From assembly GCA_030655315.1 (NCBI GenBank), contig JAURVT010000005.1, forward strand, positions 1-64,000: a stretch of DNA of 64,000 nt, in the 5' to 3' direction. Source of the DNA: Nocardioidaceae bacterium (lineage in GTDB: Bacteria > Actinomycetota > Actinomycetes > Propionibacteriales > Nocardioidaceae). The notes beneath the pieces were generated by a model. That model was not told where the DNA came from. It saw only the letters and a list, made by a program, of their open reading frames with translations, and searched no databases. Positions 1 to 64,000 of the stretch are shown here, in pieces. Each line of letters begins with the position of its first letter. Position 1 is the stretch's first letter. The position numbers and the translations under genes are program-made.

Positions 1-1
1 C

Positions 2-2383
2 GGCGGTCCCCGTCCCGGCTCGGCGCCCGGCACCACGCCGCGTCCGCCGGCCGCCCGCGGCGGTGGCAGCAACGCCCGCCCCGGCAACAACCCGTTCTCG
101 TCGCGCCAGGGCATGCAGCGCCCCGGTCGCGGCACCGACTCCACCGCGCCCCCGGCGCGCGACCGCGAGGGCATGCCCCCGCGTCCGCCCGCCGCACGTG
201 GCGGTGACGCGGCCGCGCCGCGTCCCGGCGGCATGCCTCGCCCCAACCCGGCGATGATGCCCAAGCAGTCCTCGCCCGCCCTCGGTGGCGCGCCCGGTCG
301 CGGCGGGGCCCGTGGTGGCCCTCCGGGTCGCGGCGGTCCCGGTGGTGCCCGCGGTCGCGGTGCACCCGGTGGCGGCGGCGCTCCCGGCGCCGGTGCAGGT
401 GCGCCCGGGCGTCCCGGTGGCTTCGGCGGCCGCGGTCGTCCGGGAGCCCGTGGTGGCACGCAGGGTGCCTTCGGTCGCGCCGGAGGCCCGGTCCGCCGGG
501 GACGCAAGTCCAAGCGCGCGAAGCGCCAGGAGTTCGACCAGAGCGCACCGCCGCAGGCCGGTGGCGTCCGCGTCCGCAAGGGCGACGGCGCGTCGATCCG
601 TCTGCGTCGCGGCGCGTCGCTGACCGACCTCGCCGAGAAGATCGGCGCCGACCCGGCATCGCTGGTGCAGGTGCTGTTCGCCCTGGGCGAGATGGTCACC
701 GCGACCCAGTCGGTCAACGACGACACGCTGGCCATCATCGGCGAGGAGCTGGAGTACGACATCCAGGTCGTCTCGCCCGAGGAGGAGGACCGCGAGCTGC
801 TCGAGTCCTTCGACCTCGAGTTCGGCGAGGACGAGGGCGACGAGGCCGACCTCATCGCCCGTCCGCCGGTCGTCACGGTCATGGGTCACGTCGACCACGG
901 AAAGACCAAGCTCCTCGACGCGCTGCGTGACGCCAACGTGGTCGACAAGGAGGCCGGCGGCATCACCCAGACCATCGGTGCGTACCAGGTGCACACCGAG
1001 GTCGACGGCACGGACCGCGCGATCACCTTCATCGACACCCCCGGTCACGAGGCGTTCACCGCCATGCGTGCCCGTGGTGCGCAGGCCACCGACATCGCGG
1101 TGCTGGTCGTCGCGGCCGACGACGGCGTCATGCCGCAGACGGTCGAGGCGCTCAACCACGCCCTGGCGGCCAACGTGCCCGTCGTGGTGGCGGTCAACAA
1201 GATCGACAAGGAGGGCGCCGACCCGACCAAGGTGCGCGGACAGCTCACCGAGTACGGCCTGGTGCCCGAGGAGTACGGCGGCACGACGATGTTCATCGAC
1301 GTGTCGGCGCGCGAGAAGCTGAACCTCGACGGTCTGCTCGAGGGCATCGTCCTCACCGCGGACGCGTCGCTCGACCTGCGGGCCAACCCGACGCAGAACG
1401 CCGAGGGTCTCGCGATCGAGGGCCACCTCGACCGTGGACGTGGCCCCGTGGCCACCGTCCTCGTCCAGCGCGGCACGCTGCGCGTCGGCGACTCGATCGT
1501 CGCGGGCCCGGCCTACGGCCGTGTCCGTGCGCTGCTCGACGAGCACGGCAACAATGTCGAGGAGGCCATGCCGGCCCGCCCGGTGCTGGTGCTCGGCCTG
1601 TCGGCCGTGCCCGGTGCGGGTGACAACTTCATGGTCGTCGCCGACGACCGCGTGGCCCGTCAGGTCGCCGAGAAGCGTGATGCCCGCGAGCGCACGGCCG
1701 CCCTGGCCAAGCGCACGAGCCGTCGCACGCTCGAGGACTTCATGGAGAACATGTCCAAGGGCGCCAACAACGAGCTGCTCCTCATCCTCAAGGGTGACGG
1801 TTCGGGCTCGGTCGAGGCACTCGAGGACGCGCTCGCCAAGATCGATGTCGGCGACGACGTCAACCTGCGGGTCATCGACCGCGGTGTCGGTGCGATCACC
1901 GAGACCAACGTCGACCTCGCCGCGGCGTCGGACGCGATCATCATCGGGTTCAACGTCCGGGGCCAGGGCAAGGCCGCCGAGCTCGCCGACCGCGAGGGCG
2001 TCGAGATCCGGTACTACTCGGTGATCTACCAGGCCATCGAGGAGATCGAGGCTGCGCTCAAGGGCATGCTCAAGCCGATCTACGAGGAGGCCCAGCTGGG
2101 CACCGCGCAGATCCGTCAGATCTTCCGGTCGTCCAAGATCGGCAACATCGCGGGCTGCATGGTCATGTCGGGCACGATCAAGCGGAACTCCAAGGCGCGG
2201 CTGCTGCGCGACGGCAACGTCGTCGCGGACAACCTCGACCTGTCGAGCCTGCGACGCGAGAAGGACGACGCGAGCGAGGTCCGCGAGGGCTTCGAGTGCG
2301 GTCTGACGCTCCGCGGGTTCAACGACATCAAGATCGACGACGTCGTCGAGACCTTCGAGCTGCGCGAGGTCCCGCGCAGCTGA
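2..2383 (+). CDS. infB: Translation initiation factor IF-2 (5' end outside window)
   Basis: This GTPase delivers initiator fMet-tRNA to the 30S subunit and promotes subunit joining. The reading frame is open from base 2, so the start codon lies upstream of the window. The first roughly 170 codons are Gly/Arg/Pro/Ala-rich low complexity, typical of the long N-terminal linker of actinobacterial IF-2. They are followed by a basic patch, the IF2_N-like segment and the G domain: P-loop GHVDHGKT (bases 884-907), then DTPGH and NKID. IF-2 domains II, III and the C-terminal fMet-tRNA-binding region follow, ending in a TGA at 2381-2383. A strong hairpin directly after the stop suggests that transcription partly ends before rbfA. 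Identification is secure; only the N terminus is missing. Confidence 0.98.
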
Positions 2384-2401
2384 CGGTGACGATCTGGTGG
2401 G

Positions 2402-2434
2402 ACGGGCGGTCGGTCATGGCGACCGGCCGCCCGT
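2402..2434 (+). terminator. Hairpin between infB and rbfA, probable terminator
   Basis: A 14-bp stem (2402-2415 pairs with 2421-2434, with one G-U pair) closes a 5-nt loop 18 nt after the infB stop. There is no clear T-run, which is common for actinobacterial terminators. It could also only attenuate, because rbfA follows in the same direction. Confidence 0.55.
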
Positions 2435-2479
2435 TCCGCGTCCGGCACGACAAGCACGAGAACAAGGAGCAGGACCCCC

Positions 2480-2950
2480 ATGGCATCACCCCGCGTGCGC
2501 AAGGTGGCCGACCGGATCAAGGTCGTCGTCGCCCAGATGCTCGAGCACCGCATCAAGGACCCCCGTCTGGGGTTCGTCACCGTCACCGACGTCCGGGTCA
2601 CCGGCGACACCCAGCACGCCACGGTGTTCTACACCGTGATGGGTGACCAGGAGGCGATCGACGGCACCGGCGCCGCGCTCGTCAGCGCGACCGGCATCAT
2701 CCGGTCCGAGGTGGGCAAGCAGCTCGGCACGCGCCACACGCCGTCGATCGAGTTCGTGCTCGACGCGGTGCCCGAGAACGCCCGCGCCATCGAGGACCTG
2801 CTCGCGCGGGCCCGCGAGTCCGACGCGGCCGTGGCCGCGGCGGCCGCCGGGGCCGTCCACGCCGGCGACCCCGACCCCTACCGGGTGCGCGACGCGGCCG
2901 AGGACGAGGCGGACGACACCGCCGACGACGAGAGCCGCCGCGCCGAGTGA
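2480..2950 (+). CDS. rbfA: 30S ribosome-binding factor A
   Basis: RbfA is a small KH-fold factor that binds the 30S subunit and assists late maturation of 16S rRNA. The 156-residue product begins [14 protein letters not shown] and carries the family pattern [18 protein letters not shown]. The C-terminal 40 residues are an acidic tail as in other actinobacterial RbfA proteins. The ATG follows a purine-rich AAGGAGCAGG ribosome-binding site. Its stop overlaps the truB start by 4 bases (GTGA), so the two are translationally coupled. The order infB-rbfA-truB is a conserved translation cluster. Confidence 0.96.
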
Positions 2951-3834
2951 GCGACGCCCCCGCCTCCGGGCTCGTCGTCGTCGACAAGCCCGGGGGATGG
3001 ACCTCGCACGACGTCGTCGGCCGCACCCGTCGTCTCGCCGGCACCCGCAAGGTCGGCCACGCCGGCACGCTCGACCCGATGGCCACCGGTGTGCTGGTGC
3101 TCGGTGTCAACCGGGCCACCCGCCTGCTCGGCCACCTGACGCTCGCCGACAAGGACTACGAGGCCACCGTCCGTCTCGGCCAGGTGACCACCACCGACGA
3201 CGCCGAGGGCGAGCTGGTCCGGTCCACGTCGGCGTCCGGCCTCGACGATGCCCGGGTGGCCGCCGCGGCCCTGGCCCACGTCGGCGACATCTCCCAGGTG
3301 CCGTCGTCGGTCTCGGCGGTCAAGATCGACGGCCGGCGGGCCTACGCGCGCGTCCGCGACGGCGAGACCGTCGAGATCCCGCCCCGCGACGTCCACGTCG
3401 CCCGGTTCGACGTGGGGCCGCTGCGGCCGGCCGACGTCGACGGGTGCATCGACCTCGACGTGCGCGTCACCTGCTCCTCGGGCACCTACGTCCGGGCCCT
3501 GGCCCGCGACCTCGGCGAGGACCTCGGCGTCGGCGGCCACCTGACCGCCCTGCGCCGCACCCGCGTCGGGGGCTTCGGCCTCGACGTCGCCCGCACCCTC
3601 GACGAGCTGGCCGTCTCGTTCTCGATGGTCTCCATCGACGACGCCGCCCGCGCCGCCTTCCCCTCGCTCGACCTCGACGCCGACACCGCCCGCGACGTCC
3701 GCTTCGGCCGCCCGCTGCCCGGCCTCGACCTCGGAGCAACCGGCGCGGTGGCCGTGTTCGATGGTGCCGAGTTCCTGGCCCTCTACGAGCAGAGGGGCGC
3801 CGACGCGCGTCCCGTGGCGGTCTTCGTCGGCTGA
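2947..3834 (+). CDS. truB: tRNA pseudouridine(55) synthase
   Basis: TruB isomerises U55 in the T loop of tRNAs to pseudouridine. The 295-residue product starts at a GTG overlapping the rbfA stop. It shows the N-terminal [12 protein letters not shown] motif, the [16 protein letters not shown] motif with the catalytic Asp in GTLDP, and the later [15 protein letters not shown] motif, all diagnostic for TruB. A textbook rho-independent terminator lies about 85 nt after the stop, so this gene ends the rbfA-truB unit. Confidence 0.97.
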
Positions 3835-3917
3835 GGGGTGAGGTGCTCCTGGCTGGTGGTTCGTCGGGGTGCTGCCTGGCGGCTACGGGCCGGGGGCGGT
3901 CCGCGGCGGTTGGGGTC

Positions 3918-3941
3918 GCGGCCGGGTGTGGGCCGCCTTTT
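3918..3941 (+). terminator. Rho-independent terminator after truB
   Basis: GCGGCC (3918-3923) pairs with GGCCGC (3931-3936) around a 7-nt loop and is followed by CTTTT. This is one of the few T-tailed terminators in this GC-rich window. It separates truB from the downstream LexA-controlled gene. Confidence 0.65.
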
Positions 3942-3997
3942 GCGCCGTCCACAGATGGGCGCAATGCCCTTTCCTGGCCCTCCCGATCTTGGTAGAA

Positions 3998-4013
3998 TCG
4001 AGCATACGTTCGA
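3998..4013. promoter_or_regulatory. LexA (SOS) box upstream of the first DUF222/HNH gene
   Basis: TCGAGCATACGTTCGA is a near-perfect match to the actinobacterial SOS box TCGAAC-N4-GTTCGA (only A to G at position 5 of the left arm). It overlaps a TAGAAT hexamer (3993-3998) that could serve as the -10 element, so bound LexA would block transcription of the gene starting at 4031. Confidence 0.75.
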
Positions 4014-4030
4014 CTCACCGAGGACTCCTG

Positions 4031-5347
4031 ATGACGGCCTCCGCTCTCCCGCTAACCGAGCACCCCGCGTTCGCGGTGCTCGACGCGGTCGAGGGCGCGC
4101 TGGCCGGCACGAACCTGTCGGTCTACGACGGGTTGTCGGCCGAGGACGCGGTGACCCTCGCGGGTCGGTGGAGCCGGGTGAACTCCCGCGTGGCCGCGCA
4201 TGCGATGGCCGCGACACGTTCGGTGGACCGGTCGGGGGCTGCCAGGAAGGCCGGCTCCTCCTCGACGGGGTCGCTGCTGGCGAGCCAGTTCGGTGGTGAC
4301 CGCCACGCGGCCGCCCGTGACGTTCACCTGGGCCGGGCGCTGGAGAGGGCGTCGCTGACCGAGCAGGCCCTGGCGGACGGGCTGATCTCCAAGGAGCAGG
4401 CCCGGCTGATCGCCCGGACCATCGGGATCCTGCCCGACGAGATTCCGGCTGAGACGCGCGAGAAGTGCGAGCGGGCGCTGATCGAGGACGCGAAGACGTT
4501 GACGATGCGGGACCTGCAGCACCGCGCGGACCGGATCACCAACCTGTTCAAGCCGGTCGAGCAGGTCGATGTGGACGAGGGCCGGACGGTCGAGGACCGG
4601 GAGCGTCTGGCGTACGAGCGGTCAGAGCTCTGGATGAAGGACGACCAGGACGGGACGTTCTTCGGCCGTTTCCGGATCCCTGCGGCACAGGCGGCCGCGT
4701 TGAGGAACGTCCTGGACGGGTTCTCGGCGCCGCGCCGCCGGCATGTCGATGACGGCCAGGGCGACGCCGACCTGACCTACCCCCAGCGCCAGGGACGTGC
4801 GCTCGTGGCACTGGTCGACCATCTGCCCACCGACGGGTTGCCCGACGCCGGCGGGTCCGGGATGACCGTGACGGTGAATCTGGACCTGCAGCAGCTGATC
4901 GACGGCATCGGCACGGCGACCACCTCCACCGGGCAGCGGATGTCCGCCTCCCAGGTCCGTCGGCACGCCTGCCGGGTCGGGATCGTCCCTCAGGTCCTCG
5001 GCGGCCAGTCCCTCCCGCTGGACCTGGGCCGCAAGCAGCGACTGTTCAGTCCGGCCCAGCGGGTCGCTCTGGCGCACCGGGACCGGGGGTGCGCGATGCC
5101 GGACTGCGACCGGCCGCCGTCGTGGTGCGAGGCCCACCACGCGCGGGAAGCCTGGGCCCACGGCGGGGCCACGGATCTGGAGGACGGCGTCCTGCTGTGC
5201 GCGTTCCACCACCGGATGATTCACGAGGACGACTGGGTCATCACCTTCGACACCGAGGACCGACGGCCGGCATTCATCCCACCGGCACGCCTCGACCCTC
5301 ACCGACGACCACGGGCCGGCACGAGATACCGACCGAGGCGGACGTGA
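4031..5347 (+). CDS. DUF222 / HNH endonuclease-domain protein (13E12-type), LexA-box controlled
   Basis: The product has 438 residues. An all-helical N-terminal DUF222 region comprises about 330 residues and the C-terminal HNH motif reads CDRPPSWCEAHH...LLCAFHH. Members of this 13E12-like family are multicopy in actinobacteria; their biological target is unknown, and DNA cleavage is inferred from the HNH fold. The ATG at 4031 was preferred over an in-frame start at 3869 because it follows GAGGA and the LexA box at 3998-4013, and the product then begins with typical family sequence. A second, divergent member lies at 23864. SOS control fits the known LexA regulation of mycobacterial 13E12 repeat genes. 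Confidence 0.9.
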   Translation: MTASALPLTEHPAFAVLDAVEGALAGTNLSVYDGLSAEDAVTLAGRWSRVNSRVAAHAMAATRSVDRSGAARKAGSSSTGSLLASQFGGDRHAAARDVHLGRALERASLTEQALADGLISKEQARLIARTIGILPDEIPAETREKCERALIEDAKTLTMRDLQHRADRITNLFKPVEQVDVDEGRTVEDRERLAYERSELWMKDDQDGTFFGRFRIPAAQAAALRNVLDGFSAPRRRHVDDGQGDADLTYPQRQGRALVALVDHLPTDGLPDAGGSGMTVTVNLDLQQLIDGIGTATTSTGQRMSASQVRRHACRVGIVPQVLGGQSLPLDLGRKQRLFSPAQRVALAHRDRGCAMPDCDRPPSWCEAHHAREAWAHGGATDLEDGVLLCAFHHRMIHEDDWVITFDTEDRRPAFIPPARLDPHRRPRAGTRYRPRRT

Positions 5348-5354
5348 GACCCCC

Positions 5355-5360
5355 TAGGCT
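5355..5360 (+). promoter_or_regulatory. -10 element TAGGCT giving a leaderless start
   Basis: TAGGCT lies 7 nt before the ATG at 5368, so the transcription start would coincide with the start codon. The same TANNNT plus 6-7 nt arrangement recurs before many genes in this window. Confidence 0.55.
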
Positions 5361-5367
5361 CGGGGGC

Positions 5368-6618
5368 ATGCCGCTGCGCCGCAAGAACCGCCGCCGGATC
5401 CGGACGCTCGTGCGCCGCGCGCTCGTCGCGCTGCTCGCCGCCCAGGTGGGGGTGGTGGCGGGGCTGATCAGCGTGGACAACTACCGCAAGCGGATCAAGC
5501 CCCACTCGGTCGACTTCCCGCGCACCGAGCCGAACGACCTGCCGGTGGGGGAGTCCGTGGCGCGGGTCTACACGTACGGCGAGGACGTCTACGCCGACAT
5601 GATCGCCGCGATCCGTGGCGCTCGGCGGCGGGTGCTGTTCGAGTCGTACATCGTCAAGAACGACGCCACCGGGCGGGCCTTCAAGCGGGCGCTGGAGGAG
5701 GCGTCACGGCGTGGGGTCGAGGTGTTCATCGTCTACGACGGGTTCGCCAACCTCGTCGTCTCGCCGTCGTTCTTCGACTTCTCCGGGCGCATCCACGTGC
5801 TGAAGTACCCGGTGTTCCGGCCGGGCATCCTGCTGCTCGACGTGCGCAAGTCCGGCCGCGACCACCGCAAGCTGCTCGTCGTCGACGGCGAGGTCGGCTT
5901 CGTCGGGGGCTACAACGTGGGCCACCTCTACGCCACCGAGTGGCGCGACACCCACGTGCGGATCGAGGGGCCGTCGGCATGGGAGCTGGAGAACGCCTTC
6001 GTCGACTTCTGGAACGCGCACCGCCGCGAGGACCAGCCCGAGCTGCAGGACGAGGGCACCTCGTCCTGGGAGCCGAGGATGCGGGTGCACCGCAACGCGC
6101 CCTCGCAGCTGGTCTACCCGATCCGCGGGATGTACCTCGAGGCCATCGACCGGGCCCGCGACCACATCTGGATCACCCAGGCCTACTTCATCCCCGACCG
6201 CGCGATCCTCGACGCGCTGCTCGCCGCGGCGGCGCGTGGCGTCGACGTCCGCCTGCTGGTGCCCGAGACGTCGAACCACGTGGTCGCCGACTGGCTGTCG
6301 CGCGGGTTCTACTCGGCGATGCTGCGCGGCGGGGTCAGCCTGTGGCTGTTCCAGGACGCGATGGTCCACGCCAAGACCGCCACCATCGACGGGCAGTGGA
6401 GCACGATCGGCACCGCCAACATCGACCGGCTGAGCCTCACCGGCAACTACGAGGTCAACGTCGAGATCCACGACGACGGGGTGGCCGCGCACCTGGAGCG
6501 GATCTTCGAGAACGACCTCACCAACGCCCGCCGGCTGCCGGCCCAGGAGTGGCACGACCGGACCGTGGTGGCGCGCTTCAGCGAGGCCGTCCTGGCGCCC
6601 CTGCGCCCGCTGCTCTGA
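5368..6618 (+). CDS. Membrane-anchored phospholipase D family protein (cardiolipin synthase-like)
   Basis: This 416-residue protein has a basic N terminus, one transmembrane segment (about residues 15-32), and two phospholipase-D catalytic motifs. The first is HRKLLVVDG (HxKxxxxD) and the second is VHAKTATIDG followed by GTANID. Two HKD motifs on one chain form the composite active site of cardiolipin synthases and related phosphatidyltransferases. The likely role is membrane phospholipid transphosphatidylation or hydrolysis at the outer face of the membrane. The ATG at 5368 was chosen over longer in-frame options because it begins a plausible membrane anchor and sits 7 nt after a -10 hexamer. 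The exact substrate cannot be read from sequence. Confidence 0.85.
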   Translation: MPLRRKNRRRIRTLVRRALVALLAAQVGVVAGLISVDNYRKRIKPHSVDFPRTEPNDLPVGESVARVYTYGEDVYADMIAAIRGARRRVLFESYIVKNDATGRAFKRALEEASRRGVEVFIVYDGFANLVVSPSFFDFSGRIHVLKYPVFRPGILLLDVRKSGRDHRKLLVVDGEVGFVGGYNVGHLYATEWRDTHVRIEGPSAWELENAFVDFWNAHRREDQPELQDEGTSSWEPRMRVHRNAPSQLVYPIRGMYLEAIDRARDHIWITQAYFIPDRAILDALLAAAARGVDVRLLVPETSNHVVADWLSRGFYSAMLRGGVSLWLFQDAMVHAKTATIDGQWSTIGTANIDRLSLTGNYEVNVEIHDDGVAAHLERIFENDLTNARRLPAQEWHDRTVVARFSEAVLAPLRPLL

Positions 6619-6632
6619 GCGCGCGGAGCAGA

Positions 6633-6646
6633 TGAGAGGCCTCTCA
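6633..6646. repeat. Perfect 14-bp palindrome before the secreted repeat protein
   Basis: TGAGAGGCCTCTCA is a perfect palindrome that overlaps the first of the tandem 11-nt repeats starting at 6642. It may be part of the operator, or coincidental. Confidence 0.4.
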
Positions 6647-6685
6647 CGGCGGTCTCACGGCCGACTCACCGGGCCCCACCAGAGT
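6642..6685 (+). promoter_or_regulatory. Three 11-nt direct repeats plus -10 hexamer (OmpR-type operator)
   Basis: The units TCTCACGGCGG (6642-6652), TCTCACGGCCG (6653-6663) and ACTCACCGGGC (6664-6674) are followed after 5 nt by CAGAGT (6680-6685). OmpR/PhoB-family regulators typically bind direct repeats with about one helical turn of spacing next to the -35 region. An equivalent arrangement occurs on the minus strand at 11294-11251, upstream of the response-regulator operon. Confidence 0.6.
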
Positions 6686-6729
6686 CAGGGGTGTCAGCAG
6701 GACCGACACCCTCACCCCTAGGAGCCACC

Positions 6730-7125
6730 ATGAACCGCCACGTCCGCACCGGGATCGTCACCCTCGCCGCCACCGTCAGCCTCGGAGCCATCGGCTTCGG
6801 CGCCGCGAGCGTCGCCAACGCCGACGCCGGCGACACCGCCGTCAAGCGCGAGGACACCAGCAGCGTCTGGGTCGCCGACACCGACGACGACCTCGACGAC
6901 CTCGACGACACCCCCACCAGCAACACCCGCGGCGAGCAGCCCACCGCCAACACCGCGCCGACCAACAACACGCGCGACGAGAACCCCACCCAGAACACCG
7001 CCAACACGGTGGACGACCCGACCCAGAACACCGCGAACACGGTCGACGACCCCACCCAGAACACCGCGCAGACGGCCGACCAGCCGACCCAGAACACCGC
7101 CGACACCGCTGACACCGGCCGCTGA
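6730..7125 (+). CDS. Small secreted Asp/Thr/Asn-rich repeat protein
   Basis: The 131-residue product has a Sec-type signal peptide (basic MNRHVR, hydrophobic core, then ANADA near residue 30). An Asp-rich stretch (DTDDDLDDLDD) follows, and then about five degenerate repeats of the pattern DDPTQNTANTV. No enzymatic domain is visible and no family is recognised. The ATG follows TAGGAG. The stop lies 2 nt before the kinase gene, so the two are almost certainly co-translated. An exported, low-complexity, possibly cell-wall or cation-interacting partner of the kinase system is the best inference. The upstream 11-nt repeats suggest control by an OmpR-type regulator. Confidence 0.8.
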   Translation: MNRHVRTGIVTLAATVSLGAIGFGAASVANADAGDTAVKREDTSSVWVADTDDDLDDLDDTPTSNTRGEQPTANTAPTNNTRDENPTQNTANTVDDPTQNTANTVDDPTQNTAQTADQPTQNTADTADTGR

Positions 7126-7127
7126 GC

Positions 7128-8015
7128 ATGAGCGAGCCGGCCACCTGGGGGCTCCGGCACGGTGACGACATCGTGCCGGGGCTCACCGCCCTCAAGAGCG
7201 TCGGCGGCGGCACCGCCTTCGAGGCGTGGGTCGCCTTCGACGAGCGGCTCTACGCGCCGGTCGTCGTCAAGGTCGTCCGCCCCGACCAGATCGACGACGC
7301 GTCCACGCTGGCCGGTCTCGACCGCGAGATCGACGTGCTCGCCCGGGCCGCGCACCCCGCGATCGTCCGGGCCTTCTCCCACCAGCGACGCGACACCACC
7401 GACCGGCCCCACGTGGTGCTGGAGAACATCGACGGACCGAGCCTCTCGCAGCTGCTGCGCCGGCACGGCCCGCTGCCGCTCGAGCAGCTGCTGCCGCTCG
7501 CGATCGAGCTCTGCTCGGCCCTGCACCACCTGCGACGGGTCGGCCTGACGCACCTGGACGTCAAGCCGTCCAACGTGATCATGGGTGCACCCGCCCGACT
7601 GATCGACCTCAGCGTCGCCCGCGACGTCACCGCCGCCCGCGCGCTCGACCACCCGATCGGCAGCGACGAGTACATGGCGCCCGAGCAGTGCGACCCGGTC
7701 GCCCACGGCGGCGTCGGGCCCGAGGCCGACATGTGGGGCCTCGGCGCCACGCTGTTCAAGGCCGTCGCCGGCTACCGCGCCTTCGACCGGGGCGACGCCT
7801 CCGCCGGGTCGGGCCCGGTGCGCTGGCCCCAGCTCGTCGACGCGCCGTACGCGCTGCCCGACGGGACGCCCGAGGTGCTCGACGAGCTCGTCATGGGCTG
7901 CCTCGACGCCGACCCCGCGGCCCGTCCGCTGCCGTCGACGTTCGCCGACCAGATGGAGCCCCTGATGGCGGCCCTGCCCAAGGCACGACTCTCCGGCTTC
8001 AAGATCAGCCTCTGA
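7128..8015 (+). CDS. Soluble Hanks-type serine/threonine protein kinase with altered DFG motif
   Basis: The 295-residue product consists almost entirely of a kinase fold with no transmembrane or PASTA region. Recognisable elements are a Gly-rich loop (VGGGTAFEA), the ATP Lys48 in VVVKVV, Glu67 of helix C, the catalytic loop HLDVKPSN (Asp144, Asn149) and an APE-equivalent MAPEQ. The metal-binding DFG is replaced by D160-L-S, which keeps the Asp. The ATG starts 2 nt after the stop of the secreted repeat protein. Reduced or specialised activity is possible but not provable from sequence. Substrates are unknown. Confidence 0.88.
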   Translation: MSEPATWGLRHGDDIVPGLTALKSVGGGTAFEAWVAFDERLYAPVVVKVVRPDQIDDASTLAGLDREIDVLARAAHPAIVRAFSHQRRDTTDRPHVVLENIDGPSLSQLLRRHGPLPLEQLLPLAIELCSALHHLRRVGLTHLDVKPSNVIMGAPARLIDLSVARDVTAARALDHPIGSDEYMAPEQCDPVAHGGVGPEADMWGLGATLFKAVAGYRAFDRGDASAGSGPVRWPQLVDAPYALPDGTPEVLDELVMGCLDADPAARPLPSTFADQMEPLMAALPKARLSGFKISL

Positions 8016-8042
8016 GCACGCGCCCGGCCAGGCACGTGCTCA
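8013..8042. terminator. Inverted repeat between convergent kinase and LysE-type genes
   Basis: TGAGCACG (8013-8020) pairs perfectly with CGTGCTCA (8035-8042) around a 14-nt loop. Its position between converging genes suits a bidirectional terminator, although no T-run is present. Confidence 0.4.
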
Positions 8043-8058
8043 CCGCACGAGGGTGCGA

Positions 8059-8694
8059 TCAGCGGTCGGCGAGCAGCACGACGCTGAGCGCCGTCAGGGC
8101 CACGCCGCTGCCGCCGGCGAGGACGCGCCGGGTGCGACGGCGCGCGAGGAACGACTCGACGGCGCCGACGGCGGCCTGCAGCAGGACGTACCAGATCACG
8201 ACCAGGCCGAGCATGGTCGCGGCGAGCACCACCGACCCGGCCGTCGGACCCAGTCCGCTGAGGTGGAACTGCGGGAACAGGGCGAGGTAGAACATCGCCA
8301 CCTTGGGGTTGAGCAGGTTGCTGGTCAGGCCCTGGCGGAAGGCTCGCGAGCGCGGCACCGCGACGGTGGCCGGGGCGACGGTCTCGTCCGCGGCCGGGCG
8401 ACGGCCGAGGCTCCACCACTCCCGGAGTGCGCCGACGCCGAGCCACAGCAGGTAGCAGGCGCCGGCCACGCGCAGCGCGGTGTAGGCGACCTCCGAGCTG
8501 CGCAGGACGGCCGTCAGGCCGAGGACCGCGACCGTGGCGAGCACCGCGTTGCCGACGACGATGCCGGCGGCCGTCGCCCGCGCCGAGCGCCGACCGCCCG
8601 ACGCGGCGTTGCGCACCATGATCGCCAGGTCGGGCCCGGGGAACACCAGGAGCAGCAGCACGGTGCCCACGAAGGGCAGGAGGTCGGTCAGCAC
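8059..8694 (-). CDS. LysE/RhtB-family amino-acid exporter
   Basis: This 211-residue integral membrane protein has about six hydrophobic segments. It carries the family hallmark near the N terminus (FPGPDLAIMVRNAASGG) and a central SNLLNPKVAMFYLALFPQF segment typical of RhtB-like transporters. Members export amino acids or their derivatives; the substrate cannot be predicted. The start is 18 nt after the response-regulator stop on the same strand, so it may be the last gene of the minus-strand unit that begins at 11244. Confidence 0.9.
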   Translation of the reverse strand: MLTDLLPFVGTVLLLLVFPGPDLAIMVRNAASGGRRSARATAAGIVVGNAVLATVAVLGLTAVLRSSEVAYTALRVAGACYLLWLGVGALREWWSLGRRPAADETVAPATVAVPRSRAFRQGLTSNLLNPKVAMFYLALFPQFHLSGLGPTAGSVVLAATMLGLVVIWYVLLQAAVGAVESFLARRRTRRVLAGGSGVALTALSVVLLADR

Positions 8695-8712
8695 CCTCCA
8701 GACGGTAGGCCC

Positions 8713-9384
8713 TCAGCCTTCGCGGGTCAGCCGATATCCCATGCCGCGGACGGTGGCCACGAAGTCGGCCCCGAGCTTCTTGCGCAGGTAGCCCACGTAG
8801 ACGTCGACGACGTTGGAGCCGGGGTCGAAGTCGTAGCCCCAGACGTGCGAGAGCAGCTGCTCGCGGGAGAGCACCTGACCGGGGTTGGTGAGGAAGACCT
8901 CGGCGAGCTTGAACTCGCGGGCCGACAGCTCGACCTGCTTCCCGCCGACCCAGGCATGGCGCTCACGCAGGTCGATCTTGACGTCGCCGCGCTCCATGAC
9001 GTCGGACACCGCCGCCGCACCGGCGTGCGAGCGCAGCCGGAGCCGGACCCGGGCGAGCAGCTCGTCGAACCGGAACGGCTTGGACATGTAGTCCGCGGCT
9101 CCGCCCTCCAGCGCAGCGACCGTGTCGGTGACGGAGTCGCGCGCGGTCAGGACGATGACGGGCAGGTCGGGGCGCTCGGCGCTGACCCGCTCCAGGATGG
9201 TGAAGCCGTCCATCCCCGGCAGGCCGATGTCGAGCACGACGAGGTCGAACTCGCCGGTGAGGGCGTAGTCGAGGCCGGTGATGCCGTCCTCGACGACCGT
9301 GGGCGTGTAGCCGTCGGCCTTGAGCCCCTTGGAGACGAACGACGCGATGCGCGGCTCGTCCTCGACGATCAGGATCCGGTTCAC
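8713..9384 (-). CDS. OmpR-family two-component response regulator
   Basis: The 223-residue product has a receiver domain (acidic pocket Glu8-Asp9, phospho-acceptor Asp52 in VVLDIGLPG, Lys in MSKPF) and a C-terminal winged helix (VWGYDFDPGSNVVDVYVGYLRKKL) typical of OmpR/PhoB regulators. The GTG start overlaps the histidine-kinase stop by 4 bases, which marks the two as cognate partners. Tandem 11-nt repeats upstream of the operon's first gene and upstream of the secreted repeat protein at 6730 are good candidates for its binding sites, implying autoregulation. Confidence 0.95.
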   Translation of the reverse strand: MNRILIVEDEPRIASFVSKGLKADGYTPTVVEDGITGLDYALTGEFDLVVLDIGLPGMDGFTILERVSAERPDLPVIVLTARDSVTDTVAALEGGAADYMSKPFRFDELLARVRLRLRSHAGAAAVSDVMERGDVKIDLRERHAWVGGKQVELSAREFKLAEVFLTNPGQVLSREQLLSHVWGYDFDPGSNVVDVYVGYLRKKLGADFVATVRGMGYRLTREG

Positions 9385-10841
9385 GCGCCCATCCTCGCTG
9401 TGCTGCTGGTCGTGGAGTCGGTCTGGGTGGTGGTCGGGTCCTCGACCGCCAGGGGGACGCGCACGCGGAAGGTGGCGCCGACGACGGTGTCGTCGAGGAC
9501 GACGGTGCCTCCGTGGGCGTCGGCGATGGCCGAGACGATGGACAGCCCGAGGCCGAAGCCGTCGTCGCCGCCCGAGCCGGCGCCCCGCTGGAACCGGTCG
9601 AAGATCCGGTCGCGGTCGTCGGGTGCGACGCCGGACCCGGTGTCGCGGACCCACAGCTCGAGGTCGCCGTGGGCGACGCGGGAGCCGACGGCGACCTCGT
9701 CGCCGGGACCTGTGTGGCGCACCGCGTTGTGGGCGAGCTGGAGCAGGGCCTGGGTGAGGCGCTGGCCGTCGACCGGTGCGGTGACGTCGGCCCGCTGGTC
9801 CAGGGTCCAGCGACGCGGAGCGAGGGCCCGGCACTTCTCCAGCACGTCGACGGTGAGCACGCCGACGTCGACGGGCCGGGCCACGACGAAGTCGGGACGC
9901 CGCGACTTCGCGAGCAGGAGCAGCTCGTCGACGAGCCGCGACATCCGGTCGATCTCGTCGACGAGGAGCGCGCGGGTGGAGCTCACGTCGTCGGGGTCGT
10001 GCACGTCGAGCAGCTCGAGGTGCCCGCGGAGCACGGTCAACGGCGTGCGGAGCTCGTGCCCGGCGTCGTCGAGGAGGTGCCGCTGCTGCTCGAAGGAGCC
10101 CTGCAGGCGGTCGAGCATCTCGTTCACCGTCACGGTCAGCTCGGTGAGGTCGTCGTTGCCGCTCGGCTCGATCCGCCCGGAGAGGTCGCCCTCGGAGATC
10201 TGCTGGGTGGTCTCGCGCAGCCGCCGGACGGGTGCGAGCAGCCGGCCCGCGACGAACCAGGCGGCCCCGATGATCACGAGCAGGGCGACGCCGGCGATGA
10301 ACGCATAGGTGCCGATGACGTTGCGCAGCTCGGCACGGGCCGCGGTGACGTTGTGGGTGACGGCGAAGGCCGCCTCGGTGGAGCCGCCGCGGACCGGCAG
10401 GACGGCCAGGGCGTAGGTGTCGCCGCCCACCGACAGGGAGCGTGAGCCGCCGCCGGTGGACCGCAGCTCGTCCACGGCGTCGCCGAAGGCGGTCGAGTCG
10501 CGGAGGGGACGGACGTCGGCGCCGCCCTGGTAGCGCGTCCTCCCCGTCCCGAGGTAGCCGAAGAGGATCTCGTTCTGGGCCGGCAGGTTGCGCTGGAGGA
10601 AGGTCTGCAGGAGACGGTCCGCGCTCGTGAACGGCTCGCCCGTGTCGGGGTCGACGCCCTGGGCCTGGTAGGCGCGTACCTCGCCCATCTCCTGGGCCAT
10701 CTCGCTCGCGATGGTCCGGTCGAGCCGCCCGAGCTCGACGGTGTAGACCGCGAACCCGGCGCCGGCGAGGGCGAGCGCGGTGAGGACGGCGACGGCAGCG
10801 GTGATCCGTGCACGGACGGAGAACGCGGACAGTCGCTTCAT
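9381..10841 (-). CDS. Membrane sensor histidine kinase
   Basis: The 486-residue product has TM1 at about residues 14-34, an extracytoplasmic sensor of about 130 residues, TM2 near 170-190 and a HAMP linker. The HisKA H-box is GHELRTPL with phospho-acceptor His262. The ATPase domain shows the N-box (AHNAVRH), DTGSG and GFGLGLSIV. The ATG at 10841 was chosen because it begins a standard TM1; the upstream extension is low-complexity shadow sequence. The gene overlaps the regulator by 4 bases and follows the Asp-rich protein gene by 52 nt. The sensed signal is unknown. Confidence 0.95.
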   Translation of the reverse strand: MKRLSAFSVRARITAAVAVLTALALAGAGFAVYTVELGRLDRTIASEMAQEMGEVRAYQAQGVDPDTGEPFTSADRLLQTFLQRNLPAQNEILFGYLGTGRTRYQGGADVRPLRDSTAFGDAVDELRSTGGGSRSLSVGGDTYALAVLPVRGGSTEAAFAVTHNVTAARAELRNVIGTYAFIAGVALLVIIGAAWFVAGRLLAPVRRLRETTQQISEGDLSGRIEPSGNDDLTELTVTVNEMLDRLQGSFEQQRHLLDDAGHELRTPLTVLRGHLELLDVHDPDDVSSTRALLVDEIDRMSRLVDELLLLAKSRRPDFVVARPVDVGVLTVDVLEKCRALAPRRWTLDQRADVTAPVDGQRLTQALLQLAHNAVRHTGPGDEVAVGSRVAHGDLELWVRDTGSGVAPDDRDRIFDRFQRGAGSGGDDGFGLGLSIVSAIADAHGGTVVLDDTVVGATFRVRVPLAVEDPTTTQTDSTTSSTARMGA

Positions 10842-10893
10842 GGCAGCGTCCAGCCTAGGGTGCCGCAGCGTGGCGGACCGCGCCCTGAGCGGC

Positions 10894-11244
10894 CTAGTCG
10901 TCGTCGGCGTCGTCGCGGTCGTCGTCATCGTCGTCGAGGTCGCGGGTCTCCGAGCCCGACTTCTCGAAATCGTCGTCGTCGCGGTCGTCGTCATCGTCGT
11001 CGTCCCCGCGCGGGGTGGGCGCGGCCGTGGTCGGCGCGGTGGACGGGCCCGGGGCGGTCGTCGCGGGGGCACCGGTGGTGGGGGCGTCGGTGGTGGGGGA
11101 GGTGGTGGGCGGGGCGACCGTGACCGCGTCGCCCACGTCGGGCAGCGGCGAGGACGAGGTGAGGGCGCGGGCGCCGACGATCCCCCCGAGCACCATCACG
11201 ACGACGGCGAGCACCGCGAGTCCGATCTTCGTGTGGCCGGTCAT
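10894..11244 (-). CDS. Small membrane-anchored Asp-rich exported protein
   Basis: The 116-residue product has a short cytoplasmic MTGHTK, one transmembrane or signal segment (about residues 7-28), a Pro/Thr/Ala linker, and an extracytoplasmic tail containing long Asp runs (DDDDDDD and DDDDDD) punctuated by Arg. No domain family is recognised. It heads the minus-strand unit with the histidine kinase and response regulator. Possible roles are cation binding or acting as an accessory to the sensor; both are inference. The Asp runs are encoded by near-perfect GAC repeats, prone to slippage. The start is placed at ATG 11244, directly after a CAGGCT hexamer. Confidence 0.8.
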   Translation of the reverse strand: MTGHTKIGLAVLAVVVMVLGGIVGARALTSSSPLPDVGDAVTVAPPTTSPTTDAPTTGAPATTAPGPSTAPTTAAPTPRGDDDDDDDRDDDDFEKSGSETRDLDDDDDDRDDADDD

Positions 11245-11250
11245 GGGGAC

Positions 11251-11294
11251 AGCCTGGTCCCGGCGGGTCAGGACACCATGAGACCTTGATGAGA
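11251..11294 (-). promoter_or_regulatory. Three 11-nt direct repeats plus -10 hexamer upstream of the two-component operon
   Basis: Read on the minus strand, the units are TCTCATCAAGG (11294-11284), TCTCATGGTGT (11283-11273) and a degenerate CCTGACCCGCC (11272-11262). A 5-nt spacer and CAGGCT (11256-11251) follow, 6 nt before the ATG at 11244. Unit length, spacer and hexamer match the promoter at 6642-6685, suggesting one regulator binds both. Confidence 0.6.
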
Positions 11295-11325
11295 AGACTC
11301 TTACCCGCCGTGGGAGAGTGAGCCC

Positions 11326-12297
11326 GTGGACGTGTGGCACGAGGTCGTCGGGGTCACGTCCCTCCCGCTCCCGGGACGCTGCGTGGTGTCGGTCGGCAAC
11401 TTCGACGGCGTGCACCGTGGGCACCAGCACGTGCTGAAGCGTGCTCGCGAGCTCGCCGCGACCCTGTCGGCGTCGTCGGGCGAGCAGCTCCCCGTGGTGG
11501 CCGCGACCTTCGAGCCGCACCCGCTGGCCGTGCTCGCCCCCGACCGTGCCCCCCTGAGGCTCACCACCCCCGGCCAGCGCGCCCGGCTGCTGCGCGAGGC
11601 GGGGGCCGACGTCGTCTGCTCCCTGGCCTTCTCCCACGAGATGGCGGCCTGGACGCCCGAGGAGTTCGTGCGCCACGTGATGGTGGACCAGCTGCACGCC
11701 GCCGGGGTCGTGGTCGGCGAGAACTTCCGCTTCGGGCACCGGGCGGCCGGTGACGTCGCGCTGCTCGCCGCGCTGGGTCGCGAGCACGACTTCGTCGTCG
11801 AGGCGCTGCCGCTGGACGGCGGCTCGCGTCCGTGGTCGTCGACGCTGGTGCGCCAGATGCTCGCCGCCGGCGACGTCGAGGGCGCCGCCGACGTGCTCGG
11901 CCACGCCCCGGCGGTCGAGGGTGTCGTGGTGCGCGGCGACCAGCGCGGCCGCGAGCTCGGCTACCCGACCGCCAACCTGCCGGTCGCCGCCGGCTTCGCG
12001 GTGCCCACCGACGGCGTCTACGCCGGCTGGCTGCGCCGGCTCGACGAGCCCGGGTCGGCGCCGCTCCCGGCCGCGGTGAGCGTCGGCACCAACCCCACCT
12101 TCGACGGGCTCGAGCGGCGGGTGGAGTCCTACGTGCTCGACCGGACGGACCTCGCGCTCTACGGCGCCCTGGTCGAGGTGAGCCTGGTCGGCCGGATCCG
12201 CGGCCAGGTGCGCTTCGACGGCATCGACCCCCTGCTGGTGCAGATGGCCGACGACGTCGACCGCACCCGGCGGCTGCTGTCCGGTGACCCTGCCTGA
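11326..12297 (+). CDS. ribF: Bifunctional riboflavin kinase / FAD synthetase
   Basis: RibF converts riboflavin to FMN and then FAD. The 323-residue product has the N-terminal nucleotidyltransferase motif GNFDGVHRGHQ, the ENFRFGHRAAGD segment, and the C-terminal riboflavin-kinase motif GRELGYPTANL. Later, GTNPTFDG and E-S-Y are also conserved. The GTG at 11326 gives the standard N terminus. The stop lies inside the next gene, which overlaps by 14 nt, so the two are co-translated. In actinobacteria ribF normally sits between truB and rpsO, as here except for the inserted genes. Confidence 0.97.
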   Translation: MDVWHEVVGVTSLPLPGRCVVSVGNFDGVHRGHQHVLKRARELAATLSASSGEQLPVVAATFEPHPLAVLAPDRAPLRLTTPGQRARLLREAGADVVCSLAFSHEMAAWTPEEFVRHVMVDQLHAAGVVVGENFRFGHRAAGDVALLAALGREHDFVVEALPLDGGSRPWSSTLVRQMLAAGDVEGAADVLGHAPAVEGVVVRGDQRGRELGYPTANLPVAAGFAVPTDGVYAGWLRRLDEPGSAPLPAAVSVGTNPTFDGLERRVESYVLDRTDLALYGALVEVSLVGRIRGQVRFDGIDPLLVQMADDVDRTRRLLSGDPA

Positions 12298-13270
12298 GGT
12301 CCGCGCCCTGGAGGCGTGGTTCGACGACAACGGCCTGCCCTACCTGGTCGCCGGTCGTGCCCACGACCTCGAGGCCTGGCTCGGCAACCGCCGGATCGTC
12401 GCGTTCCTCGTCGTGCTGCTCGCCGTCAGCGTCGCCGCCGGGGTGGGGGTCGCAGAGCTGAGCGAGTCCGGCTCGATCGGGACGCTGGTCGGCTGCGTGC
12501 TGTTCGCGGCGGTCGCCGCGTTCTACGCCGGCGGACTGCTGCGCATGACCGTGGTGCTGCGGTGGGCGGTGCGTCGCTCGCTGGGGTCGCTCGGCCTCCT
12601 CGTGCCGCTGGCCACCCGGGCGCTGCCGCTGCTGCTCCTGTTCATCACGTTCCTGTTCATCAACACCGAGGTCTGGCAGGTGGGCTCGAGCCTCCCGCGC
12701 CCGTCGCTGTGGGCGATCGTGCTGCTCTTCGCGGGGCTGGCCACGGTCTTCCTGCTGGTGCGCCTGCCCGACGAGGTGCGCGCCGTCGCGGCCGAGACGC
12801 GCGGCGAGCGGCTCGTCGAGGCGTGTGCCGGCACCCCGGCCGAGGGGATGGTCCGGGCCGTCCTCGACGAGGCCGGTGACACCGAGGCGCCCGAGCTGCC
12901 GCGGCTGGCGCGCGTCAACCTGGTGCTCGTCCTGCTGTTCAGCCAGGCGGTGCAGGTGCTGCTGCTCACCGTCGCGGTGCTCGTGTTCCTGCTCTGCTTC
13001 GGCAGCCTCGCGATCCGCGACGAGGTGATCGTGTCCTGGCTGTCGCGCGACCCGGCCCCGCTGACGCTCTTCGGTGGCCTGCAGGTGCCGTTCGTCAGCA
13101 ACGACCTGTTCCAGGTCAGCCTGTTCCTGGCGTCGTTCGCCGGCCTCTACTTCACCGTCTACGCCGTCACCGACTCCACCTACCGTGAGCAGTTCTTCTC
13201 CGCGGTCGCGCGCGAGCTGGCCCGCGCGGTGGCGGTCAGCACCGTCTACCAGGCGGCGCTGCGTCGCTGA
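12284..13270 (+). CDS. Uncharacterised multi-pass membrane protein downstream of ribF
   Basis: The 328-residue product has a soluble N-terminal segment (WFDDNGLPYLV), then about six or seven hydrophobic helices with LLLLFITFLFINTEVWQ as a distinctive stretch, and an amphipathic C terminus. I do not recognise a named family. The GTG start overlaps ribF by 14 nt, indicating translational coupling. Its stop is 1 nt from the stop of the converging SGNH gene, with no room for a separate terminator. No function is proposed. Confidence 0.85.
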   Translation: MTLPEVRALEAWFDDNGLPYLVAGRAHDLEAWLGNRRIVAFLVVLLAVSVAAGVGVAELSESGSIGTLVGCVLFAAVAAFYAGGLLRMTVVLRWAVRRSLGSLGLLVPLATRALPLLLLFITFLFINTEVWQVGSSLPRPSLWAIVLLFAGLATVFLLVRLPDEVRAVAAETRGERLVEACAGTPAEGMVRAVLDEAGDTEAPELPRLARVNLVLVLLFSQAVQVLLLTVAVLVFLLCFGSLAIRDEVIVSWLSRDPAPLTLFGGLQVPFVSNDLFQVSLFLASFAGLYFTVYAVTDSTYREQFFSAVARELARAVAVSTVYQAALRR

Positions 13271-13271
13271 C

Positions 13272-14258
13272 TCAGCGTGCCGCCTGCGCCTCGAGCAGCG
13301 ACGCGAGACGGTTCGCGTCGGGCGACCCGGTGGGGGCGCCGGTGTCGAACGGCACCACCCCCGCAGGAGCGGGATCGCCGGTGAGTGTGCGGTAGGACTC
13401 GGCGGCGATGCCCCGCATGCCGCTGGCGAAGGGGTGGAAGTACAGGGCGCGCAGCGGCTTGGTGGTGGCGCCGTTGACCCAGGCGTCGCGCCCGGCGCAG
13501 GCGTCGTGGCCGGCCGACGCGCGGCCGAGGTCGACGAAGGTCGCGCCCGCCCCGGCGGTCGCGTCACGCAGCGACGCGTTGAGCGCGGCCTGCACCTGAC
13601 GTCCCCACGCGTAGTCGCCGCGGGCGAACGGCACGTCGGTGCAGGTGCCGCTCGCGGGGAGCAGGTCGAGGTAGCCGACGACGGCCACGCGCGCGTCGGG
13701 CGAACGCCGCTCGATCGCCGCGAGCACGTCCGCCACGCGGCCCTCGATCGCGGCGGCGTCGCGCAGCTTGGTGTCCACGCCGTCGACGGTGAACCGGTCC
13801 TTGCAGGGGGTGCCCTCGGGGTCGGAGTCGCGGACCTCCTGGCAGACCTCGATCAGGTCGCCGAACAGGCTGAAGTCGTTGCCGCCGATGCCGAGCGTCA
13901 CCAGGTCGGTGCCCGCGTCGAGCGCGTCCAGCTGGGCCGGGTTGACGCCCGCGAAGGTGGTCTGCGGGGCCGTCATGTCGCCGGTCTCGGCGGCCGAGCA
14001 GCTGACGTCGGTGTAGCGGGCGACGTGCAGCGCCGACGCGAGGTAGGCCGGGTAGTTGCGGACGGACCGGGCGCAGCCGAGCGGGTCGAGCCGCTGCAGG
14101 GGGATCAGCGGCCCCGCGGTGAACGAGTCGCCGAGCGCCACGTAGTCGTCGTAGGGCCGGTCGGTGCCACCGGCGGTCGCGGCACCCGCCGGGACGAGGA
14201 CCGCCGCGGCGGCGGCGAGCGCGGTGACGGCGGCGGTGACGGCAGGACGGAGTCGCAC
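13272..14258 (-). CDS. Secreted SGNH/GDSL-type lipase or esterase
   Basis: The 328-residue product begins with a Sec signal peptide ending near AGAATA. It carries SGNH block I (ALGDSFTAGP, nucleophile Ser), block III (IGGNDF) and a C-terminal Asp-x-x-His-type block (YFHPFASGM). Cys pairs suggest disulfides, as in the Streptomyces SGNH lipase family (NCBI SEST-like). It probably hydrolyses ester lipids or acylated polymers outside the cell. The GTG start gives the complete signal peptide. It is clearly paralogous to the next gene at 14331-15380. Confidence 0.9.
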   Translation of the reverse strand: MRLRPAVTAAVTALAAAAAVLVPAGAATAGGTDRPYDDYVALGDSFTAGPLIPLQRLDPLGCARSVRNYPAYLASALHVARYTDVSCSAAETGDMTAPQTTFAGVNPAQLDALDAGTDLVTLGIGGNDFSLFGDLIEVCQEVRDSDPEGTPCKDRFTVDGVDTKLRDAAAIEGRVADVLAAIERRSPDARVAVVGYLDLLPASGTCTDVPFARGDYAWGRQVQAALNASLRDATAGAGATFVDLGRASAGHDACAGRDAWVNGATTKPLRALYFHPFASGMRGIAAESYRTLTGDPAPAGVVPFDTGAPTGSPDANRLASLLEAQAAR

Positions 14259-14302
14259 GGGTGCTCCCAGGGTCGGCTACCGGTCGGTGTACCCCGTCGA
14301 CG

Positions 14303-14318
14303 CCGGGTCCAAACCCGG
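14303..14318. terminator. Small hairpin between the two SGNH genes
   Basis: CCGGGT (14303-14308) pairs with ACCCGG (14313-14318) around CCAA. It could terminate the upstream minus-strand SGNH transcript; no T-run is present. Confidence 0.35.
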
Positions 14319-14330
14319 ACGGGACGCCGG

Positions 14331-15380
14331 CTAGGAGGCAGGTGCGGCGCCGGCCAGGCGCGCGGCCAGCTGCTTCTGGTCGGCCGTCGACATCGTGGGC
14401 GCGCCGCTGTCGTAGGGGGTGGTGGCCCGCTCGACGCGCCCGGTGAGCGCCTCGACGACCTCGCTCGCGGTGGCCTGCATGCCCTCGCGGAACGGGTGGA
14501 ACGACAGCGCCCGCTCGGCGTCGAGCTCGCTGCCGTTGATCCAGGCGTCGTCGCCGGCGCAGGCGCTGTGCTCGCGCGAGGGGCCGAAGGTGTCGACGTA
14601 GGTGGCGCCGGACCCCTCGGCCGCACGACGCAGCGACCCGTTGAGCGAGCGCTCGACGTCGCTGGCCCAGGCGTAGTCGCCCGCCGCGAACGGGACGGTG
14701 GGGCAGGTGCCGGACGCGGGCAGGATGCGCGGGTAGCCGACCACGACCACCTCGGCGTCGGGGGCCCGGCGTGCCACCTCCGCCAGCACGGCGGCCACGC
14801 GGTCGCCCACCTCCTCGGTCCGCCCGAGCAGCGTGTCGGTGCCGCCGCGCTCGAACGAGGCCCGGCACGGCGCGCCCGCGGGGTCCTGCTGCGCCAGCCG
14901 CGAGCACGTCTGCGTCAGCTGGGCGAAGATCCCGAAGTCGTTGCCGCCGATGCCGAGCGTCACCAGGTCGGTGTCGGCGGTGACGGCGTCGAGCTGGGGG
15001 ACGTTGGTGCCGAAGCCGGTGTCCTGGGTGGCCGTCATGTCGGCGGTCTCGGCGCCCTGGCAGCTGACGTCGGTGTAGCTGCCGACGCGCAGCAGCTCGG
15101 CCACGTAGGCCGGGTAGTTCGACGTCGAGCGGGCGCACCCGACCGGGTCCAGACGGACCAGCGGGACGAACGGCCCGGAGGTGTAGGAGTCGCCGAGCGC
15201 CACGTACTGGTCGTACGCGCCGCCGGGCGTCGCCGACGTCGTCGGCGCGGGGCTCGCGTCGGCGGTGCGCGACGACGGGACGGCGGCGTCGTCGGCCGGG
15301 CCCGACCCGCTGCACGCCGTCAGGCCGAGCAGCACCGCCAGGGCGAGCCCGACGACGGGGGAGAGGGAGGGCCGAGGCAT
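14331..15380 (-). CDS. SGNH/GDSL-type esterase, predicted lipoprotein
   Basis: The 349-residue paralogue of the adjacent gene shares the ALGDSYTSGP, RLDPVGCARS, NYPAY, YTDVSC and IGGNDF blocks with it. Its N terminus is a lipoprotein signal with lipobox LTAC followed by a Ser/Pro/Ala linker, so it should be lipid-anchored whereas its neighbour is released. The pair looks like a tandem duplication with divergent localisation. The C-terminal SFHPFREGM supplies the catalytic His region. The substrate is unknown. Confidence 0.9.
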   Translation of the reverse strand: MPRPSLSPVVGLALAVLLGLTACSGSGPADDAAVPSSRTADASPAPTTSATPGGAYDQYVALGDSYTSGPFVPLVRLDPVGCARSTSNYPAYVAELLRVGSYTDVSCQGAETADMTATQDTGFGTNVPQLDAVTADTDLVTLGIGGNDFGIFAQLTQTCSRLAQQDPAGAPCRASFERGGTDTLLGRTEEVGDRVAAVLAEVARRAPDAEVVVVGYPRILPASGTCPTVPFAAGDYAWASDVERSLNGSLRRAAEGSGATYVDTFGPSREHSACAGDDAWINGSELDAERALSFHPFREGMQATASEVVEALTGRVERATTPYDSGAPTMSTADQKQLAARLAGAAPAS

Positions 15381-15438
15381 GCCACCATGCTGTCAGCAGG
15401 GTGTCTGCGGCAATTAGGACGCCCCGAGGGCCCGCTGA

Positions 15439-15444
15439 TAGGCT
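15439..15444 (+). promoter_or_regulatory. Probable -10 element for rpsO
   Basis: TAGGCT lies in the 150-nt gap between the divergent SGNH gene and rpsO and would give an untranslated leader of about 80 nt. A ribosomal-protein autoregulatory leader is plausible, but no specific S15-binding structure was identified. Confidence 0.35.
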
Positions 15445-15530
15445 GGTCGGTGCCGTCGAACGGCCACGGATCGTAGTGCCCGGGTGAACAGGCCCCGGCG
15501 CGCCGTGCAACGACACCTCGAGAGGAACAC

Positions 15531-15821
15531 GTGGCAACGAAGTCTGTCCCGAACCCCCTGAAGGACGCCTCCAAGGCGGACATCATCTCGCAGTACGCGA
15601 CGGCCGAAGGCGACACCGGGTCCCCCGAGGTCCAGATCGCGCTCCTCACCGGTCGCATCGCGCACCTCACCGAGCACCTGAAGGAGCACAAGCACGACCA
15701 CCACAGCCGTCGTGGTCTCCTCCTCCTCGTCGGTCAGCGTCGCCGTCTTCTCAACTACCTGCAGAAGACCGACATCGGGCGTTACCGCTCGCTGATCGAG
15801 CGTCTCGGTCTGCGTCGCTGA
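15531..15821 (+). CDS. rpsO: Ribosomal protein S15
   Basis: S15 binds 16S rRNA helices in the central domain and is an early assembly protein of the 30S subunit. The 96-residue product contains the signature segments [26 protein letters not shown] and [11 protein letters not shown]. It starts at GTG 15531 after a GAGAGGAACAC ribosome-binding region. The order rpsO-pnp is conserved in most bacteria. A strong hairpin follows the stop. Confidence 0.97.
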
Positions 15822-15827
15822 CCGCGT

Positions 15828-15863
15828 GACGAGCGGCCCTCCACCACGGAGCGGCCGCTCGTC
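15828..15863 (+). terminator. Perfect 11-bp hairpin after rpsO
   Basis: GACGAGCGGCC (15828-15838) pairs perfectly with GGCCGCTCGTC (15853-15863) around a 14-nt loop, starting 7 nt after the rpsO stop. It could terminate or be an RNA-processing site, since the rpsO-pnp intergenic hairpin of Streptomyces is cut by RNase III. Confidence 0.6.
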
Positions 15864-16137
15864 CCGTACCGGGCGCGAGCAGCACCCGCACCACCTCGCA
15901 CGAACCCGCACCACCTGAGCAGCACCCATCATCAGCGGAGCAGCCGCACGGCACCGCGAACGCTCGGTCCTCGGTAGTGGCTCTCGGAGCTCCCTGCACC
16001 TGCAGGGATCCGCGGGCCTCGATCGAAGACCGACACCAGGCCCGGCCCGCCACGACGGCCCGCCGGCCGCACGCCTCGCCGGCGTGCACCGCTCCGCACG
16101 ACGCGCACGGCAACGAGCCGTGCCAGGAAGGGGCCCC
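15864..16137 (+). promoter_or_regulatory. Long rpsO-pnp intergenic leader with a second hairpin
   Basis: This stretch before pnp has no coding potential that I trust. It contains two copies of CCCGCACCACCT about 20 nt apart, a possible TAGTGG hexamer near 15975, and a perfect stem TCCCTGCA/TGCAGGGA with a 2-nt loop at 15991-16008. Such leaders of pnp are classical targets of RNase III/PNPase autoregulation in other bacteria; here that is inference. Confidence 0.45.
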
Positions 16138-18354
16138 ATGACAGAGCCCACCGTCCACATCGCCGAGACCGTCATCGACAACGGCAAGTTCGGCACCCGC
16201 ACCATCCGCTTCGAGACCGGCCTGCTGGCCCGTCAGGCCGCCGGCGCCGTCGCGGCCTACCTCGACGAGGACACCATGCTGCTCTCGGCCACCACGGCCG
16301 GCAGCAAGCCCAAGGACCACTTCGACTTCTTCCCCCTGACGATCGACGTCGAGGAGCGGATGTACGCCGCGGGTCGCATCCCGGGCTCGTTCTTCCGTCG
16401 TGAGGGCCGTCCCTCCGAGGACGCGATCCTCACCTGCCGCCTGGTCGACCGCCCGCTGCGCCCGACCTTCAAGAAGGGCCTGCGCAACGAGGTCCAGGTC
16501 GTCCTCACGGTGATGGCGCTGAACCCCGACGTCGCCTACGACGTCCTCGCGATCAACGCCGCGTCGGCCTCCACGCAGATCTCCGGGCTGCCCTTCACCG
16601 GCCCGATCGGCGGCGTCCGCGTCGCGCTGATCGAGGGCCAGTGGGTCGCCTTCCCCAAGCACTCCGAGCTCGAGAACGCCGTCTTCGACATGGTCGTCGC
16701 CGGCCGTGTCGCCGGTGACGACGTCGCGATCATGATGGTCGAGGCCGAGTCCACCGAGGCCACCTGGAACCTCGTCCAGTCGGGCACCCAGGCGCCCACC
16801 GAGGAGATCGTCGCCGGTGGCCTCGAGGCCGCCAAGGGCTTCATCAAGCAGCTGTGCGAGGCGCAGGCCCAGCTGGCCGCCGCCGCCGCGAAGCCCGTCC
16901 AGGACTTCCCGGTCTTCCTCGACTACGAGGACGACGCGTACGCCGCCGTCGAGGGCGCGGTCAAGGCCGACGTCACCCAGGCCCTCACCATCGCCGGCAA
17001 GGCCGAGCGCGAGGACCGTCTCGACGAGATCAAGGCCGACGCGCTCGACAAGCTCGGCGCCTCGTTCGAGGGTCGCGAGAAGGAGATCGGCGCGGCCATC
17101 CGCTCGCTGACCAAGTCGCTCGTCCGCGAGCGCGTCCTGCGCGACAAGGTCCGCATCGACGGTCGTGGCCTGGCCGACATCCGCACCCTGTCGGCCGAGG
17201 TCAGCGTCATCCCGCGCGTCCACGGCTCGGCGCTGTTCGAGCGCGGCGAGACCCAGATCCTGGGCATCACCACGCTGAACATGCTCGGCCTGGAGCAGAA
17301 GCTCGACACGCTGTCGCCCGAGACCTCGCGTCGCTACATGCACAACTACAACTTCCCGCCCTACTCGACCGGTGAGACCGGCCGCGTGGGCTCGCCCAAG
17401 CGCCGCGAGATCGGCCACGGCGCCCTGGCCGGACGCGCGCTGCTGCCCGTCCTACCGACGCGCGAGGAGTTCCCGTACGCGATCCGCCAGGTCTCCGAGG
17501 CGCTGAGCTCCAACGGCTCCACCTCGATGGGCTCGGTCTGCGCGTCCACCATGGGCCTGCTCAACGCGGGCGTGCCGCTGCGCGCCCCCGTCGCGGGCAT
17601 CGCGATGGGCCTCATCTCCGGTGAGGTCGACGGCAAGACCGAGTACGTCACGCTCACCGACATCCTCGGCGCCGAGGACGCGTTCGGCGACATGGACTTC
17701 AAGGTCGCCGGCACGCGCGAGTTCGTCACCGCCCTGCAGCTGGACACCAAGCTCGACGGCATCCCCGCCGACGTGCTCGCCGGTGCGCTGACGCAGGCGC
17801 ACGACGCCCGCATCACCATCCTCGACGTGATGGCCGAGGCCATCGACGCGCCCGACGAGATGTCGCCGTACGCGCCGCGCATCATCACGGTCCGCGTGCC
17901 CGTCGACAAGATCGGCGAGGTCATCGGCCCCAAGGGCAAGATGATCAACCAGATCCAGGACGACACCGGCGCCCAGATCTCGATCGAGGACGACGGCACG
18001 GTCTACATCGGCGCCGACAACGGCGAGGCCGCCGAGGCCGCCCGCGCGATGATCAACTCCATCGCCAACCCGACGATGCCCGAGATCGGCGAGCGCTACC
18101 TCGGCACCGTCGTCAAGACGACCAACTTCGGCGCCTTCGTGTCGCTGCTGCCCGGCAAGGACGGCCTGCTGCACATCAGCAAGCTCCGTTCGCTCGCCGG
18201 CGGTCGTCGCGTCGAGGCCGTCGAGGACGTCGTCAGCGTCGGCCAGAAGATCCAGGTCGAGATCGGCGAGATCGACGACCGCGGCAAGCTGTCGCTGATC
18301 CCGGTCGTCGAGGAGGGTGCCTCGGCCGACGTCGAGGCCTCCCCGGCGGAGTAG
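16138..18354 (+). CDS. pnp: Polyribonucleotide nucleotidyltransferase (PNPase)
   Basis: PNPase is a phosphate-dependent 3'-5' exoribonuclease and RNA-tailing enzyme. The 738-residue product shows two RNase-PH domains (the second with the conserved [17 protein letters not shown] and GRRE-type regions), the helical linker, a KH domain with [13 protein letters not shown], and an S1 domain beginning near [17 protein letters not shown]. The ATG at 16138 follows GGAAGGGG. The M16 peptidase gene follows after 7 nt, the usual order in actinobacteria. Confidence 0.98.
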
Positions 18355-18361
18355 GACCACC

Positions 18362-19696
18362 GTGCCGGTCAGCATCGACGCGGCACCCCGGCCCGGCACC
18401 ACCAGCACCCTGCTCGGGCAGGACGACGGCGGACTCGTCCGCCGCACCGTCCTGCCCGGCGGGCTGCGGGTGGTTACTGAGCACATGCCCGGGGTCCGGT
18501 CCGCGACCATCGGGATCTGGGTCGGGGTCGGCTCGCGCGACGAGACGATCCGCCAGTCCGGTGCCTCGCACTTCCTCGAGCACCTGCTCTTCAAGGGCAC
18601 GCCGACGCGCTCGGCGCTCGACATCTCCGCCGCCCTCGACGAGGTCGGTGGCGAGATGAACGCGTTCACCGCGAAGGAGTACACGTGCTACCACGCACGG
18701 GTGCTCGACGAGGACCTGCCGCTCGCGGTCGACGTCCTCGCCGACATGGTGGTGTCCTCGGTCGTCGCCACGGACGACGTGGAGTCCGAGCGCGAGGTGA
18801 TCCTCGAGGAGATCGCCATGAACGAGGACGACCCCGACGACGTCGTCCACAACCTCGCGATCGCCCAGGCGTGGGGCGACACGCCCCTCGGCCGGTCGGT
18901 GGCCGGCGAGCCCGACACGGTCCGCAGCCTCGGCCGCGACCCGATCCGCCGGTTCTACCGCAGGCACTACACGCCCGACGCGCTCGTCGTGGCCGTGGCC
19001 GGCAACGTCGACCACGCCGCCGTCGTGAGGGGCGTGCGCCGCGCGTTCGCGTCCGTGCTCGGCGCCGACGTCGCTCCGCGCGCCCGCCGCACCGCCGGCG
19101 CGCGCCCCACGCCGTTCCGCCCGGGCGTCTCGCTCGCCGAGCGCCCGACCGAGCAGGCCAACGTGGTGCTCGGCGTGCCCGGCCTGGCCCGCGGCGACCG
19201 TCGTCGCTACGCCCTCGGCGTGCTCAACGCCGCCCTCGGCGGCGGCATGTCCTCACGGCTGTTCCAGGAGGTGCGCGAGAACCGCGGCCTCGCGTACTCG
19301 GTCTACTCCTTCGCCCAGGGCTTCGCCGACGCCGGCATGATCGGGCTCTACGTCGGCTGCGCGCCCGCGAAGGTCGACCAGGCCCTGGAGGTCTGCCGCG
19401 CCGAGCTGCTGCAGGTGTCCCAGCACGGCCTCACCGACGACGAGGTGAAGCGCGGTCGCGGCCAGATGCGCGGCACCGTCGTCCTCGGCCTGGAGGACCC
19501 CGGCTCGCGGATGAGCCGGATCGGCAAGGCCGACCTCCTGCACGGCGAGCTCGCGTCCGTCGACGAGGTGCTCCGCAGCATCGACGCCGTCACGCCCGAC
19601 GAGGTGCGCGAGGTCGCGACCCTGCTGGCCGCCGACCCCGCCGTGGCGGTCGTGGGACCGTTCGACGACGCGGACCGCTTCTCCGCCCTGGTCTGA
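18362..19696 (+). CDS. M16-family zinc metallopeptidase (processing-peptidase-like)
   Basis: The 444-residue product has the inverse zinc motif HxxEH as His70-Phe-Leu-Glu73-His74, with the downstream acidic ligand in the EREVILEEI segment. The second M16 half contains GGGMSSRLFQEVRENRGLAYSVYS. Proteins of this type are found next to pnp across Gram-positive bacteria; their substrate is not established. GTG 18362 was chosen because it is 7 nt after the pnp stop and avoids an Arg-rich extension inside pnp. It converges with the P450 gene with only 4 nt between the stops. Confidence 0.93.
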   Translation: MPVSIDAAPRPGTTSTLLGQDDGGLVRRTVLPGGLRVVTEHMPGVRSATIGIWVGVGSRDETIRQSGASHFLEHLLFKGTPTRSALDISAALDEVGGEMNAFTAKEYTCYHARVLDEDLPLAVDVLADMVVSSVVATDDVESEREVILEEIAMNEDDPDDVVHNLAIAQAWGDTPLGRSVAGEPDTVRSLGRDPIRRFYRRHYTPDALVVAVAGNVDHAAVVRGVRRAFASVLGADVAPRARRTAGARPTPFRPGVSLAERPTEQANVVLGVPGLARGDRRRYALGVLNAALGGGMSSRLFQEVRENRGLAYSVYSFAQGFADAGMIGLYVGCAPAKVDQALEVCRAELLQVSQHGLTDDEVKRGRGQMRGTVVLGLEDPGSRMSRIGKADLLHGELASVDEVLRSIDAVTPDEVREVATLLAADPAVAVVGPFDDADRFSALV

Positions 19697-19700
19697 CGCC

Positions 19701-20981
19701 TCAGCCGAGGCGGACGGGCAGCGACTCGACGCCGAACACGAGCGACAGCTTGCGGTACTCGACGTCCTTGGCGTCGACCGCGAGCGCGAGCTCGGGGAAC
19801 CGCCGGGCGAGGGCGGGGAACGCGGCCCGCAGCTCCATCCGGGCCAGCTCGGCGCCGACGCAGCGGTGGAACCCGTACCCGAACGCGTCGTGCTGCGACG
19901 CCGGGCGGGTGGGGTCGAAGAGGTCGGGGTCGCCGTCGACCAGCGCGCGGTCGCGGTCGGTGGCCAGCAGCGAGCACATCACGACGTCGCCCTTGCTGAC
20001 CTGGGTGCCGTGGAGGTCGTGGTCGACGCGCGCGAAGCGGGGGAACGCCACCTGCACGACGGTGAGGTAGCGCAGCATCTCCTCGACCGTGCGGTGGACG
20101 GCCTCGTCGTCGGCCGCGGCGACGGTGGCGAGCTGGCCCTGCTCGCGCAGGAGCAGGACGGTGCCGAGCGCGATCATCGAGGCGGTGGTCTCGAAGCCGC
20201 CGGTGAACAGGCCGTCGAGCAGTCCGGTGAGGTCGTGGTCGGAGATCGCGTCACCGTGCTCGCGGATGATCTGCCCGAGCAGGCCCTCGCCGGGGTCGAT
20301 CCGCTGCTGGGCGACGGCGTCGGCGAGCACCTCGCGGGACTGCGACACCGCGCCAAACGCGCCGGTGCCGCCCGCGCTGATGTCGAAGCGTGCCTGGCCG
20401 AGGCCCTCGAGGCGCTTGCGCTGCAGGTCGTCCAGGCCGATCAGCTCGCAGATCACCTCGAACGGGATCGGGATCGCGAACTCCTGCACGAGGTCGACCG
20501 TCGGACCGGCCTCGGCCATGGCGTCGAGGCGGTCGGAGACGATCTGGTCGATGCGGGGGCCGAGGCGCGCGAGGCGACGCATCGTGAACTCGGGCGTGAG
20601 GAACTTGCGCAGACGGGTGTGGTCGGGCGGGTCGGTGAACCCCAGGCCGCCCTGCTCGCGCTTCGCGTCCTCGCCGAGCAGGTGGCTGACGTCGGTGCTG
20701 TAGGTGTCCTTGTCGGCCAGGACGGTGCGGGCGACCTCGTGGGAGGTGACGAGCCACGCGGTCGGGCCGAACGGGATCCGGAGCCGCGAGACCGGGGTCT
20801 CGTCGGCGAGGCGGCGCAGGGCGGGCAGCGGGTCGAGCCCGTCGCGACGCAGGGGCATCGTGATGCGGGACGGCAGGAAGCGGACCTTGGAGAGGTCGAC
20901 CTCGCGGCGCGAGCCCCAGCGCAGGACGACCGCACCGATGCGGTCCTTGAGTCCGGCTCCGGGCATCTGCACGTGCTCCAT
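19701..20981 (-). CDS. Cytochrome P450 monooxygenase
   Basis: The 426-residue soluble P450 has the I-helix motif GGFETTAS, the K-helix ExxR in EEMLRYL, and the heme-ligand loop FGYGFHRCVGAELARME with the axial Cys. The family hydroxylates small hydrophobic substrates using ferredoxin-supplied electrons. No ferredoxin or reductase gene is adjacent, so redox partners must come from elsewhere. The start at 20981 (MEHVQMPG) was chosen over a longer reading frame with a low-complexity N terminus. It is divergently arranged with the secreted hydrolase at 21131. The substrate is unknown. Confidence 0.93.
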   Translation of the reverse strand: MEHVQMPGAGLKDRIGAVVLRWGSRREVDLSKVRFLPSRITMPLRRDGLDPLPALRRLADETPVSRLRIPFGPTAWLVTSHEVARTVLADKDTYSTDVSHLLGEDAKREQGGLGFTDPPDHTRLRKFLTPEFTMRRLARLGPRIDQIVSDRLDAMAEAGPTVDLVQEFAIPIPFEVICELIGLDDLQRKRLEGLGQARFDISAGGTGAFGAVSQSREVLADAVAQQRIDPGEGLLGQIIREHGDAISDHDLTGLLDGLFTGGFETTASMIALGTVLLLREQGQLATVAAADDEAVHRTVEEMLRYLTVVQVAFPRFARVDHDLHGTQVSKGDVVMCSLLATDRDRALVDGDPDLFDPTRPASQHDAFGYGFHRCVGAELARMELRAAFPALARRFPELALAVDAKDVEYRKLSLVFGVESLPVRLG

Positions 20982-21130
20982 CCTGACTGGCACAGCGTGC
21001 CGTGGGGAGGGGGAAGACCCTGGGAGGCCACCCCGACCACCCGATTGTTCCCCGTCAGGGGCCCACACTCGCGCATCGGGGCCGTGGTGCGGCGTGTTTG
21101 GGGTCGACGTCACGGGGGCAAGAGGGGGCC

Positions 21131-23065
21131 ATGGCGTCCCCCCGCGGCTTCCGACCGCTGCTCGCGACCACCGTCCTCGCCCTCCTCGCCGGTCTGCTGA
21201 CGGGCGTCGTCGCCCCGGCGTCCGCGGGACCCGTCCCGTCGGCGCCCGCGGCCTCGAGCGAGCGGATCGACACCCGCGCGCTCACCGTCCGCGACGGCCG
21301 CACCCAGCCGGTCTTCTCCTACGAGGACGCGATCCGCGAGACCGTCTGGGTGCTCGCCCCGGACGCCGACGGCGACGGCGAGAAGGACCGGGTCGCCGTC
21401 GACATCGCCCGACCTCGCGAGCTCGACCGGCGGGCCCGCGTGCCCGTCGTCATGGACGCCAGCCCCTACTACTCGTGCTGCGGCCGCGGCAACGAGAGCG
21501 AGCTCAAGACCTACGACGCCGACGGCGACCCCGAGCGGCTGCCGCTGTACTACGACAACTACTTCGTGCCGCGGGGCTACGCCTACGCGGCGGTCGACAT
21601 GGCCGGCACCGCCCGCTCCACCGGGTGCGTCGACCAGGGCGGTCGCTCCGACGTCGGCTCGGTGAAGGCCGTCGTGCAGTGGCTCAACGGCGACGCGAGG
21701 GCCGTCGACCGCGCCGGCGAGCCCGTTCGCGCCACCTGGACGAACGGTCGCACCGGCATGATCGGCAAGTCCTACGACGGCACCCTGGCCAACGCCGTGG
21801 CCGCCACGGGCGTCCAGGGACTGGAGACGATCGTCCCGATCGGCGGCATCTCGTCCTGGTACGACTACGACCGCTATCAGGGGCTGCCGTTCAGCCAGGA
21901 CTACCCGACCTGGTTGTCGGAGTACGTGGCCGGTGGACGCAGCGAGGCCGTCGACTGCACCGTCCGCAACGCGCAGCTCTCGCGCGACGACGCCGACGAC
22001 ACCGGCGCGTCCACCCGGTTCTGGGCCGACCGCGACTACCGCCGCGGCACCACCACCGACGCCCGCAAGGTCAGGGCCAGCGTCTTCGTCGTGCACGGCC
22101 TGCAGGACACCAACGTCAAGACCCCCAACTTCTCCCGCTGGTGGACCGCGCTCGGCCGGGCCGGCGTCGACCGCAAGATGTGGTTGATGCGCGTCGGCCA
22201 CGTCGACCCGTTCGACTCCGAGCGTGACCGCTGGGTCGACACCCTGCACCGTTGGTTCGACCACGAGCTCTGGGGCCTGCGCAACGGCATCGACCGCGAG
22301 CCCGCCGTCTCGGCCGAGGTGGCGCCGGACCGCTGGGTGGACTCCCGCACGTGGCCCGCCGGCGGGTCGACGACGCTCACCGTCGGCACGGGCGGCGCCC
22401 TCGGCACCGGACGCGCCGCCCGCGGCGACGGCTCGTTCGTCAACGACCCCGCCCAGCGCGAGGCCACCACGCTGGTGCCCGGCCCCCAGCCGGGCCGCCT
22501 GCTCTGGACGAGCGCGCCGCTGGCGTCGTCCACCCGGATCAGCGGCTCGGCGCTCGCGAGGCTGCGGGTGCGCACCACCGTGCCGACCGGCCAGGTCGGC
22601 GTCGCGCTCGTCGACTACGGACCTGCGCCGCGGGTCGTCGCCGCCCGCGACGGCGTCACCACGGGCACCACCGAGACCTGCCACGGGGAGTCCACCGCCA
22701 CCGACGACGCCTGCTACAAGGTGGTGACCAAGAACGTCCAGACCACCCCGCTCGGCGTCCTCGCCCGCGGCTGGGCCCGCCTCGACGGCGCCCGCACCCA
22801 CGACGTCCGGGTCGACCTCACCGCCGACGACACCGAGGTGCCCGCCGGCCACCGGCTCGGCCTGGTCGTCGTCGGCGCCTCGCCCCAGTGGCTCGACACC
22901 GTCGACGAGAGCCGCAGCACCTACACGCTCGACCTAGCCCGCACGTCCCTCGAGGTGCCGGGCCGCGTCCGCTTCACCCGCGAGTCCGCCGCCACCGCCC
23001 CCCTCCCCACCACCCTCCCGCCCTCCACCCTCGCCCGCCCCGACCCCCAGCAGCTGCCCCGCTGA
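21131..23065 (+). CDS. Secreted CocE/X-Pro dipeptidyl-peptidase-type serine hydrolase
   Basis: The 644-residue product has a Sec signal peptide ending near APASAGP. The alpha/beta-hydrolase domain has nucleophile Ser in IGKSYDGTLA, Asp in VVHGLQDTNVK and His in RVGHVDPFD. The C-terminal beta-sandwich region is typical of the PepX/CocE family. Family members cleave X-Pro dipeptides or bulky esters. The DMAGTARSTGC segment and the oxyanion-region Tyr in PYYSCCGRG fit bacterial Xaa-Pro dipeptidyl-peptidases. The ATG at 21131 follows an AGAGGGGG ribosome-binding site. The gene stands alone. Confidence 0.9.
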   Translation: MASPRGFRPLLATTVLALLAGLLTGVVAPASAGPVPSAPAASSERIDTRALTVRDGRTQPVFSYEDAIRETVWVLAPDADGDGEKDRVAVDIARPRELDRRARVPVVMDASPYYSCCGRGNESELKTYDADGDPERLPLYYDNYFVPRGYAYAAVDMAGTARSTGCVDQGGRSDVGSVKAVVQWLNGDARAVDRAGEPVRATWTNGRTGMIGKSYDGTLANAVAATGVQGLETIVPIGGISSWYDYDRYQGLPFSQDYPTWLSEYVAGGRSEAVDCTVRNAQLSRDDADDTGASTRFWADRDYRRGTTTDARKVRASVFVVHGLQDTNVKTPNFSRWWTALGRAGVDRKMWLMRVGHVDPFDSERDRWVDTLHRWFDHELWGLRNGIDREPAVSAEVAPDRWVDSRTWPAGGSTTLTVGTGGALGTGRAARGDGSFVNDPAQREATTLVPGPQPGRLLWTSAPLASSTRISGSALARLRVRTTVPTGQVGVALVDYGPAPRVVAARDGVTTGTTETCHGESTATDDACYKVVTKNVQTTPLGVLARGWARLDGARTHDVRVDLTADDTEVPAGHRLGLVVVGASPQWLDTVDESRSTYTLDLARTSLEVPGRVRFTRESAATAPLPTTLPPSTLARPDPQQLPR

Positions 23066-23085
23066 CGGCGCTGTCTGTGTTGGAT

Positions 23086-23187
23086 CAACCGGGGAGCTGA
23101 TCCGTCTGTTCGGCCGCACCCATCCGCCCCCACAGGTGACGGCAACCGGGGAGCAGATCCGTCTGGTCGACTGCACCCATCCGCCCC
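23086..23187. repeat. Two direct copies of a 45-bp repeat (23086-23130 and 23143-23187)
   Basis: The two copies differ at 4 of 45 positions and are separated by 12 bp. Each runs from CAACCGGGGAGC to CACCCATCCGCCCC. An inverted partial third copy lies at about 23216-23242. In the first copy, GGATCA (23082-23087) and TGATCC (23098-23103) form a hairpin that the second copy has lost. The origin is unknown. Confidence 0.65.
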
Positions 23188-23215
23188 GGACGTCTGCCGT
23201 CAGAGATGGGACCTC

Positions 23216-23242
23216 CGAGCGGATGGGTGCGGTCGAACCGAC
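23216..23242. repeat. Inverted partial third copy of the 45-bp repeat
   Basis: The sequence GCGGATGGGTGCGGTCGAAC within this interval is the reverse complement of the distal part of the 45-bp unit with one or two changes. It is followed, up to 23362, by sequence in which I see no gene or clear signal. Confidence 0.55.
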
Positions 23243-23362
23243 GGGCCGGCGCCGTCGTGCGAGCACCCCGACCCGGCAGTGCGCTGGCCAGGTGGGAGGC
23301 GCCGTGGTCCAGCCCTGGTGCACCACCCGGCGCAGGTCGATCCGTATCGCCGCACGAACCCC

Positions 23363-23770
23363 TCAGTCCGAGCAGCGACCTACGTCGGTGAGGGGCACGT
23401 CCTGACCGGCGACGGTCATGGTCAGCGCGTCGCCGTCCTTGACCACGACGGCGGGATGCCTGCCCGGGGCGAGGACGGTGATCTCGTCGCTCTCCCCGGC
23501 GATCTCGCGGTCCGGCCCCGAGTAGTAGCCACCGTCGACGTCGGTGGTGGCGACGTACTGCCAGCCGGCGGTGTGCGCCACCTCGACCTCGATCGCGACC
23601 CGGTCACCGTCGGCGAGCGGCGCCGACGTGGCGCAGGTGTCCTCCGACGGCACGACCCAGAGCCACACCGTGAGCAGAGCCGCCGCGCCGGCGGCGGACA
23701 TGCCCACGACGACGGCGAGGCCGGAGACCACGGAGGCCAACGTGCCTCGCTCGGGCACCGGGGACGTCAT
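23363..23770 (-). CDS. Small single-pass membrane protein of unknown function
   Basis: The 135-residue product has a short cytoplasmic N terminus (MTSPVPERG), one transmembrane helix (about residues 11-38), and an extracytoplasmic domain of about 95 residues rich in Val, Asp and Gly, with Cys in SEDTCATS and a terminal RCSD that could form a disulfide. I recognise no family. It starts at ATG 23770, divergent from the LexA-controlled DUF222 gene whose operator begins 75 nt away. The fold looks like a small beta-rich secreted module; that is inference from composition. Confidence 0.65.
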   Translation of the reverse strand: MTSPVPERGTLASVVSGLAVVVGMSAAGAAALLTVWLWVVPSEDTCATSAPLADGDRVAIEVEVAHTAGWQYVATTDVDGGYYSGPDREIAGESDEITVLAPGRHPAVVVKDGDALTMTVAGQDVPLTDVGRCSD

Positions 23771-23844
23771 CGCGCCAGGATGCCCGATCGACCGCTGAGC
23801 GCGGCCGGAAGGGCCGTTCGATCGGCGTCGAGAAGTGTCAGAGG

Positions 23845-23860
23845 TCGACCGTATGTTCGA
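23845..23860. promoter_or_regulatory. LexA (SOS) box at the start of the second DUF222/HNH gene
   Basis: TCGACCGTATGTTCGA keeps the TCGA/TCGA arms and the GTTCGA half of the actinobacterial SOS box. A TATGTT hexamer inside it (23852-23857) sits 6 nt before the ATG at 23864, so the operator would cover the -10 element of a leaderless transcript. Confidence 0.72.
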
Positions 23861-23863
23861 TCC

Positions 23864-25084
23864 ATGGCCGCAGAGGTTTGGTTCGACGCTCGTGAGGAGC
23901 TGGCCGACGTCCTGGCGTCGCGGGCGACGGTCCGCCGGGCCGAGGCCGAGCAGGTGCGCGGCATCGCGGCCTGGGCCGCAGCCCGGACCACGTCCCAGCG
24001 CGGGCCGTTGCGGGTGCTGCCCGGGCAGGAGCGGCGCGTCCCGTTCGGCGGCCCCGGATCGCCCGACGTCCCGGAGTTCCTCCCCGCCGAGCTCGGCGCC
24101 ACGTTGGGCCTGTCGACGTTCGCCGCCCAGAAGCTGCTCTCGGACGCGCTGTCCCTGGTCCACCGCCTCCCCGACCTCCTCGCCCTGTTGGACCACGGCG
24201 AGGTCGACGCGTGGAAGGTCCGGATGGTCGCCGCCGCCACCCGAGAGCTACCCGAGACCGTCGCCGGGATCATCGACTGCCAGCTCGCCGCCCCCGCGCG
24301 CCGCGGTGCACCACCGCGGATCGTGCGTCTGACGAGGTCGACGCTGCAGGACGTGATCGACCACCACGTCCGCGCCCACACCGACTCTGCCCAGACCACC
24401 GACGACCACCACGAGGCCCAGGCCCGCCGGTACATCGCGTTCAAGCCCGGCCTCGACGGCACCACCGACATCACCGGGACCCTGTCCAACGAGGACGCCC
24501 GCCGCCTCGAGCAGCACCTCGACCACACCGCCACCGAGATGGCAGACGTCGAGGGCGACACCCGCTCCAAGGGTGTCCGCCGGGCCGAGGCCCTCGGCCG
24601 GCTCGTCGTCCACCCCGGCCTCGCCCAGACCGTCCTCTACGTCCACCTCGACCGCCTGAGCGGCACCTGGTCCGCCGACGACATCGGCACCATCAGCGTC
24701 GACGAGGCCGAGACGATCGTCGGGCACGGCAACGTGACCATCAAGCCCGTCATCGACCTCGCCGCAGAGATCACCACCACCGGCTACGTCGCCCCACCCC
24801 GCCTCCGCGAACAGCTACGCCTCGCCCAACGGAACCTCTGCGCGTTCCCGCACTGCGACCGCCACGGCACCGTTGGCTTCGACGTCGACCACGTCACCCC
24901 GTTCGACTCAGGTGGCGCCACCACGTCGAGCAACACCCACCTGCTGTGCCGCTACCACCACCGCGTCAAGACCCACGGCCGATGGCGGGCCACCAAGACC
25001 GCCCCCGGCGTCACCACCTGGACCAGCCCCACCGGCCAGGTGTTCGAGGTCGCCCACGGACTCACCACCAGGCTGCGGACCTAG
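23864..25084 (+). CDS. Second DUF222 / HNH endonuclease-domain protein, LexA-box controlled
   Basis: The 406-residue product has an N-terminal helical DUF222-like region and a C-terminal HNH domain of the classical form: CAFPHCDRHG, FDVDHVTPFDSGG and HLLCRYHHR. It is only distantly similar to the first copy at 4031, whose core is CEAHH, so the two represent different subfamilies rather than a recent duplication. The ATG at 23864 immediately follows the LexA box; longer in-frame starts would read through the operator. A nuclease role in the damage response is inferred from the HNH motif plus SOS control. Confidence 0.9.
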   Translation: MAAEVWFDAREELADVLASRATVRRAEAEQVRGIAAWAAARTTSQRGPLRVLPGQERRVPFGGPGSPDVPEFLPAELGATLGLSTFAAQKLLSDALSLVHRLPDLLALLDHGEVDAWKVRMVAAATRELPETVAGIIDCQLAAPARRGAPPRIVRLTRSTLQDVIDHHVRAHTDSAQTTDDHHEAQARRYIAFKPGLDGTTDITGTLSNEDARRLEQHLDHTATEMADVEGDTRSKGVRRAEALGRLVVHPGLAQTVLYVHLDRLSGTWSADDIGTISVDEAETIVGHGNVTIKPVIDLAAEITTTGYVAPPRLREQLRLAQRNLCAFPHCDRHGTVGFDVDHVTPFDSGGATTSSNTHLLCRYHHRVKTHGRWRATKTAPGVTTWTSPTGQVFEVAHGLTTRLRT

Positions 25085-25101
25085 CCTCGCGACCTTGACG
25101 A

Positions 25102-25128
25102 GTCAGGCCCCGTCTGGATAGGCCTGAC
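25102..25128. promoter_or_regulatory. Perfect 8-bp inverted repeat overlapping the VOC gene promoter
   Basis: GTCAGGCC (25102-25109) and GGCCTGAC (25121-25128) flank an 11-nt spacer containing GGATAG. The right arm ends 2 nt before the ATG at 25131. It could be a repressor operator for the VOC gene or a terminator for the preceding gene. Confidence 0.45.
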
Positions 25129-25130
25129 GC

Positions 25131-25496
25131 ATGTCGCCCTCACACCGCCACCACTCGATCGACTACGTCGAGCTCACCGTGACCGACCTCGACCGCGCCA
25201 AGCGGTTCTACGCCGACGCGTTCGCCTGGGCCTTCAACGACTACGGGCCCGAGTACGCCGGGATCCAGGGTGCCGACGCGGACGCCGCCGAGGTGGGTGG
25301 TCTCTACGCGCACGGGGAGGTGCGTCCGGGCGGGCCACTCGTGCTGCTCTACTCCGACGACCTCGACGCCTCGGTCGAGGCAGTCACCGCAGCGGGTGGG
25401 CAGGTCACGACCGGGCCCTACGAGTTCCCCGGTGGACGCCGCTTCCACTTCGCCGACCCCAGCGGCAACGAGCTCGGCGTGTGGGCCGAGCAGTAG
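25131..25496 (+). CDS. VOC-family (glyoxalase/bleomycin-resistance-like) protein
   Basis: The 121-residue product has two beta-alpha-beta-beta-beta modules: HHSIDYVELTVTDLDRAKRFYADAF at the N terminus and FADPSGNELGVW at the C terminus. His and Glu positions suit metal binding as in glyoxalase-like proteins. The substrate cannot be predicted; single-domain members often act on small electrophiles or bind antibiotics. The metallophosphoesterase frame follows after 2 nt, so they form one unit, with the upstream inverted repeat as possible operator. Confidence 0.88.
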   Translation: MSPSHRHHSIDYVELTVTDLDRAKRFYADAFAWAFNDYGPEYAGIQGADADAAEVGGLYAHGEVRPGGPLVLLYSDDLDASVEAVTAAGGQVTTGPYEFPGGRRFHFADPSGNELGVWAEQ

Positions 25497-25498
25497 CC

Positions 25499-26251
25499 GT
25501 GCGCAGCCTCGCGGTGCTGTCCGACGTCCACGGCGTCGATCCGGCCCTGCGAGCCGTCCTGGAGGAGCCGGACGTGCGCGCGGCCGACCTCGTCGTCGTC
25601 ACGGGCGACCACGCGGCCGGGCCCCAGCCGCGCGAGGTGCTCGACCGGCTCGTGGCGCTGGGGGGCCGCTGCGTGCTGGTGAGGGGCAACGCCGACCGGG
25701 ACCTGGTCGGGATCGCCCGCGGGGAGGTGGTGCCCGACGGCCTGCCCGACGTCGACCGGTGGGCGGCGGCCCAGCTCGACGCGCGTCATCTCGACCTCCT
25801 GGCCGGACTGCCGCACCCCGTGACGGTCGAGGTGTAGGGGCTCGGGGGCGTGCTCTGCTGCCACGGATCCCCGCGCGACGACGACGAGGTGCTGCTCGTC
25901 GACAGCCCGATCGACGCCTGGGCGTCGGCGCTCGCCGGCGTCCCGGACGAGGTGGCGGTGGTGGCCTGCGGGCACACCCACATGCCGTTCGTCCGCCAGG
26001 TCGACCGGCGCACCGTCGTCAACCCGGGCAGCATCGGCATGCCCTACGGGAGCCGGCCGGCGGTGTGGGCGCTGGTCACGTCCGACGGCGTCCAGCTGCG
26101 GCGCACGGCGGTCGACCCCGACGCGGTCGCGGACGAGGTGGTCGCGCGGTCGACGTTCCCCGGCCGGGTGGCCTGGGTGAGGTCCTACCTGCGATCCCCG
26201 CCGAGCGACCGCGAGGCGCTCGAGGCGTTCTCGCCGCGCGTGGCACCCTGA
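25499..26251 (+). pseudogene. YfcE-type metallophosphoesterase interrupted by an in-frame TAG
   Basis: The frame from GTG 25499 encodes a calcineurin-like phosphoesterase: VLSDVHG, TGDHAAGP, RGNAD, then CHGSPR, CGHTHMPF and NPGSIGMPYG. TAG at 25835-25837 (codon 113) interrupts it between VTVEV and GLGGVLCCHGSP. The same frame continues to a TGA at 26249, with all metal-ligand motifs of a 250-residue enzyme intact. A single substitution such as GAG to TAG would explain this. Alternatives are sequencing error, stop-codon readthrough, or two separately translated halves, the second from GTG 25850. It lies between the VOC and AAA ATPase genes with 2-nt and 5-nt spacing. Confidence 0.8.
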
Positions 26252-26256
26252 GGCCC

Positions 26257-27696
26257 ATGGACCCCCAGGACCGCGAGTTCATGGCCAGCTTCAAGCGCTT
26301 CCTCGACCACGTCTCGGACGAGATGGGGGAGGGCGGTGGCGACGGCGGAGGTCTCGCCCGCCTCGTCGAGACCCACCTGGGCGTCGACCCGAGGGGCCTG
26401 CCGGTCGTGTCCGAGCAGGTCGCGGCGCCCCGGCTGCCGGACGTCGACATCGCGCTCGGGCTGCTCGCCGCACGGGGCGGTGCGACGCAGCTCGTCGGCG
26501 CGACGGGCGCCGGCGGCCGTCGGCACACCGGGCTCGCGGGCATCCTGCAGGGCGAGGCCGGACCGCTCGAGCCGGGCCCGGTGGCCTACGCCAACATGCC
26601 GATCGGGCCGGGCGAGGAGCGTCAGGTGGTGTCGTGGGGACTCCACCTGTTCGTCTTCGACGGACGACCGGTCGCCGTCCTGCAGCGTGCGGCGGACGAG
26701 GAGTACGGCCACGACTCGGCCAGCATCGAGGTGCTGACGCCCGACGCGTACCTCGCCGGGGCCCTGCTGCAGCAGGTGCGCCGCATGATGGTCGAGCACA
26801 GCGTGCTGCGCGGCCAGGTGATGTCGTTCAGCCGCGACGAGTACGAGTCGACGCTGGGCGGCATCACGTTCCACCACCGCCCCGACGTGGGGGCCGACGA
26901 CGTCGTCCTGCCCGACGGGACGATGGACCGCCTGGTGCGGCACGTGGTCGACCTCGGCGAGCGACGCGAGCGGATGCTCGCCGCGGGCCAGCACCTCAAG
27001 CGCGGCATCCTGCTCTACGGCCCGCCGGGCACCGGCAAGACGCTCACCGTCCGCCACCTCCTGGCCCGCACCCCGGGCACCACCGCGGTGCTGCTGTCGG
27101 GCAGCTCGCTGGGACTGGTGCGCGAGGCCACCAAGATCGCGCGCGCCATGCAGCCCGGCATCGTCGTGCTCGAGGACTGCGACCTGATCGCCGAGGACCG
27201 CGAGATGTCCTCGGGCGCCGACTCGATGCTCTTCGAGATGCTCGACGCGATGGACGGGCTCGGCGGCGACGCCGACGTCACCTTCCTGCTCACGACGAAC
27301 CGGGCGGACCTGCTCGAGGAGGCGCTCGTGCAGCGACCCGGCCGCGTCGACCTCGCGCTCGAGGTGCCCCTGCCCGACCTCCCGGCACGGCGACGTCTGT
27401 TCGCGCTCTACGCCCGCGGGCTCCCGATCTCCGAGACCGCCATCGCCGACGCCGCCGCCCGCGCGGAGGGCGTCACCGCGTCGTTCGCCAAGGAGCTCGT
27501 GCGACGGGCCGTGCTCACCGCCGCCCTCGACGACCGCGACGTCGCGGACGCCGACCTGACGAGCGCCCTCGACGGGCTGCTGTCCGAGGGGGAGGCCCTC
27601 ACCCGCAGCCTGCTCGGCTCCGGACCGCGGGTGTCCGAGGCGTCCCACCCGGTCGACGGGTGGGACGACGACGAGGACGAGGGCGTCGACGACTGA
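26257..27696 (+). CDS. AAA-family ATPase with uncharacterised N-terminal domain
   Basis: The 479-residue product has about 230 N-terminal residues of no recognised domain. The AAA module has Walker A GPPGTGKT near residue 255, Walker B IVVLEDCDLI, a sensor-1-like TTNRADLLEEAL, an arginine-finger-like QRPGRVD, and a helical lid; the C-terminal tail is acidic. The pattern is that of a classic AAA (FtsH/CDC48-like) remodelling ATPase without a protease domain. The ATG starts 5 nt after the phosphoesterase frame. Its client is unknown. Confidence 0.85.
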   Translation: MDPQDREFMASFKRFLDHVSDEMGEGGGDGGGLARLVETHLGVDPRGLPVVSEQVAAPRLPDVDIALGLLAARGGATQLVGATGAGGRRHTGLAGILQGEAGPLEPGPVAYANMPIGPGEERQVVSWGLHLFVFDGRPVAVLQRAADEEYGHDSASIEVLTPDAYLAGALLQQVRRMMVEHSVLRGQVMSFSRDEYESTLGGITFHHRPDVGADDVVLPDGTMDRLVRHVVDLGERRERMLAAGQHLKRGILLYGPPGTGKTLTVRHLLARTPGTTAVLLSGSSLGLVREATKIARAMQPGIVVLEDCDLIAEDREMSSGADSMLFEMLDAMDGLGGDADVTFLLTTNRADLLEEALVQRPGRVDLALEVPLPDLPARRRLFALYARGLPISETAIADAAARAEGVTASFAKELVRRAVLTAALDDRDVADADLTSALDGLLSEGEALTRSLLGSGPRVSEASHPVDGWDDDEDEGVDD

Positions 27697-27724
27697 GCCC
27701 CGGGCCGCGTGGAACGATGCACCC

Positions 27725-28483
27725 ATGAGCGCTGACGTGGTGAAGGTGGCCGTCCTCGGGGCCCGGGGGCGCATGGGTGCGGAGTCCTGCGCGGCCATCG
27801 ACGCGGCCGACGGGCTCGAGCTCGTCGCCCGGATCGACCTCGGTGACGACCTCGACGACGCCGCCGCGGCCGGTGCCCAGGTGGCCCTCGACTTCACCCG
27901 CCCCGACGCCGTGATGGACCACCTGCGCTGGTGCGTCGAGCACGGCGTGCACGCCGTGGTCGGCACGTCGGGCTTCACCGACGCCAAGGTCGACGAGGTG
28001 CGTGCGATGCTCGGCGACGACCCCCGGGTGGGGGTGCTGGTGGTCCCGAACTTCTCGATCGGCGCGGTGCTGATGATGCGCTTCGCGCAGGTGGCGGCGC
28101 CGTTCTTCGAGTCCGTCGAGGTGATCGAGCTGCACCACCCCGACAAGGTCGACGCCCCGTCCGGCACGGCCGTCCGCACCGCCGAGCTGATCGCGGCCGC
28201 GCGCCGCGACGCCGGCAGCGCGCCCGTCCCCGACGCCACCACCCAGGACGAGCTCGGCGCCCGCGGGGCCGACGTGTCCGGCATCCGCGTCCACGCGGTG
28301 CGCGCCCGCGGCATCGTCGCGTCGCAGGAGGTGCTGCTCGGCGACCAGGGCGAGACGCTGAGCCTGCGGCACGACTCCATCCACCGCGAGTCCTTCATGC
28401 CGGGCGTCGTCGCCGGTCTCCGCGGTGTCTCCGACCTCCGTGGCGTCACCGTCGGCCTCGACACCGTGCTGGGCCTCGCCTGA
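27725..28483 (+). CDS. dapB: 4-hydroxy-tetrahydrodipicolinate reductase
   Basis: DapB reduces 4-hydroxy-tetrahydrodipicolinate with NAD(P)H in the diaminopimelate/lysine pathway. The 252-residue product has the nucleotide-binding motif VLGARGRMG, the family block VVGTSGFTD, and the catalytic signature ELHHPDKVDAPSGTA. The ATG at 27725 gives the normal short N terminus. dapA lies 6 kb downstream in the same direction with other genes between; in many actinobacteria dapB directly follows the M16 peptidase, so an insertion of about 8 kb precedes it here. Confidence 0.97.
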   Translation: MSADVVKVAVLGARGRMGAESCAAIDAADGLELVARIDLGDDLDDAAAAGAQVALDFTRPDAVMDHLRWCVEHGVHAVVGTSGFTDAKVDEVRAMLGDDPRVGVLVVPNFSIGAVLMMRFAQVAAPFFESVEVIELHHPDKVDAPSGTAVRTAELIAAARRDAGSAPVPDATTQDELGARGADVSGIRVHAVRARGIVASQEVLLGDQGETLSLRHDSIHRESFMPGVVAGLRGVSDLRGVTVGLDTVLGLA

Positions 28484-28509
28484 ACTGGGCCGTCAGCCCG
28501 CGAGCCCCG

Positions 28510-28833
28510 TCAGAGGAGACGCGCGAGCGCGGCGACGAGCGCCGCGGCGCCGACGACGGCGAGGAACGGCGCCCGCAGGAGCAGCAGGACGACGGCCACC
28601 GCGACCCCGAGGACCCGGGCGTCGAGCACCAGGGCGCCGCCCGACGGGGACTGGAGCAGCTGGACCGCGACGAGCGCGCCGAGCAGACCGACCGGGATCA
28701 GGTCGGCCACGCGCACCGTCCACGGGTGGTCCAGGACGCGCTGGGGCACCGCGAGACCGGCGTACTTCAGGCCGTAGCAGAGCGCGGCCGTGAGGGCGAT
28801 GCCGATCCAGAGCATCGGCGAGGACGCGGTCAC
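28510..28833 (-). CDS. azlD: AzlD-family branched-chain amino acid exporter subunit
   Basis: The 107-residue product has three to four hydrophobic helices and the AzlD-type segment MLWIGIALTAALCYGLKYAGL with VPQRVLDHPWTVRVADLIP. It works as the small partner of AzlC in exporting branched-chain amino acids. The GTG start overlaps the azlC stop by 4 bases. It is the last gene of the minus-strand unit beginning at 31731 and converges with dapB. Confidence 0.88.
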   Translation of the reverse strand: MTASSPMLWIGIALTAALCYGLKYAGLAVPQRVLDHPWTVRVADLIPVGLLGALVAVQLLQSPSGGALVLDARVLGVAVAVVLLLLRAPFLAVVGAAALVAALARLL

Positions 28834-29507
28834 GACGCCGCCCGCGCCGGGAGGGCGAGGCCCATGGCGACCGCGACCGCGCCGCCCAGGACGATCGGGA
28901 CCCCGGACGGCGTGAGCGGCACGAGCGCGGTGGCCGCCAGGGCGCCGGTGGCGGCGACGAGGCGCGTCGTCGTCGAGGTGAGGCGCGGCCACAGCAGACC
29001 GACGAACGCCGCCGCGACGGCCGCGTCGAGGCCGTAGGCGCGGGGGTCGCCGATGGCCTCGCCCGCGAGGGCACCGACCAGGGTCATGGCGTTCCAGAGC
29101 ACGAACACCGAGGCGCCGGTCCAGTAGAAGCCGAGGCGGGCCTGGTGCGGGGTGTCGCGGGTGACGGACATCGCCGTCGACTCGTCGATGACCAGGTGGG
29201 CGGCGGCGGCCCGGCGGACGCCGCGGACGTCGAGCCGCTGGGCGATGCTGAGGCCGTAGAACGTGTTGCGGCTGCCGAGCAGGGTGGCGGTCAGGGCACC
29301 GGTGAGCGCCGAGCCGCCGGCGGCCACGACGCCGACGAACGCGAACTGCGACGCGCCGGTGAAGACGAGCAGCGACAGCGCGCACGCCTGCCACACGTCC
29401 AGGCCCGAGGCCGTCGCGATGGCGCCGAACGAGACGCCGTAGACGCCGGTCGCGATCCCGACCCCGAGCGAGTCGACGACGACCTGGCGGTCAGACCCCG
29501 TCGTCAT
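28830..29507 (-). CDS. azlC: AzlC-family branched-chain amino acid permease
   Basis: The 225-residue integral membrane protein has the family blocks GVYGVSFGAIATASGL, SLLVFTGASQFAFVG and SRNTFYGLS...RRAAAAHLVIDESTAM. AzlC/AzlD pairs export valine, leucine, isoleucine or analogues. It starts within the end of the DUF2461 gene (17-nt overlap) and its stop overlaps azlD, giving tight translational coupling. Confidence 0.93.
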   Translation of the reverse strand: MTTGSDRQVVVDSLGVGIATGVYGVSFGAIATASGLDVWQACALSLLVFTGASQFAFVGVVAAGGSALTGALTATLLGSRNTFYGLSIAQRLDVRGVRRAAAAHLVIDESTAMSVTRDTPHQARLGFYWTGASVFVLWNAMTLVGALAGEAIGDPRAYGLDAAVAAAFVGLLWPRLTSTTTRLVAATGALAATALVPLTPSGVPIVLGGAVAVAMGLALPARAAS

Positions 29508-30147
29508 CGACGGGATCGACGACGTGCCGGGCCTGCCAGAGCAGCAGCGGCCGCGCGGCGCGCCAGTCGGCGGCGACCCGCTCCAGCGTCTCCGCGGTGG
29601 GCAGCCACGACGGGTTCTCGTAGACCTTGCCCAGCGTCAGGGTGTTGTGGCGCAGCAGGCCGATCCGCGGGTGGTCGGCGTCCCAGCCCCGCGGCGAGGT
29701 CTTGAGGCGGTCGCCGCCCACCTCGAAGCCGTGGGTGGCGGCCTCGTCGAGCAGCGCCTCGAGCGCGGCCCCGGACGCGTCGTCGTCGACGGCGTCGCGG
29801 AAGCGTCGCTTGGCGTCGGGCTCGGCGTGGTACCAGCCGGCACCGGTACGTAGGCCCGCGGCGTTGACCTCGAGGTAGAGGCCGCACGCCGGCGCGGTCT
29901 GGACGAACGCGCCCTGGTGGGTCTTGTAGGGCGTCTTGTCCTTGGCGAAGCGGACGTCGCGGTAGGGCCGGAACAGCTTGGCGCCGCCGAACTCGGGCTC
30001 GAGGGCCGCGGCCAGCGCCGCGACCGGGCCGCGGACCGAGGTCTCGTAGCGCTCCTTGTGGGCCGACCAGAAGACCTTGGAGTTGTCCTGCTCGAGGTCG
30101 TCGTAGAAGTCGAGGGCGTCGACGGGGACGCCGGCGAACGCCGTCAC
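29491..30147 (-). CDS. DUF2461 family protein
   Basis: The 218-residue soluble product has the characteristic features of this widespread conserved family: FYDDLEQDNSKVFWSAHKERYE, FGGAKLFRPYRDVRFAKDKTPYKTHQGA, and a C-terminal NPSWLPTAETLERV. The biochemical function is unknown. The GTG start overlaps the GNAT gene stop by 4 bases. Genes on both sides are coupled, so it is part of a six-gene minus-strand unit that looks like accessory metabolism rather than one pathway. Confidence 0.88.
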   Translation of the reverse strand: MTAFAGVPVDALDFYDDLEQDNSKVFWSAHKERYETSVRGPVAALAAALEPEFGGAKLFRPYRDVRFAKDKTPYKTHQGAFVQTAPACGLYLEVNAAGLRTGAGWYHAEPDAKRRFRDAVDDDASGAALEALLDEAATHGFEVGGDRLKTSPRGWDADHPRIGLLRHNTLTLGKVYENPSWLPTAETLERVAADWRAARPLLLWQARHVVDPVDDDGV

Positions 30148-30701
30148 GACGGCTCGTCGACCAGGGAGGTGTGCAGCCTCACCTGCTTGAGGGTGACCTC
30201 GCCGTCGGCGTCGAGGGCCAGCTCGCGGTGGGCGCCGTCGGCGGCCCAGCCGGTGCCGGTGACGAAGGCGCGGAGGTCGTCGGCCGCGGCCGGCACCCAC
30301 ATGGACGCCCGGCGGAACCCGTCGGCGGCGAGCGTCTCGGAGGCGGCCTGCAGCAGCCGCGAGCCGTGGCCCTCGCCCCGGTGGTCGGGGTGGACGACGA
30401 GCTCGCTGACCTCGCCGTCGGCGACCGGGTCGGCGTCGGGGTCGCCCGACGGGGCGGTCACCGCGAAGCCGCGGACGTCGGCGCGGGCCAGGGCGACCAG
30501 CACCCGGTTGCGGGCGTCGCCGGGCCGGTCCATCGAGCCCTGCCACGCCGCGGCGACGTCGTCCTCGACGAGCGCCTCGAGCACGTCGGCGGGCATGACG
30601 TCGGCATAGGACTCGCGCCAGGCGCGGACCTGGCAGCGGGCCACGGCGGCGGCGTCGGCCGACCACGCGACGCGGACGCTGACGTCGGCGGTGGGGCTCA
30701 T
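30144..30701 (-). CDS. GNAT-family N-acetyltransferase
   Basis: The 185-residue acetyl-CoA-dependent acyltransferase fold has the N-terminal AVARCQVRAWRESYADVMP segment and the acetyl-CoA-binding block VSELVVHPDHRGEGHGSRLL. The acceptor substrate is unknown. It is 12 nt downstream of the DUF1990 gene and overlaps DUF2461 by 4 bases. Confidence 0.9.
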   Translation of the reverse strand: MSPTADVSVRVAWSADAAAVARCQVRAWRESYADVMPADVLEALVEDDVAAAWQGSMDRPGDARNRVLVALARADVRGFAVTAPSGDPDADPVADGEVSELVVHPDHRGEGHGSRLLQAASETLAADGFRRASMWVPAAADDLRAFVTGTGWAADGAHRELALDADGEVTLKQVRLHTSLVDEPS

Positions 30702-30713
30702 CGGTCCATCCTG

Positions 30714-31214
30714 TCAGGCCGTGGGCGCGACGAGCGCGCGCAGGTAGCGCTGCGTCATGCGGGCCTGGACGAGACGACCCGCCGGTGCGCCGAGCCGGGT
30801 GAACCAGCGGGCCGGGGCCGAGAACGCGGTGATCGTGAACGTCACGTCGCCGCTCGGGCCGAGGCGGAGCTCGAACCGTTCCTCGCCGCGCTCGGGGTGG
30901 CCGGGCAGCGTGCCGTACGCGAACCCGCACGAGCCGTCCGTCCGCTCGGCCCAGACGACCCGGCAGGGGGCGTCGAAGGCCAGCGGCCCGAGACGTAGCC
31001 GCATCTGCACGTGGGTGCCTTCGCGCAGCGGGGTCTCCGACAGCCGGACGCGCGTGCCGGCCCGCCGCTGGACCTCGCCGGCGAGCAGCGCGTCCGCGGC
31101 GCGCTCGAAGTGCTGCCGGCCGTGGCCGACGACCCGTGCGTCCCGCACGTGGTGGTACCCGGCGGGCAGGTCGCGCGCCGTGGCGCCGACCTCGGGGTAC
31201 GTCAGGTCGGCCAT
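30714..31214 (-). CDS. DUF1990 family protein
   Basis: The 166-residue product matches the DUF1990 pattern: LTYPEVGATARDLPAGYHHV near the start, VGHGRQHFERAADALLAGEVQRRAG, and a C-terminal RYLRALV. The function is not established. ATG 31214 is used; a GTG three codons earlier (31223) is also possible. It follows the membrane-protein gene by about 10 nt. Confidence 0.85.
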   Translation of the reverse strand: MADLTYPEVGATARDLPAGYHHVRDARVVGHGRQHFERAADALLAGEVQRRAGTRVRLSETPLREGTHVQMRLRLGPLAFDAPCRVVWAERTDGSCGFAYGTLPGHPERGEERFELRLGPSGDVTFTITAFSAPARWFTRLGAPAGRLVQARMTQRYLRALVAPTA

Positions 31215-31224
31215 GGTCGTCACG

Positions 31225-31731
31225 TTAGGCGAGGTCGAGCGCCCGGTGCAGGTGGGACGTGGCGCCGTCCCGCTCGAGCCGTGCCGCGGTGCGGTCGGCG
31301 TTGCGGCGGCTGGGGGAGACCTCGAGCAGGACCAGGAGCACCGTCGGCACGACCGTGAGCACCACCGGCCAGGCGGTCTCGCTGAACGAGAAGGCCAGCG
31401 CGATCGACAGGATGAACGGTGCCTCGATCGCGACGAAGCGTCGGATCGCGGCCGCCTGGAACGCGGCGACCGAACGGTTCGCGACCTGCTGCGGGTCGTC
31501 CGCCCGTCCGGCGGGGATCGCCGGCACGACGAACCCGACGGTCTCGGCCGCCACCGCACCGAGGACGACGAGCCCGAGGCAGGCCACGGCCACCATGTCC
31601 GGGCCGCCTGACAGGCCGAGGACGGACAGCACCGCGACCGTGATGACGACCGGCGCGGCGGCCAGCGCGACGGTGAGGATGCGCAGCGAGCGGGCGGCCT
31701 GGCTCGGGCCCGCGGGGGAGGGAGTGGTCAC
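31225..31731 (-). CDS. Uncharacterised four-helix membrane protein
   Basis: The 168-residue product has four predicted transmembrane helices (near residues 17-40, 46-67, 100-118 and 122-140) and a basic cytoplasmic C terminus ending HLHRALDLA. No named family is recognised. It begins at GTG 31731 and is the first gene of the minus-strand unit running to azlD. It is divergent from thyA, with only 47 nt between the starts. Confidence 0.75.
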   Translation of the reverse strand: MTTPSPAGPSQAARSLRILTVALAAAPVVITVAVLSVLGLSGGPDMVAVACLGLVVLGAVAAETVGFVVPAIPAGRADDPQQVANRSVAAFQAAAIRRFVAIEAPFILSIALAFSFSETAWPVVLTVVPTVLLVLLEVSPSRRNADRTAARLERDGATSHLHRALDLA

Positions 31732-31766
31732 GGGTGCAGTGAAGCAGCCCGGAGGGTCGCCGGGAG

Positions 31767-31772
31767 TACGAT
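31767..31772 (+). promoter_or_regulatory. -10 element TACGAT for thyA (leaderless)
   Basis: TACGAT is 6 nt before the thyA GTG at 31779, so transcription would begin at or next to the start codon. Confidence 0.5.
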
Positions 31773-31778
31773 CGCCGG

Positions 31779-32588
31779 GTGCAGCAGTACCTCGACCTCT
31801 TGCAGAAGATCCTCGACGACGGCGTGGAGAAGGGCGACCGCACCGGCACCGGCACGCTCAGCGTCTTCGGCCACCAGATGCGCTTCGACCTGCGCGCCGG
31901 GTTCCCGCTCGTCACCACCAAGAAGGTGCACGTGCGCTCGGTCGTCAACGAGCTGCTGTGGTTCGTCGCCGGCGACACCAACACCGCCTGGCTGCGCGAG
32001 AACGGTGTCACCATCTGGGACGAGTGGGCCGACGAGAACGGCGACCTCGGCCCGGTCTACGGCCACCAGTGGCGCTCCTGGCCCACGCCCGACGGCGGTA
32101 CGATCGACCAGCTGGCGGGCGTCGTCGAGAACCTGCGGACCGACCCCGACTCGCGCCGCCACCTCGTCAGCGCCTGGAACGTCGCCGACCTCGACGCCAT
32201 GGCGCTCGCACCGTGCCACGCGTTCTTCCAATTCTACGTGCAGCCGCAGGACGACGGGCCGGGCCTGCTGTCGTGCCAGATGTACCAGCGCTCGGCCGAC
32301 GTGTTCCTCGGCGTGCCGTTCAACATCGCCTCCTACGCGCTGCTGACGCACATGGTGGCGCAGGTCGCGGGGCTCGGGGTGGGCGACTTCGTCCACACGC
32401 TCGGCGACGCGCACCTGTACCTCAACCACCTCGACCAGGCCCGCGAGCAGCTGACGCGCGAGCCGCGTCCGCTGCCCGAGCTGTGGCTCGACCCGCAGGT
32501 CACCTCGATCGACGGGTTCGGCGTCGACTCGGTCAAGATCACCGGCTACGACCCGCACCCCGGCATCAAGGCGCCGATCGCCGTATGA
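31779..32588 (+). CDS. thyA: Thymidylate synthase
   Basis: ThyA methylates dUMP to dTMP using methylene-tetrahydrofolate. The 269-residue product has the N-terminal dimerisation and Arg region ([18 protein letters not shown]), VYGHQWRSW, the active-site Cys146 in [12 protein letters not shown], and the dUMP-binding [10 protein letters not shown] and GDAHLYLNH. The GTG start gives the normal N terminus ([12 protein letters not shown]). Its stop overlaps the folA ATG by 4 bases, so the two folate-linked enzymes are co-translated. Confidence 0.98.
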
Positions 32589-33058
32589 GCGTGACGCTGG
32601 TGGTGGCCGTCGCCGAGAACGGTGTGATCGGACGCGACGGCGGCCTGCCCTGGCCCCGTCTGGCCGGCGACCTGCCGCGCTTCAAGGCGCTCACCACCGG
32701 CCACGTCATGGTGATGGGCTCGCGCACCTTCGACTCGATGGGGCAGCTGCCCGGCCGCACCTCGATCGTGGTCTCGCGCCAGCGCCGGATGTTCGGCGAG
32801 GGCGTCCCCGTCCTCCCGTTCGTCGGCGAGGCCGTCGCCCACGGCCTCGGGCTCGACGACCAGGTCTTCGTCGTCGGTGGCGCCCGGATCTACGCCGACG
32901 CCCTCGATGTCGGTCTCGTCGACACCATGGTCGTCAGCCACGTCGACGGGGCCTTCGACGGCGACACGTTCTTCCCCGACGTCGACTGGACCGCCTGGAC
33001 GCCGACGTCCCGCGAGCCCGAGGACGGCTACACCGTCGTCACCTACGTCCGCGCCTGA
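32585..33058 (+). CDS. folA: Dihydrofolate reductase
   Basis: DHFR regenerates the tetrahydrofolate oxidised by ThyA. The 157-residue product shows [30 protein letters not shown] and [12 protein letters not shown], the standard folate- and NADPH-binding elements. The ATG sits in an ATGA overlap with the thyA stop. It converges with the thioesterase gene, 9 nt away. Confidence 0.97.
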
Positions 33059-33067
33059 CCTCGCACC

Positions 33068-33868
33068 TCAGACCATGAGGGCGAGCTGGCGGGACTGGGC
33101 GCACAGGCGGCCCGCCTCGTCCCAGATCTCCATGTCCTCCTCGTGGTAGCCGCCGACGACGTGGCGGGTGGTGACGCGGCAGGCGACCCAGGCGGTGGTG
33201 GGCTCGCGGTGCAGGTGCACCGTCAGCTGGACGGTCACGGCGGCGAGGTGGCCGAGGTCCGCGACGGCGGGGGGCCACGCGTCGACGAGGAAGGCGAGGG
33301 CGAGGCGGTCGACGGGTCGTCCGTCGGATAACCGCACCCAGTACTCCTGGGTCGGGTCGCCGGTGGGCGTGCCCTGGGCCCAGCCGGGCGGCGAGGCGAG
33401 GCGGTAGTCGGCCCGGTCGGCGATCGTCATCGGGCCGTTCGGGCCGGCCAGCGCCGCCAGGCCGGGGTCGCGGCACTCGGCCGGGGGCGGCAGGTCGGGA
33501 GGGGAGCCGAGCTCGACGTCGGGTCCGACGTCGGCGTCGCGGTCGCCGAAGCTGGCCACCAGGTGGGTGACGGCCTGGCCGTCCTGCAGCGTCGTCGACC
33601 GGGCCGTGGAGACCCGGCGCCCGGCACGGAGCACGGACTGTTCGAGCGTCACCGGGCCGGGACGCGCCGGGCGCAGGTACGTCATCGCGGCGACGAGCGG
33701 GTGGGGCGCGTCCACCTCCTCGGCCAGGCCGCGCAGCGCGAGGGCCAGCAGGTAGCCGCCGTTGGGGGTGCCGTTGGGGGTGTTCCAGCGGTCGGTCACC
33801 TCGCCCTCGCGGGTGCCGGGCGCGGTGGCGCGGGACGCGGTGTCGACGTCGAGCTCGTGGTCGGTCAC
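33068..33868 (-). CDS. TesB-like acyl-CoA thioesterase
   Basis: The 266-residue product looks like a double-hotdog thioesterase: N-terminal TPNGTPNGGYLLALALRGL, a middle region DPTQEYWVRLSDGRP, and C-terminal LTVHLHREPTTAWVACR...GGYHEEDMEIWDEAGRLCAQSRQLAL. It resembles the TesB-like acyl-CoA thioesterase 3 group common in actinobacteria. The substrate chain length is unknown. The GTG at 33868 lies 6 nt after a CAGGAT hexamer, suggesting a leaderless mRNA. It is divergent from dapA across a perfect 16-bp inverted repeat. Confidence 0.85.
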   Translation of the reverse strand: MTDHELDVDTASRATAPGTREGEVTDRWNTPNGTPNGGYLLALALRGLAEEVDAPHPLVAAMTYLRPARPGPVTLEQSVLRAGRRVSTARSTTLQDGQAVTHLVASFGDRDADVGPDVELGSPPDLPPPAECRDPGLAALAGPNGPMTIADRADYRLASPPGWAQGTPTGDPTQEYWVRLSDGRPVDRLALAFLVDAWPPAVADLGHLAAVTVQLTVHLHREPTTAWVACRVTTRHVVGGYHEEDMEIWDEAGRLCAQSRQLALMV

Positions 33869-33946
33869 GGGGCCATCCTGCCGCGCCGCCCGGACCGGGG
33901 GTGGATGACCTGTAACGCTCGGAGGCCCGGCGACGATGTAGCGCAT

Positions 33947-33988
33947 GTCCCGGTGCTGTCCGGGCCCCCGAGCGGACAGCACCGGGAC
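33947..33988. repeat. Perfect 16-bp inverted repeat in the divergent dapA/thioesterase intergenic region
   Basis: GTCCCGGTGCTGTCCG (33947-33962) is exactly complementary to 33973-33988 with a 10-nt loop. It ends 24 nt before the dapA -10 hexamer. Because the flanking genes diverge, a terminator is unlikely; an operator or RNA structure is more plausible. Confidence 0.7.
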
Positions 33989-34012
33989 GACTCCCGTCCG
34001 GGGCCAGAACGA

Positions 34013-34018
34013 TAGGCT
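34013..34018 (+). promoter_or_regulatory. -10 element TAGGCT for dapA (leaderless)
   Basis: TAGGCT lies exactly 7 nt before the dapA ATG at 34026. No convincing -35 is visible; the expected position directly follows the 16-bp inverted repeat. Confidence 0.6.
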
Positions 34019-34025
34019 CGCGCCC

Positions 34026-34943
34026 ATGACCTCCCCGCTCGCCACGCCCGCGGCGCCGTTCGGACGGGTGCTCACCGCGATGGTGACGCCCTTCGCCCCC
34101 GACGGGTCGCTCGACCTCCCGGCCGCGCAGAAGGTGGCGAGCCACCTGGTCGACGCCGGCAACGACGGCCTCGTCGTCAGCGGCACCACGGGCGAGTCGC
34201 CGACGACCAACCCCGAGGAGGACGGCCGGCTGCTCACCGCCGTGCTCGAGGCGGTCGGCGACCGCGCCACCGTCGTCGCGGGCGTGGGCAACAACGACAC
34301 CGCCGCGTCGGCCCGCCTCGCGCGCCAGGCCGCGGCCGAGGGCGCGCACGGCCTGCTGCTCGTCTCGCCGTACTACAACAAGCCGCCCCAGGCGGGCCTG
34401 CTGCGGCACTTCGAGACCGTCACCGAGGCCGGCGGCGGCGTCCCGGTGATGCTCTACGACATCCCCGGGCGCACCGCCGTCCGGATCGCGCCCGAGACCT
34501 ACGTGGCGGTCGCGGCCGACGCCCGGGTCGTCGCGGTCAAGGACGCCGTCGGCGACGTCGCGGGCGGGTCGTGGGTGATGGCCGAGACCGGCCTGGCCCT
34601 GTACTCCGGCGATGACGCGCTCAACCTCGCCTGGCTCACGCACGGTGCCGCGGGCATCGTCTCGGTCGTCAGCCACGTCGCCGCGCCCCAGCTCGCGGCC
34701 ATGGTGACGGCCGTCGACGAGGGACGTCTGGTCGACGCGGTCGCGATCTACCGCGCGCTGCTGCCCGTGATCGGGGCGATCATGAGCCCGACGTCGCAGG
34801 GCGCGATCACCTCCAAGGCGAGCCTGCAGCTCCAGGGCGTCATCGAGCACCGCACCGTCCGGTCGCCCCTCGTGGAGGCCACCGACGACGAGGTCGCCGG
34901 CCTGCGGTCCGTGCTCGACCGCGCCGGGCTGCTGAAGGGTTGA
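34026..34943 (+). CDS. dapA: 4-hydroxy-tetrahydrodipicolinate synthase
   Basis: DapA condenses pyruvate with aspartate semialdehyde at the branch point to diaminopimelate and lysine. The 305-residue TIM-barrel product has the VSGTTGESPT motif, the catalytic Tyr in LLVSPYYNKP, the MLYDIPGRT loop, and the Schiff-base Lys in VVAVKDAVGD. The ATG at 34026 is preferred over a longer in-frame start inside the inverted repeat. RNase J follows immediately, the usual actinobacterial dapA-rnj pair. Confidence 0.97.
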   Translation: MTSPLATPAAPFGRVLTAMVTPFAPDGSLDLPAAQKVASHLVDAGNDGLVVSGTTGESPTTNPEEDGRLLTAVLEAVGDRATVVAGVGNNDTAASARLARQAAAEGAHGLLLVSPYYNKPPQAGLLRHFETVTEAGGGVPVMLYDIPGRTAVRIAPETYVAVAADARVVAVKDAVGDVAGGSWVMAETGLALYSGDDALNLAWLTHGAAGIVSVVSHVAAPQLAAMVTAVDEGRLVDAVAIYRALLPVIGAIMSPTSQGAITSKASLQLQGVIEHRTVRSPLVEATDDEVAGLRSVLDRAGLLKG

Positions 34944-34951
34944 CCCGCCGG

Positions 34952-36643
34952 ATGAGCCGGTCGTACCCCGAGCCGTCCGCACCCCCGCCGCTCGCCGAGG
35001 GAGGACTGCGGGTCACGCCCCTCGGCGGGGTCGGGGAGATCGGTCGCAACATGACCGTCTTCGAGCACGACGGCAAGCTGCTCGTGGTCGACTGCGGCGT
35101 CCTGTTCCCCGAGGACGACCAGCCCGGCGTCGACCTGATCCTCCCGGACTTCGACGCGATCCGCGGACGCCTCGACGACGTCGTCGCCATCGTGCTGACG
35201 CACGGCCACGAGGACCACATCGGCGCCGTGCCGTACCTGCTGCGCGAGCGCGGCGACATCCCGGTCGTCGGCAGCCGCCTGACCCTGGCCTTCGTCGCGT
35301 CCAAGCTGCGCGAGCACCGCCTGCGCGACGTCCCGACCCACGTCGTGGCCGAGGGTGACGTGCTGCAGATGGGGCCGTTCGAGATCGAGCTCGTCGCGGT
35401 CAACCACTCGATCCCGGACGCGCTCGCGGTCGCGATCCGCACCGTCGCCGGCGTCGTGCTGCACACGGGCGACTTCAAGATGGACCAGCTGCCGCTGGAC
35501 GGACGCATCACCGACCTCCGCGCGTTCGCCCGGCTGGGCGAGCAGGGCGTCGACCTGTTCCTGACCGACTCGACCAACGCGGACGTGCCGGGCTTCACCA
35601 CCACCGAGCGCGACATCACCCCGGCGCTCGACCGCGCGTTCGCCGCGAGCAGCGGACGGATCGTCGTCGCCTGCTTCGCCTCGCACGTGCACCGCGTGCA
35701 GCAGGTGCTCGACGCGGCCGTCCGGCACGGGCGCCAGGTCGCCTACATCGGCCGCTCGATGGTCCGCAACATGGCCATCGCCCGCGAGCTGGGCTACCTG
35801 CACGTGCCCGACGGCGTGCTCGTCGACGGCCGGAAGATCGGGGACCACCGCCCCGAGGACCTCGTCCTGGTCTCGACGGGCAGCCAGGGCGAGCCGATGG
35901 CCGCGCTGTCGCGGATGGCCGGCAGCACCCACGACCGCGTGGACATCGTCGAGGGCGACACCGTCGTGCTCGCGTCGTCGATGATCCCGGGCAACGAGAG
36001 CGCGATCTACCGCGTGATCGACGGCCTCACACGCCTCGGCGCGCGGGTGGTGCACCAGGGCAACGCGCTCGTGCACGTCTCGGGGCACGCCTCGGCCGGC
36101 GAGCTCCTCTACTGCTACAACGTCGTCCGCCCGTCCCACGTGATGCCGGTGCACGGCGAGGTGCGGCACCTGCACGCCAACGCCGCCCTGGCCCGCGCCA
36201 CGGGCGTCCCGGCCGACCGGGTGCTGCTCGTCGAGGACGGCGACGTGGTCGACCTCGTCGACGGTCGCGCGTCCGTGGTGGGCCGGGTCGACTGCGGCTA
36301 CGTCTACGTCGACGGCTCCTCGGTCGGTGCCGTCACCGAGGCCGAGCTCGAGGACCGCCGCATCCTGCGCGACGAGGGCTTCATCTCCGTGATCGTCGCG
36401 ATCGACTCCGGCACCGGCACGATCATCACCGGGCCGTCGGTCCAGGCGCGGGGCTTCGCCGAGGACGACGCCGTCCTCGCCGAGGTCGTGCCCCGCATCA
36501 CCGAGGCACTCACGACCGCCCTCGGCGACGGCGTCCGCGACCCCCACCAGCTGCAGCAGGTCATGCGCCGCACCGTCGGTCGCTGGGTCTCCGGCGCCCA
36601 CCGGCGTCGTCCGATGATCCTGCCGGTGGTGCTCGAGGCCTGA
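34952..36643 (+). CDS. rnj: Ribonuclease J
   Basis: This metallo-beta-lactamase/beta-CASP ribonuclease has 5'-exo- and endonuclease activity in mRNA decay and rRNA maturation. The 563-residue product contains GGVGEIGRNMTVFE, the zinc motif HGHEDHIG (about residues 84-91), HTGDFKMD, TDSTNAD, the beta-CASP region with STGSQGEP and a C-terminal dimerisation domain. ATG 34952 was chosen because GAAGGG is suitably spaced; a TTG at 34940 overlapping the dapA stop is the alternative, adding four residues. Confidence 0.96.
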   Translation: MSRSYPEPSAPPPLAEGGLRVTPLGGVGEIGRNMTVFEHDGKLLVVDCGVLFPEDDQPGVDLILPDFDAIRGRLDDVVAIVLTHGHEDHIGAVPYLLRERGDIPVVGSRLTLAFVASKLREHRLRDVPTHVVAEGDVLQMGPFEIELVAVNHSIPDALAVAIRTVAGVVLHTGDFKMDQLPLDGRITDLRAFARLGEQGVDLFLTDSTNADVPGFTTTERDITPALDRAFAASSGRIVVACFASHVHRVQQVLDAAVRHGRQVAYIGRSMVRNMAIARELGYLHVPDGVLVDGRKIGDHRPEDLVLVSTGSQGEPMAALSRMAGSTHDRVDIVEGDTVVLASSMIPGNESAIYRVIDGLTRLGARVVHQGNALVHVSGHASAGELLYCYNVVRPSHVMPVHGEVRHLHANAALARATGVPADRVLLVEDGDVVDLVDGRASVVGRVDCGYVYVDGSSVGAVTEAELEDRRILRDEGFISVIVAIDSGTGTIITGPSVQARGFAEDDAVLAEVVPRITEALTTALGDGVRDPHQLQQVMRRTVGRWVSGAHRRRPMILPVVLEA

Positions 36644-36757
36644 GCCTCTTCGTCCGGTGGTTCTGGTGCGGCGCCGCAGAGGTGCGCGCCGACAGGCACC
36701 GACGGACGGGGTGGGAGCCGGCTGGCCGTGCCGGCCGCGAGGCCCGGCCCGCCGCGC

Positions 36758-38614
36758 TCACCGCTCGGCAGCGGTCAGCCAGGCCACCCCATAGGGCCGA
36801 AGCCACACGTCGTCACCCTCACGAGGCAGCGGTCCCCCGCCCACGTGGTCGTGCGCCGACCCGTCCAGCCCGACGGCTGCCAGCGCGTGCGCCGGGACGC
36901 GGACGGCCGCGTCGCCGACGTTGTAGAGGCTGAGCAGCGGTCCGAGCGGGTGGCGGCGCAGGGTGGTGAAGACCGCCGGGTCGACCGGGTCGAGCACCTC
37001 GGTGGCCACCGACGCGTGCAGGCGAGGCAGGCCGCGGCGGGCGGCCACCAGGGCGTCGAGACCGGGGCGGACGGCGTGCTCGTCGACCGCGGGCCAGGGC
37101 ATCGGCGGGCGGTGCGCCCAGCGGTTGTCGTCGGCGTGGGCGGGGTCGTCGGCCCAGGACTCGTCGTTGGTGAGCCCGATCTCGTCGCCCATCCACAGGA
37201 CGGGGAGGCCGCCGAAGCCCAGCACCAGGGCGTGCGCGAGGAGCACCCGGTCGCGGCCGTGCGGGTCGCCCGAGCCGAGGCCGGCCAGGGACGCCAGGCT
37301 GCCCGAGATCCGCCGGTCGCCGGTGGCCTCGTTCTCCTGGAACACCAGCCCGTCGGACCAGGAGCCCGGGAAGTCGCCGGCGTAGAACTCCGACAGGAAC
37401 CGCCGGTGGGCGAACCCGTCCAGGCCCGCGGCCGCGGCGTCCTCGTCCGAGACCGCCCATCCGATGTCGTCGTGGCAGCGGGCGTAGACCACCCAGGCGG
37501 TCGTCGACGGGGGAGCGGGCAGCTGCTGCAGCGCGTGGGACGACATCCGGGCGTCACGGGTCGCGAGCATCGACCAGAGGTGGACCATCAGCACGTTGTG
37601 GTAGGCGAGGTCGCTCACCTTGCCGTGGTGCCGCCCGCGGCCCAGGTAGGCCGGGAGGTCCTGGGGGCCGACGATCGCCTCGGCCTTGAGGACGACCGCG
37701 GGGCAGGCGATCCGCGCGACGGTGCGCAGCGCCTGGGTGAGGGCGTGCACCGACGGGAGGTTCTGCGAGCTGGTGCCCATCTCCTTGGCGATGAACGCGA
37801 TCGCGTCGAGGCGCAGCACCTCCACGCCGTGGTTGGCGAGGTCGAGCACGACCGCCGCGTACTCGGCCAGCACGTCGGGGTTGGACCAGTCGACGTCCCA
37901 CTGGAAGTCGTTGAAGGTGGTCCAGACCCAGCCGTCGAGCTCGGCGTCGAAGGTGAAGCTGCCGGGCGCGAAGTCGGGGAACACCTCGGGCAGCGTGCGC
38001 TCGTAGGCGTCGGGGACGGTGCGGTCGGGGAAGACCAGGAAGTAGTCGCGGTAGCGCTGCTCCCCGGCGCGCGCCCTGCGGGCCCACTCGTGCTCGCGCG
38101 CCACGTGGTTGAGCACGAGGTCGAGGCACAGGCTGATCCCGTGGGCGCGCAGCGTCGACGTCAGCCCGCGCAGGTCGGCCGTCGTACCGAGGTCGGGACG
38201 GACGGTGCCGTAGTCCATCACCGCGTAGCCGCCGTCGCTGTTGCCCGGCCGCGGCTGCAGCAGCGGCATCAGGTGCAGGTAGGTGACGCCGAGGTCGTCC
38301 AGGTACCCGACGCGTGCGGCGACGTCGGCGAGCGTGCCGGCGAACCGCTCGGCGTAGGCGGCGTAGCCGAGGGCGTCCGGGCGCTGGAACCAGTCCGGCG
38401 CGAGCGAGCGCCTCAGGTCGAGGGCGTGGAGCTCGTCGTCCCGCGCCGCGAAGCCGTCGGCGGCGAGCCCGACGAGCCGGTCGGCCACGGCCTCGGGGTC
38501 GTCGTACAGCCCGGTGAGGGCCTCGACCAGGTCGGGCCGCCAGCGCTCGACCCGCGCCTCCAGCACCTCCCTGCGGTGCGGGGGGAGGCCGGTGAGGGTG
38601 TCGTCGAGTTCCAT
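36758..38614 (-). CDS. Amylosucrase-like GH13 enzyme
   Basis: The 618-residue product has the features of GH13 subfamily 4: an N-terminal helical domain, YLHLMPLLQPRPGNSDGGYAV, LDLVLNH, VLRLDAIAF with nucleophile Asp270, VLKAEAIVG with the general acid Glu, and YARCHDDIGWA with the transition-state Asp. Amylosucrases transfer glucose from sucrose to make alpha-1,4-glucan; sucrose hydrolases look almost identical, so specificity is uncertain. There is no signal peptide, so it acts in the cytoplasm. It is divergent from ftsK and stands alone, without sugar-transport genes nearby. Confidence 0.88.
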   Translation of the reverse strand: MELDDTLTGLPPHRREVLEARVERWRPDLVEALTGLYDDPEAVADRLVGLAADGFAARDDELHALDLRRSLAPDWFQRPDALGYAAYAERFAGTLADVAARVGYLDDLGVTYLHLMPLLQPRPGNSDGGYAVMDYGTVRPDLGTTADLRGLTSTLRAHGISLCLDLVLNHVAREHEWARRARAGEQRYRDYFLVFPDRTVPDAYERTLPEVFPDFAPGSFTFDAELDGWVWTTFNDFQWDVDWSNPDVLAEYAAVVLDLANHGVEVLRLDAIAFIAKEMGTSSQNLPSVHALTQALRTVARIACPAVVLKAEAIVGPQDLPAYLGRGRHHGKVSDLAYHNVLMVHLWSMLATRDARMSSHALQQLPAPPSTTAWVVYARCHDDIGWAVSDEDAAAAGLDGFAHRRFLSEFYAGDFPGSWSDGLVFQENEATGDRRISGSLASLAGLGSGDPHGRDRVLLAHALVLGFGGLPVLWMGDEIGLTNDESWADDPAHADDNRWAHRPPMPWPAVDEHAVRPGLDALVAARRGLPRLHASVATEVLDPVDPAVFTTLRRHPLGPLLSLYNVGDAAVRVPAHALAAVGLDGSAHDHVGGGPLPREGDDVWLRPYGVAWLTAAER

Positions 38615-38678
38615 GTCCGCCCTGGGTTTGGGTGCCCGCGCCCGGCGTGGGATGCCTGGGGCTGGTGTGGTCCGACCC

Positions 38679-38684
38679 TAGGGT
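38679..38684 (+). promoter_or_regulatory. -10 element TAGGGT for ftsK (leaderless)
   Basis: TAGGGT is 6 nt before the ATG at 38691, again consistent with a leaderless transcript. Confidence 0.5.
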
Positions 38685-38690
38685 GCTGAC

Positions 38691-41288
38691 ATGGCGACCC
38701 GCACGTCTTCCCCACCGCGGGCGCGCAGCAACGCGCGCACGCGGTCGTCCGGCAGCCAGGCCAAGAAAGCGCCCCAGGGCAAGCGTCCTTCGCAGAACAA
38801 GCGGAGCACGCCACCCCGGCGCACCGGACCTGGACCAGTTCCGCGCGCCCTGATGGCGCTCGGCCGAGGGCTCGTCGCCCTGTGGCTGGGCGTCGCCGGC
38901 GTGGTCGGGGCGGTGGCCCGGAGCATCGGGTCGGCCGCCCGCGACCTCGAGCCCGAGCAGCGCCGGGACGGCGTGGGGCTCGGCCTGATCGGGCTGTCGG
39001 TCGTCGTCGCCGCGTCGATCTGGTGGCACGTGCCCGGAGGCGTCGGCCGCTTCCTGCGCGAGGCCGTCACCGGCAGCGTCGGCGTGCTCGGGTGGGCGGT
39101 CCCGATCGTCCTGCTCGTCATCGCGTGGCGCACGCTGCGCCACCCCGACGCCAACGGTCCCGCGGGCCGTCAGGTCATCGGCTGGGGCTCCATCACCGCC
39201 GGCGTCCTCGGCCTGGTGCACATCGCCCACGGCCTGCCGCGGCCCTCGGACCGCGCCACCGACCCGCAGGTGCTCAGCGAGGCCGGCGGTGCCGTCGGCT
39301 ACGTCGTCTCGGCGCTGCTCGTCGACCTGTTCCGCACCACCTACGTCGCGGTGCCGCTGCTGGTGCTCGTCACCGTCTTCGGGGTCCTGGTGGTCACCGC
39401 CACCCCGATCTACGCGATCCCGCGCCGGCTCGCCGAGCTGCGCGACGCCGCGCTCGGCCGGCACGACGACGAGGCCGCCGAGGACGACGGCCAGATCGCG
39501 GCCGACGCCTCCACCAAGCCGCTCACCCGCACCCGGCGCAAGAAGGCGCCGGCCGGAGAGACCGAGGAGGAGCGCGAGGAGCGCCTGCGCGCCTACGACA
39601 GCGCGCTCGTCGACGACGTCGACCCCGCAGCCGCGCCGGTCGACGCCGCCCACCCCGTGCCCGACCTGCACGGCACCGCCGCACCCCGCCGCGCACCGGC
39701 CCGTCCGGGCGTCGTGCCCGACGAGGTCGCGCCCGAGCCGGTCGTCGACGAGCAGGAGGCCGTCGAGCTTCCGCCGATGACCCCGCTCCCGGCCCGCGCC
39801 GAGCAGCTCGCGCTGTCCGGCGACGTGGTCTACACGCTGCCCAGCAGCGACGTGCTCCGCGAGGGCACGCCCCACAAGGCGCGCTCCAAGGCCTCCGACG
39901 ACGTCGTCGGCCGTCTCACCGAGGTGCTCTCGCAGTTCCAGATCGACGCCGAGGTCACCGGGTACACCCGGGGTCCCACGGTCACCCGCTACGAGATCGA
40001 GCTCGGCCCGGCGGTCAAGGTCGAGAAGATCACCGCGCTGACCAAGAACATCTCGTACGCCGTCGCCTCCAACGAGGTCCGGATCCTGTCGCCCATCCCG
40101 GGCAAGTCCGCGATCGGCGTCGAGATCCCCAACGTCGACAAGGAGATCGTGTCGCTCGGCGACGTGCTCCGGTCGGGCAAGGCCCGCGGCGACCACCACC
40201 CGATGGTGGTCGGCCTCGGCAAGGACGTCGAGGGCGGCTTCGTGGTCGCCAACCTCGCCAAGATGCCGCACCTGCTGGTGGCCGGCGCCACCGGCTCGGG
40301 CAAGTCGAGCTTCATCAACTCGATGATCTCCTCGATCCTCATGCGGGCCACGCCCGACGAGGTCCGGATGATCATGGTCGATCCCAAGCGGGTCGAGCTC
40401 ACCGCCTACGAGGGCGTCCCGCACCTCATCACGCCGATCATCACGAGCCCGAAGAAGGCCTCGGAGGCCCTGCAGTGGGTCGTGCGCGAGATGGACATGC
40501 GCTACGACGACCTCGCCAACTTCGGCTTCCGCCACGTCGACGAGTTCAACAAGGCGGTCCGCTCGGGCAAGCTCGAGGCGCCCCCCGGCAGCGAGCGCGT
40601 GCTCACGCCGTACCCGTACCTGCTGGTCGTCGTCGACGAGCTCGCCGACCTGATGATGGTCGCCCCGCGCGACGTCGAGGACGCGATCGTCCGCATCACC
40701 CAGCTCGCCCGCGCGGCCGGCATCCACCTGGTGCTCGCCACGCAGCGACCCAGCGTCGACGTCGTCACCGGCCTGATCAAGGCCAACGTGCCCAGCCGGC
40801 TGGCGTTCGCCACGTCGTCGCTGGCCGACAGCCGCGTCGTGCTAGACCAGCCCGGTGCCGAGAAGCTGGTCGGCCTGGGCGACGGCCTGTTCCTGCCGAT
40901 GGGCGCGAGCAAGTCGATGCGCATGCAGGGCGCCTGGATCACCGAGACCGAGATCCAGCACGTCGTGGAGCACTGCAAGGAGCAGCTGCAGCCGGTCTAC
41001 CGCGAGGACGTCACCGTGCAGGCGACGGCCAAGCGCGACCTCGACGACGACATCGGCGACGACATGGACCTCGTGGTCGCCGCGATCGAGCTGGTCGTCT
41101 CGACGCAGTTCGGCTCGACGTCGATGCTGCAGCGCAAGCTCAGGGTCGGGTTCGCCAAGGCGGGCCGGCTCATGGACATCCTCGAGTCCCGCGGGGTCGT
41201 CGGCCCCAGCGAGGGCTCCAAGGCGCGGGACGTCCTCGTCAAGCCCGACGAGGTCGACGGCGTCGTCGCCACCATCCAGGGGGAGTGA
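38691..41288 (+). CDS. ftsK: DNA translocase FtsK/SpoIIIE
   Basis: This is a membrane-anchored, septum-associated DNA pump for chromosome segregation. The 865-residue product has a basic N terminus, about four transmembrane helices (residues 50-240), an acidic/Pro linker, and the motor: the alpha region, Walker [10 protein letters not shown] near residue 532, Walker [22 protein letters not shown], and a C-terminal winged-helix gamma domain ([21 protein letters not shown]) that reads polar DNA motifs. The RodZ-like gene starts 5 nt downstream. Confidence 0.97.
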
Positions 41289-41293
41289 TCGCG

Positions 41294-43000
41294 ATGGACG
41301 AGCAGCACGTGGGAGACCCGGTCGAGGTGCGGCGCAACGGCGCCCTGCTCGGCGTGGTGGGGGTCGGCGCCGTGGCGCTGGCGCTCGCGTACGGCTGGCG
41401 CGGCCTGGACGGGTCGCCGCTGGCGCTCGTCGTGGCGGTGCCCCTGCTGCTGGTGGGCGCGGTGTTCGTCGTCGCCGCCCTCGACGCCCGCAGCCCCGTG
41501 ATGGTCGTCGACCTGCACGGCTTCCGCTACCGCGACGGCCGGTCCTGGACCGGCGTGCCGTGGTCGGACGTCGTCGCCGTGTCGGTGACCCGTCACCGCC
41601 GCCCGTGGCAGGACGGCGAGGTCGACGTCGACCTGCGGTCCGGCGAGCGCTTCACCACCCGGGTGGGTCTGTCCACCCCCGTCACCCCCGACGTCGTGGG
41701 CCGCCTGCGCGAGCTCGCCGACGGCCGTGCGGTCGTCGCCGAGGTCGTCCCGGCGTCCGGCGCCGCACCCGCCGTCGAGACGGTCGAGGCCGTCCCGGTC
41801 GAGGCCGGCGACGTCCCGCAGCCGTTCGAGGCCGCCGAGCCGCGGCCGTCGGAGCACGTCTACGACGAGGTCTACGACCAGGAGCTCGACCCCGAGCCCG
41901 TGCGCGGCCACGAGGGCACCCCGGCCCGGGCCGCCGAGCCCGAGCCCGAGGAGGCGCCCGAGCCCGAGCAGGAGCGCCCCCTGCGTCCCGCCGCGCGGCT
42001 CGTCGCCACCGCCACCGCCGCCGTCGCGCGCCGCGCGATCCGGGCCAACCTGGTGCGCGACACCCCGCCCACGATGGGGGCCACCGCACTGCAGCACGAC
42101 CTCGACCTCGACCACGACCGCGGCCACCTGTGGCTGCCCGAGGCGCGTCACCTCGACCCGCGCACCGACCGCCCCGGCCTGGTGCTCGAGGCCGCGCCGC
42201 CGCTGCGCGAGCCCGAGCCCGTCGAGGGCCCGCCGCCCGTCGTCTGGACCCCCGACGTCCCCGAGGTCGCCGTCGTCGGCGAGCAGGTGGCGACGGCCCG
42301 TCGTCGCCTCGGCCTGAGCGTCGACGCGATGTCGGACCGCACCCGCATCCGCCCGCACGTCATCGAGGCCATCGAGATCGACGACTTCGCGCCGTGCGGA
42401 GGCGACTTCTACGCCCGCGGACACCTGCGCAGCCTCGCCCGCATCCTCGGCATGGACGCCGACGCGCTGGTGGCGGACTACGACGCGCACTACGCCCAGG
42501 CCCCGGTCGGCGCGCGACGCGTCTTCGAGGCCGAGCTGGCCACCGGGCCCAAGCCCTCCATCCGGCTGACCACCGGCGGCCCCAACTGGGGCGCGCTGCT
42601 GGGCGTCGTGATGGTGCTCGCGATCATCTGGGGCCTCGGCCACCTGCTCACCGACCGCGGCGAGCAGCCGGCCGACTCCGTGGTCCCGGCACCGAGCGCC
42701 GCCGCCACCGAGCCCGCCGTCGACCCGTCCACGATGGCCGGTCTCGGCGCGCCCACCACCAACCAGCTGGTGCTGCGCGGACGCGGGGAGTCCACCCGCG
42801 TCGTCGTCCGCGACTCCGAGGGCGAGGCGGTCTGGTCCGGACGCCTCGCCGACGGCGACTCGGCGACCGTCCGACTCGTCGGCCGGGGGACCGTCACCGC
42901 GTCCGACGGCGGCGTCATCGCGGCCCGTGTCAACGACCGCTCCCTCGGCCGTCTCGGCGAGGCCGGCGAGCGTGTCGAGCGTCCCATCGGCAAGCGCTAG
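41294..43000 (+). CDS. RodZ-like helix-turn-helix membrane protein with an extra N-terminal two-helix/PH-like module
   Basis: The 568-residue product is longer than the usual RodZ-like protein after ftsK. Residues 1-60 hold two transmembrane helices, about 60-150 resemble a bacterial PH-like domain ([13 protein letters not shown]...WSDVVAVSV), and 155-325 are acidic/Pro-rich. Then comes the RodZ cytoplasmic HTH (from [11 protein letters not shown] near 332, with [16 protein letters not shown]), a transmembrane helix near 433-452 and a C-terminal beta domain ([16 protein letters not shown]). RodZ links cell-wall machinery to the cytoskeleton in rods; in actinobacteria its role is less clear. 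ATG 41294 has GGGGAG 8 nt upstream; GTG 41285 is the alternative. Confidence 0.85.
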
Positions 43001-43012
43001 CCTCCGGCACCT

Positions 43013-43228
43013 GGCATCCGCCCCGGCGGCGTTCTCCTCCGTTCGACGAACAAGGGCAGCTCGCCTTCGCTCGTCGGCCTTGCCGGAGCGGCGCCAGGCA
43101 CCGGAGGTGGCCTGCGGACCGGCATCCGCCCCGGCGGCGTTCTCCTCCGCTCGACGACCAAGGGCAGTTCGCCTTCGCTCGTCGGCCTTGCCGGAGCGGC
43201 ACCAGGCACCGGAGGTGGCCTGCGGATC
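43013..43228. repeat. Two tandem 108-bp direct repeats (43013-43120 and 43121-43228)
   Basis: The two units abut exactly and differ at 5 of 108 positions. Each begins GGCATCCGCCCCGGCGGCGT and contains an arm that is inverted relative to sequence just before the first unit (CCTCCGG near 43001 versus CCGGAGG in each unit). The length is a multiple of three and the minus strand is open, but no start signals make it a credible gene. The rest of the 301-nt gap, to 43301, holds only the rimO promoter. Confidence 0.8.
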
Positions 43229-43286
43229 CGAGGTCGGCGGCGGGCCCCGGAGGTCGGGGTGGGATCGCGGGCTGGCGGAGGCCGCC

Positions 43287-43292
43287 TATCCT
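43287..43292 (+). promoter_or_regulatory. Possible -10 element TATCCT for rimO
   Basis: TATCCT lies 9 nt before the rimO ATG at 43302, giving a very short or absent leader. Confidence 0.4.
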
Positions 43293-43301
43293 GGGGGTCG
43301 C

Positions 43302-44768
43302 ATGACTGCCACCGAGAACGCCCCCGCCCCCACCAGCGTCGCGCTGGTCACCCTGGGCTGCGCCCGCAACGAGGTCGACTCCGAGGAGCTGGCCGCGCGC
43401 CTGGCCGGCGACGGGTTCGTCCTGGTCGCCGATCCCGCCGACGCCGAGACCGTCGTGGTCAACACCTGCGGGTTCGTCGAGGCCGCCAAGAAGGACTCGG
43501 TCGACACCGTCCTGGCCGCGGCCGACCTCAAGGACGGCAAGGCGCGCGCCGTCGTCGCCGTCGGCTGCATGGCCGAGCGTTACGGCAACGAGATGGCCGA
43601 GGCGCTGCCCGAGGCGGACGCGATCCTCGGCTTCGACAGCTACCCCGACATCGGCGACCGGCTCCGACGCATCCTGGCCGGCGACGCGCCCGAGCCGCAC
43701 GTGCCGGTCGACCGCCGCACGCTGCTGCCGATCACGCCGGTCGAGCGCGCTGCCTCCACCACGGTCGTGCCGGGCCACCGCGTCGCCGAGCCCGACCTGC
43801 CGGCCGGACTCGTCCCCGCCGGCGGTCCCGCCGCCGCGCGCATGCGGCTCACCAGCGGCCCGATGGCGCCGCTCAAGCTCGCCTCCGGCTGCGACCGTCG
43901 CTGCACGTTCTGCGCCATCCCGGCGTTCCGCGGCTCCTTCGTCTCCCGTCGCCCGTCCGACGTGCTCGCCGACGCCCGCTGGCTCGCGACGGAGGGTGCC
44001 AAGGAGCTGTTCCTGGTCAGCGAGAACTCCACCTCCTACGGCAAGGACCTCGGAGACCTGCGGCTGCTGGAGACGATGCTCCCCGAGCTCACCGCCGTGC
44101 CGGGCGTCGAGCGCGTGCGGGTGTCGTACCTGCAGCCGGCCGAGACCCGCCCCGGCCTCGTCGAGGTGATGGCCACGACCCCGGGCGTCGCCTCCTACTT
44201 CGACCTCTCCTTCCAGCACGCCTCGGCGCCCGTGCTGCGCCGCATGCGCCGGTTCGGCGATCCCGAGCGCTTCCTCGGGCTGCTCGAGCAGGTCCGGTCG
44301 CACGACCCCGCCGCAGGCATCCGCAGCAACGTGATCGTCGGCTTCCCCGGCGAGACCGAGGAGGACCTCGAGATCCTCTGCGACTTCCTCGTCGCCGCGA
44401 GGCTCGACGCGACCGGCGTCTTCGGCTACTCCGACGAGGACGGCACCGCCGCCGCCGACCTCGACGGCAAGCACGATGAGGACGAGGTGCTGGCCCGGGT
44501 GGACCACGTGAGCCGCCTGGTCGAGGAGCTCACCGACCAGCGCGCCGAGGAGCGGATCGGCGAGACCGTCGAGGTGCTCGTCGAGGACCTGACCGACGGC
44601 GTGGTGGGCCGAGCAGCGCACCAGGGCCCCGAGGTGGACGGCTGCGTCCGCCTCGTCGGCACCGGCGAGACCCCCCGGATCGGGTCCATGGTGGCCGCGA
44701 TCGTCACCGGCCACGACGGCATCGACCTCGTGGCCGAGCCCGTCGCGCCAGGGAGGACCGATGGCTGA
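43302..44768 (+). CDS. rimO: Ribosomal protein S12 methylthiotransferase
   Basis: RimO is a radical-SAM enzyme that methylthiolates an Asp of ribosomal protein S12. The 488-residue product has the N-terminal UPF0004 domain with three cluster Cys ([31 protein letters not shown]), the radical-SAM motif [11 protein letters not shown], and a C-terminal TRAM domain. The N-terminal insert between the first domains is longer than in E. coli, common in actinobacteria. It overlaps pgsA by 8 nt. Confidence 0.96.
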
Positions 44769-45381
44769 GCCGAGCCCGGACACCGGCGTCGCCGAGAAGC
44801 CGGTCAGCAACCTCAACATCGCCAACGCGCTCACCGTGCTGCGCATCGCGCTGGTCCCGCTGTTCGGCTGGGTGCTGCTGGCCCAGGGCGGCGAGGACGT
44901 CACGCTGCGGCTGGTCGCCTTCGTGGTCTTCGCGCTCGCGATGATCACCGACCGGATCGACGGCGAGATCGCCCGCAGCCGCGGCCTGGTCACCAACTTC
45001 GGCAAGATCGCCGACCCCATCGCCGACAAGGCGCTGACCGGCATGGCCTTCGTCGGCCTCTCGATCATCGGCGTCCTGTGGTGGTGGGTCACCATCCTCG
45101 TGCTGGTGCGCGAGTGGGGCATCACGCTGATGCGCTTCGTGGTGATCCGCTACGGCGTGATGCCCGCGAGCCGCGGCGGCAAGATCAAGACCACGCTGCA
45201 GTCGATCGCCCTCGGCGGCTACCTGATCCCCTTCGAGCTGTGGGGCGGACCGGTCTCGACCGTCCTGCTCTGGGTCACCCACGTCGCGATGGTGCTGGCG
45301 GTCGCCGTCACCGTCGTCACGGCCGTGGACTACGTCGCCCAGGCCGTGCGGATGCGCCGCGACGCCCGGGCGTCGGCATGA
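44761..45381 (+). CDS. pgsA: CDP-diacylglycerol-glycerol-3-phosphate 3-phosphatidyltransferase
   Basis: PgsA makes phosphatidylglycerol phosphate, the precursor of PG and cardiolipin. The 206-residue membrane protein has the CDP-alcohol phosphotransferase signature DGxxAR-x8-GxxxDxxxD (from [10 protein letters not shown] through [12 protein letters not shown]) and four to six transmembrane helices. It starts inside the end of rimO and its stop overlaps the cinA ATG, so rimO-pgsA-cinA is one translational unit. Confidence 0.95.
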
Positions 45382-45845
45382 CCACCTCGGCGGACGTGGT
45401 CGACGCGCTCCGCGAAGCCGGCTCCACCGTGGCCGTCGCCGAGTCGCTCACGGGCGGGCTCGTCGTCGCCGACCTGGTCGCCGTCGCGGGCGCGTCCGAC
45501 GTCGTGCGCGGCGGGGTGGTGGCCTACGCGGCCGACCTCAAGGCCAGCCTGCTCGGCGTCGACGCCGCGCACCTCGAGCGCGCCGGCACCGTCGACGCCG
45601 GCACCGCGCGCCAGATGGCGGTGGGCGTGCGCGACCGGCTCGGTGCCACCTACGGCCTGTCGACCACCGGCGTCGCGGGACCCGACCCCAGCGAGGGGCA
45701 CCCGCCGGGCACCGTCTACGTCGCCGTCGCGTCCCCGACCGGCACCGCCGTGGAGCGTCTCGACCTCAGGGGAGACCGTGGCGAGGTCCGCGCCGCCGCG
45801 GTCCGCGAGGCCCTCGCGCTGCTCGCCCGCACCGTCCAGCGCTGA
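45378..45845 (+). CDS. cinA: CinA C-terminal domain protein (nicotinamide-nucleotide amidohydrolase)
   Basis: The 155-residue protein consists of the CinA_C domain alone: VAVAESLTGGLVV, GGVVAYAADLKASLLGV, STTGVAGPDPSEGHPPGTVYVAV. Stand-alone CinA_C proteins (PncC-type) deamidate nicotinamide mononucleotide. The ATGA overlap with pgsA shows coupling. The position just before clgR and near recA is conserved in actinobacteria. Confidence 0.93.
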   Translation: MTTSADVVDALREAGSTVAVAESLTGGLVVADLVAVAGASDVVRGGVVAYAADLKASLLGVDAAHLERAGTVDAGTARQMAVGVRDRLGATYGLSTTGVAGPDPSEGHPPGTVYVAVASPTGTAVERLDLRGDRGEVRAAAVREALALLARTVQR

Positions 45846-45904
45846 CCCGCACGGGCGGCGCCTGGAAGAAAGCGCGCAGATCCGGCGTTCGGTGAGATGA
45901 TGGA

Positions 45905-45921
45905 GGGACCCGACGGGTCCC
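45905..45921 (+). promoter_or_regulatory. 7-bp hairpin just upstream of the clgR ribosome-binding site
   Basis: GGGACCC (45905-45911) and GGGTCCC (45915-45921) pair perfectly around GAC. The element ends 14 nt before the clgR ATG, next to AGGGAGGG. It may be an operator or modulate translation. Confidence 0.4.
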
Positions 45922-45935
45922 AGGGAGGGAGAGCC

Positions 45936-46229
45936 ATGGTGCTGCTGCGCCAGCTGGTCGGCGACGTGCTCCGGCAACGCCGCCTCGCCCTCGGCCTGAC
46001 CATGCGCGAGGTCTCCTCGCTTGCACGCGTGAGCCTGGGATACATCTCCGAGGTCGAGCGAGGCCACAAGGAGCCGTCGTCCGAGCTCCTCGCGTCGCTC
46101 TGCCGCGCTCTGGACGTGCCGCTGTCGCAGGTGCTGCGCGACGTCGGCGCCCTGCTCGAGGTCGACGAGGCCGCCGCGCTGTCGACGGTGCCCGCACCCA
46201 CGGGGGCGGCACCGGCGTTCGCCGCCTGA
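45936..46229 (+). CDS. clgR: ClgR-type transcriptional regulator
   Basis: The 97-residue product has an XRE-type HTH spanning [33 protein letters not shown], closely matching ClgR, which in corynebacteria, streptomycetes and mycobacteria activates clp protease and other stress genes and is itself degraded by Clp. The location between cinA and recA supports this. ATG 45936 follows a strong AGGGAGGG; an earlier in-frame ATG at 45897 would read through the 7-bp hairpin. The C terminus ends in Ala-Ala, the usual type of Clp-sensitive tail. No canonical ClgR box was recognised upstream. Confidence 0.9.
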
Positions 46230-46273
46230 GCGTCGCAACGGCGGGTTTGAAGACGTTCCTGCGGGAAAACTGA

Positions 46274-46279
46274 CACAAT
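46274..46279 (+). promoter_or_regulatory. Probable -10 element CACAAT for the LuxR-type gene
   Basis: CACAAT lies 6 nt before GTG 46286 in an unusually A-rich stretch. TTGAAG at 46247-46252 is a possible -35 but the spacing of 21 nt is long. Confidence 0.4.
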
Positions 46280-46285
46280 GCCCAG

Positions 46286-47467
46286 GTGCGACCCGATGCT
46301 GTTGACTCACGCCGCCGCGAGCCCGTGGCCGCTCGACCCATGGTCGAGCGGGCGTTGGCCGGCGTGCTGGAGCGAGTGAGCCGCGACACCCGCGACCCGA
46401 TCGCCGTCGTGGACCTGCGCCCCGGTCACCGGGGACGCGTCCGCTGGAGCAACCGGCGAGGCGCGGCCTGGACGGTGCGACCGGGCGACCTCGTGCGCAA
46501 CCACGCGCCCGAGGAGCACGCTGACGCGGTCGAGCAGATGCTCGAGCACCTCGCCGACCACACCGGCACCGTGCAGATGCCGGCGGGGATCTCGCGGGCG
46601 ACCGGACCCGTCCGGTGGGACATGGTCCGCGCGGGCGACGGACCGGAGTCCGACTACGCCATCATCAGGATCGCCAGCGTGAGCGAGGGGGCTGCGATGA
46701 ACGATCAGCGACGACAGAACGATCTCGACGACTTCGTGGAGCGGGTGCGGTACTCGATGTCGCGCCTGTCGCGACAGTCGGGCGTCGTGGGGGTGGTCGG
46801 CGTCGACCTCAAGCGGGCTGACGAGTCCGCCAGCCAGGACCCGACCCTCGCCGACAAGCTGCGCGAGTCCTACACCCACGCGGCCGCCCGCATCTCCAGC
46901 GTGGCGCGCTCCGGCGACTCGGTGGTCCAGGTCGCCGAGCACCAGATCGCGGTGCTCGTCGAGGTGCGCACGCCCCTCGACCTCGACATCGTCATCGCCC
47001 GGATCTCGCGCACCATCGGCGAGCCCTTCTCCGTCGGCGGCGACACCATCCGCATCGGCAGCGGCGTGGCCTCGGCCTACGCCGAGGGCAACCACGGGGA
47101 GCCCGCGGCGCTCGTCGCCGAGGCGCTGCACCGCGCCCGCGAGGCCCGCCTCGACCCGTCCACCCGCGCGGCGGTCGACGCCCGCGGCGGGCGCGGCGCC
47201 AACGAGCGCTCGATGGTCGCCCTCACCACGCCCGGCCCGCGCGAGCTCGACGGTGGCATGCCCACCCTCACGAGCCGCGAGCGCGAGACCCTCGCCCGGA
47301 TGTGCGCCGGTCAGAGCACCTCGGTGATGGCCGACTCCATGGGCATCAGCATCACCACCGTCCGCACCCACGTGCGCGCCGTGCTCTCCAAGCTTGGCGC
47401 GCACTCGCGTGTCGAGGCCGTCGCCGTCGCCGTCCGCAACGGCCTCGTCTCCCGCCACGAGCCCTAG
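46286..47467 (+). CDS. LuxR-type regulator with PAS-like and degenerate GGDEF-like domains
   Basis: The 393-residue product appears to have three parts: a PAS-like N-terminal sensor (about residues 30-135, VRWSNRRGAAWTVRPGD), a central region of about 150 residues resembling a degenerate GGDEF fold (RSGDSVVQVAEHQIAVLVE in place of the GGDEF loop), and a C-terminal LuxR HTH (LTSRERETLARMCAGQST...VRTHVRAVLSKLG). The missing GGDEF residues argue against diguanylate cyclase activity, leaving a ligand-sensing role. The order PAS, GGDEF-like, LuxR is unusual. It starts 56 nt after clgR and converges with the glycosylase gene. Confidence 0.8.
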   Translation: MRPDAVDSRRREPVAARPMVERALAGVLERVSRDTRDPIAVVDLRPGHRGRVRWSNRRGAAWTVRPGDLVRNHAPEEHADAVEQMLEHLADHTGTVQMPAGISRATGPVRWDMVRAGDGPESDYAIIRIASVSEGAAMNDQRRQNDLDDFVERVRYSMSRLSRQSGVVGVVGVDLKRADESASQDPTLADKLRESYTHAAARISSVARSGDSVVQVAEHQIAVLVEVRTPLDLDIVIARISRTIGEPFSVGGDTIRIGSGVASAYAEGNHGEPAALVAEALHRAREARLDPSTRAAVDARGGRGANERSMVALTTPGPRELDGGMPTLTSRERETLARMCAGQSTSVMADSMGISITTVRTHVRAVLSKLGAHSRVEAVAVAVRNGLVSRHEP

Positions 47468-47549
47468 CCGCGCGCCCCGGCATCCCGCCTGACGGCGTTG
47501 CTCGCCACGTCGACGCACGACACCGGTGCGCCATCGTGGCGGCGCCTGG

Positions 47550-48338
47550 TCAGTCGGGCGCCGGCTGGCAGCGGGGGCACCAGAAGCTGACGCGCATCAT
47601 CAGCGGGTCCTCGCCGATCTCGCCCTTGAGCAGCCGGGTGCCGCAGCGGCGGCAGGGGCGGCCCGAGCGGCCGTAGACCCACAGCTCGCGGCCGGAGCGC
47701 AGGTCGCCGGTGGTGCAGCGCATCGCGCGGAGCGAGTTGGCCTTGAGCAGACGGGCCGCCTTGTCGACCAGGCGCGCGACGTCGGGGACGACGGACACCG
47801 GCGCCTCGGGGTGCAGGCCCACGATGAAGCACAGCTCGTGGGCGTACACGTTGCCGACGCCGGCGAGGTTGCGCTGGTCCAGCAGGGCCATCGCCACACC
47901 GCGGTCGGGGTCGGACGCGACGGCCCGGGTGGCTCTCTCGGCGTCCCAGTCCGGACCCAGGAGGTCCGGGCCCAGGTAGTCCAGCGCGGTGGTCGCCTCC
48001 TCGGCGGTCCACACCTCGAGGACGCCGAGGCTGAACCCGACGGCGACCCGGTCCGCGGTGTGCAGGACCACGCGCGCCTGGTGCGCGGGACGCTTCCAGG
48101 TGCCACCCGGTGGGTAGAGGTGCCAGGAGCCCTCCATCTTCAGGTGCGAGTGCACGACGTGGTCGCCCAGATCCATCAGCAGGTGCTTGCCCCGGCTGCG
48201 CACGGACTCGATCCGGCGCCCCGAGAGGTCGGTGATCGCGAGCTGGGGCACCCGGAAGTCGGTCTTGACGAGCATCTCGCCGTCGAGCGCCGTGGCGAGG
48301 TTGGTCGCGGCGCGGAACACCGTGTCGCCCTCAGGCAC
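47550..48338 (-). CDS. Fpg/Nei-family DNA glycosylase (Nei-like)
   Basis: The 262-residue product has the catalytic N terminus PEGDTVFRA (Pro and Glu after Met removal), an H2TH region (QRNLAGVGNVYAHELCF) and a C-terminal zinc finger with Cys pairs in RPCRRCGTRLL and FWCPRCQ. PEGDTV is typical of Nei/endonuclease VIII, which excises oxidised pyrimidines and cleaves the abasic site. The GTG start is 3 nt after the Lhr helicase stop on the same strand, a pairing common in actinobacteria that links both to DNA repair. Confidence 0.93.
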   Translation of the reverse strand: MPEGDTVFRAATNLATALDGEMLVKTDFRVPQLAITDLSGRRIESVRSRGKHLLMDLGDHVVHSHLKMEGSWHLYPPGGTWKRPAHQARVVLHTADRVAVGFSLGVLEVWTAEEATTALDYLGPDLLGPDWDAERATRAVASDPDRGVAMALLDQRNLAGVGNVYAHELCFIVGLHPEAPVSVVPDVARLVDKAARLLKANSLRAMRCTTGDLRSGRELWVYGRSGRPCRRCGTRLLKGEIGEDPLMMRVSFWCPRCQPAPD

Positions 48339-48341
48339 CGG

Positions 48342-51300
48342 TCACGACCTGATCCGCAGGCCACGCGGGGTGGCATGGAAGCCGGCCTGCTCGAGGGCGT
48401 CGGCCAGGGGGGTGCCGAGCACCTGCTCGCCGTCGGCCTTCTCCAGCGTCAGCCGGCCGAGCGCCCCGTCGCGGACCGCGAGCGCGAGCGCGTCGACGGC
48501 GGGCTGGAGCCGGTCGGGCGCGTCGACGAAGGTGAGCAGCGTCTTGCCGCCGCGCTCGACGTAGAGCGCGAGCTCGCCGTCGACCAGCACCACCAGGGCC
48601 CCGGCCTTGCGGCCCGGCCGGTGCGTCCCCGACGGGTCGGGCCACGGCAGGGCCGCGCCGTAGGGGTTGGCCGGGTCGGTGGCGGCCAGCGTGAGCGCCG
48701 AGGGCGCCCCGACCTCGGTCTCGTCGCCGACCTGGCGGGAGAACGAGCGGAGCCGGTCGACGGCGCCGACGGTGGCGAACTGGGCGGCCCCGAGGGAGTC
48801 GACGAAGTAGCCGCGTCGGCACTGACCGGCGTCCTCGAACCCGCTGAGCACCTTGTAGACGCCCGCGAAGCCCCCGCGCACGTGCTCGGCCTGCACCGAC
48901 CCGCGGGTGACCACGCCGTAGCGGTCGAGGAGCAGCTCGCCGGTGGCGGCGGCACGGACCGTCGGGTCCACGACGGGACGCTCGAGGAGCGACCACCGCC
49001 CGGCCACGGCCGGGGGACCGGTGCGCGAGGGCATCGACGGGCGCCCGGGCCGCATCGGGCGGCGGCCTCGGACCGAGCGGCTGCGGGGCGTGGCGGCCTT
49101 GGTGCGGTGCGCGGTGCGTCCGGCGCCGATCAGGGCACGCAGCGGGGCGAGCGTGTCGTTGGTGAGGTGGCCGGCCCAGACCAGCTGCCACAGCGCCGCC
49201 GCGAGCGCCTGGTCGTCGGTGGAGCCGACCGCGTCGGACAGCGTGCGGAAGAAGTACGCACCGCCACCGGCCATCGCCTCCAGCACGGTGGTCTCGAGCG
49301 GGTCGAGGTCGTGCGGCGCGGGGTCGGGCACGGTGAGGTCGACGGTGTCGGCGAGGTGCAGGCCGACCCAGCCGTCGTTGCCCGGCAGCGACCCCGACCC
49401 CGCCCAGACCACCTCGCCGGTCGAGGTGAGCTCGTCGAGCATGGACGGCGCGTAGTCGATCACGCGGGAGCGGAGCACGAGCGGCTCGAGCGCCGACGCC
49501 GGCACGGGCACCCCGGCCAGCTGTTCGACGACGGTGATGACGCCGTCGACCCCGCGCAGGCGTCCACCGACGTGCTGCCAGCTGGGCAGGAAGCGGCCCA
49601 GCGTGGACGTCTCGACCGGCTCGACCTCGTGCCGGAGCGCGGCGAGCGAGCGACGACGGACGCGGCGCAGCACCTCCGCGTCGCACCACTCCGCGCCCTG
49701 CGCGCCGGGCCGGAACTCGCCCTCGACCACGCGGCCGGCGGCCGACAGCCGCACCAGGACGTCGTGCACCACGGCGACGCCGAGACCCAGCCGGGAGGCG
49801 ACGTCGGTGGTGACGAAGGGGCCGTGGGTGCGCGCGAACCGGCTGACCAGGTCGGCGAGCGGGTCGTCGACCGGCATGATGAACGCGTCCGGCGTGCCCA
49901 TCGGGATCGGGACGCCGAGGGCGTCGCGGAGCCGGGCGGCGTCCTCGACCGCGACCCACCACTGGTGGTCGGCGAAGGAGACCCGCAGGGCGCGGCGGTC
50001 CTGGGCGAGGTCGACGAGCCAGGCCGAGGCCTGGCCGGGCTCGGTGAGCCTGGCCTCGACCTCCTCGGTGGTGAGCGGCCCGAGCACGCGGAGCAGGTCC
50101 GCGACGCCCTCGAGCCCCTTGGCCTTGCGGTCGTCGGCGAGCCGCTGCAGCTCCGCCTCGGTGTCGGTGAGGACCGTGGGGTCGAGCAGGTCGCGCAGCT
50201 CGGCACGACCCAGCAGCTCGGACAGCAGCGAGGTGTCGAGGGACAGCGCGGCGGCGCGTCGCTCCGCGAGCGGGCTGTCGCCCTCGTAGAGGAACGCGGC
50301 GACGTAGCCGAACAGCAGGGAGCGGGCGAACGGCGACGGCTGCTGCGTGGTGGTCTCGACGACCCGCACGCGGCGGGCGTCGATGTCACCCATCAGCGAC
50401 ACCAGCGCGGGCACGTCGTAGACGTCCTGCAGGCACTCGCGCACGGTCTCGAGCACGATCGGGAAGCTGGGGTACCGGCGGGCGACCTCGAGCAGGGCGG
50501 CCGACCGCTGGCGCTGCTGCCACAGCGGCGAGCGCTTGCCGGGGTTGCGTCGGGGGAGCAGCAGGGCGCGGGCGGCGCACTCGCGGAACCGTGACGCGAA
50601 CAGGGCCGACCCGCCGACCTCGTCGGTGACGATCTGGTCGACCTCGTCGGGCTCGAGGACGAAGAGGTCGGCGCCGGGCGGCTCGTCGTCGGTGTCGGGC
50701 AGGCGCACCACGATGCCGTCGTCGGCGGCCATCGAGGCGGCGTCGGTGCCGTAGCGCTGGCGGACGCGCGCGCCGACGGCCAGCGCCCAGGGCGCGTGGA
50801 CCTGCATGCCGAAGGGGGAGTGGAGCACCAGGCGCCAGTCGCCGAGCTCGTCGCGGAACCGCTCGAGCAGCAGCAGCTGGTCGTGCGGCACGTGGCCGGT
50901 GGCCTCCTGCTGCTCGTGCACGAACGACAGGAGGTTGTCGGTGGCCCAGGCGTCGAGGCCGGCGTCGAGGCAGCGGGTGCGGGCGTCGGGCGCGCTCGCG
51001 CCGGTGAGGGTGCGGGTGAAGGCGCCGACGGCGCGGCCGAGCTCGTAGGGACGTCCGAGGCTGTCGCCCTTCCAGAACGGCAGCTTGCCTGGCTGGCCGT
51101 AGGCGGGGCTGACGAGGACGCGGTCGTGGGTGATGTCCTCGATCCGCCAGCTGGTGGCGCCGAGGGCGAAGACGTCTCCGACGCGCGACTCGTAGACCAT
51201 CTCCTCGTCGAGCTCGCCGACGCGCGCGGCCTTCTCGCCCACCATGTAGACGCTGAAGAGGCCGCGGTCGGGGATGGTGCCGCCGGAGGTGACCGCCAGG

Positions 51301-52928
51301 CGCTGGGCGCCGGGGCGCCCGGTGAGGGTGCCGCCCACGCGGTCCCAGACGATGCGCGGGCGCAGCTCGGCGAACTCGTCGGAGGGGTAGCGGCCGGCGA
51401 GGAGATCGAGGGTGGCGTCGAAGGCCGAGCGGGGCAGGCCCGAGAAGGGTGCGGTGCGCCGCACCGCGGCGTACCAGTCGTCGACGTCGATGGGCTCGAG
51501 CGCGCAGGCGGCGACGGTCTGCTGGGCCAGCACGTCGAGCGGGTTCGCAGGGACGCGGAGCGACTCGATGGCGCCCTCGCGCATCCGCTCGACGGTGACC
51601 GCGGCCTGGAGGAGGTCGGCCCGGTGCTTGGGGAACACGACGCCGGTGGAGGTCTCGCCGACCTGGTGGCCGGCCCGGCCGACGCGCTGCAGGCCGCTCG
51701 CCACCGACGGCGGCGACTCGACCTGGATGACGAGGTCGACCGCGCCCATGTCGATGCCGAGCTCGAGCGAGCTGGTGGCCACGACGCACGGGATCCGGCC
51801 GGACTTGAGGTCGTCCTCGATGAGGGCGCGCTGCTCCTTGGACACCGAGCCGTGGTGCGAGCGGGCGAGCGTGGGCTCGGCGCCCTCGGTGGACCCGGCC
51901 TGGGCCATCAGCTGGGCCGGCGGACGGGACGCGCCGACGACGTCGTCCGGGCTCGCCTGGAGCAGGGCCGTGCGGTCGGCGTGGATCTCGTTGAGGCGGG
52001 CGGTGAGCCGCTCGGCGAGGCGACGGGAGTTGGCGAACACGATCGAGGTGCGGTGGGCGTAGACGAGGTCGACGACGCGCTCCTCGACGTGCGGCCAGAT
52101 GGACGCCTGCCGCTCGACGTCGCCGGCGACCGAGCCCTCGACGGGGGCCGCGGTGCCGAGCTCGGTCATGTCGGCGACCGGGACGACGACCGACAGGTCC
52201 CAGGCCTTGGTCGAGGGCGGGGCCACGATCCGCACCGGGGCCTGGCCGCCGAGGAACCGGGCCACCTCCTCGTGCGGGCGCACGGTGGCCGAGAGGCCGA
52301 TGCGCTGCACCGGGCGGGTGTCGCGCTCGCGCAGGAGGTCGTCGAGGCGCTCCAGCGACAGCGCGAGGTGGGCCCCGCGCTTGGACGACGCGACGGCGTG
52401 CACCTCGTCGACGATCACCGTCTCGACCCCGGCCAGCGACTCGCGCGCCGCCGACGTGAGCATCAGGAACAGCGACTCGGGGGTGGTGATGAGGATGTCG
52501 GGCGGCTTGGTGGCGAGCGCCCGGCGCTCCTGCGGGGGCGTGTCGCCGGAGCGGACGCCGACGGTGATCGTGGGGGCGTCGACCCCGAGGCGCTTGGCGG
52601 TCTGGGTGATGCCGACGAGCGGAGCGCGCAGGTTGCGCTCGACGTCGACGGCGAGCGCCTTGAGCGGGGACACGTACAGGACGCGGGTGCGCAGCATCGG
52701 CTCGTCGGGCGGCGGGGTGGTGGCCAGGCGGTCGAGGGACCACAGGAAGGCCGAGAGCGTCTTGCCCGAGCCGGTGGGTGCCACGACGAGCGCGTGCGAC
52801 CCCTCCGACACCGCCTCCCACGCCCCCACCTGCGCCGACGTGGGCGCGGCGAACGCGCCGGCGAACCACTCGCGGGTCGCCGGTGAGAACCGGTCGAGGA
52901 CCGGGTCGTGGCCGGGGCTGTCGCTCAT
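48342..52928 (-). CDS. lhr: Lhr-type giant SF2 helicase
   Basis: The 1528-residue product has Walker A APTGSGKTLSAFL (residues 50-62), the DEVH box in VIVDEVHAVA, ATSSLELGID, and the motif-VI-type QRVGRAGHQ. A winged helix and Lhr-core region follow, and then a long C-terminal part with DUF4011-free, Lhr-CTD-like wing and beta-barrel segments. Lhr is a 3'-5' DNA translocase active on RNA:DNA hybrids, implicated in DNA repair. ATG 52928 is used; the upstream in-frame extension is not family-like. The downstream Nei-like gene is coupled. The promoter carries a weak RecA-NDp-like sequence. Confidence 0.95.
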   Translation of the reverse strand: MSDSPGHDPVLDRFSPATREWFAGAFAAPTSAQVGAWEAVSEGSHALVVAPTGSGKTLSAFLWSLDRLATTPPPDEPMLRTRVLYVSPLKALAVDVERNLRAPLVGITQTAKRLGVDAPTITVGVRSGDTPPQERRALATKPPDILITTPESLFLMLTSAARESLAGVETVIVDEVHAVASSKRGAHLALSLERLDDLLRERDTRPVQRIGLSATVRPHEEVARFLGGQAPVRIVAPPSTKAWDLSVVVPVADMTELGTAAPVEGSVAGDVERQASIWPHVEERVVDLVYAHRTSIVFANSRRLAERLTARLNEIHADRTALLQASPDDVVGASRPPAQLMAQAGSTEGAEPTLARSHHGSVSKEQRALIEDDLKSGRIPCVVATSSLELGIDMGAVDLVIQVESPPSVASGLQRVGRAGHQVGETSTGVVFPKHRADLLQAAVTVERMREGAIESLRVPANPLDVLAQQTVAACALEPIDVDDWYAAVRRTAPFSGLPRSAFDATLDLLAGRYPSDEFAELRPRIVWDRVGGTLTGRPGAQRLAVTSGGTIPDRGLFSVYMVGEKAARVGELDEEMVYESRVGDVFALGATSWRIEDITHDRVLVSPAYGQPGKLPFWKGDSLGRPYELGRAVGAFTRTLTGASAPDARTRCLDAGLDAWATDNLLSFVHEQQEATGHVPHDQLLLLERFRDELGDWRLVLHSPFGMQVHAPWALAVGARVRQRYGTDAASMAADDGIVVRLPDTDDEPPGADLFVLEPDEVDQIVTDEVGGSALFASRFRECAARALLLPRRNPGKRSPLWQQRQRSAALLEVARRYPSFPIVLETVRECLQDVYDVPALVSLMGDIDARRVRVVETTTQQPSPFARSLLFGYVAAFLYEGDSPLAERRAAALSLDTSLLSELLGRAELRDLLDPTVLTDTEAELQRLADDRKAKGLEGVADLLRVLGPLTTEEVEARLTEPGQASAWLVDLAQDRRALRVSFADHQWWVAVEDAARLRDALGVPIPMGTPDAFIMPVDDPLADLVSRFARTHGPFVTTDVASRLGLGVAVVHDVLVRLSAAGRVVEGEFRPGAQGAEWCDAEVLRRVRRRSLAALRHEVEPVETSTLGRFLPSWQHVGGRLRGVDGVITVVEQLAGVPVPASALEPLVLRSRVIDYAPSMLDELTSTGEVVWAGSGSLPGNDGWVGLHLADTVDLTVPDPAPHDLDPLETTVLEAMAGGGAYFFRTLSDAVGSTDDQALAAALWQLVWAGHLTNDTLAPLRALIGAGRTAHRTKAATPRSRSVRGRRPMRPGRPSMPSRTGPPAVAGRWSLLERPVVDPTVRAAATGELLLDRYGVVTRGSVQAEHVRGGFAGVYKVLSGFEDAGQCRRGYFVDSLGAAQFATVGAVDRLRSFSRQVGDETEVGAPSALTLAATDPANPYGAALPWPDPSGTHRPGRKAGALVVLVDGELALYVERGGKTLLTFVDAPDRLQPAVDALALAVRDGALGRLTLEKADGEQVLGTPLADALEQAGFHATPRGLRIRS

Positions 52929-52934
52929 CGGTCC

Positions 52935-52957
52935 ATCCTCGCCCACGGGTCCGACAC
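52935..52957 (-). promoter_or_regulatory. Weak RecA-NDp (PafBC)-like promoter for lhr
   Basis: Read on the minus strand, GTGTCGGAC, 8 nt, then GAGGAT follows the layout TTGTCRGTG-N8-TANNNT with about six of nine matches in the first block. GAGGAT is 6 nt from the lhr ATG. The match is imperfect and needs a regulon-wide comparison. Confidence 0.3.
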
Positions 52958-53068
52958 CCGCCGGGCACGTGACGTCGGACTCCCGGGTCGGCACGGGACC
53001 GGTGGTGCCGGCGGGGGGTGCCCACCTCGCGGTCCGGGGGTGTCGTGCCCGGGTCGCATACTGGCGGC

Positions 53069-53263
53069 GTGAGGCACAGCGAGTTCTGGGACCGGATGGA
53101 GCACCACCTCGGTGCCGGCTACGCGCGCGTCTGGGCCAGCACCCAGGTGCTCGGCGACCTCGGCAGCCGCACCGTCGACGAGGCCCTCGACGCCGGCGAG
53201 CAGCCCAAGACCGTCTGGCGCGCCGTCTGGGCGTCGCTCGAGCTGCCCGAGCGGGAGCGCTGA
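53069..53263 (+). CDS. DUF3046 family protein
   Basis: The 64-residue product matches the short actinobacterial DUF3046 family: HSEFWDRMEHHLGAGYARVWASTQVLGDLGSRTVDEALDAGE and KTVWRAVWASLELP. These genes typically sit beside recA/recX or lhr, as here, and their function is unknown. The GTG at 53069 is 6 nt after a CATACT hexamer, suggesting a leaderless mRNA. A longer start at 53018 would be atypical for the family. Confidence 0.88.
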   Translation: MRHSEFWDRMEHHLGAGYARVWASTQVLGDLGSRTVDEALDAGEQPKTVWRAVWASLELPERER

Positions 53264-53367
53264 GGGCCCGTCCCGACGGAGGCCGACGCCCTCGGCCGCG
53301 CCCTCCGGCGCGACCGGGCCACCGCCGGCAGCAGCGCTGGAGGCCGGGCCCGGCACGCCCCGCGCCG

Positions 53368-54351
53368 TCAGTGCGGCGTGACGCCGGTGGCCTCGCAGCA
53401 GTAGTCCCACAGCGTCTGGCGGTCCTCGGCCTCCTCCACCTGGGAGGGGAGGAAGGTCATGGGACGGGGCCGGCGGTCCTGCCAGAACTGGCCGGTGGTG
53501 CGCACGGCGTCGTCGGAGCCGACGAGCCAGACGGCCGTGTCGGCGCCCTGCTCGGCGGTGCGCAGGATGGGCTTGACGACCTTGGCGAAGCCCGGGAGGG
53601 AGTCGGTGACGCCGGGGGTGTCGGCCCAGCCCGGGTGGAGGCTGTGCACGAAGATCCCGTCGCCGGCGAGGCGCTCGGACAGCATCGCCGCGACGACGAC
53701 CTGCATGCGCTTGGTCCGGGCGTAGGAGCGGGTGCCGTTGTACTCGCCCCGGCGGAACTCCAGGTCCTGCGCGACCTCGTGCGTGAACGGCGCGGAGTAC
53801 ATGCCGCCGGACGACATCCACACCACGCGGGCGTAGCCCTCCTCGGCGAGGTTCTCGCGGAGCAGCTCGGTCATCAGGAACGGACCGAGGACGTGGGTCG
53901 CGAGGGCCATCTCGTGGCCCTGGGCGGTCTCGGTGCGCTCGGGGGGCATCACGCCGGCGTCGTGGACGATCGCGTGCAGCGCGCCGATCCGGCCCCGCAG
54001 GTCGGCGCACCAGGCGCGGACGGCGTCGAGGTCGCTGACGTCGCACTCCTCGATCACGACGTCGGCCGTGGGCACGTCGCGACGGATCAGCCCGGCGGAC
54101 TCCTCCAGCCGCGAGGCCTTGCGCCCGACGAGGTGCACGATGCCCCCGAGCTCGGCGATGCCGGCGGCCGTGGCGCGGCCGAGGCCCGAGCTGCCGCCGG
54201 TCACGACGATCCGCTTGCCGATCAGCGAGCCGGGCTCGGCGTCGGCGGGCCACCAGCGCCGGCGCAGGGAGTAGCCGATCTTGGAGTAGCCGGGAAGGAT
54301 GGTCTTGTCGAGCAGGGTCTCGGCGATGCCGGTGAGCGCGTGGGAGGCCAT
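53368..54351 (-). CDS. Short-chain dehydrogenase/reductase
   Basis: The 327-residue NAD(P)-dependent oxidoreductase has the nucleotide motif TGGSSGLG, a NAG-equivalent HDAGVMPPE, the conserved Ser in VWMSSGG, and the catalytic YxxxK in YARTK. The N-terminal extension of about 45 residues and the long C terminus resemble retinol-dehydrogenase-like, membrane-associated SDRs. The substrate is unknown. ATG 54351 is 7 nt after TAGGGT on the minus strand. It shares a 50-nt intergenic region with the divergent mtnP. Confidence 0.9.
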   Translation of the reverse strand: MASHALTGIAETLLDKTILPGYSKIGYSLRRRWWPADAEPGSLIGKRIVVTGGSSGLGRATAAGIAELGGIVHLVGRKASRLEESAGLIRRDVPTADVVIEECDVSDLDAVRAWCADLRGRIGALHAIVHDAGVMPPERTETAQGHEMALATHVLGPFLMTELLRENLAEEGYARVVWMSSGGMYSAPFTHEVAQDLEFRRGEYNGTRSYARTKRMQVVVAAMLSERLAGDGIFVHSLHPGWADTPGVTDSLPGFAKVVKPILRTAEQGADTAVWLVGSDDAVRTTGQFWQDRRPRPMTFLPSQVEEAEDRQTLWDYCCEATGVTPH

Positions 54352-54358
54352 GCGGCCA

Positions 54359-54394
54359 ACCCTACGGAGCCCTCCGGCACCTCGCACCTACGCT
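54359..54394. promoter_or_regulatory. Divergent leaderless promoters of the SDR and mtnP genes
   Basis: On the minus strand TAGGGT (54364-54359) is 7 nt before ATG 54351. On the plus strand TACGCT (54389-54394) is 7 nt before ATG 54402. The two starts are only 50 nt apart, so their -35 regions must overlap or abut. Confidence 0.55.
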
Positions 54395-54401
54395 GATCCC
54401 C

Positions 54402-55223
54402 ATGACGGACGACGGCAGGCCGCAGCTCGCGGTCATCGGTGGCAGCGGCTTCTACACCTTCCTCGACGGAGCGGAGGACGTCGAGGTGACCACCCCGTTC
54501 GGCGACCCGTCCGCGCCGGTCGCGGTGGGCACCGTCGACACCGACGCGGGCCCGCGCCGGGTCGCGTTCCTGCCCCGCCACGGCCGCGACCACCAGTTCC
54601 CGGCCCACCGGGTCAACTACCGGGCCAACCTGTGGGCGCTGCGCAGCCTGGGCGTCCGCTGGATCCTGGCCCCCTGCGCCGTCGGCGGGCTGCAGGCCGA
54701 GCACGGCCCCGGCACCCTCGTCGTGCCCGACCAGCTCGTCGACCGCACCACCGGGCGCACCCAGACCTTCTACGACACCGGCGCCAACCACGTGTCGTTC
54801 GGCGACCCGTACTCGCCGGCCCTGCGCGGCGCCCTGCTCGACGGGCTCCGCGCCGCCGGCCAGGAGCCCGTCGACGGCGGCACGATGGTCGTCATCGAGG
54901 GTCCGCGCTTCTCCACCCGCGCCGAGTCGCAGTGGTACGCCCGTCAGGGCTGGGACGTCGTCAACATGACCGGCCACCCCGAGGCCGTCCTGGCTCGCGA
55001 GCTCGCGATGGCCTACGCCACCGTCGCGCTCGTCACCGACCACGACGCGGGCGTCGAGACCGGCACCTCGGTCAACCAGGACGACGTCTTCGCCGTCTTC
55101 GCGCGCTACACCGACCTGCTCCGCGACACGCTGCGCGGCGTGGCCGCCACCGTCGACGTCGACGGTGACGACCCCGCGTTCTCCGCGCTCGACGGCCTGC
55201 ACCTGCCATTCGAGCTGCCGTGA
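54402..55223 (+). CDS. mtnP: MTAP/PNP-family nucleoside phosphorylase (methylthioadenosine phosphorylase-like)
   Basis: The 273-residue product has the N-terminal phosphate-binding AVIGGSGFYTF, LPRHGRDHQFPAHRVNYRANL, the mid-domain VVIEGPRFSTRAES, and VVNMTGHPEAVLARE. These are the family motifs for S-methyl-5'-thioadenosine phosphorylase, used in methionine salvage; some actinobacterial members prefer 5'-thioinosine or purine nucleosides, so specificity is provisional. Its stop overlaps the epimerase GTG by 4 bases. Confidence 0.92.
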   Translation: MTDDGRPQLAVIGGSGFYTFLDGAEDVEVTTPFGDPSAPVAVGTVDTDAGPRRVAFLPRHGRDHQFPAHRVNYRANLWALRSLGVRWILAPCAVGGLQAEHGPGTLVVPDQLVDRTTGRTQTFYDTGANHVSFGDPYSPALRGALLDGLRAAGQEPVDGGTMVVIEGPRFSTRAESQWYARQGWDVVNMTGHPEAVLARELAMAYATVALVTDHDAGVETGTSVNQDDVFAVFARYTDLLRDTLRGVAATVDVDGDDPAFSALDGLHLPFELP

Positions 55224-56263
55224 AGGTCCTGCTGACGGGATCCGCGGGCTTCATCGGCCAGCACGTCGCGCGGGTCGTCCGCGAGGCCGGCCACGACGTC
55301 GTCGGCCTCGACGCCCTGCTGCTGCAGGCGCACGGGCCCGACGCGACGCTGCCCGAGGGCACCGTGCGCGGCGACGTGCGCGTTGCCGCCGACCTCGACC
55401 CGCTGCTGGCCGACGTCGACGTCGTGTGCCACCAGGCGGCGATGGTCGGCAACGGCGTCGACGCGCAGGACCTGCCCGACTACGCCACGCACAACGACCT
55501 CGGCACCGCGGTGCTGCTCGCGGCGATGGCCCGCGCCCGTGTCGGACGGCTCGTGCTCGCGTCGTCGATGGTGGTCTACGGCGACGGCCGCTACACCTGC
55601 CCCACCCACGGCGACGTCCCGCCGGCCACCCGGCGCGAGGACGACCTCGCCGCGGGGCGCTACGACCCGCGCTGCCCGCACTGCGACGGCCCGATCGAGT
55701 GGCACCTCATCGGCGAGGACACCGCGTTCGCGCCGCGCACCAGCTACGCGGCCTCCAAGGTCGCCCAGGAGCACTACGCCGACGCGTGGTGCACGCTCGA
55801 GGGGTCGCGCGCCATCGCGCTGCGCTACCACAACGTCTACGGGCCGGGCATGCCCGCGGACACCCCCTACTCCGGCGTCGCGGCGATCTTCCGCTCGGCG
55901 ATCGCCCGCGGTGACGCGCCGCGGGTGTTCGAGGACGGGCAGCAGGTGCGCGACTTCGTGCACGTGCACGACCTCGCCCGCGCCAACCTCGCGGCGATCG
56001 AGGCCGTCGGCGACCAGGCGCCGGGGCTCGAGGCCTACAACGTCTGCTCCGGCCGCCGGTACACCATCGGCCAGATGGCGGGCCGGCTGTCGCAGGCGGC
56101 CGGGGGAGCCGAGCCGGTGCTCACCGGCGACTACCGCGCGTTCGACGTGCGGCACGTGGCCGCGTCGCCCGACAAGGCCCGCGACCAGCTGGGCTTCACC
56201 GCCCAGGTCGATCCCGACGACGGCATCGCCGAGCTCGCCACGGCGCCGCTGCGCACGCGGTAG
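55220..56263 (+). CDS. NAD-dependent sugar-nucleotide epimerase/dehydratase with a Cys-rich insert
   Basis: The 347-residue extended SDR has LLTGSAGFIGQH (Rossmann), VLASSMVVYGDG, the catalytic Tyr/Lys in TSYAASKVAQEHY, and LRYHNVYGPGM. An insert at about residues 125-165 carries two Cys sets (YTCPTHGD and RCPHCDGP), a possible zinc site absent from standard epimerases. It is translationally coupled to mtnP although a direct pathway link is not obvious. The neighbouring GT2, DUF2064 and methyltransferase genes suggest it serves the same glycan or glycoconjugate pathway. Confidence 0.9.
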   Translation: MKVLLTGSAGFIGQHVARVVREAGHDVVGLDALLLQAHGPDATLPEGTVRGDVRVAADLDPLLADVDVVCHQAAMVGNGVDAQDLPDYATHNDLGTAVLLAAMARARVGRLVLASSMVVYGDGRYTCPTHGDVPPATRREDDLAAGRYDPRCPHCDGPIEWHLIGEDTAFAPRTSYAASKVAQEHYADAWCTLEGSRAIALRYHNVYGPGMPADTPYSGVAAIFRSAIARGDAPRVFEDGQQVRDFVHVHDLARANLAAIEAVGDQAPGLEAYNVCSGRRYTIGQMAGRLSQAAGGAEPVLTGDYRAFDVRHVAASPDKARDQLGFTAQVDPDDGIAELATAPLRTR

Positions 56264-56269
56264 GCAGCG

Positions 56270-57625
56270 CTACTGCGGGCTCCGCGCCAGCGCGAGCACG
56301 GGGATGACGTAGAGGCTCTGGATCGCCAGTCCCAGCAGCACGTTGGTGGCCAGCGCCGGCATCCGCCACCGCGCGGGCAGGTAGGCGCAGCCCATCAGCA
56401 CGAACAGCGAGAACGGCATCCAGATCCGCTCGACCTCGGCCTTGCTCATGCCCGAGACCGTGGCCACCACGATGGTGGCGAACCCGGCGGCCGCGAGCAC
56501 CGCGACGGGCTCGCGCCGCCGCACCGCGGCGAAGACCTCGGGCAGCGCCGCCCACGTCACGAGGCCGACGCTGAACGTCCACGCGGCGAGGTTGGCCCAC
56601 ACCCAGTAGTGGTACGACCGCTCGGACGCGATGCCGGCGTTGTAGCGCTCGACGAGCACGGGGTAGGCCTCCCACCAGGAGAAGCCCGCCACGGTGAACA
56701 CCGCGGCCACGACGAGCGCTCCGAGCAGCGCCCAGGGCAGCACCGACCAGCGCCGGGCGAGGAACAGTACCGCGAGCGCCAGGACGCCGAGCAGCACCAG
56801 GCCGTACGACAGGTAGACGCACAGGCCGAGCACGAGACCGGCGCCGACGCCCCACGCCGCCCGCGACCGGGCGGACCCCCGCGTCGCGGCGACGGCGAGC
56901 AGCGCGAGCCCCCACGCCGCCGCGGCCATGAACAGCGCGTCGCCCTGGCTCATCCAGATGGCGAGGGGCGCGAGCACCAGCCACGGCGCGACCCGCCGGG
57001 CCCAGGTCTCGCCCGCCAGTACCCGGACGCACAGCGTGCCGGCGACGACGGCGGTGGCACCGAGCGTCATCACCACGACGCCCACCCAGAACGGGTCGTC
57101 GATGCCGACGCGGTCGAGGCCGATGTAGAACAGCAGCGCGCCGGGCGGGTGGCCGGCCACGTGCACGTGCCAGTTGTCGGGGTGCGTGTAGGGGATCCGC
57201 TCGACGAACTCGTGCATCATCACGCCGACGTCCTGCACGCGGACGGCGTCGTGGAGGTACTCGCCCGGACGCTCGTAGAGGCGGGCGAAGCCCTCCCGGC
57301 CGAGCGAGATGGCCAGTGAGAATGGCCACAGCCACGCCATCGCGTACGAGGCGCCGAGGAACGCCGGCCAGGGCAGCCGCTCCACCAAGTAGCGCCAGGT
57401 CAGCAGGAGCGCGACCCCCACCGTGAGGGGCAGCAGGGTGTGCCAGCCGACGTCGGGGCCCCAGTCGGCGTGCAGCGGCGGGGCGTGCACCCGGACGTCC
57501 TCGCCCGTGATCACGGGGAAGAGCATCGACGCGGCGACCAGCGCGACGGCGACGGCCACGGCGATCCACGTGCGGCGCGTCGTCCGGCTCGGCGGGCGGA
57601 CCGGCGTCTGCGTCGGCGTCGTCAC
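56270..57625 (-). CDS. Multi-pass membrane protein, possible GT-C-type glycosyltransferase
   Basis: The 451-residue product has about ten or eleven transmembrane helices. Between the first helices is a large extracytoplasmic loop with Asp, His and Glu (HADWGPDVGWH, then MMHEFVERIPYTHPDNWHVHVAGHPPGALL). Such a layout resembles polyprenyl-phosphate-dependent GT-C glycosyltransferases, but no definite family motif is seen. GTG 57625 was chosen because it is 7 nt after TACCCT and removes a polar extension. The stop is 6 nt from the converging epimerase stop. Confidence 0.75.
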   Translation of the reverse strand: MTTPTQTPVRPPSRTTRRTWIAVAVAVALVAASMLFPVITGEDVRVHAPPLHADWGPDVGWHTLLPLTVGVALLLTWRYLVERLPWPAFLGASYAMAWLWPFSLAISLGREGFARLYERPGEYLHDAVRVQDVGVMMHEFVERIPYTHPDNWHVHVAGHPPGALLFYIGLDRVGIDDPFWVGVVVMTLGATAVVAGTLCVRVLAGETWARRVAPWLVLAPLAIWMSQGDALFMAAAAWGLALLAVAATRGSARSRAAWGVGAGLVLGLCVYLSYGLVLLGVLALAVLFLARRWSVLPWALLGALVVAAVFTVAGFSWWEAYPVLVERYNAGIASERSYHYWVWANLAAWTFSVGLVTWAALPEVFAAVRRREPVAVLAAAGFATIVVATVSGMSKAEVERIWMPFSLFVLMGCAYLPARWRMPALATNVLLGLAIQSLYVIPVLALARSPQ

Positions 57626-57632
57626 GCGCCCC

Positions 57633-57638
57633 AGGGTA
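57633..57638 (-). promoter_or_regulatory. -10 element TACCCT (minus strand), leaderless
   Basis: TACCCT on the minus strand is 7 nt before the GTG at 57625. Confidence 0.5.
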
Positions 57639-57725
57639 GGGGGTGCGTCCGAGCGCCCCGCCGCATCCTTCCTGGTCACAGCCGCGCCACGTGCTCTTCA
57701 GTGCGCGAAACCACCGTGTTCCCAG

Positions 57726-57731
57726 TACGTT
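57726..57731 (+). promoter_or_regulatory. -10 element TACGTT for the GT2 gene, leaderless
   Basis: TACGTT is 7 nt before ATG 57739. It opens the GT2-DUF2064-methyltransferase-GGCT unit. Confidence 0.5.
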
Positions 57732-57738
57732 CGTGTTC

Positions 57739-58422
57739 ATGACGCACGGTCCCGATGCCCGAGCGGCGATCGTGTGCGACCTGGTGATCCCCTGTCGAGA
57801 CGAGGCGCCGGCTCTGCCCCCCGTCCTCGCGGCCGTGCCCGAGGGCTTCGGCGCGATCGTGGTCGACAACGGCTCCACCGACGGCACCGCCGACGTCGCC
57901 CGTGCCCACGGCGCCCGCGTCGTCAGCGAGGACGCCCCCGGCTACGGGGCCGCGGTCCACGCCGGCATGCTCGCCGCCACCGCCGAGTTCGTCGCGGTGA
58001 TCGACGGCGACGGATCGATGGACCCCGCCGACCTCGTCCCCATGCTCCAGCTGGTGCGCGACGGCGACGCCGACATGGCCGTCGGCCGCCGTCGTCCTGT
58101 CTCGTCCTCGGTGTGGCCCTGGCACGCCCGCGCCGGCACCGCCGCGCTCGCGTGGACGATCCGTCGGGGCAGCAGCGTCGACATCCACGACCTCGCCCCG
58201 ATGCGGGTGTGCCGCCGCCAGGCGCTGCTCGACCTCGGTGTCGAGGACCGGCGGTTCGGCTACCCGCTCGAGCTGATGCGTCGGGCGGCGGCCGCGAAGT
58301 GGTCGATCCGCGAGATCGACGTGTCGTACCGTGAGCGCGCCAAGGGCACCAAGTCCAAGGTGTCGGGCTCGGTGCGGGGCACCGTCCGCACCATCCACGA
58401 CTTCGCGAAGGTGATGAGATGA
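57739..58422 (+). CDS. GT2-family glycosyltransferase
   Basis: The 227-residue cytoplasmic GT-A-fold enzyme has VIPCRDEAPALPPVL, VVDNGSTDGTADVA, the metal-binding DxD-type VIDGDGSMDP, and a C-terminal acceptor region with YRERAKGTKSKVSGSVRGT, as in dolichol-phosphate-mannose-synthase-like proteins. It probably moves a sugar from a nucleotide donor to a lipid carrier. It is the first of four genes joined by 4-base overlaps. Confidence 0.9.
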   Translation: MTHGPDARAAIVCDLVIPCRDEAPALPPVLAAVPEGFGAIVVDNGSTDGTADVARAHGARVVSEDAPGYGAAVHAGMLAATAEFVAVIDGDGSMDPADLVPMLQLVRDGDADMAVGRRRPVSSSVWPWHARAGTAALAWTIRRGSSVDIHDLAPMRVCRRQALLDLGVEDRRFGYPLELMRRAAAAKWSIREIDVSYRERAKGTKSKVSGSVRGTVRTIHDFAKVMR

Positions 58423-59126
58423 GCGCGCCGACCGTCCTGGTCGTGGCGAAGGCTCCCGTCGCCGGCCAAGCCAAGACCCGCCTGGGCACGAATCTCGGAC
58501 ATGAGGCAGCAGCGGACCTGGCAGCAGCGGCGCTGCTCGACACCCTCGACGCCGCCGCCGCCACCACCTGGCCGGTCGTCGTCGCGATGACCGGCGACCT
58601 CACCGCCGCCGAGCGCGCCGACGAGGTGCGTGCGGCCATCGCGCCGCACCACGTCGTCCCGCAGCGGGGCGACACCTTCGCCGAGCGCCTCGTCGCCGCC
58701 CACAGCGAGGCCGACGTCGGCCACGGCGTGGTGCAGGTCGGCATGGACACCCCGCAGGTCACCGCCGACCTCCTGCGCCAGGCGGGGGACGCGCTGAACG
58801 ACCACGACGCCGCGCTCGGCCTCGCCGAGGACGGCGGCTGGTGGGTGCTGGCGGTCCGCCACGGCGGCCTCGCCACCTGCCTGGCCGACGTCCCGATGTC
58901 CACCGACGACACCGGCGAGCTCACGCTCCGTGCCCTCACCGGCTCCGGGGCCCGGGTCGCCACGCTCCCCGTGCTCGCCGACGTCGACACGCTGGCCGAC
59001 GCCGAGGCCGTCGCGGCCCTGGCGCCGACCACCCGGTTCGCCCGGGCCCTGCACGCGCACCACACCCACACCGACCACGACGAGACCGGTACCGCCCCCC
59101 ACGGCGCCAAGGAGGGAGTCGCGTGA
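58419..59126 (+). CDS. DUF2064 / TIGR04282-type glycosyltransferase-like protein
   Basis: The 235-residue product has the family N terminus VLVVAKAPVAGQAKTRLG, a nucleotidyltransferase-like fold, and MDTPQVTADLL with AEDGGWWVLAV. The family resembles GT-A nucleotide-binding enzymes, but its reaction is not established. The ATGA overlap with GT2 and GTGA overlap with the methyltransferase show that the three act together. Confidence 0.88.
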   Translation: MSAPTVLVVAKAPVAGQAKTRLGTNLGHEAAADLAAAALLDTLDAAAATTWPVVVAMTGDLTAAERADEVRAAIAPHHVVPQRGDTFAERLVAAHSEADVGHGVVQVGMDTPQVTADLLRQAGDALNDHDAALGLAEDGGWWVLAVRHGGLATCLADVPMSTDDTGELTLRALTGSGARVATLPVLADVDTLADAEAVAALAPTTRFARALHAHHTHTDHDETGTAPHGAKEGVA

Positions 59127-59788
59127 CCGAGATGCTCGACCTGGACGACCTGAGCCCCATCGAGGCCATGGACGCAGCGTTCGCGGGACATCCCGCCGAG
59201 CTCGTCCACCACGACGGCGGCTCGATCCCGCTCGCCGTGCACGAGTGGGTGCAGGACGCCACGAAGATCGACCACGAGCTGTTCATCGACGCGTGCTCCG
59301 GCACGACGCTCGACCTCGGCTGCGGCCCGGGCCGGCTCACCGCCGGGCTGGCCGCCCAGCGCATCCACGCCGTCGGCGTCGACATCTCGGCCGAGGCCGT
59401 GCGCCAGACCCGCGTCCGCGGCGCCGCGGCGCTGCAGCGCGACGTCTACGCCAGCATGTTCGGCATGGGGATGTGGGACCACGCGCTCCTCGCCGACGGC
59501 AACATCGGCATCGGCGGCGACCCCGTCAAGCTCCTCACCCACGCCCGCCGCCTCGTGCGGCCGGGCGGCTCGATCCTGGTCGAGCTGGGACCCACCGGCA
59601 CGGGCCTCACCCGGCACGACGTCCGCCTGCGCATCGGCGAGCGGATGAGCGGCCACTTCCGGTGGGCCTACGTCGGCGTCGACGCGCTGCCCGAGCTGAC
59701 CGCGGCCACCCGGCTCGTCACGCGCGACGTGATCTGCTCCGGCGGGCGCACCGTCGCCGTCCTCGAGCGGCCCGCCACCGCCCGTTGA
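59123..59788 (+). CDS. Class I SAM-dependent methyltransferase
   Basis: The 221-residue product has motif I LDLGCGPGRLTAGLA, the acidic VGVDIS, and a post-motif HALLADGNIGIGGDPVKLLTHARRLVRPGG. The acceptor is unknown; adjacency to the GT2 and DUF2064 genes suggests modification of the same product. It starts at GTG overlapping DUF2064 and ends overlapping the next TTG. Confidence 0.88.
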   Translation: MTEMLDLDDLSPIEAMDAAFAGHPAELVHHDGGSIPLAVHEWVQDATKIDHELFIDACSGTTLDLGCGPGRLTAGLAAQRIHAVGVDISAEAVRQTRVRGAAALQRDVYASMFGMGMWDHALLADGNIGIGGDPVKLLTHARRLVRPGGSILVELGPTGTGLTRHDVRLRIGERMSGHFRWAYVGVDALPELTAATRLVTRDVICSGGRTVAVLERPATAR

Positions 59789-60432
59789 GCGGCTCCCCGG
59801 TCACCCTCTGGTACGCCGGCTACGGCTCCAACACCCTCGACGAGCGCTTCCGCGCGTACCTCGACGGGTCCGCCACGTCGTCCCGCTTCGGCGCCCACCC
59901 CGCCCACCCCGCCCACCTCGGAGGTGGCGCCACGGGGCGGACGGCCTGGGCGACCTGCGACCACGCGCTGGGCTTCGCCGGGCGCTCCGTGCGCTGGGAC
60001 GGCGCCGTCGCGTTCCTCGGGCTGCGACCCGAGGCCGGTGCCGTGTCGCACCTGCGGCTGCACGAGCTGACCGCGTCGCAGCTCGCGCACGTCGCCACGG
60101 TCGAGAACAACGTGCCCGACCTCGGCTGGGACGGTGACGTCGGCGGGCTCGAGGTCGGTGGCACCCACCGGTTCAGCCTCCCCGCCGGGCTCGGCCCCGC
60201 CCGCGGCAAGTACGACACCGTGCTCCGGCTGCCGGACCACGAGGGGCTGCCCGTGGTCACGCTGACCACCTCGCGCGACCTCGCGGGCGGCTCGCCGGGG
60301 GAGGCCTACCGGCAGGTGGTGGCCGACGGGCTGGCCGGGAGCGGCCTGTCGCGCGACGAGGTGGCGGCCTACCTGGACCACGCCGTCGCGAGGTCGGCGT
60401 GTCGCCCCGCGTCGAACAGGTGTTCGGACTAG
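59785..60432 (+). CDS. Gamma-glutamylcyclotransferase-like protein
   Basis: The 215-residue product opens with WYAGYGSNTLDERF, the YGSN substrate-loop motif of the GGCT fold. Homologues in actinobacteria are often mislabelled, so only the fold is claimed. The rare TTG start at 59785 is supported by a TTGA overlap with the methyltransferase stop and by the lack of other early starts. The last codons contain the LexA box of recA (60412-60427), so this gene's end doubles as the recA operator. Confidence 0.78.
   Translation: MSGSPVTLWYAGYGSNTLDERFRAYLDGSATSSRFGAHPAHPAHLGGGATGRTAWATCDHALGFAGRSVRWDGAVAFLGLRPEAGAVSHLRLHELTASQLAHVATVENNVPDLGWDGDVGGLEVGGTHRFSLPAGLGPARGKYDTVLRLPDHEGLPVVTLTTSRDLAGGSPGEAYRQVVADGLAGSGLSRDEVAAYLDHAVARSACRPASNRCSD
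60412..60427. promoter_or_regulatory. LexA (SOS) box of recA
   Basis: TCGAACAGGTGTTCGG matches the SOS box TCGAAC-N4-GTTCGA at all but the last base. It lies inside the end of the preceding gene and just upstream of a TAGTCT -10 hexamer (60430-60435), about 150 nt from the recA ATG. Confidence 0.8.
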
Positions 60433-60495
60433 TCTCGTGCACAGGCCGACGTGCGAGGGGCCTTCGTCCACAGGTGGCGATCACGTGGCCACGGA

Positions 60496-60518
60496 CTGTC
60501 CGTGGCTCCCTCTAGCGT
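60496..60518 (+). promoter_or_regulatory. RecA-NDp (PafBC-type) promoter of recA
   Basis: CTGTCCGTG, exactly 8 nt, then TAGCGT fits the LexA-independent damage promoter TTGTCRGTG-N8-TANNNT known from mycobacterial recA (two mismatches in the first block). It gives a leader of about 40 nt before ATG 60562. Confidence 0.7.
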
Positions 60519-60561
60519 CGTAGGTGGCCGCACTCCGACACGACAGAACAGGATCACGCAC

Positions 60562-61608
60562 ATGGCTGCAAACGACCGTGGCAAGGCTCTCGACAACGCG
60601 ATGGCCCAGATCGAGCGCGCTCACGGCAAGGGCTCGGTGATGCGCATGGGCGAGCGCGGCGTGGTCCCCATCGAGGTGATCCCGACCGGCGCCACCGCGC
60701 TCGACGTCGCCCTCGGCATCGGCGGCCTGCCGCGCGGCCGTGTCGTCGAGATCTACGGCCCGGAGTCCTCGGGAAAGACGACCGTCGCGCTGCACGCCGT
60801 GGCCAACGCGCAGAAGGCCGGCGGCATCGCCGCCTTCATCGACGCCGAGCACGCGCTCGACCCCGACTACGCCAAGAAGCTGGGCGTCGACACCGACGCG
60901 CTGCTGATCTCCCAGCCCGACTCCGGTGAGCAGGCCCTCGAGATCGCCGACATGCTGATCCGCTCCGGCGCGCTCGACATCATCGTCATCGACTCCGTGG
61001 CGGCCCTGGTGCCCCGCGCCGAGATCGACGGCGAGATGGGCGACAGCCACGTCGGCCTCCAGGCCCGTCTGATGAGCCAGGCGCTGCGCAAGCTCACCGG
61101 TGCGATCCACAGCGCCGGCACCACGGCGATCTTCATCAACCAGCTGCGCGAGAAGATCGGCGTCATGTTCGGCTCGCCCGAGACCACCACCGGTGGCAAG
61201 GCGCTCAAGTTCTACGCCTCGATCCGCCTCGACGTCCGCCGCATCGAGACGCTCAAGGACGGCGGCGACGCGGTCGGCAACCGCACCCGCGTCAAGGTCG
61301 TCAAGAACAAGATGGCCCCGCCGTTCAAGCAGGCCGAGTTCGACATCATGTACGGCCAGGGCATCAGCCGCGAGGGCTCCCTGATCGACGTCGGCGTCGA
61401 GGCGGGCCTGGTCCGCAAGGCCGGGGCCTGGTACACCTACGACGGCGACCAGCTCGGCCAGGGCAAGGAGAACGCGCGCAGCTTCCTGCGCGACAACCCC
61501 GACCTCGCCGACGAGCTCGAGAAGCGGATCAAGGAGCAGCTGGGGGTCGGTCCGCGGGTCGACGAGCCCGCCGACGCGCCGGCCGACGTGGTCGCCGTCG
61601 ACTTCTGA
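60562..61608 (+). CDS. recA: Recombinase RecA
   Basis: RecA forms ATP-dependent filaments on ssDNA, drives strand exchange and triggers LexA self-cleavage. The 348-residue product has Walker [10 protein letters not shown] (about residues 66-74), [25 protein letters not shown], the L2-region [22 protein letters not shown], and a short acidic tail. ATG 60562 gives the normal [13 protein letters not shown] start and rules out a longer frame. recX follows after 14 nt. Two damage-responsive promoters precede it. Confidence 0.99.
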
Positions 61609-61622
61609 GCCGCGGACCCGCG

Positions 61623-62234
61623 ATGCACGCCGATCCGTCCGACCCGGCCACCTCGCACGCCGGCCCGCGCCCCTCGGGGCGTGGGCGGCGTCGGGCGCGC
61701 GAGGCGCCGCCCGACGGCGAGATCGACCTCGGGCCGCACGCCGACGTCGAGTCGTTCGCCCGGCAGATCCTGCTGCGCCGGCTCACCGACCAGCCCCGCA
61801 CCCGGGCCGACCTCGCCGAGCAGCTGGCGAGCCGGGGCGTGCCCGACGACGTCGCCGTGCGGCTGCTCGACCGCTTCACCGCGGTCGGCCTGATCGACGA
61901 CGCGGAGTACGCACGGTCCTGGGCGAGGTCGAGGCAGCGGTCCCGGGGGCTGTCGGGTCGGGTGATCGCCCAGGAGCTGCGGCGCAAGGGGGTCGACGAC
62001 GAGCTCGTCCGCGAGACCGTCGCCGAGGAGATCGACGCCGACTCCGAGCGCGAGGCCGCCCGGGCCCTGGTGCGCAAGAAGCTGCGCTCGATGCGCGGTG
62101 TCGAGGAGCCGAAGCGCACCCAGCGTCTCGTCGGCATGCTCGCCCGCAAGGGCTACGGCTCGGGGGTGGCCTACGGGGTCATCCGCGAGGAGATCGGCGC
62201 CGAGGCCGAGCTGGACGCGCTCGACTCGCTGTGA
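61623..62234 (+). CDS. recX: Regulatory protein RecX
   Basis: RecX binds and modulates RecA filaments. The 203-residue helical protein has the RecX repeats: FARQILLRRLTDQPRTRADLAEQLASRGVP, FTAVGLIDDAEYARSWARSR and GLSGRVIAQELRRKGVDDELV. The N-terminal 40 residues are polar and actinobacterium-like. It is in the recA transcription unit, 14 nt downstream. Confidence 0.95.
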   Translation: MHADPSDPATSHAGPRPSGRGRRRAREAPPDGEIDLGPHADVESFARQILLRRLTDQPRTRADLAEQLASRGVPDDVAVRLLDRFTAVGLIDDAEYARSWARSRQRSRGLSGRVIAQELRRKGVDDELVRETVAEEIDADSEREAARALVRKKLRSMRGVEEPKRTQRLVGMLARKGYGSGVAYGVIREEIGAEAELDALDSL

Positions 62235-62260
62235 CCGGCACCGGCCTTGGCCCCGGTGGC

Positions 62261-62266
62261 TAGCGT
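62261..62266 (+). promoter_or_regulatory. Possible -10 element TAGCGT for the M28 peptidase gene
   Basis: TAGCGT lies 8 nt before ATG 62275, consistent with a near-leaderless transcript separate from recAX. Confidence 0.35.
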
Positions 62267-62274
62267 CGGGACAC

Positions 62275-63255
62275 ATGCGGACCCCTCGCCTCCACGTCCT
62301 GGGTGCGGCCGTCGTGACGATGGCCGCGCTGTCGGCGTGCAGCGGCGAGACCGACGCGCGGCGCCCGTTGCCCACGGCGACGTCCTCGCCCGTGCCCTCG
62401 GCCTCGCCCAGCCCGTCCCCGACGGTCACCCCGTCGTCGGCGGCACCGGTCCGCGTGGACGCGGACGCCGCGATGGCCACCGTCACCCACCTGAGCGAGA
62501 CGATCGGCCGGCGGCACGCGACGTCCCGCGCCTACGAGCGTGCCGCGGACTGGGTGGAGGGGCGGTTCGCCGGTCTCGGGTACACCGTGAGCCGGCAACC
62601 GGTCGACGTGCCGGCCGGCAACACCTGGGGCGTCGACGTCCCCGCCGGCACCGTCGACAACGTCGTGGCCGACCCGCCGGGCTTCGACCCCACCCGGCCG
62701 CACGCCGTGGTGGGGGCCCACCTCGACACCATCCCGCGAGCGCCCGGGGCCGAGGACAACGCCTCCGGCGTCGCGGTGCTCCTCGAGCTGGCCAGGATGG
62801 CGCGGGCCGAGCAGCCCGGCGTCCCGGTGCGGATGGTCGCCTTCGGCGCCGAGGAGCCGCGGGGTCCGAGCGACGACGACCACCACTACGGCTCGCAGGA
62901 GTACGTCGCGCAGCTGGACGACGCCCAACGCGAGGCCCTGGTGGGCATGGTCGCCCTCGACCGGGTGGGCGTGCGTGGACCCGCCGTCCCGGTCTGCAAC
63001 GGCGGCGACGACGACGGCACCCGCGACGAGCTGGTGCGGGCCGCGCGGGCGTCCGACACCCCGCACACCGCCTGCGGCGACAACCGCTCCAGCGACCACT
63101 GGTCCTTCGAGCGTGACGGCCTGCCGGGCGCACGTCTCGGCTCGATCCCGTATGCGGGCTACCACTCGCCGGGCGACACCGTGGAGGTCGTGTCGCAGAA
63201 CCAGCTCGTCCGGACCGGCACCATCGCCTGGACGTGGATGCAGCGGCTCGGCTGA
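62275..63255 (+). CDS. M28-family zinc aminopeptidase, predicted lipoprotein
   Basis: The 326-residue product has a lipoprotein signal with lipobox LSAC, a Ser/Pro linker and an M28 catalytic domain. Candidate zinc ligands are His in GAHLDT, Asp in EDNASGVAVLLE, Glu in FGAEEPRG, Asp in VALDRVG and His in YAGYHSPGDT. It should act as an extracellular, membrane-attached aminopeptidase. It converges with the CapA-type gene 15 nt away and is unrelated to recA function. Confidence 0.9.
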   Translation: MRTPRLHVLGAAVVTMAALSACSGETDARRPLPTATSSPVPSASPSPSPTVTPSSAAPVRVDADAAMATVTHLSETIGRRHATSRAYERAADWVEGRFAGLGYTVSRQPVDVPAGNTWGVDVPAGTVDNVVADPPGFDPTRPHAVVGAHLDTIPRAPGAEDNASGVAVLLELARMARAEQPGVPVRMVAFGAEEPRGPSDDDHHYGSQEYVAQLDDAQREALVGMVALDRVGVRGPAVPVCNGGDDDGTRDELVRAARASDTPHTACGDNRSSDHWSFERDGLPGARLGSIPYAGYHSPGDTVEVVSQNQLVRTGTIAWTWMQRLG

Positions 63256-63270
63256 GCGCTCCTCCGGGGC

Positions 63271-64000
63271 TCAGCGCAGCCGGTCGTAGGGCGCGCGGCT
63301 CTCGCTGCGGACGTCGCGCAGGATCGACGCCGCCCGCTCGCCGGTGACCGGGCGCGGGGCGAGGTCGTCACCGATCACGTACGGCACCGGGTCGAGCGCC
63401 ACCAGGCGTCCGCCCCAGAACACCGCCTCCAGGACGATGCCCTCCTGGGTCTGCCGGCTGAAGTCCATGTCGAACACGAAGTTGCCGAGCGAGTGCACCA
63501 CCGGGACGGCGCCGATCGTCTCCCAGCCCTGCACCCAGTGCGGGTGACCGCCGACCACGAGGTCGGCGCCCGCGTCGGCGAAGGCGCGGGCCATCTGACG
63601 TTGGCTCTGCTCGGGCCGGTGCGTGTACTGGGTGCCCCAGTGGGGGACGACCACCACGGCGTCCACCTCGGCGTCGAGGGCGCGGACGTCCGCGGCGACG
63701 CGGTCCAGCTGCGCACGGTCGAGCGGGCCGGTGCGGGGCGGCGCGTCGATCCGGTTGGTCCCGGGACGGGTCGCGGTCGCGGCGGGCGTCTCGCCGATCG
63801 AGTCGGTCGCGACGAACCCGATGCGCACCCCGTCGTGCTCGACGACGGCCGGGCGTCTCGCCTCGTCGAGGTCGCGTCCGCCGCCCACGGTGGCGAAGGC
63901 GTCGAGCCGGGCGAGGGTCCGCTCGATGGCCGTGGCGCCGTAGTCGCCCAGGTGGTTGTTGGCCAGACCCACGACGTCGATCCCGGCAGCGGTCAGCCCC
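63271..64000 (-). CDS. CapA-family (PgsA poly-gamma-glutamate-type) metallophosphoesterase, 5' end outside window
   Basis: The partial frame is open to the window edge and includes IDVVGLANNHLGDYG, VVVPHWGTQY, VVGGHPHWVQGWE and HSLGNFVFDM. This pattern is diagnostic of the CapA domain, a calcineurin-like fold found in poly-gamma-glutamate synthesis proteins and in many secreted proteins of uncertain role. About 243 C-terminal residues are present and the N terminus lies beyond base 64000. Another capsule gene is not visible, so a role in poly-gamma-glutamate cannot be claimed. Confidence 0.88.
   Translation of the reverse strand, partial: GLTAAGIDVVGLANNHLGDYGATAIERTLARLDAFATVGGGRDLDEARRPAVVEHDGVRIGFVATDSIGETPAATATRPGTNRIDAPPRTGPLDRAQLDRVAADVRALDAEVDAVVVVPHWGTQYTHRPEQSQRQMARAFADAGADLVVGGHPHWVQGWETIGAVPVVHSLGNFVFDMDFSRQTQEGIVLEAVFWGGRLVALDPVPYVIGDDLAPRPVTGERAASILRDVRSESRAPYDRLR

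Follow-up and report, generated by a model that had tools for sequence, protein, structure and literature searches.

Two promoters in the window, the whole 64-kb stretch of DNA analysed here, share an operator built from an inverted half-site and 11-nt direct repeats. Judging from sequence comparison, the OmpR-family response regulator encoded at 8713-9384 most probably controls both directly and would act as an autoregulating activator.

Architecture of the two operators

In operator B, the direct units TCTCACGGCGG (6642-6652), TCTCACGGCCG (6653-6663) and ACTCACCGGGC (6664-6674) are followed on the plus strand by CCCAC and the hexamer CAGAGT (6680-6685). Operator A, on the minus strand, comprises TCTCATCAAGG (11294-11284), TCTCATGGTGT (11283-11273) and a degenerate third unit, CCTGACCCGCC (11272-11262), with GGGAC and CAGGCT (11256-11251) behind them. 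Re-parsing of the sequence agrees with the preliminary description, in which each promoter has its hexamer 5 nt behind a set of three 11-nt units. That description treated the operator as direct repeats; the direct units are real, but an inverted half-site 4 nt ahead of unit 1 had been overlooked (TGAGA, 6633-6637, in B; TAAGA, 11303-11299, in A), so that each operator combines an inverted repeat with direct ones. Written out, the box reads ATGAGA-N4-TCTCAT, with the direct repeats behind it.

The shared TCTCA cores and their 11-nt period were borne out as well. TCTCA occurs 14 times in the 64-kb window, both strands summed, and only two same-strand pairs lie within 40 nt of each other, both spaced exactly 11 nt and both at the operators. 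Across the whole genome (4,176,123 bases), TCTCA-N6-TCTCA is found four times, two of these being operators A and B, and the reversed pattern is absent; operator B is the sole match to the strict pattern. The remaining two pairs were considered as targets and not counted, because both lack the inverted half as well as the -10 geometry. A protease-like gene adjoining another kinase directly follows one of them, and an inositol-phosphate-synthase-like gene follows the other, the names being assigned by reading the sequence.

Table 1. Operators, promoter elements and genes of the two modules.
Feature	Position	Strand	Description or basis
Operator B	6633..6674	+	Inverted half-site, 4-nt spacer, three 11-nt direct units at 6642, 6653, 6664
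-10-like element of promoter B	6680..6685	+	CAGAGT; xANNNT, 47 nt after box start
Small exported protein, 131 aa	6730..7125	+	ORF from ATG 6730; signal-peptide-like N terminus, KRED motif, short Asp run, Asn/Thr repeats
Protein kinase, 295 aa	7128..8015	+	PF00069, E 3.6e-30; HLDVKPSN and DLS motifs
OmpR/PhoB-family response regulator, putatively reading both boxes	8713..9384	-	PF00072 and PF00486, tree, covariation
Membrane histidine kinase	9381..10841	-	HAMP, HisKA, HATPase_c; PAS/PDC-like extracytoplasmic domain
Membrane-anchored or exported protein, 116 aa	10894..11244	-	ORF; Thr/Pro linker, Asp-rich C-terminal tail; first gene of kinase/regulator operon
-10-like element of promoter A	11251..11256	-	CAGGCT; 6 nt ahead of ATG at 11244
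Operator A	11262..11303	-	Inverted half-site, spacer, three direct units from 11294, 11283, 11272; kept in relatives

Promoter elements and start codons

Alignment of 126 boxes revealed an A at +48 and a T at +52, each conserved at about 80%, and both window hexamers occupy this same column. The third direct unit and the ANNNT -10 appear in unselected columns of the alignment, and no -35-like element is conserved among the boxes besides the repeats themselves. Start codon positions peak at +59/+60, and 30 of the 32 Asp-tail genes preceding a kinase start at +58 to +60. The hexamer, previously read as a -35 element, fits a -10 instead, given the conserved A(+48)/T(+52) and the start-codon peak. 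Because of this assignment and the position of the peak, the kinase/regulator operon looks leaderless.

Genes of the two modules

Neither the 131-aa protein (6730..7125) nor the 116-aa protein (10894..11244) matched any Pfam or NCBIfam family. Relatives of the former lie downstream of 30 of the 126 boxes, and the kinase (7128..8015) is, in relatives too, the second gene of an exported-protein/kinase pair. The Asp-tail protein is the first gene at 32 of the 126 boxes, and 31 have no called gene downstream. That both modules open with an Asp-rich protein, as originally proposed, applies well to the tail of 10894-11244, while 6730-7125 carries a single Asp run within its chain of Asn/Thr-rich repeats. 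From the exported proteins, together with sortase or glycosyltransferase neighbours in relatives, we infer an envelope role for both modules. A glycosyltransferase target was not found in the window's own genome with a relative's protein as query, in a search run without positive control.

Distribution of the box and the regulator

A comparison of the regions around orthologues, of the kind suggested as a check in the preliminary description, placed the box ahead of the exported-protein/kinase/regulator operon in 19/19 Nocardioidaceae loci of a first sample and, on the opposite strand, downstream of the operon in 15 of the 19. In the controls for this sample, the reversed pattern was absent and two boxes lay elsewhere in 205,728 bases. 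A strict 25-mer was present in 25/58 relatives and 77/394 class genomes, its reversed form in none of either set. The regulator accompanied it in 24 of the 25 motif-bearing relatives (Fisher p 1.8e-6) and in 70 of the 77 motif-bearing class genomes (Fisher p 1.2e-35), 7 of the latter giving no regulator match. A looser box scan of 159 loci (1.57 Mb) returned 215 boxes, with a reversed control of 0.

A later sample of 40 regulator loci was picked from genomes without the strict motif, and at 16 of them the search for a box came up empty; two of these 16 (L325 and L326) are Nocardioidaceae, with a regulator that is 74% identical and keeps Tyr199. Beyond Nocardioidaceae, the relatives sample had the box ahead of the operon in only 3/8 loci with the expected gene order, 7 further loci having been excluded for want of a kinase gene upstream in the same orientation. 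A pattern adapted to Streptomyces matched in 2/81, both boxes lying directly behind the regulator gene. Micromonospora-like genomes carry one near-invariant box directed away from the nearest start. Matching predicted box–regulator pairs recur across many other actinobacteria and some cyanobacteria.

Identity of the regulator and its covariation with the box

The regulator scored 94.7 bits against PF00072 (cut-off 30.2) and 92.5 bits against PF00486 (cut-off 26.2), placing it in the OmpR/PhoB family. Its recognition helix, NVVDVYVGYLRKK, begins at residue 191 and includes Tyr199. Upstream boxes have a TGAG/CTCA core in 46/47 loci with Tyr199 versus 2/57 others, and downstream boxes in 44/45 versus 5/50, counts that rest on few independent changes, residue 199 having changed at least twice on the tree. 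Replacement of Tyr199 goes along with a joint change of two outer letters, one in the inverted half and one in the first direct unit. The regulator had been put forward as the common reader of both boxes, and the box before its operon in all 19 first-sample Nocardioidaceae loci, the co-occurrence in relatives and across the class and this helix–core covariation all speak for it; it very probably reads both.

Membership in the heavy-metal (CopR/CusR) group was considered, as the top-scoring NCBIfam profiles belong there and so do, within a list of up to 5000 records, the closest plasmid relatives with an annotation, which share 44-46% identity with the regulator. We rejected it because both profile cut-offs were missed, the tree separates the groups, the sensor alignment contains no conserved His, Cys or Met, and no metal efflux gene was seen downstream of the boxes. 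The regulator reached 204.5 bits against TIGR01387 (cztR_silR_copR; cut-off 279.2), still its best NCBIfam match, and the sensor kinase 181.4 bits against TIGR01386 (cut-off 292.55). In the tree, where heavy-metal regulators were represented by four annotated plasmid-borne rows, these four formed their own branch (100/98), with the window's clade apart (99/95).

Sensor domain and signal

The sensor domain (histidine kinase residues 33-166) was modelled by AlphaFold with a pLDDT of 93.2. The model had no PDB fold match at E <= 0.001 (best 1.3e-3; zinc sensor CzcS 0.039). Acidic residues are conserved in the domain. Because of these residues and the Asp-tailed extracytoplasmic partner, our first guess for the signal is a cation or cationic ligand.

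Proposed mechanism and alternatives

The neighbouring histidine kinase would phosphorylate the regulator, which would then bind the palindrome as a dimer. Further protomers would be added in phase on one helix face, along TCTCA half-sites every 11 bases, and the array would stop some 12 bases short of the -10 element, recruiting RNA polymerase at the usual place of the -35 (type II activation). One target would be the regulator's own operon, giving positive autoregulation of a leaderless mRNA, and the other the exported-protein/kinase pair.

It is unlikely that the same regulator binds both boxes and represses, or activates one promoter and represses the other. A protein bound at the near end of the array, 12 nt from the -10, could indeed block polymerase; CAGAGT and CAGGCT begin with C, making basal strength hard to judge; and Streptomyces CutR, in the excerpt consulted, activates and represses depending on position (PMC12802291). 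However, the lack of a conserved -35-like element beyond the repeats in the 126 boxes is expected if an activator replaces the -35, and AgrR, alike in layout, appears in the consulted excerpt as a type II activator (PMC7380067). We regard as very improbable that the TGAGA-N4-TCTCA palindrome is the site of another factor and that the response regulator takes the direct repeats only. Many OmpR-family proteins do use direct repeats alone, for example PolR (GTTCACnnnnnGTTCaC; excerpt of PMC6754071), yet here half-site and fixed spacing are common to both parts, the outer letters of both change jointly with Tyr199 replacement, and AgrR, as far as its excerpt goes, has inverted and direct repeats of one half-site (PMC7380067).

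A paralogous OmpR-family regulator encoded elsewhere could in principle be the true reader, the genome containing 27 matches to the regulator at E <= 0.001, with paralogues 40-45% identical; the box, though, co-occurs with this orthologue group and covaries with its own helix, which leaves such a paralogue little credence. A chance likeness of the two promoters could be argued from the brevity of TCTCA and from the degenerate third unit on the minus strand; against it stand the genomic rarity and the empty reversed controls, and we consider it refuted, with hardly any residual probability, because the box is conserved in relatives.

The reading we prefer is that this OmpR-family protein, working through an operator of AgrR/CopR-like layout, probably activates its own operon and serves genes for Asp-rich exported proteins, kinases, sortases or glycosyltransferases. 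A broader proposal is possible, if rather doubtful: the window would carry the local copy of an old unnamed actinobacterial/cyanobacterial signalling system, with one OmpR-regulator clade whose operators follow a single scheme (an inverted half-site, then direct repeats every 11 nt, the core letter set by residue 199). Its kinase would work with an acidic exported partner which it also induces, a third component sensing or buffering cations or cationic compounds, and its targets (Asp-rich exported proteins, class F sortase pairs, family-28-type glycosyltransferases and kinases) would build or decorate acidic surface material. If the activator reading is true, it would supply a target-prediction rule for a widely held two-component system, undescribed in the open-licence literature searched, and tie small acidic exported proteins without family match to a kinase and regulator. 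It would also provide a natural series in which recognition-helix residue and operator letters change jointly, and the regulon would therefore be testable in common laboratory actinobacteria.

Comparison with known systems

We found no published description of the box in the open-licence literature. SCO2142/SCO2143 of Streptomyces coelicolor is presumably the orthologue of the window's kinase/regulator pair; the consulted part of a review lists it as an unnamed kinase/OmpR-type regulator pair. In the excerpts consulted, three actinobacterial systems share single traits with the window, but their motifs were rejected as matches on sequence. The PhoP/PolR box has an 11-nt half-site period (PMC6754071, also citing the Streptomyces PhoP unit), but its core is GTTCAC rather than TCTCA, the excerpt describes no inverted half, and the regulator is another one. 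MprA of Corynebacterium glutamicum is, likewise, an autoregulated, envelope-linked OmpR-type regulator, with a different motif, TKTTAAGAAM (PMC12113857). CutR of Streptomyces is an OmpR-type regulator with exported-protein targets, and its motif, TAWATAAA, also differs from the window sequence (PMC12802291, PMC10433416).

AgrR of Cupriavidus metallidurans, according to the excerpt consulted, is an OmpR-family type II activator with positive autoregulation, to whose function inverted and direct repeats both contribute (PMC7380067). The combination of an inverted half-site with direct repeats, as in AgrR and CopR/PcoR, is also that of the window box. In contrast to the excerpted AgrR/CopR sites, the window boxes have a GAG/CTC instead of a KAC/GTM core, lack a visible metal efflux gene and go with a regulator outside the branch of the four plasmid heavy-metal regulators and below the family cut-off, and their direct repeats are regular, with up to three units.

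Operator architecture at the two promoters

Re-parsing of the window sequence confirmed the positions of the two TCTCA repeat arrays reported in the preliminary description. TCTCA occurs 14 times in the window and forms only two same-strand pairs within 40 nt, each spaced by 11 nt and each at one of these promoters; across the whole genome, TCTCA-N6-TCTCA occurs four times and the reversed pattern not at all. In addition, an inverted half-site lies 4 bases ahead of the first direct unit of each array, completing the element referred to here as the box.

Coordinates of the two modules in the window
Feature	Strand	Position	Remark
Box, promoter B	+	6633-6674	inverted half TGAGA at 6633
Hexamer CAGAGT	+	6680-6685	
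Small exported protein	+	6730..7125	
Protein kinase	+	7128..8015	
LysE-type-looking exporter gene		8059-8694	between the two modules; named by reading the sequence
Response regulator	-	8713..9384	
Histidine kinase	-	9381..10841	
Asp-tailed protein	-	10894..11244	
Hexamer CAGGCT	-	11256-11251	
Box, promoter A	-	11303-11262	inverted half TAAGA at 11303

An alignment of 126 distinct boxes from the collected loci, selected with T[GA]AGA-N4-[TC]CTCA-N7-CTCA, revealed conservation in columns outside that pattern: an A just ahead of the inverted half (0.83), four columns, +32 to +35 from the box start, that form a third direct unit (C 0.69, T 0.62, C 0.67, A 0.64), and the letters A(+48) and T(+52), at 0.80 and 0.81. 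ATG or GTG starts fell at +60 in 39, +59 in 23 and +51 in 23 of the 126. The previously described hexamer occupies +47 to +52 at both window sites and, because A(+48) and T(+52) are conserved and starts peak at +59/+60, we read it as a putative −10 element. From the same alignment, transcription of the kinase/regulator operon would begin at its start codon or very close to it. At promoter B the start codon lies at 6730 with AGGAG ahead of it, so this mRNA would carry a leader. Elsewhere in this genome (L068, C20:79832-79847), a TCTCAG-N5-TCTCAG pair that lacks the inverted half is flanked by a further histidine kinase and a protease-like gene; it might belong to a different regulator.

Conservation and co-occurrence with the regulator

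Loci of relatives were fetched around the best regulator matches, and a box was scored at ≥13 of 15 core letters. In Nocardioidaceae, the kinase and regulator genes stood in that order at 19 loci; every one of these carried a box ahead of the kinase operon, and 15 of the 19 an opposite-strand box within 4 kb behind the regulator; L021 and L065, of the same family, where the kinase is incomplete or absent on the contig, fell outside this set. The Nocardioidaceae loci (205,728 bases) held two boxes elsewhere and none in reversed sequence. For other families, seven loci lacking a same-strand kinase ahead of the regulator were set aside, and the eight usable loci yielded three upstream boxes, three behind and five elsewhere.

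Of 58 relatives, 25 contained the strict 25-mer (40 matches, against 0 for the reversed pattern), and 24 of the 25 had the regulator at E ≤ 1e-75; in the exception, the relative G002, the box sits where a 3.1-kb contig ends. Among 394 genomes of the class, 77 carried the motif (reversed, 0), 122 the regulator at E ≤ 1e-60 and 70 both. The p values, 1.8e-6 for the relatives (table 24/1/12/21) and 1.2e-35 for the class, should not be taken at face value because related genomes are not independent.

Regulator loci of class genomes that lack the strict motif (40 loci from 39 of 52 such genomes) were scanned with TGA/TAA-N8-TCA-N8-TCA, leaving four core letters free; the flanks, the third unit and the −10 entered the score. 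A box lay upstream at 22 of the 40, on either side at 24, and nowhere at 16. Rescoring these 16 gave a 14-of-15 element on the opposite strand at L311, L312 and L318, partial elements at L305, L306 and L313, and nothing at the rest; the box is therefore common, not universal, in the regulator clade. The 16 loci at which this loose scan found no box include L325 and L326, of Nocardioidaceae, whose regulator is 74% identical and keeps Tyr199.

Covariation of the recognition helix and the operator

Residue 199 of the recognition helix, Tyr in the window regulator, was compared with the operator core at 159 loci, including the earlier ones; 104 of the 159 have an upstream box. With Tyr199, G at +3 and C at +10 occurred in 46 of 47 upstream boxes, versus 2 of 57 with Ala, Ser, Thr, His or Asn, the remainder carrying A or T at these positions; the corresponding counts for downstream boxes were 44/45 versus 5/50, Streptomyces rows in all these counts being numerous and similar. 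On a 62-row tree residue 199 required three changes, two forced by supported branches, one of these within cyanobacteria, where L174 (His199) and L186 (Asn199) have TTTCA cores and the rows with Tyr199, L137, L157 and L159 among them, have TCTCA. The loose scan returned 215 boxes in 1.57 Mb and none in reversed sequences, which together with the covariation links the box with this regulator and not with one of its paralogues.

Cyanobacterial regulators (~45–61% identical) were among the best 80 of 302 kept from a scan of named genomes; they form one clade with the actinobacterial ones, from which four heavy-metal regulators are separate. The loci L137 (Calothrix) and L159 (Nostoc) share the order regulator, kinase, PepSY-like protein (PF11396), glycosyltransferase; a box lies ~120 nt ahead of the glycosyltransferase, which is related over its full length to the actinobacterial target L247 (30% identity, E 1e-54). 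Six of 13 cyanobacterial genomes together contained 11 box-type patterns, against 0 for the reversed version.

Genes behind the boxes

A gene was called behind 95 of the 126 boxes. Relatives of the small exported protein stood behind 30, and the second gene was a kinase with HxDxKPxN at 25; at 32 the first gene encoded an Asp-tailed protein and the next was a long one, which showed HELRTP in 27, and a two-component-type kinase stood directly behind six. Smaller groups comprised APH-type phosphotransferases (seven boxes; one tested, PF01636), family-28-type glycosyltransferases (three; one tested), secreted proteins (three, two with a sortase-like second gene; the one tested is a class F sortase, 186.1 bits, cut-off 166) and exported proteins with a weak β-solenoid match below its cut-off (three). 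Single-case targets included DUF4956 plus VTC. Boxes immediately precede DUF4956 and VTC-domain (polyphosphate-polymerase-like) genes at L184:5886 and L110, in Arthrobacter and a second actinobacterium. The window's own genome gave no match to the box-linked glycosyltransferase when searched with a relative's protein, a search with no positive control.

Further arrangements were observed at individual loci. In Streptomyces (L140:6688 and further loci), the regulator gene is followed by a second box that lies ahead of a CitMHS/Na-sulfate-symporter-type permease. In some Aeromicrobium loci (L119:8592 and 7978, L124, L125), the second box precedes a relative of the small exported protein that is strongly enriched in Asp; L119 has it as an extra copy, with a separate box. 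Micromonospora-like genomes carry a near-invariant box, TGAGAGCGTTCTCATCGAGACCTCA (L225:2392-2427, identical in other f23 genomes), ~80 nt ahead of a secreted, Asp-rich protein that is followed by a sortase-like gene; the direct repeats of this box point the opposite way. At L118 and similar relatives, the kinase faces the regulator directly.

Probable regulation of the two modules and relation to known systems

The earlier proposal of one regulator for two modules is supported by conservation, co-occurrence and residue-199 covariation: one regulator very probably serves both, and this two-module regulation is part of something broader. The kinase sensor domain has a confident predicted structure (pLDDT 93.2) weakly resembling solved PAS/PDC-like domains. 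Its best-kept residues among 44 kinases are Glu51, Glu54, Pro87 and Glu91; as a guess, it could hold an acidic ligand site for cations.

As reported for AgrR (PMC7380067), the AgrR operator combines a 6-4-6 inverted repeat with in-phase direct repeats, both needed, and AgrR acts by type II activation with positive autoregulation. The window boxes have the same layout, and by this analogy the window regulator would most likely activate both promoters. The operator grammar is thus of the already-known AgrR/CopR kind; what is new here is the operator core, the companion proteins and the regulon.
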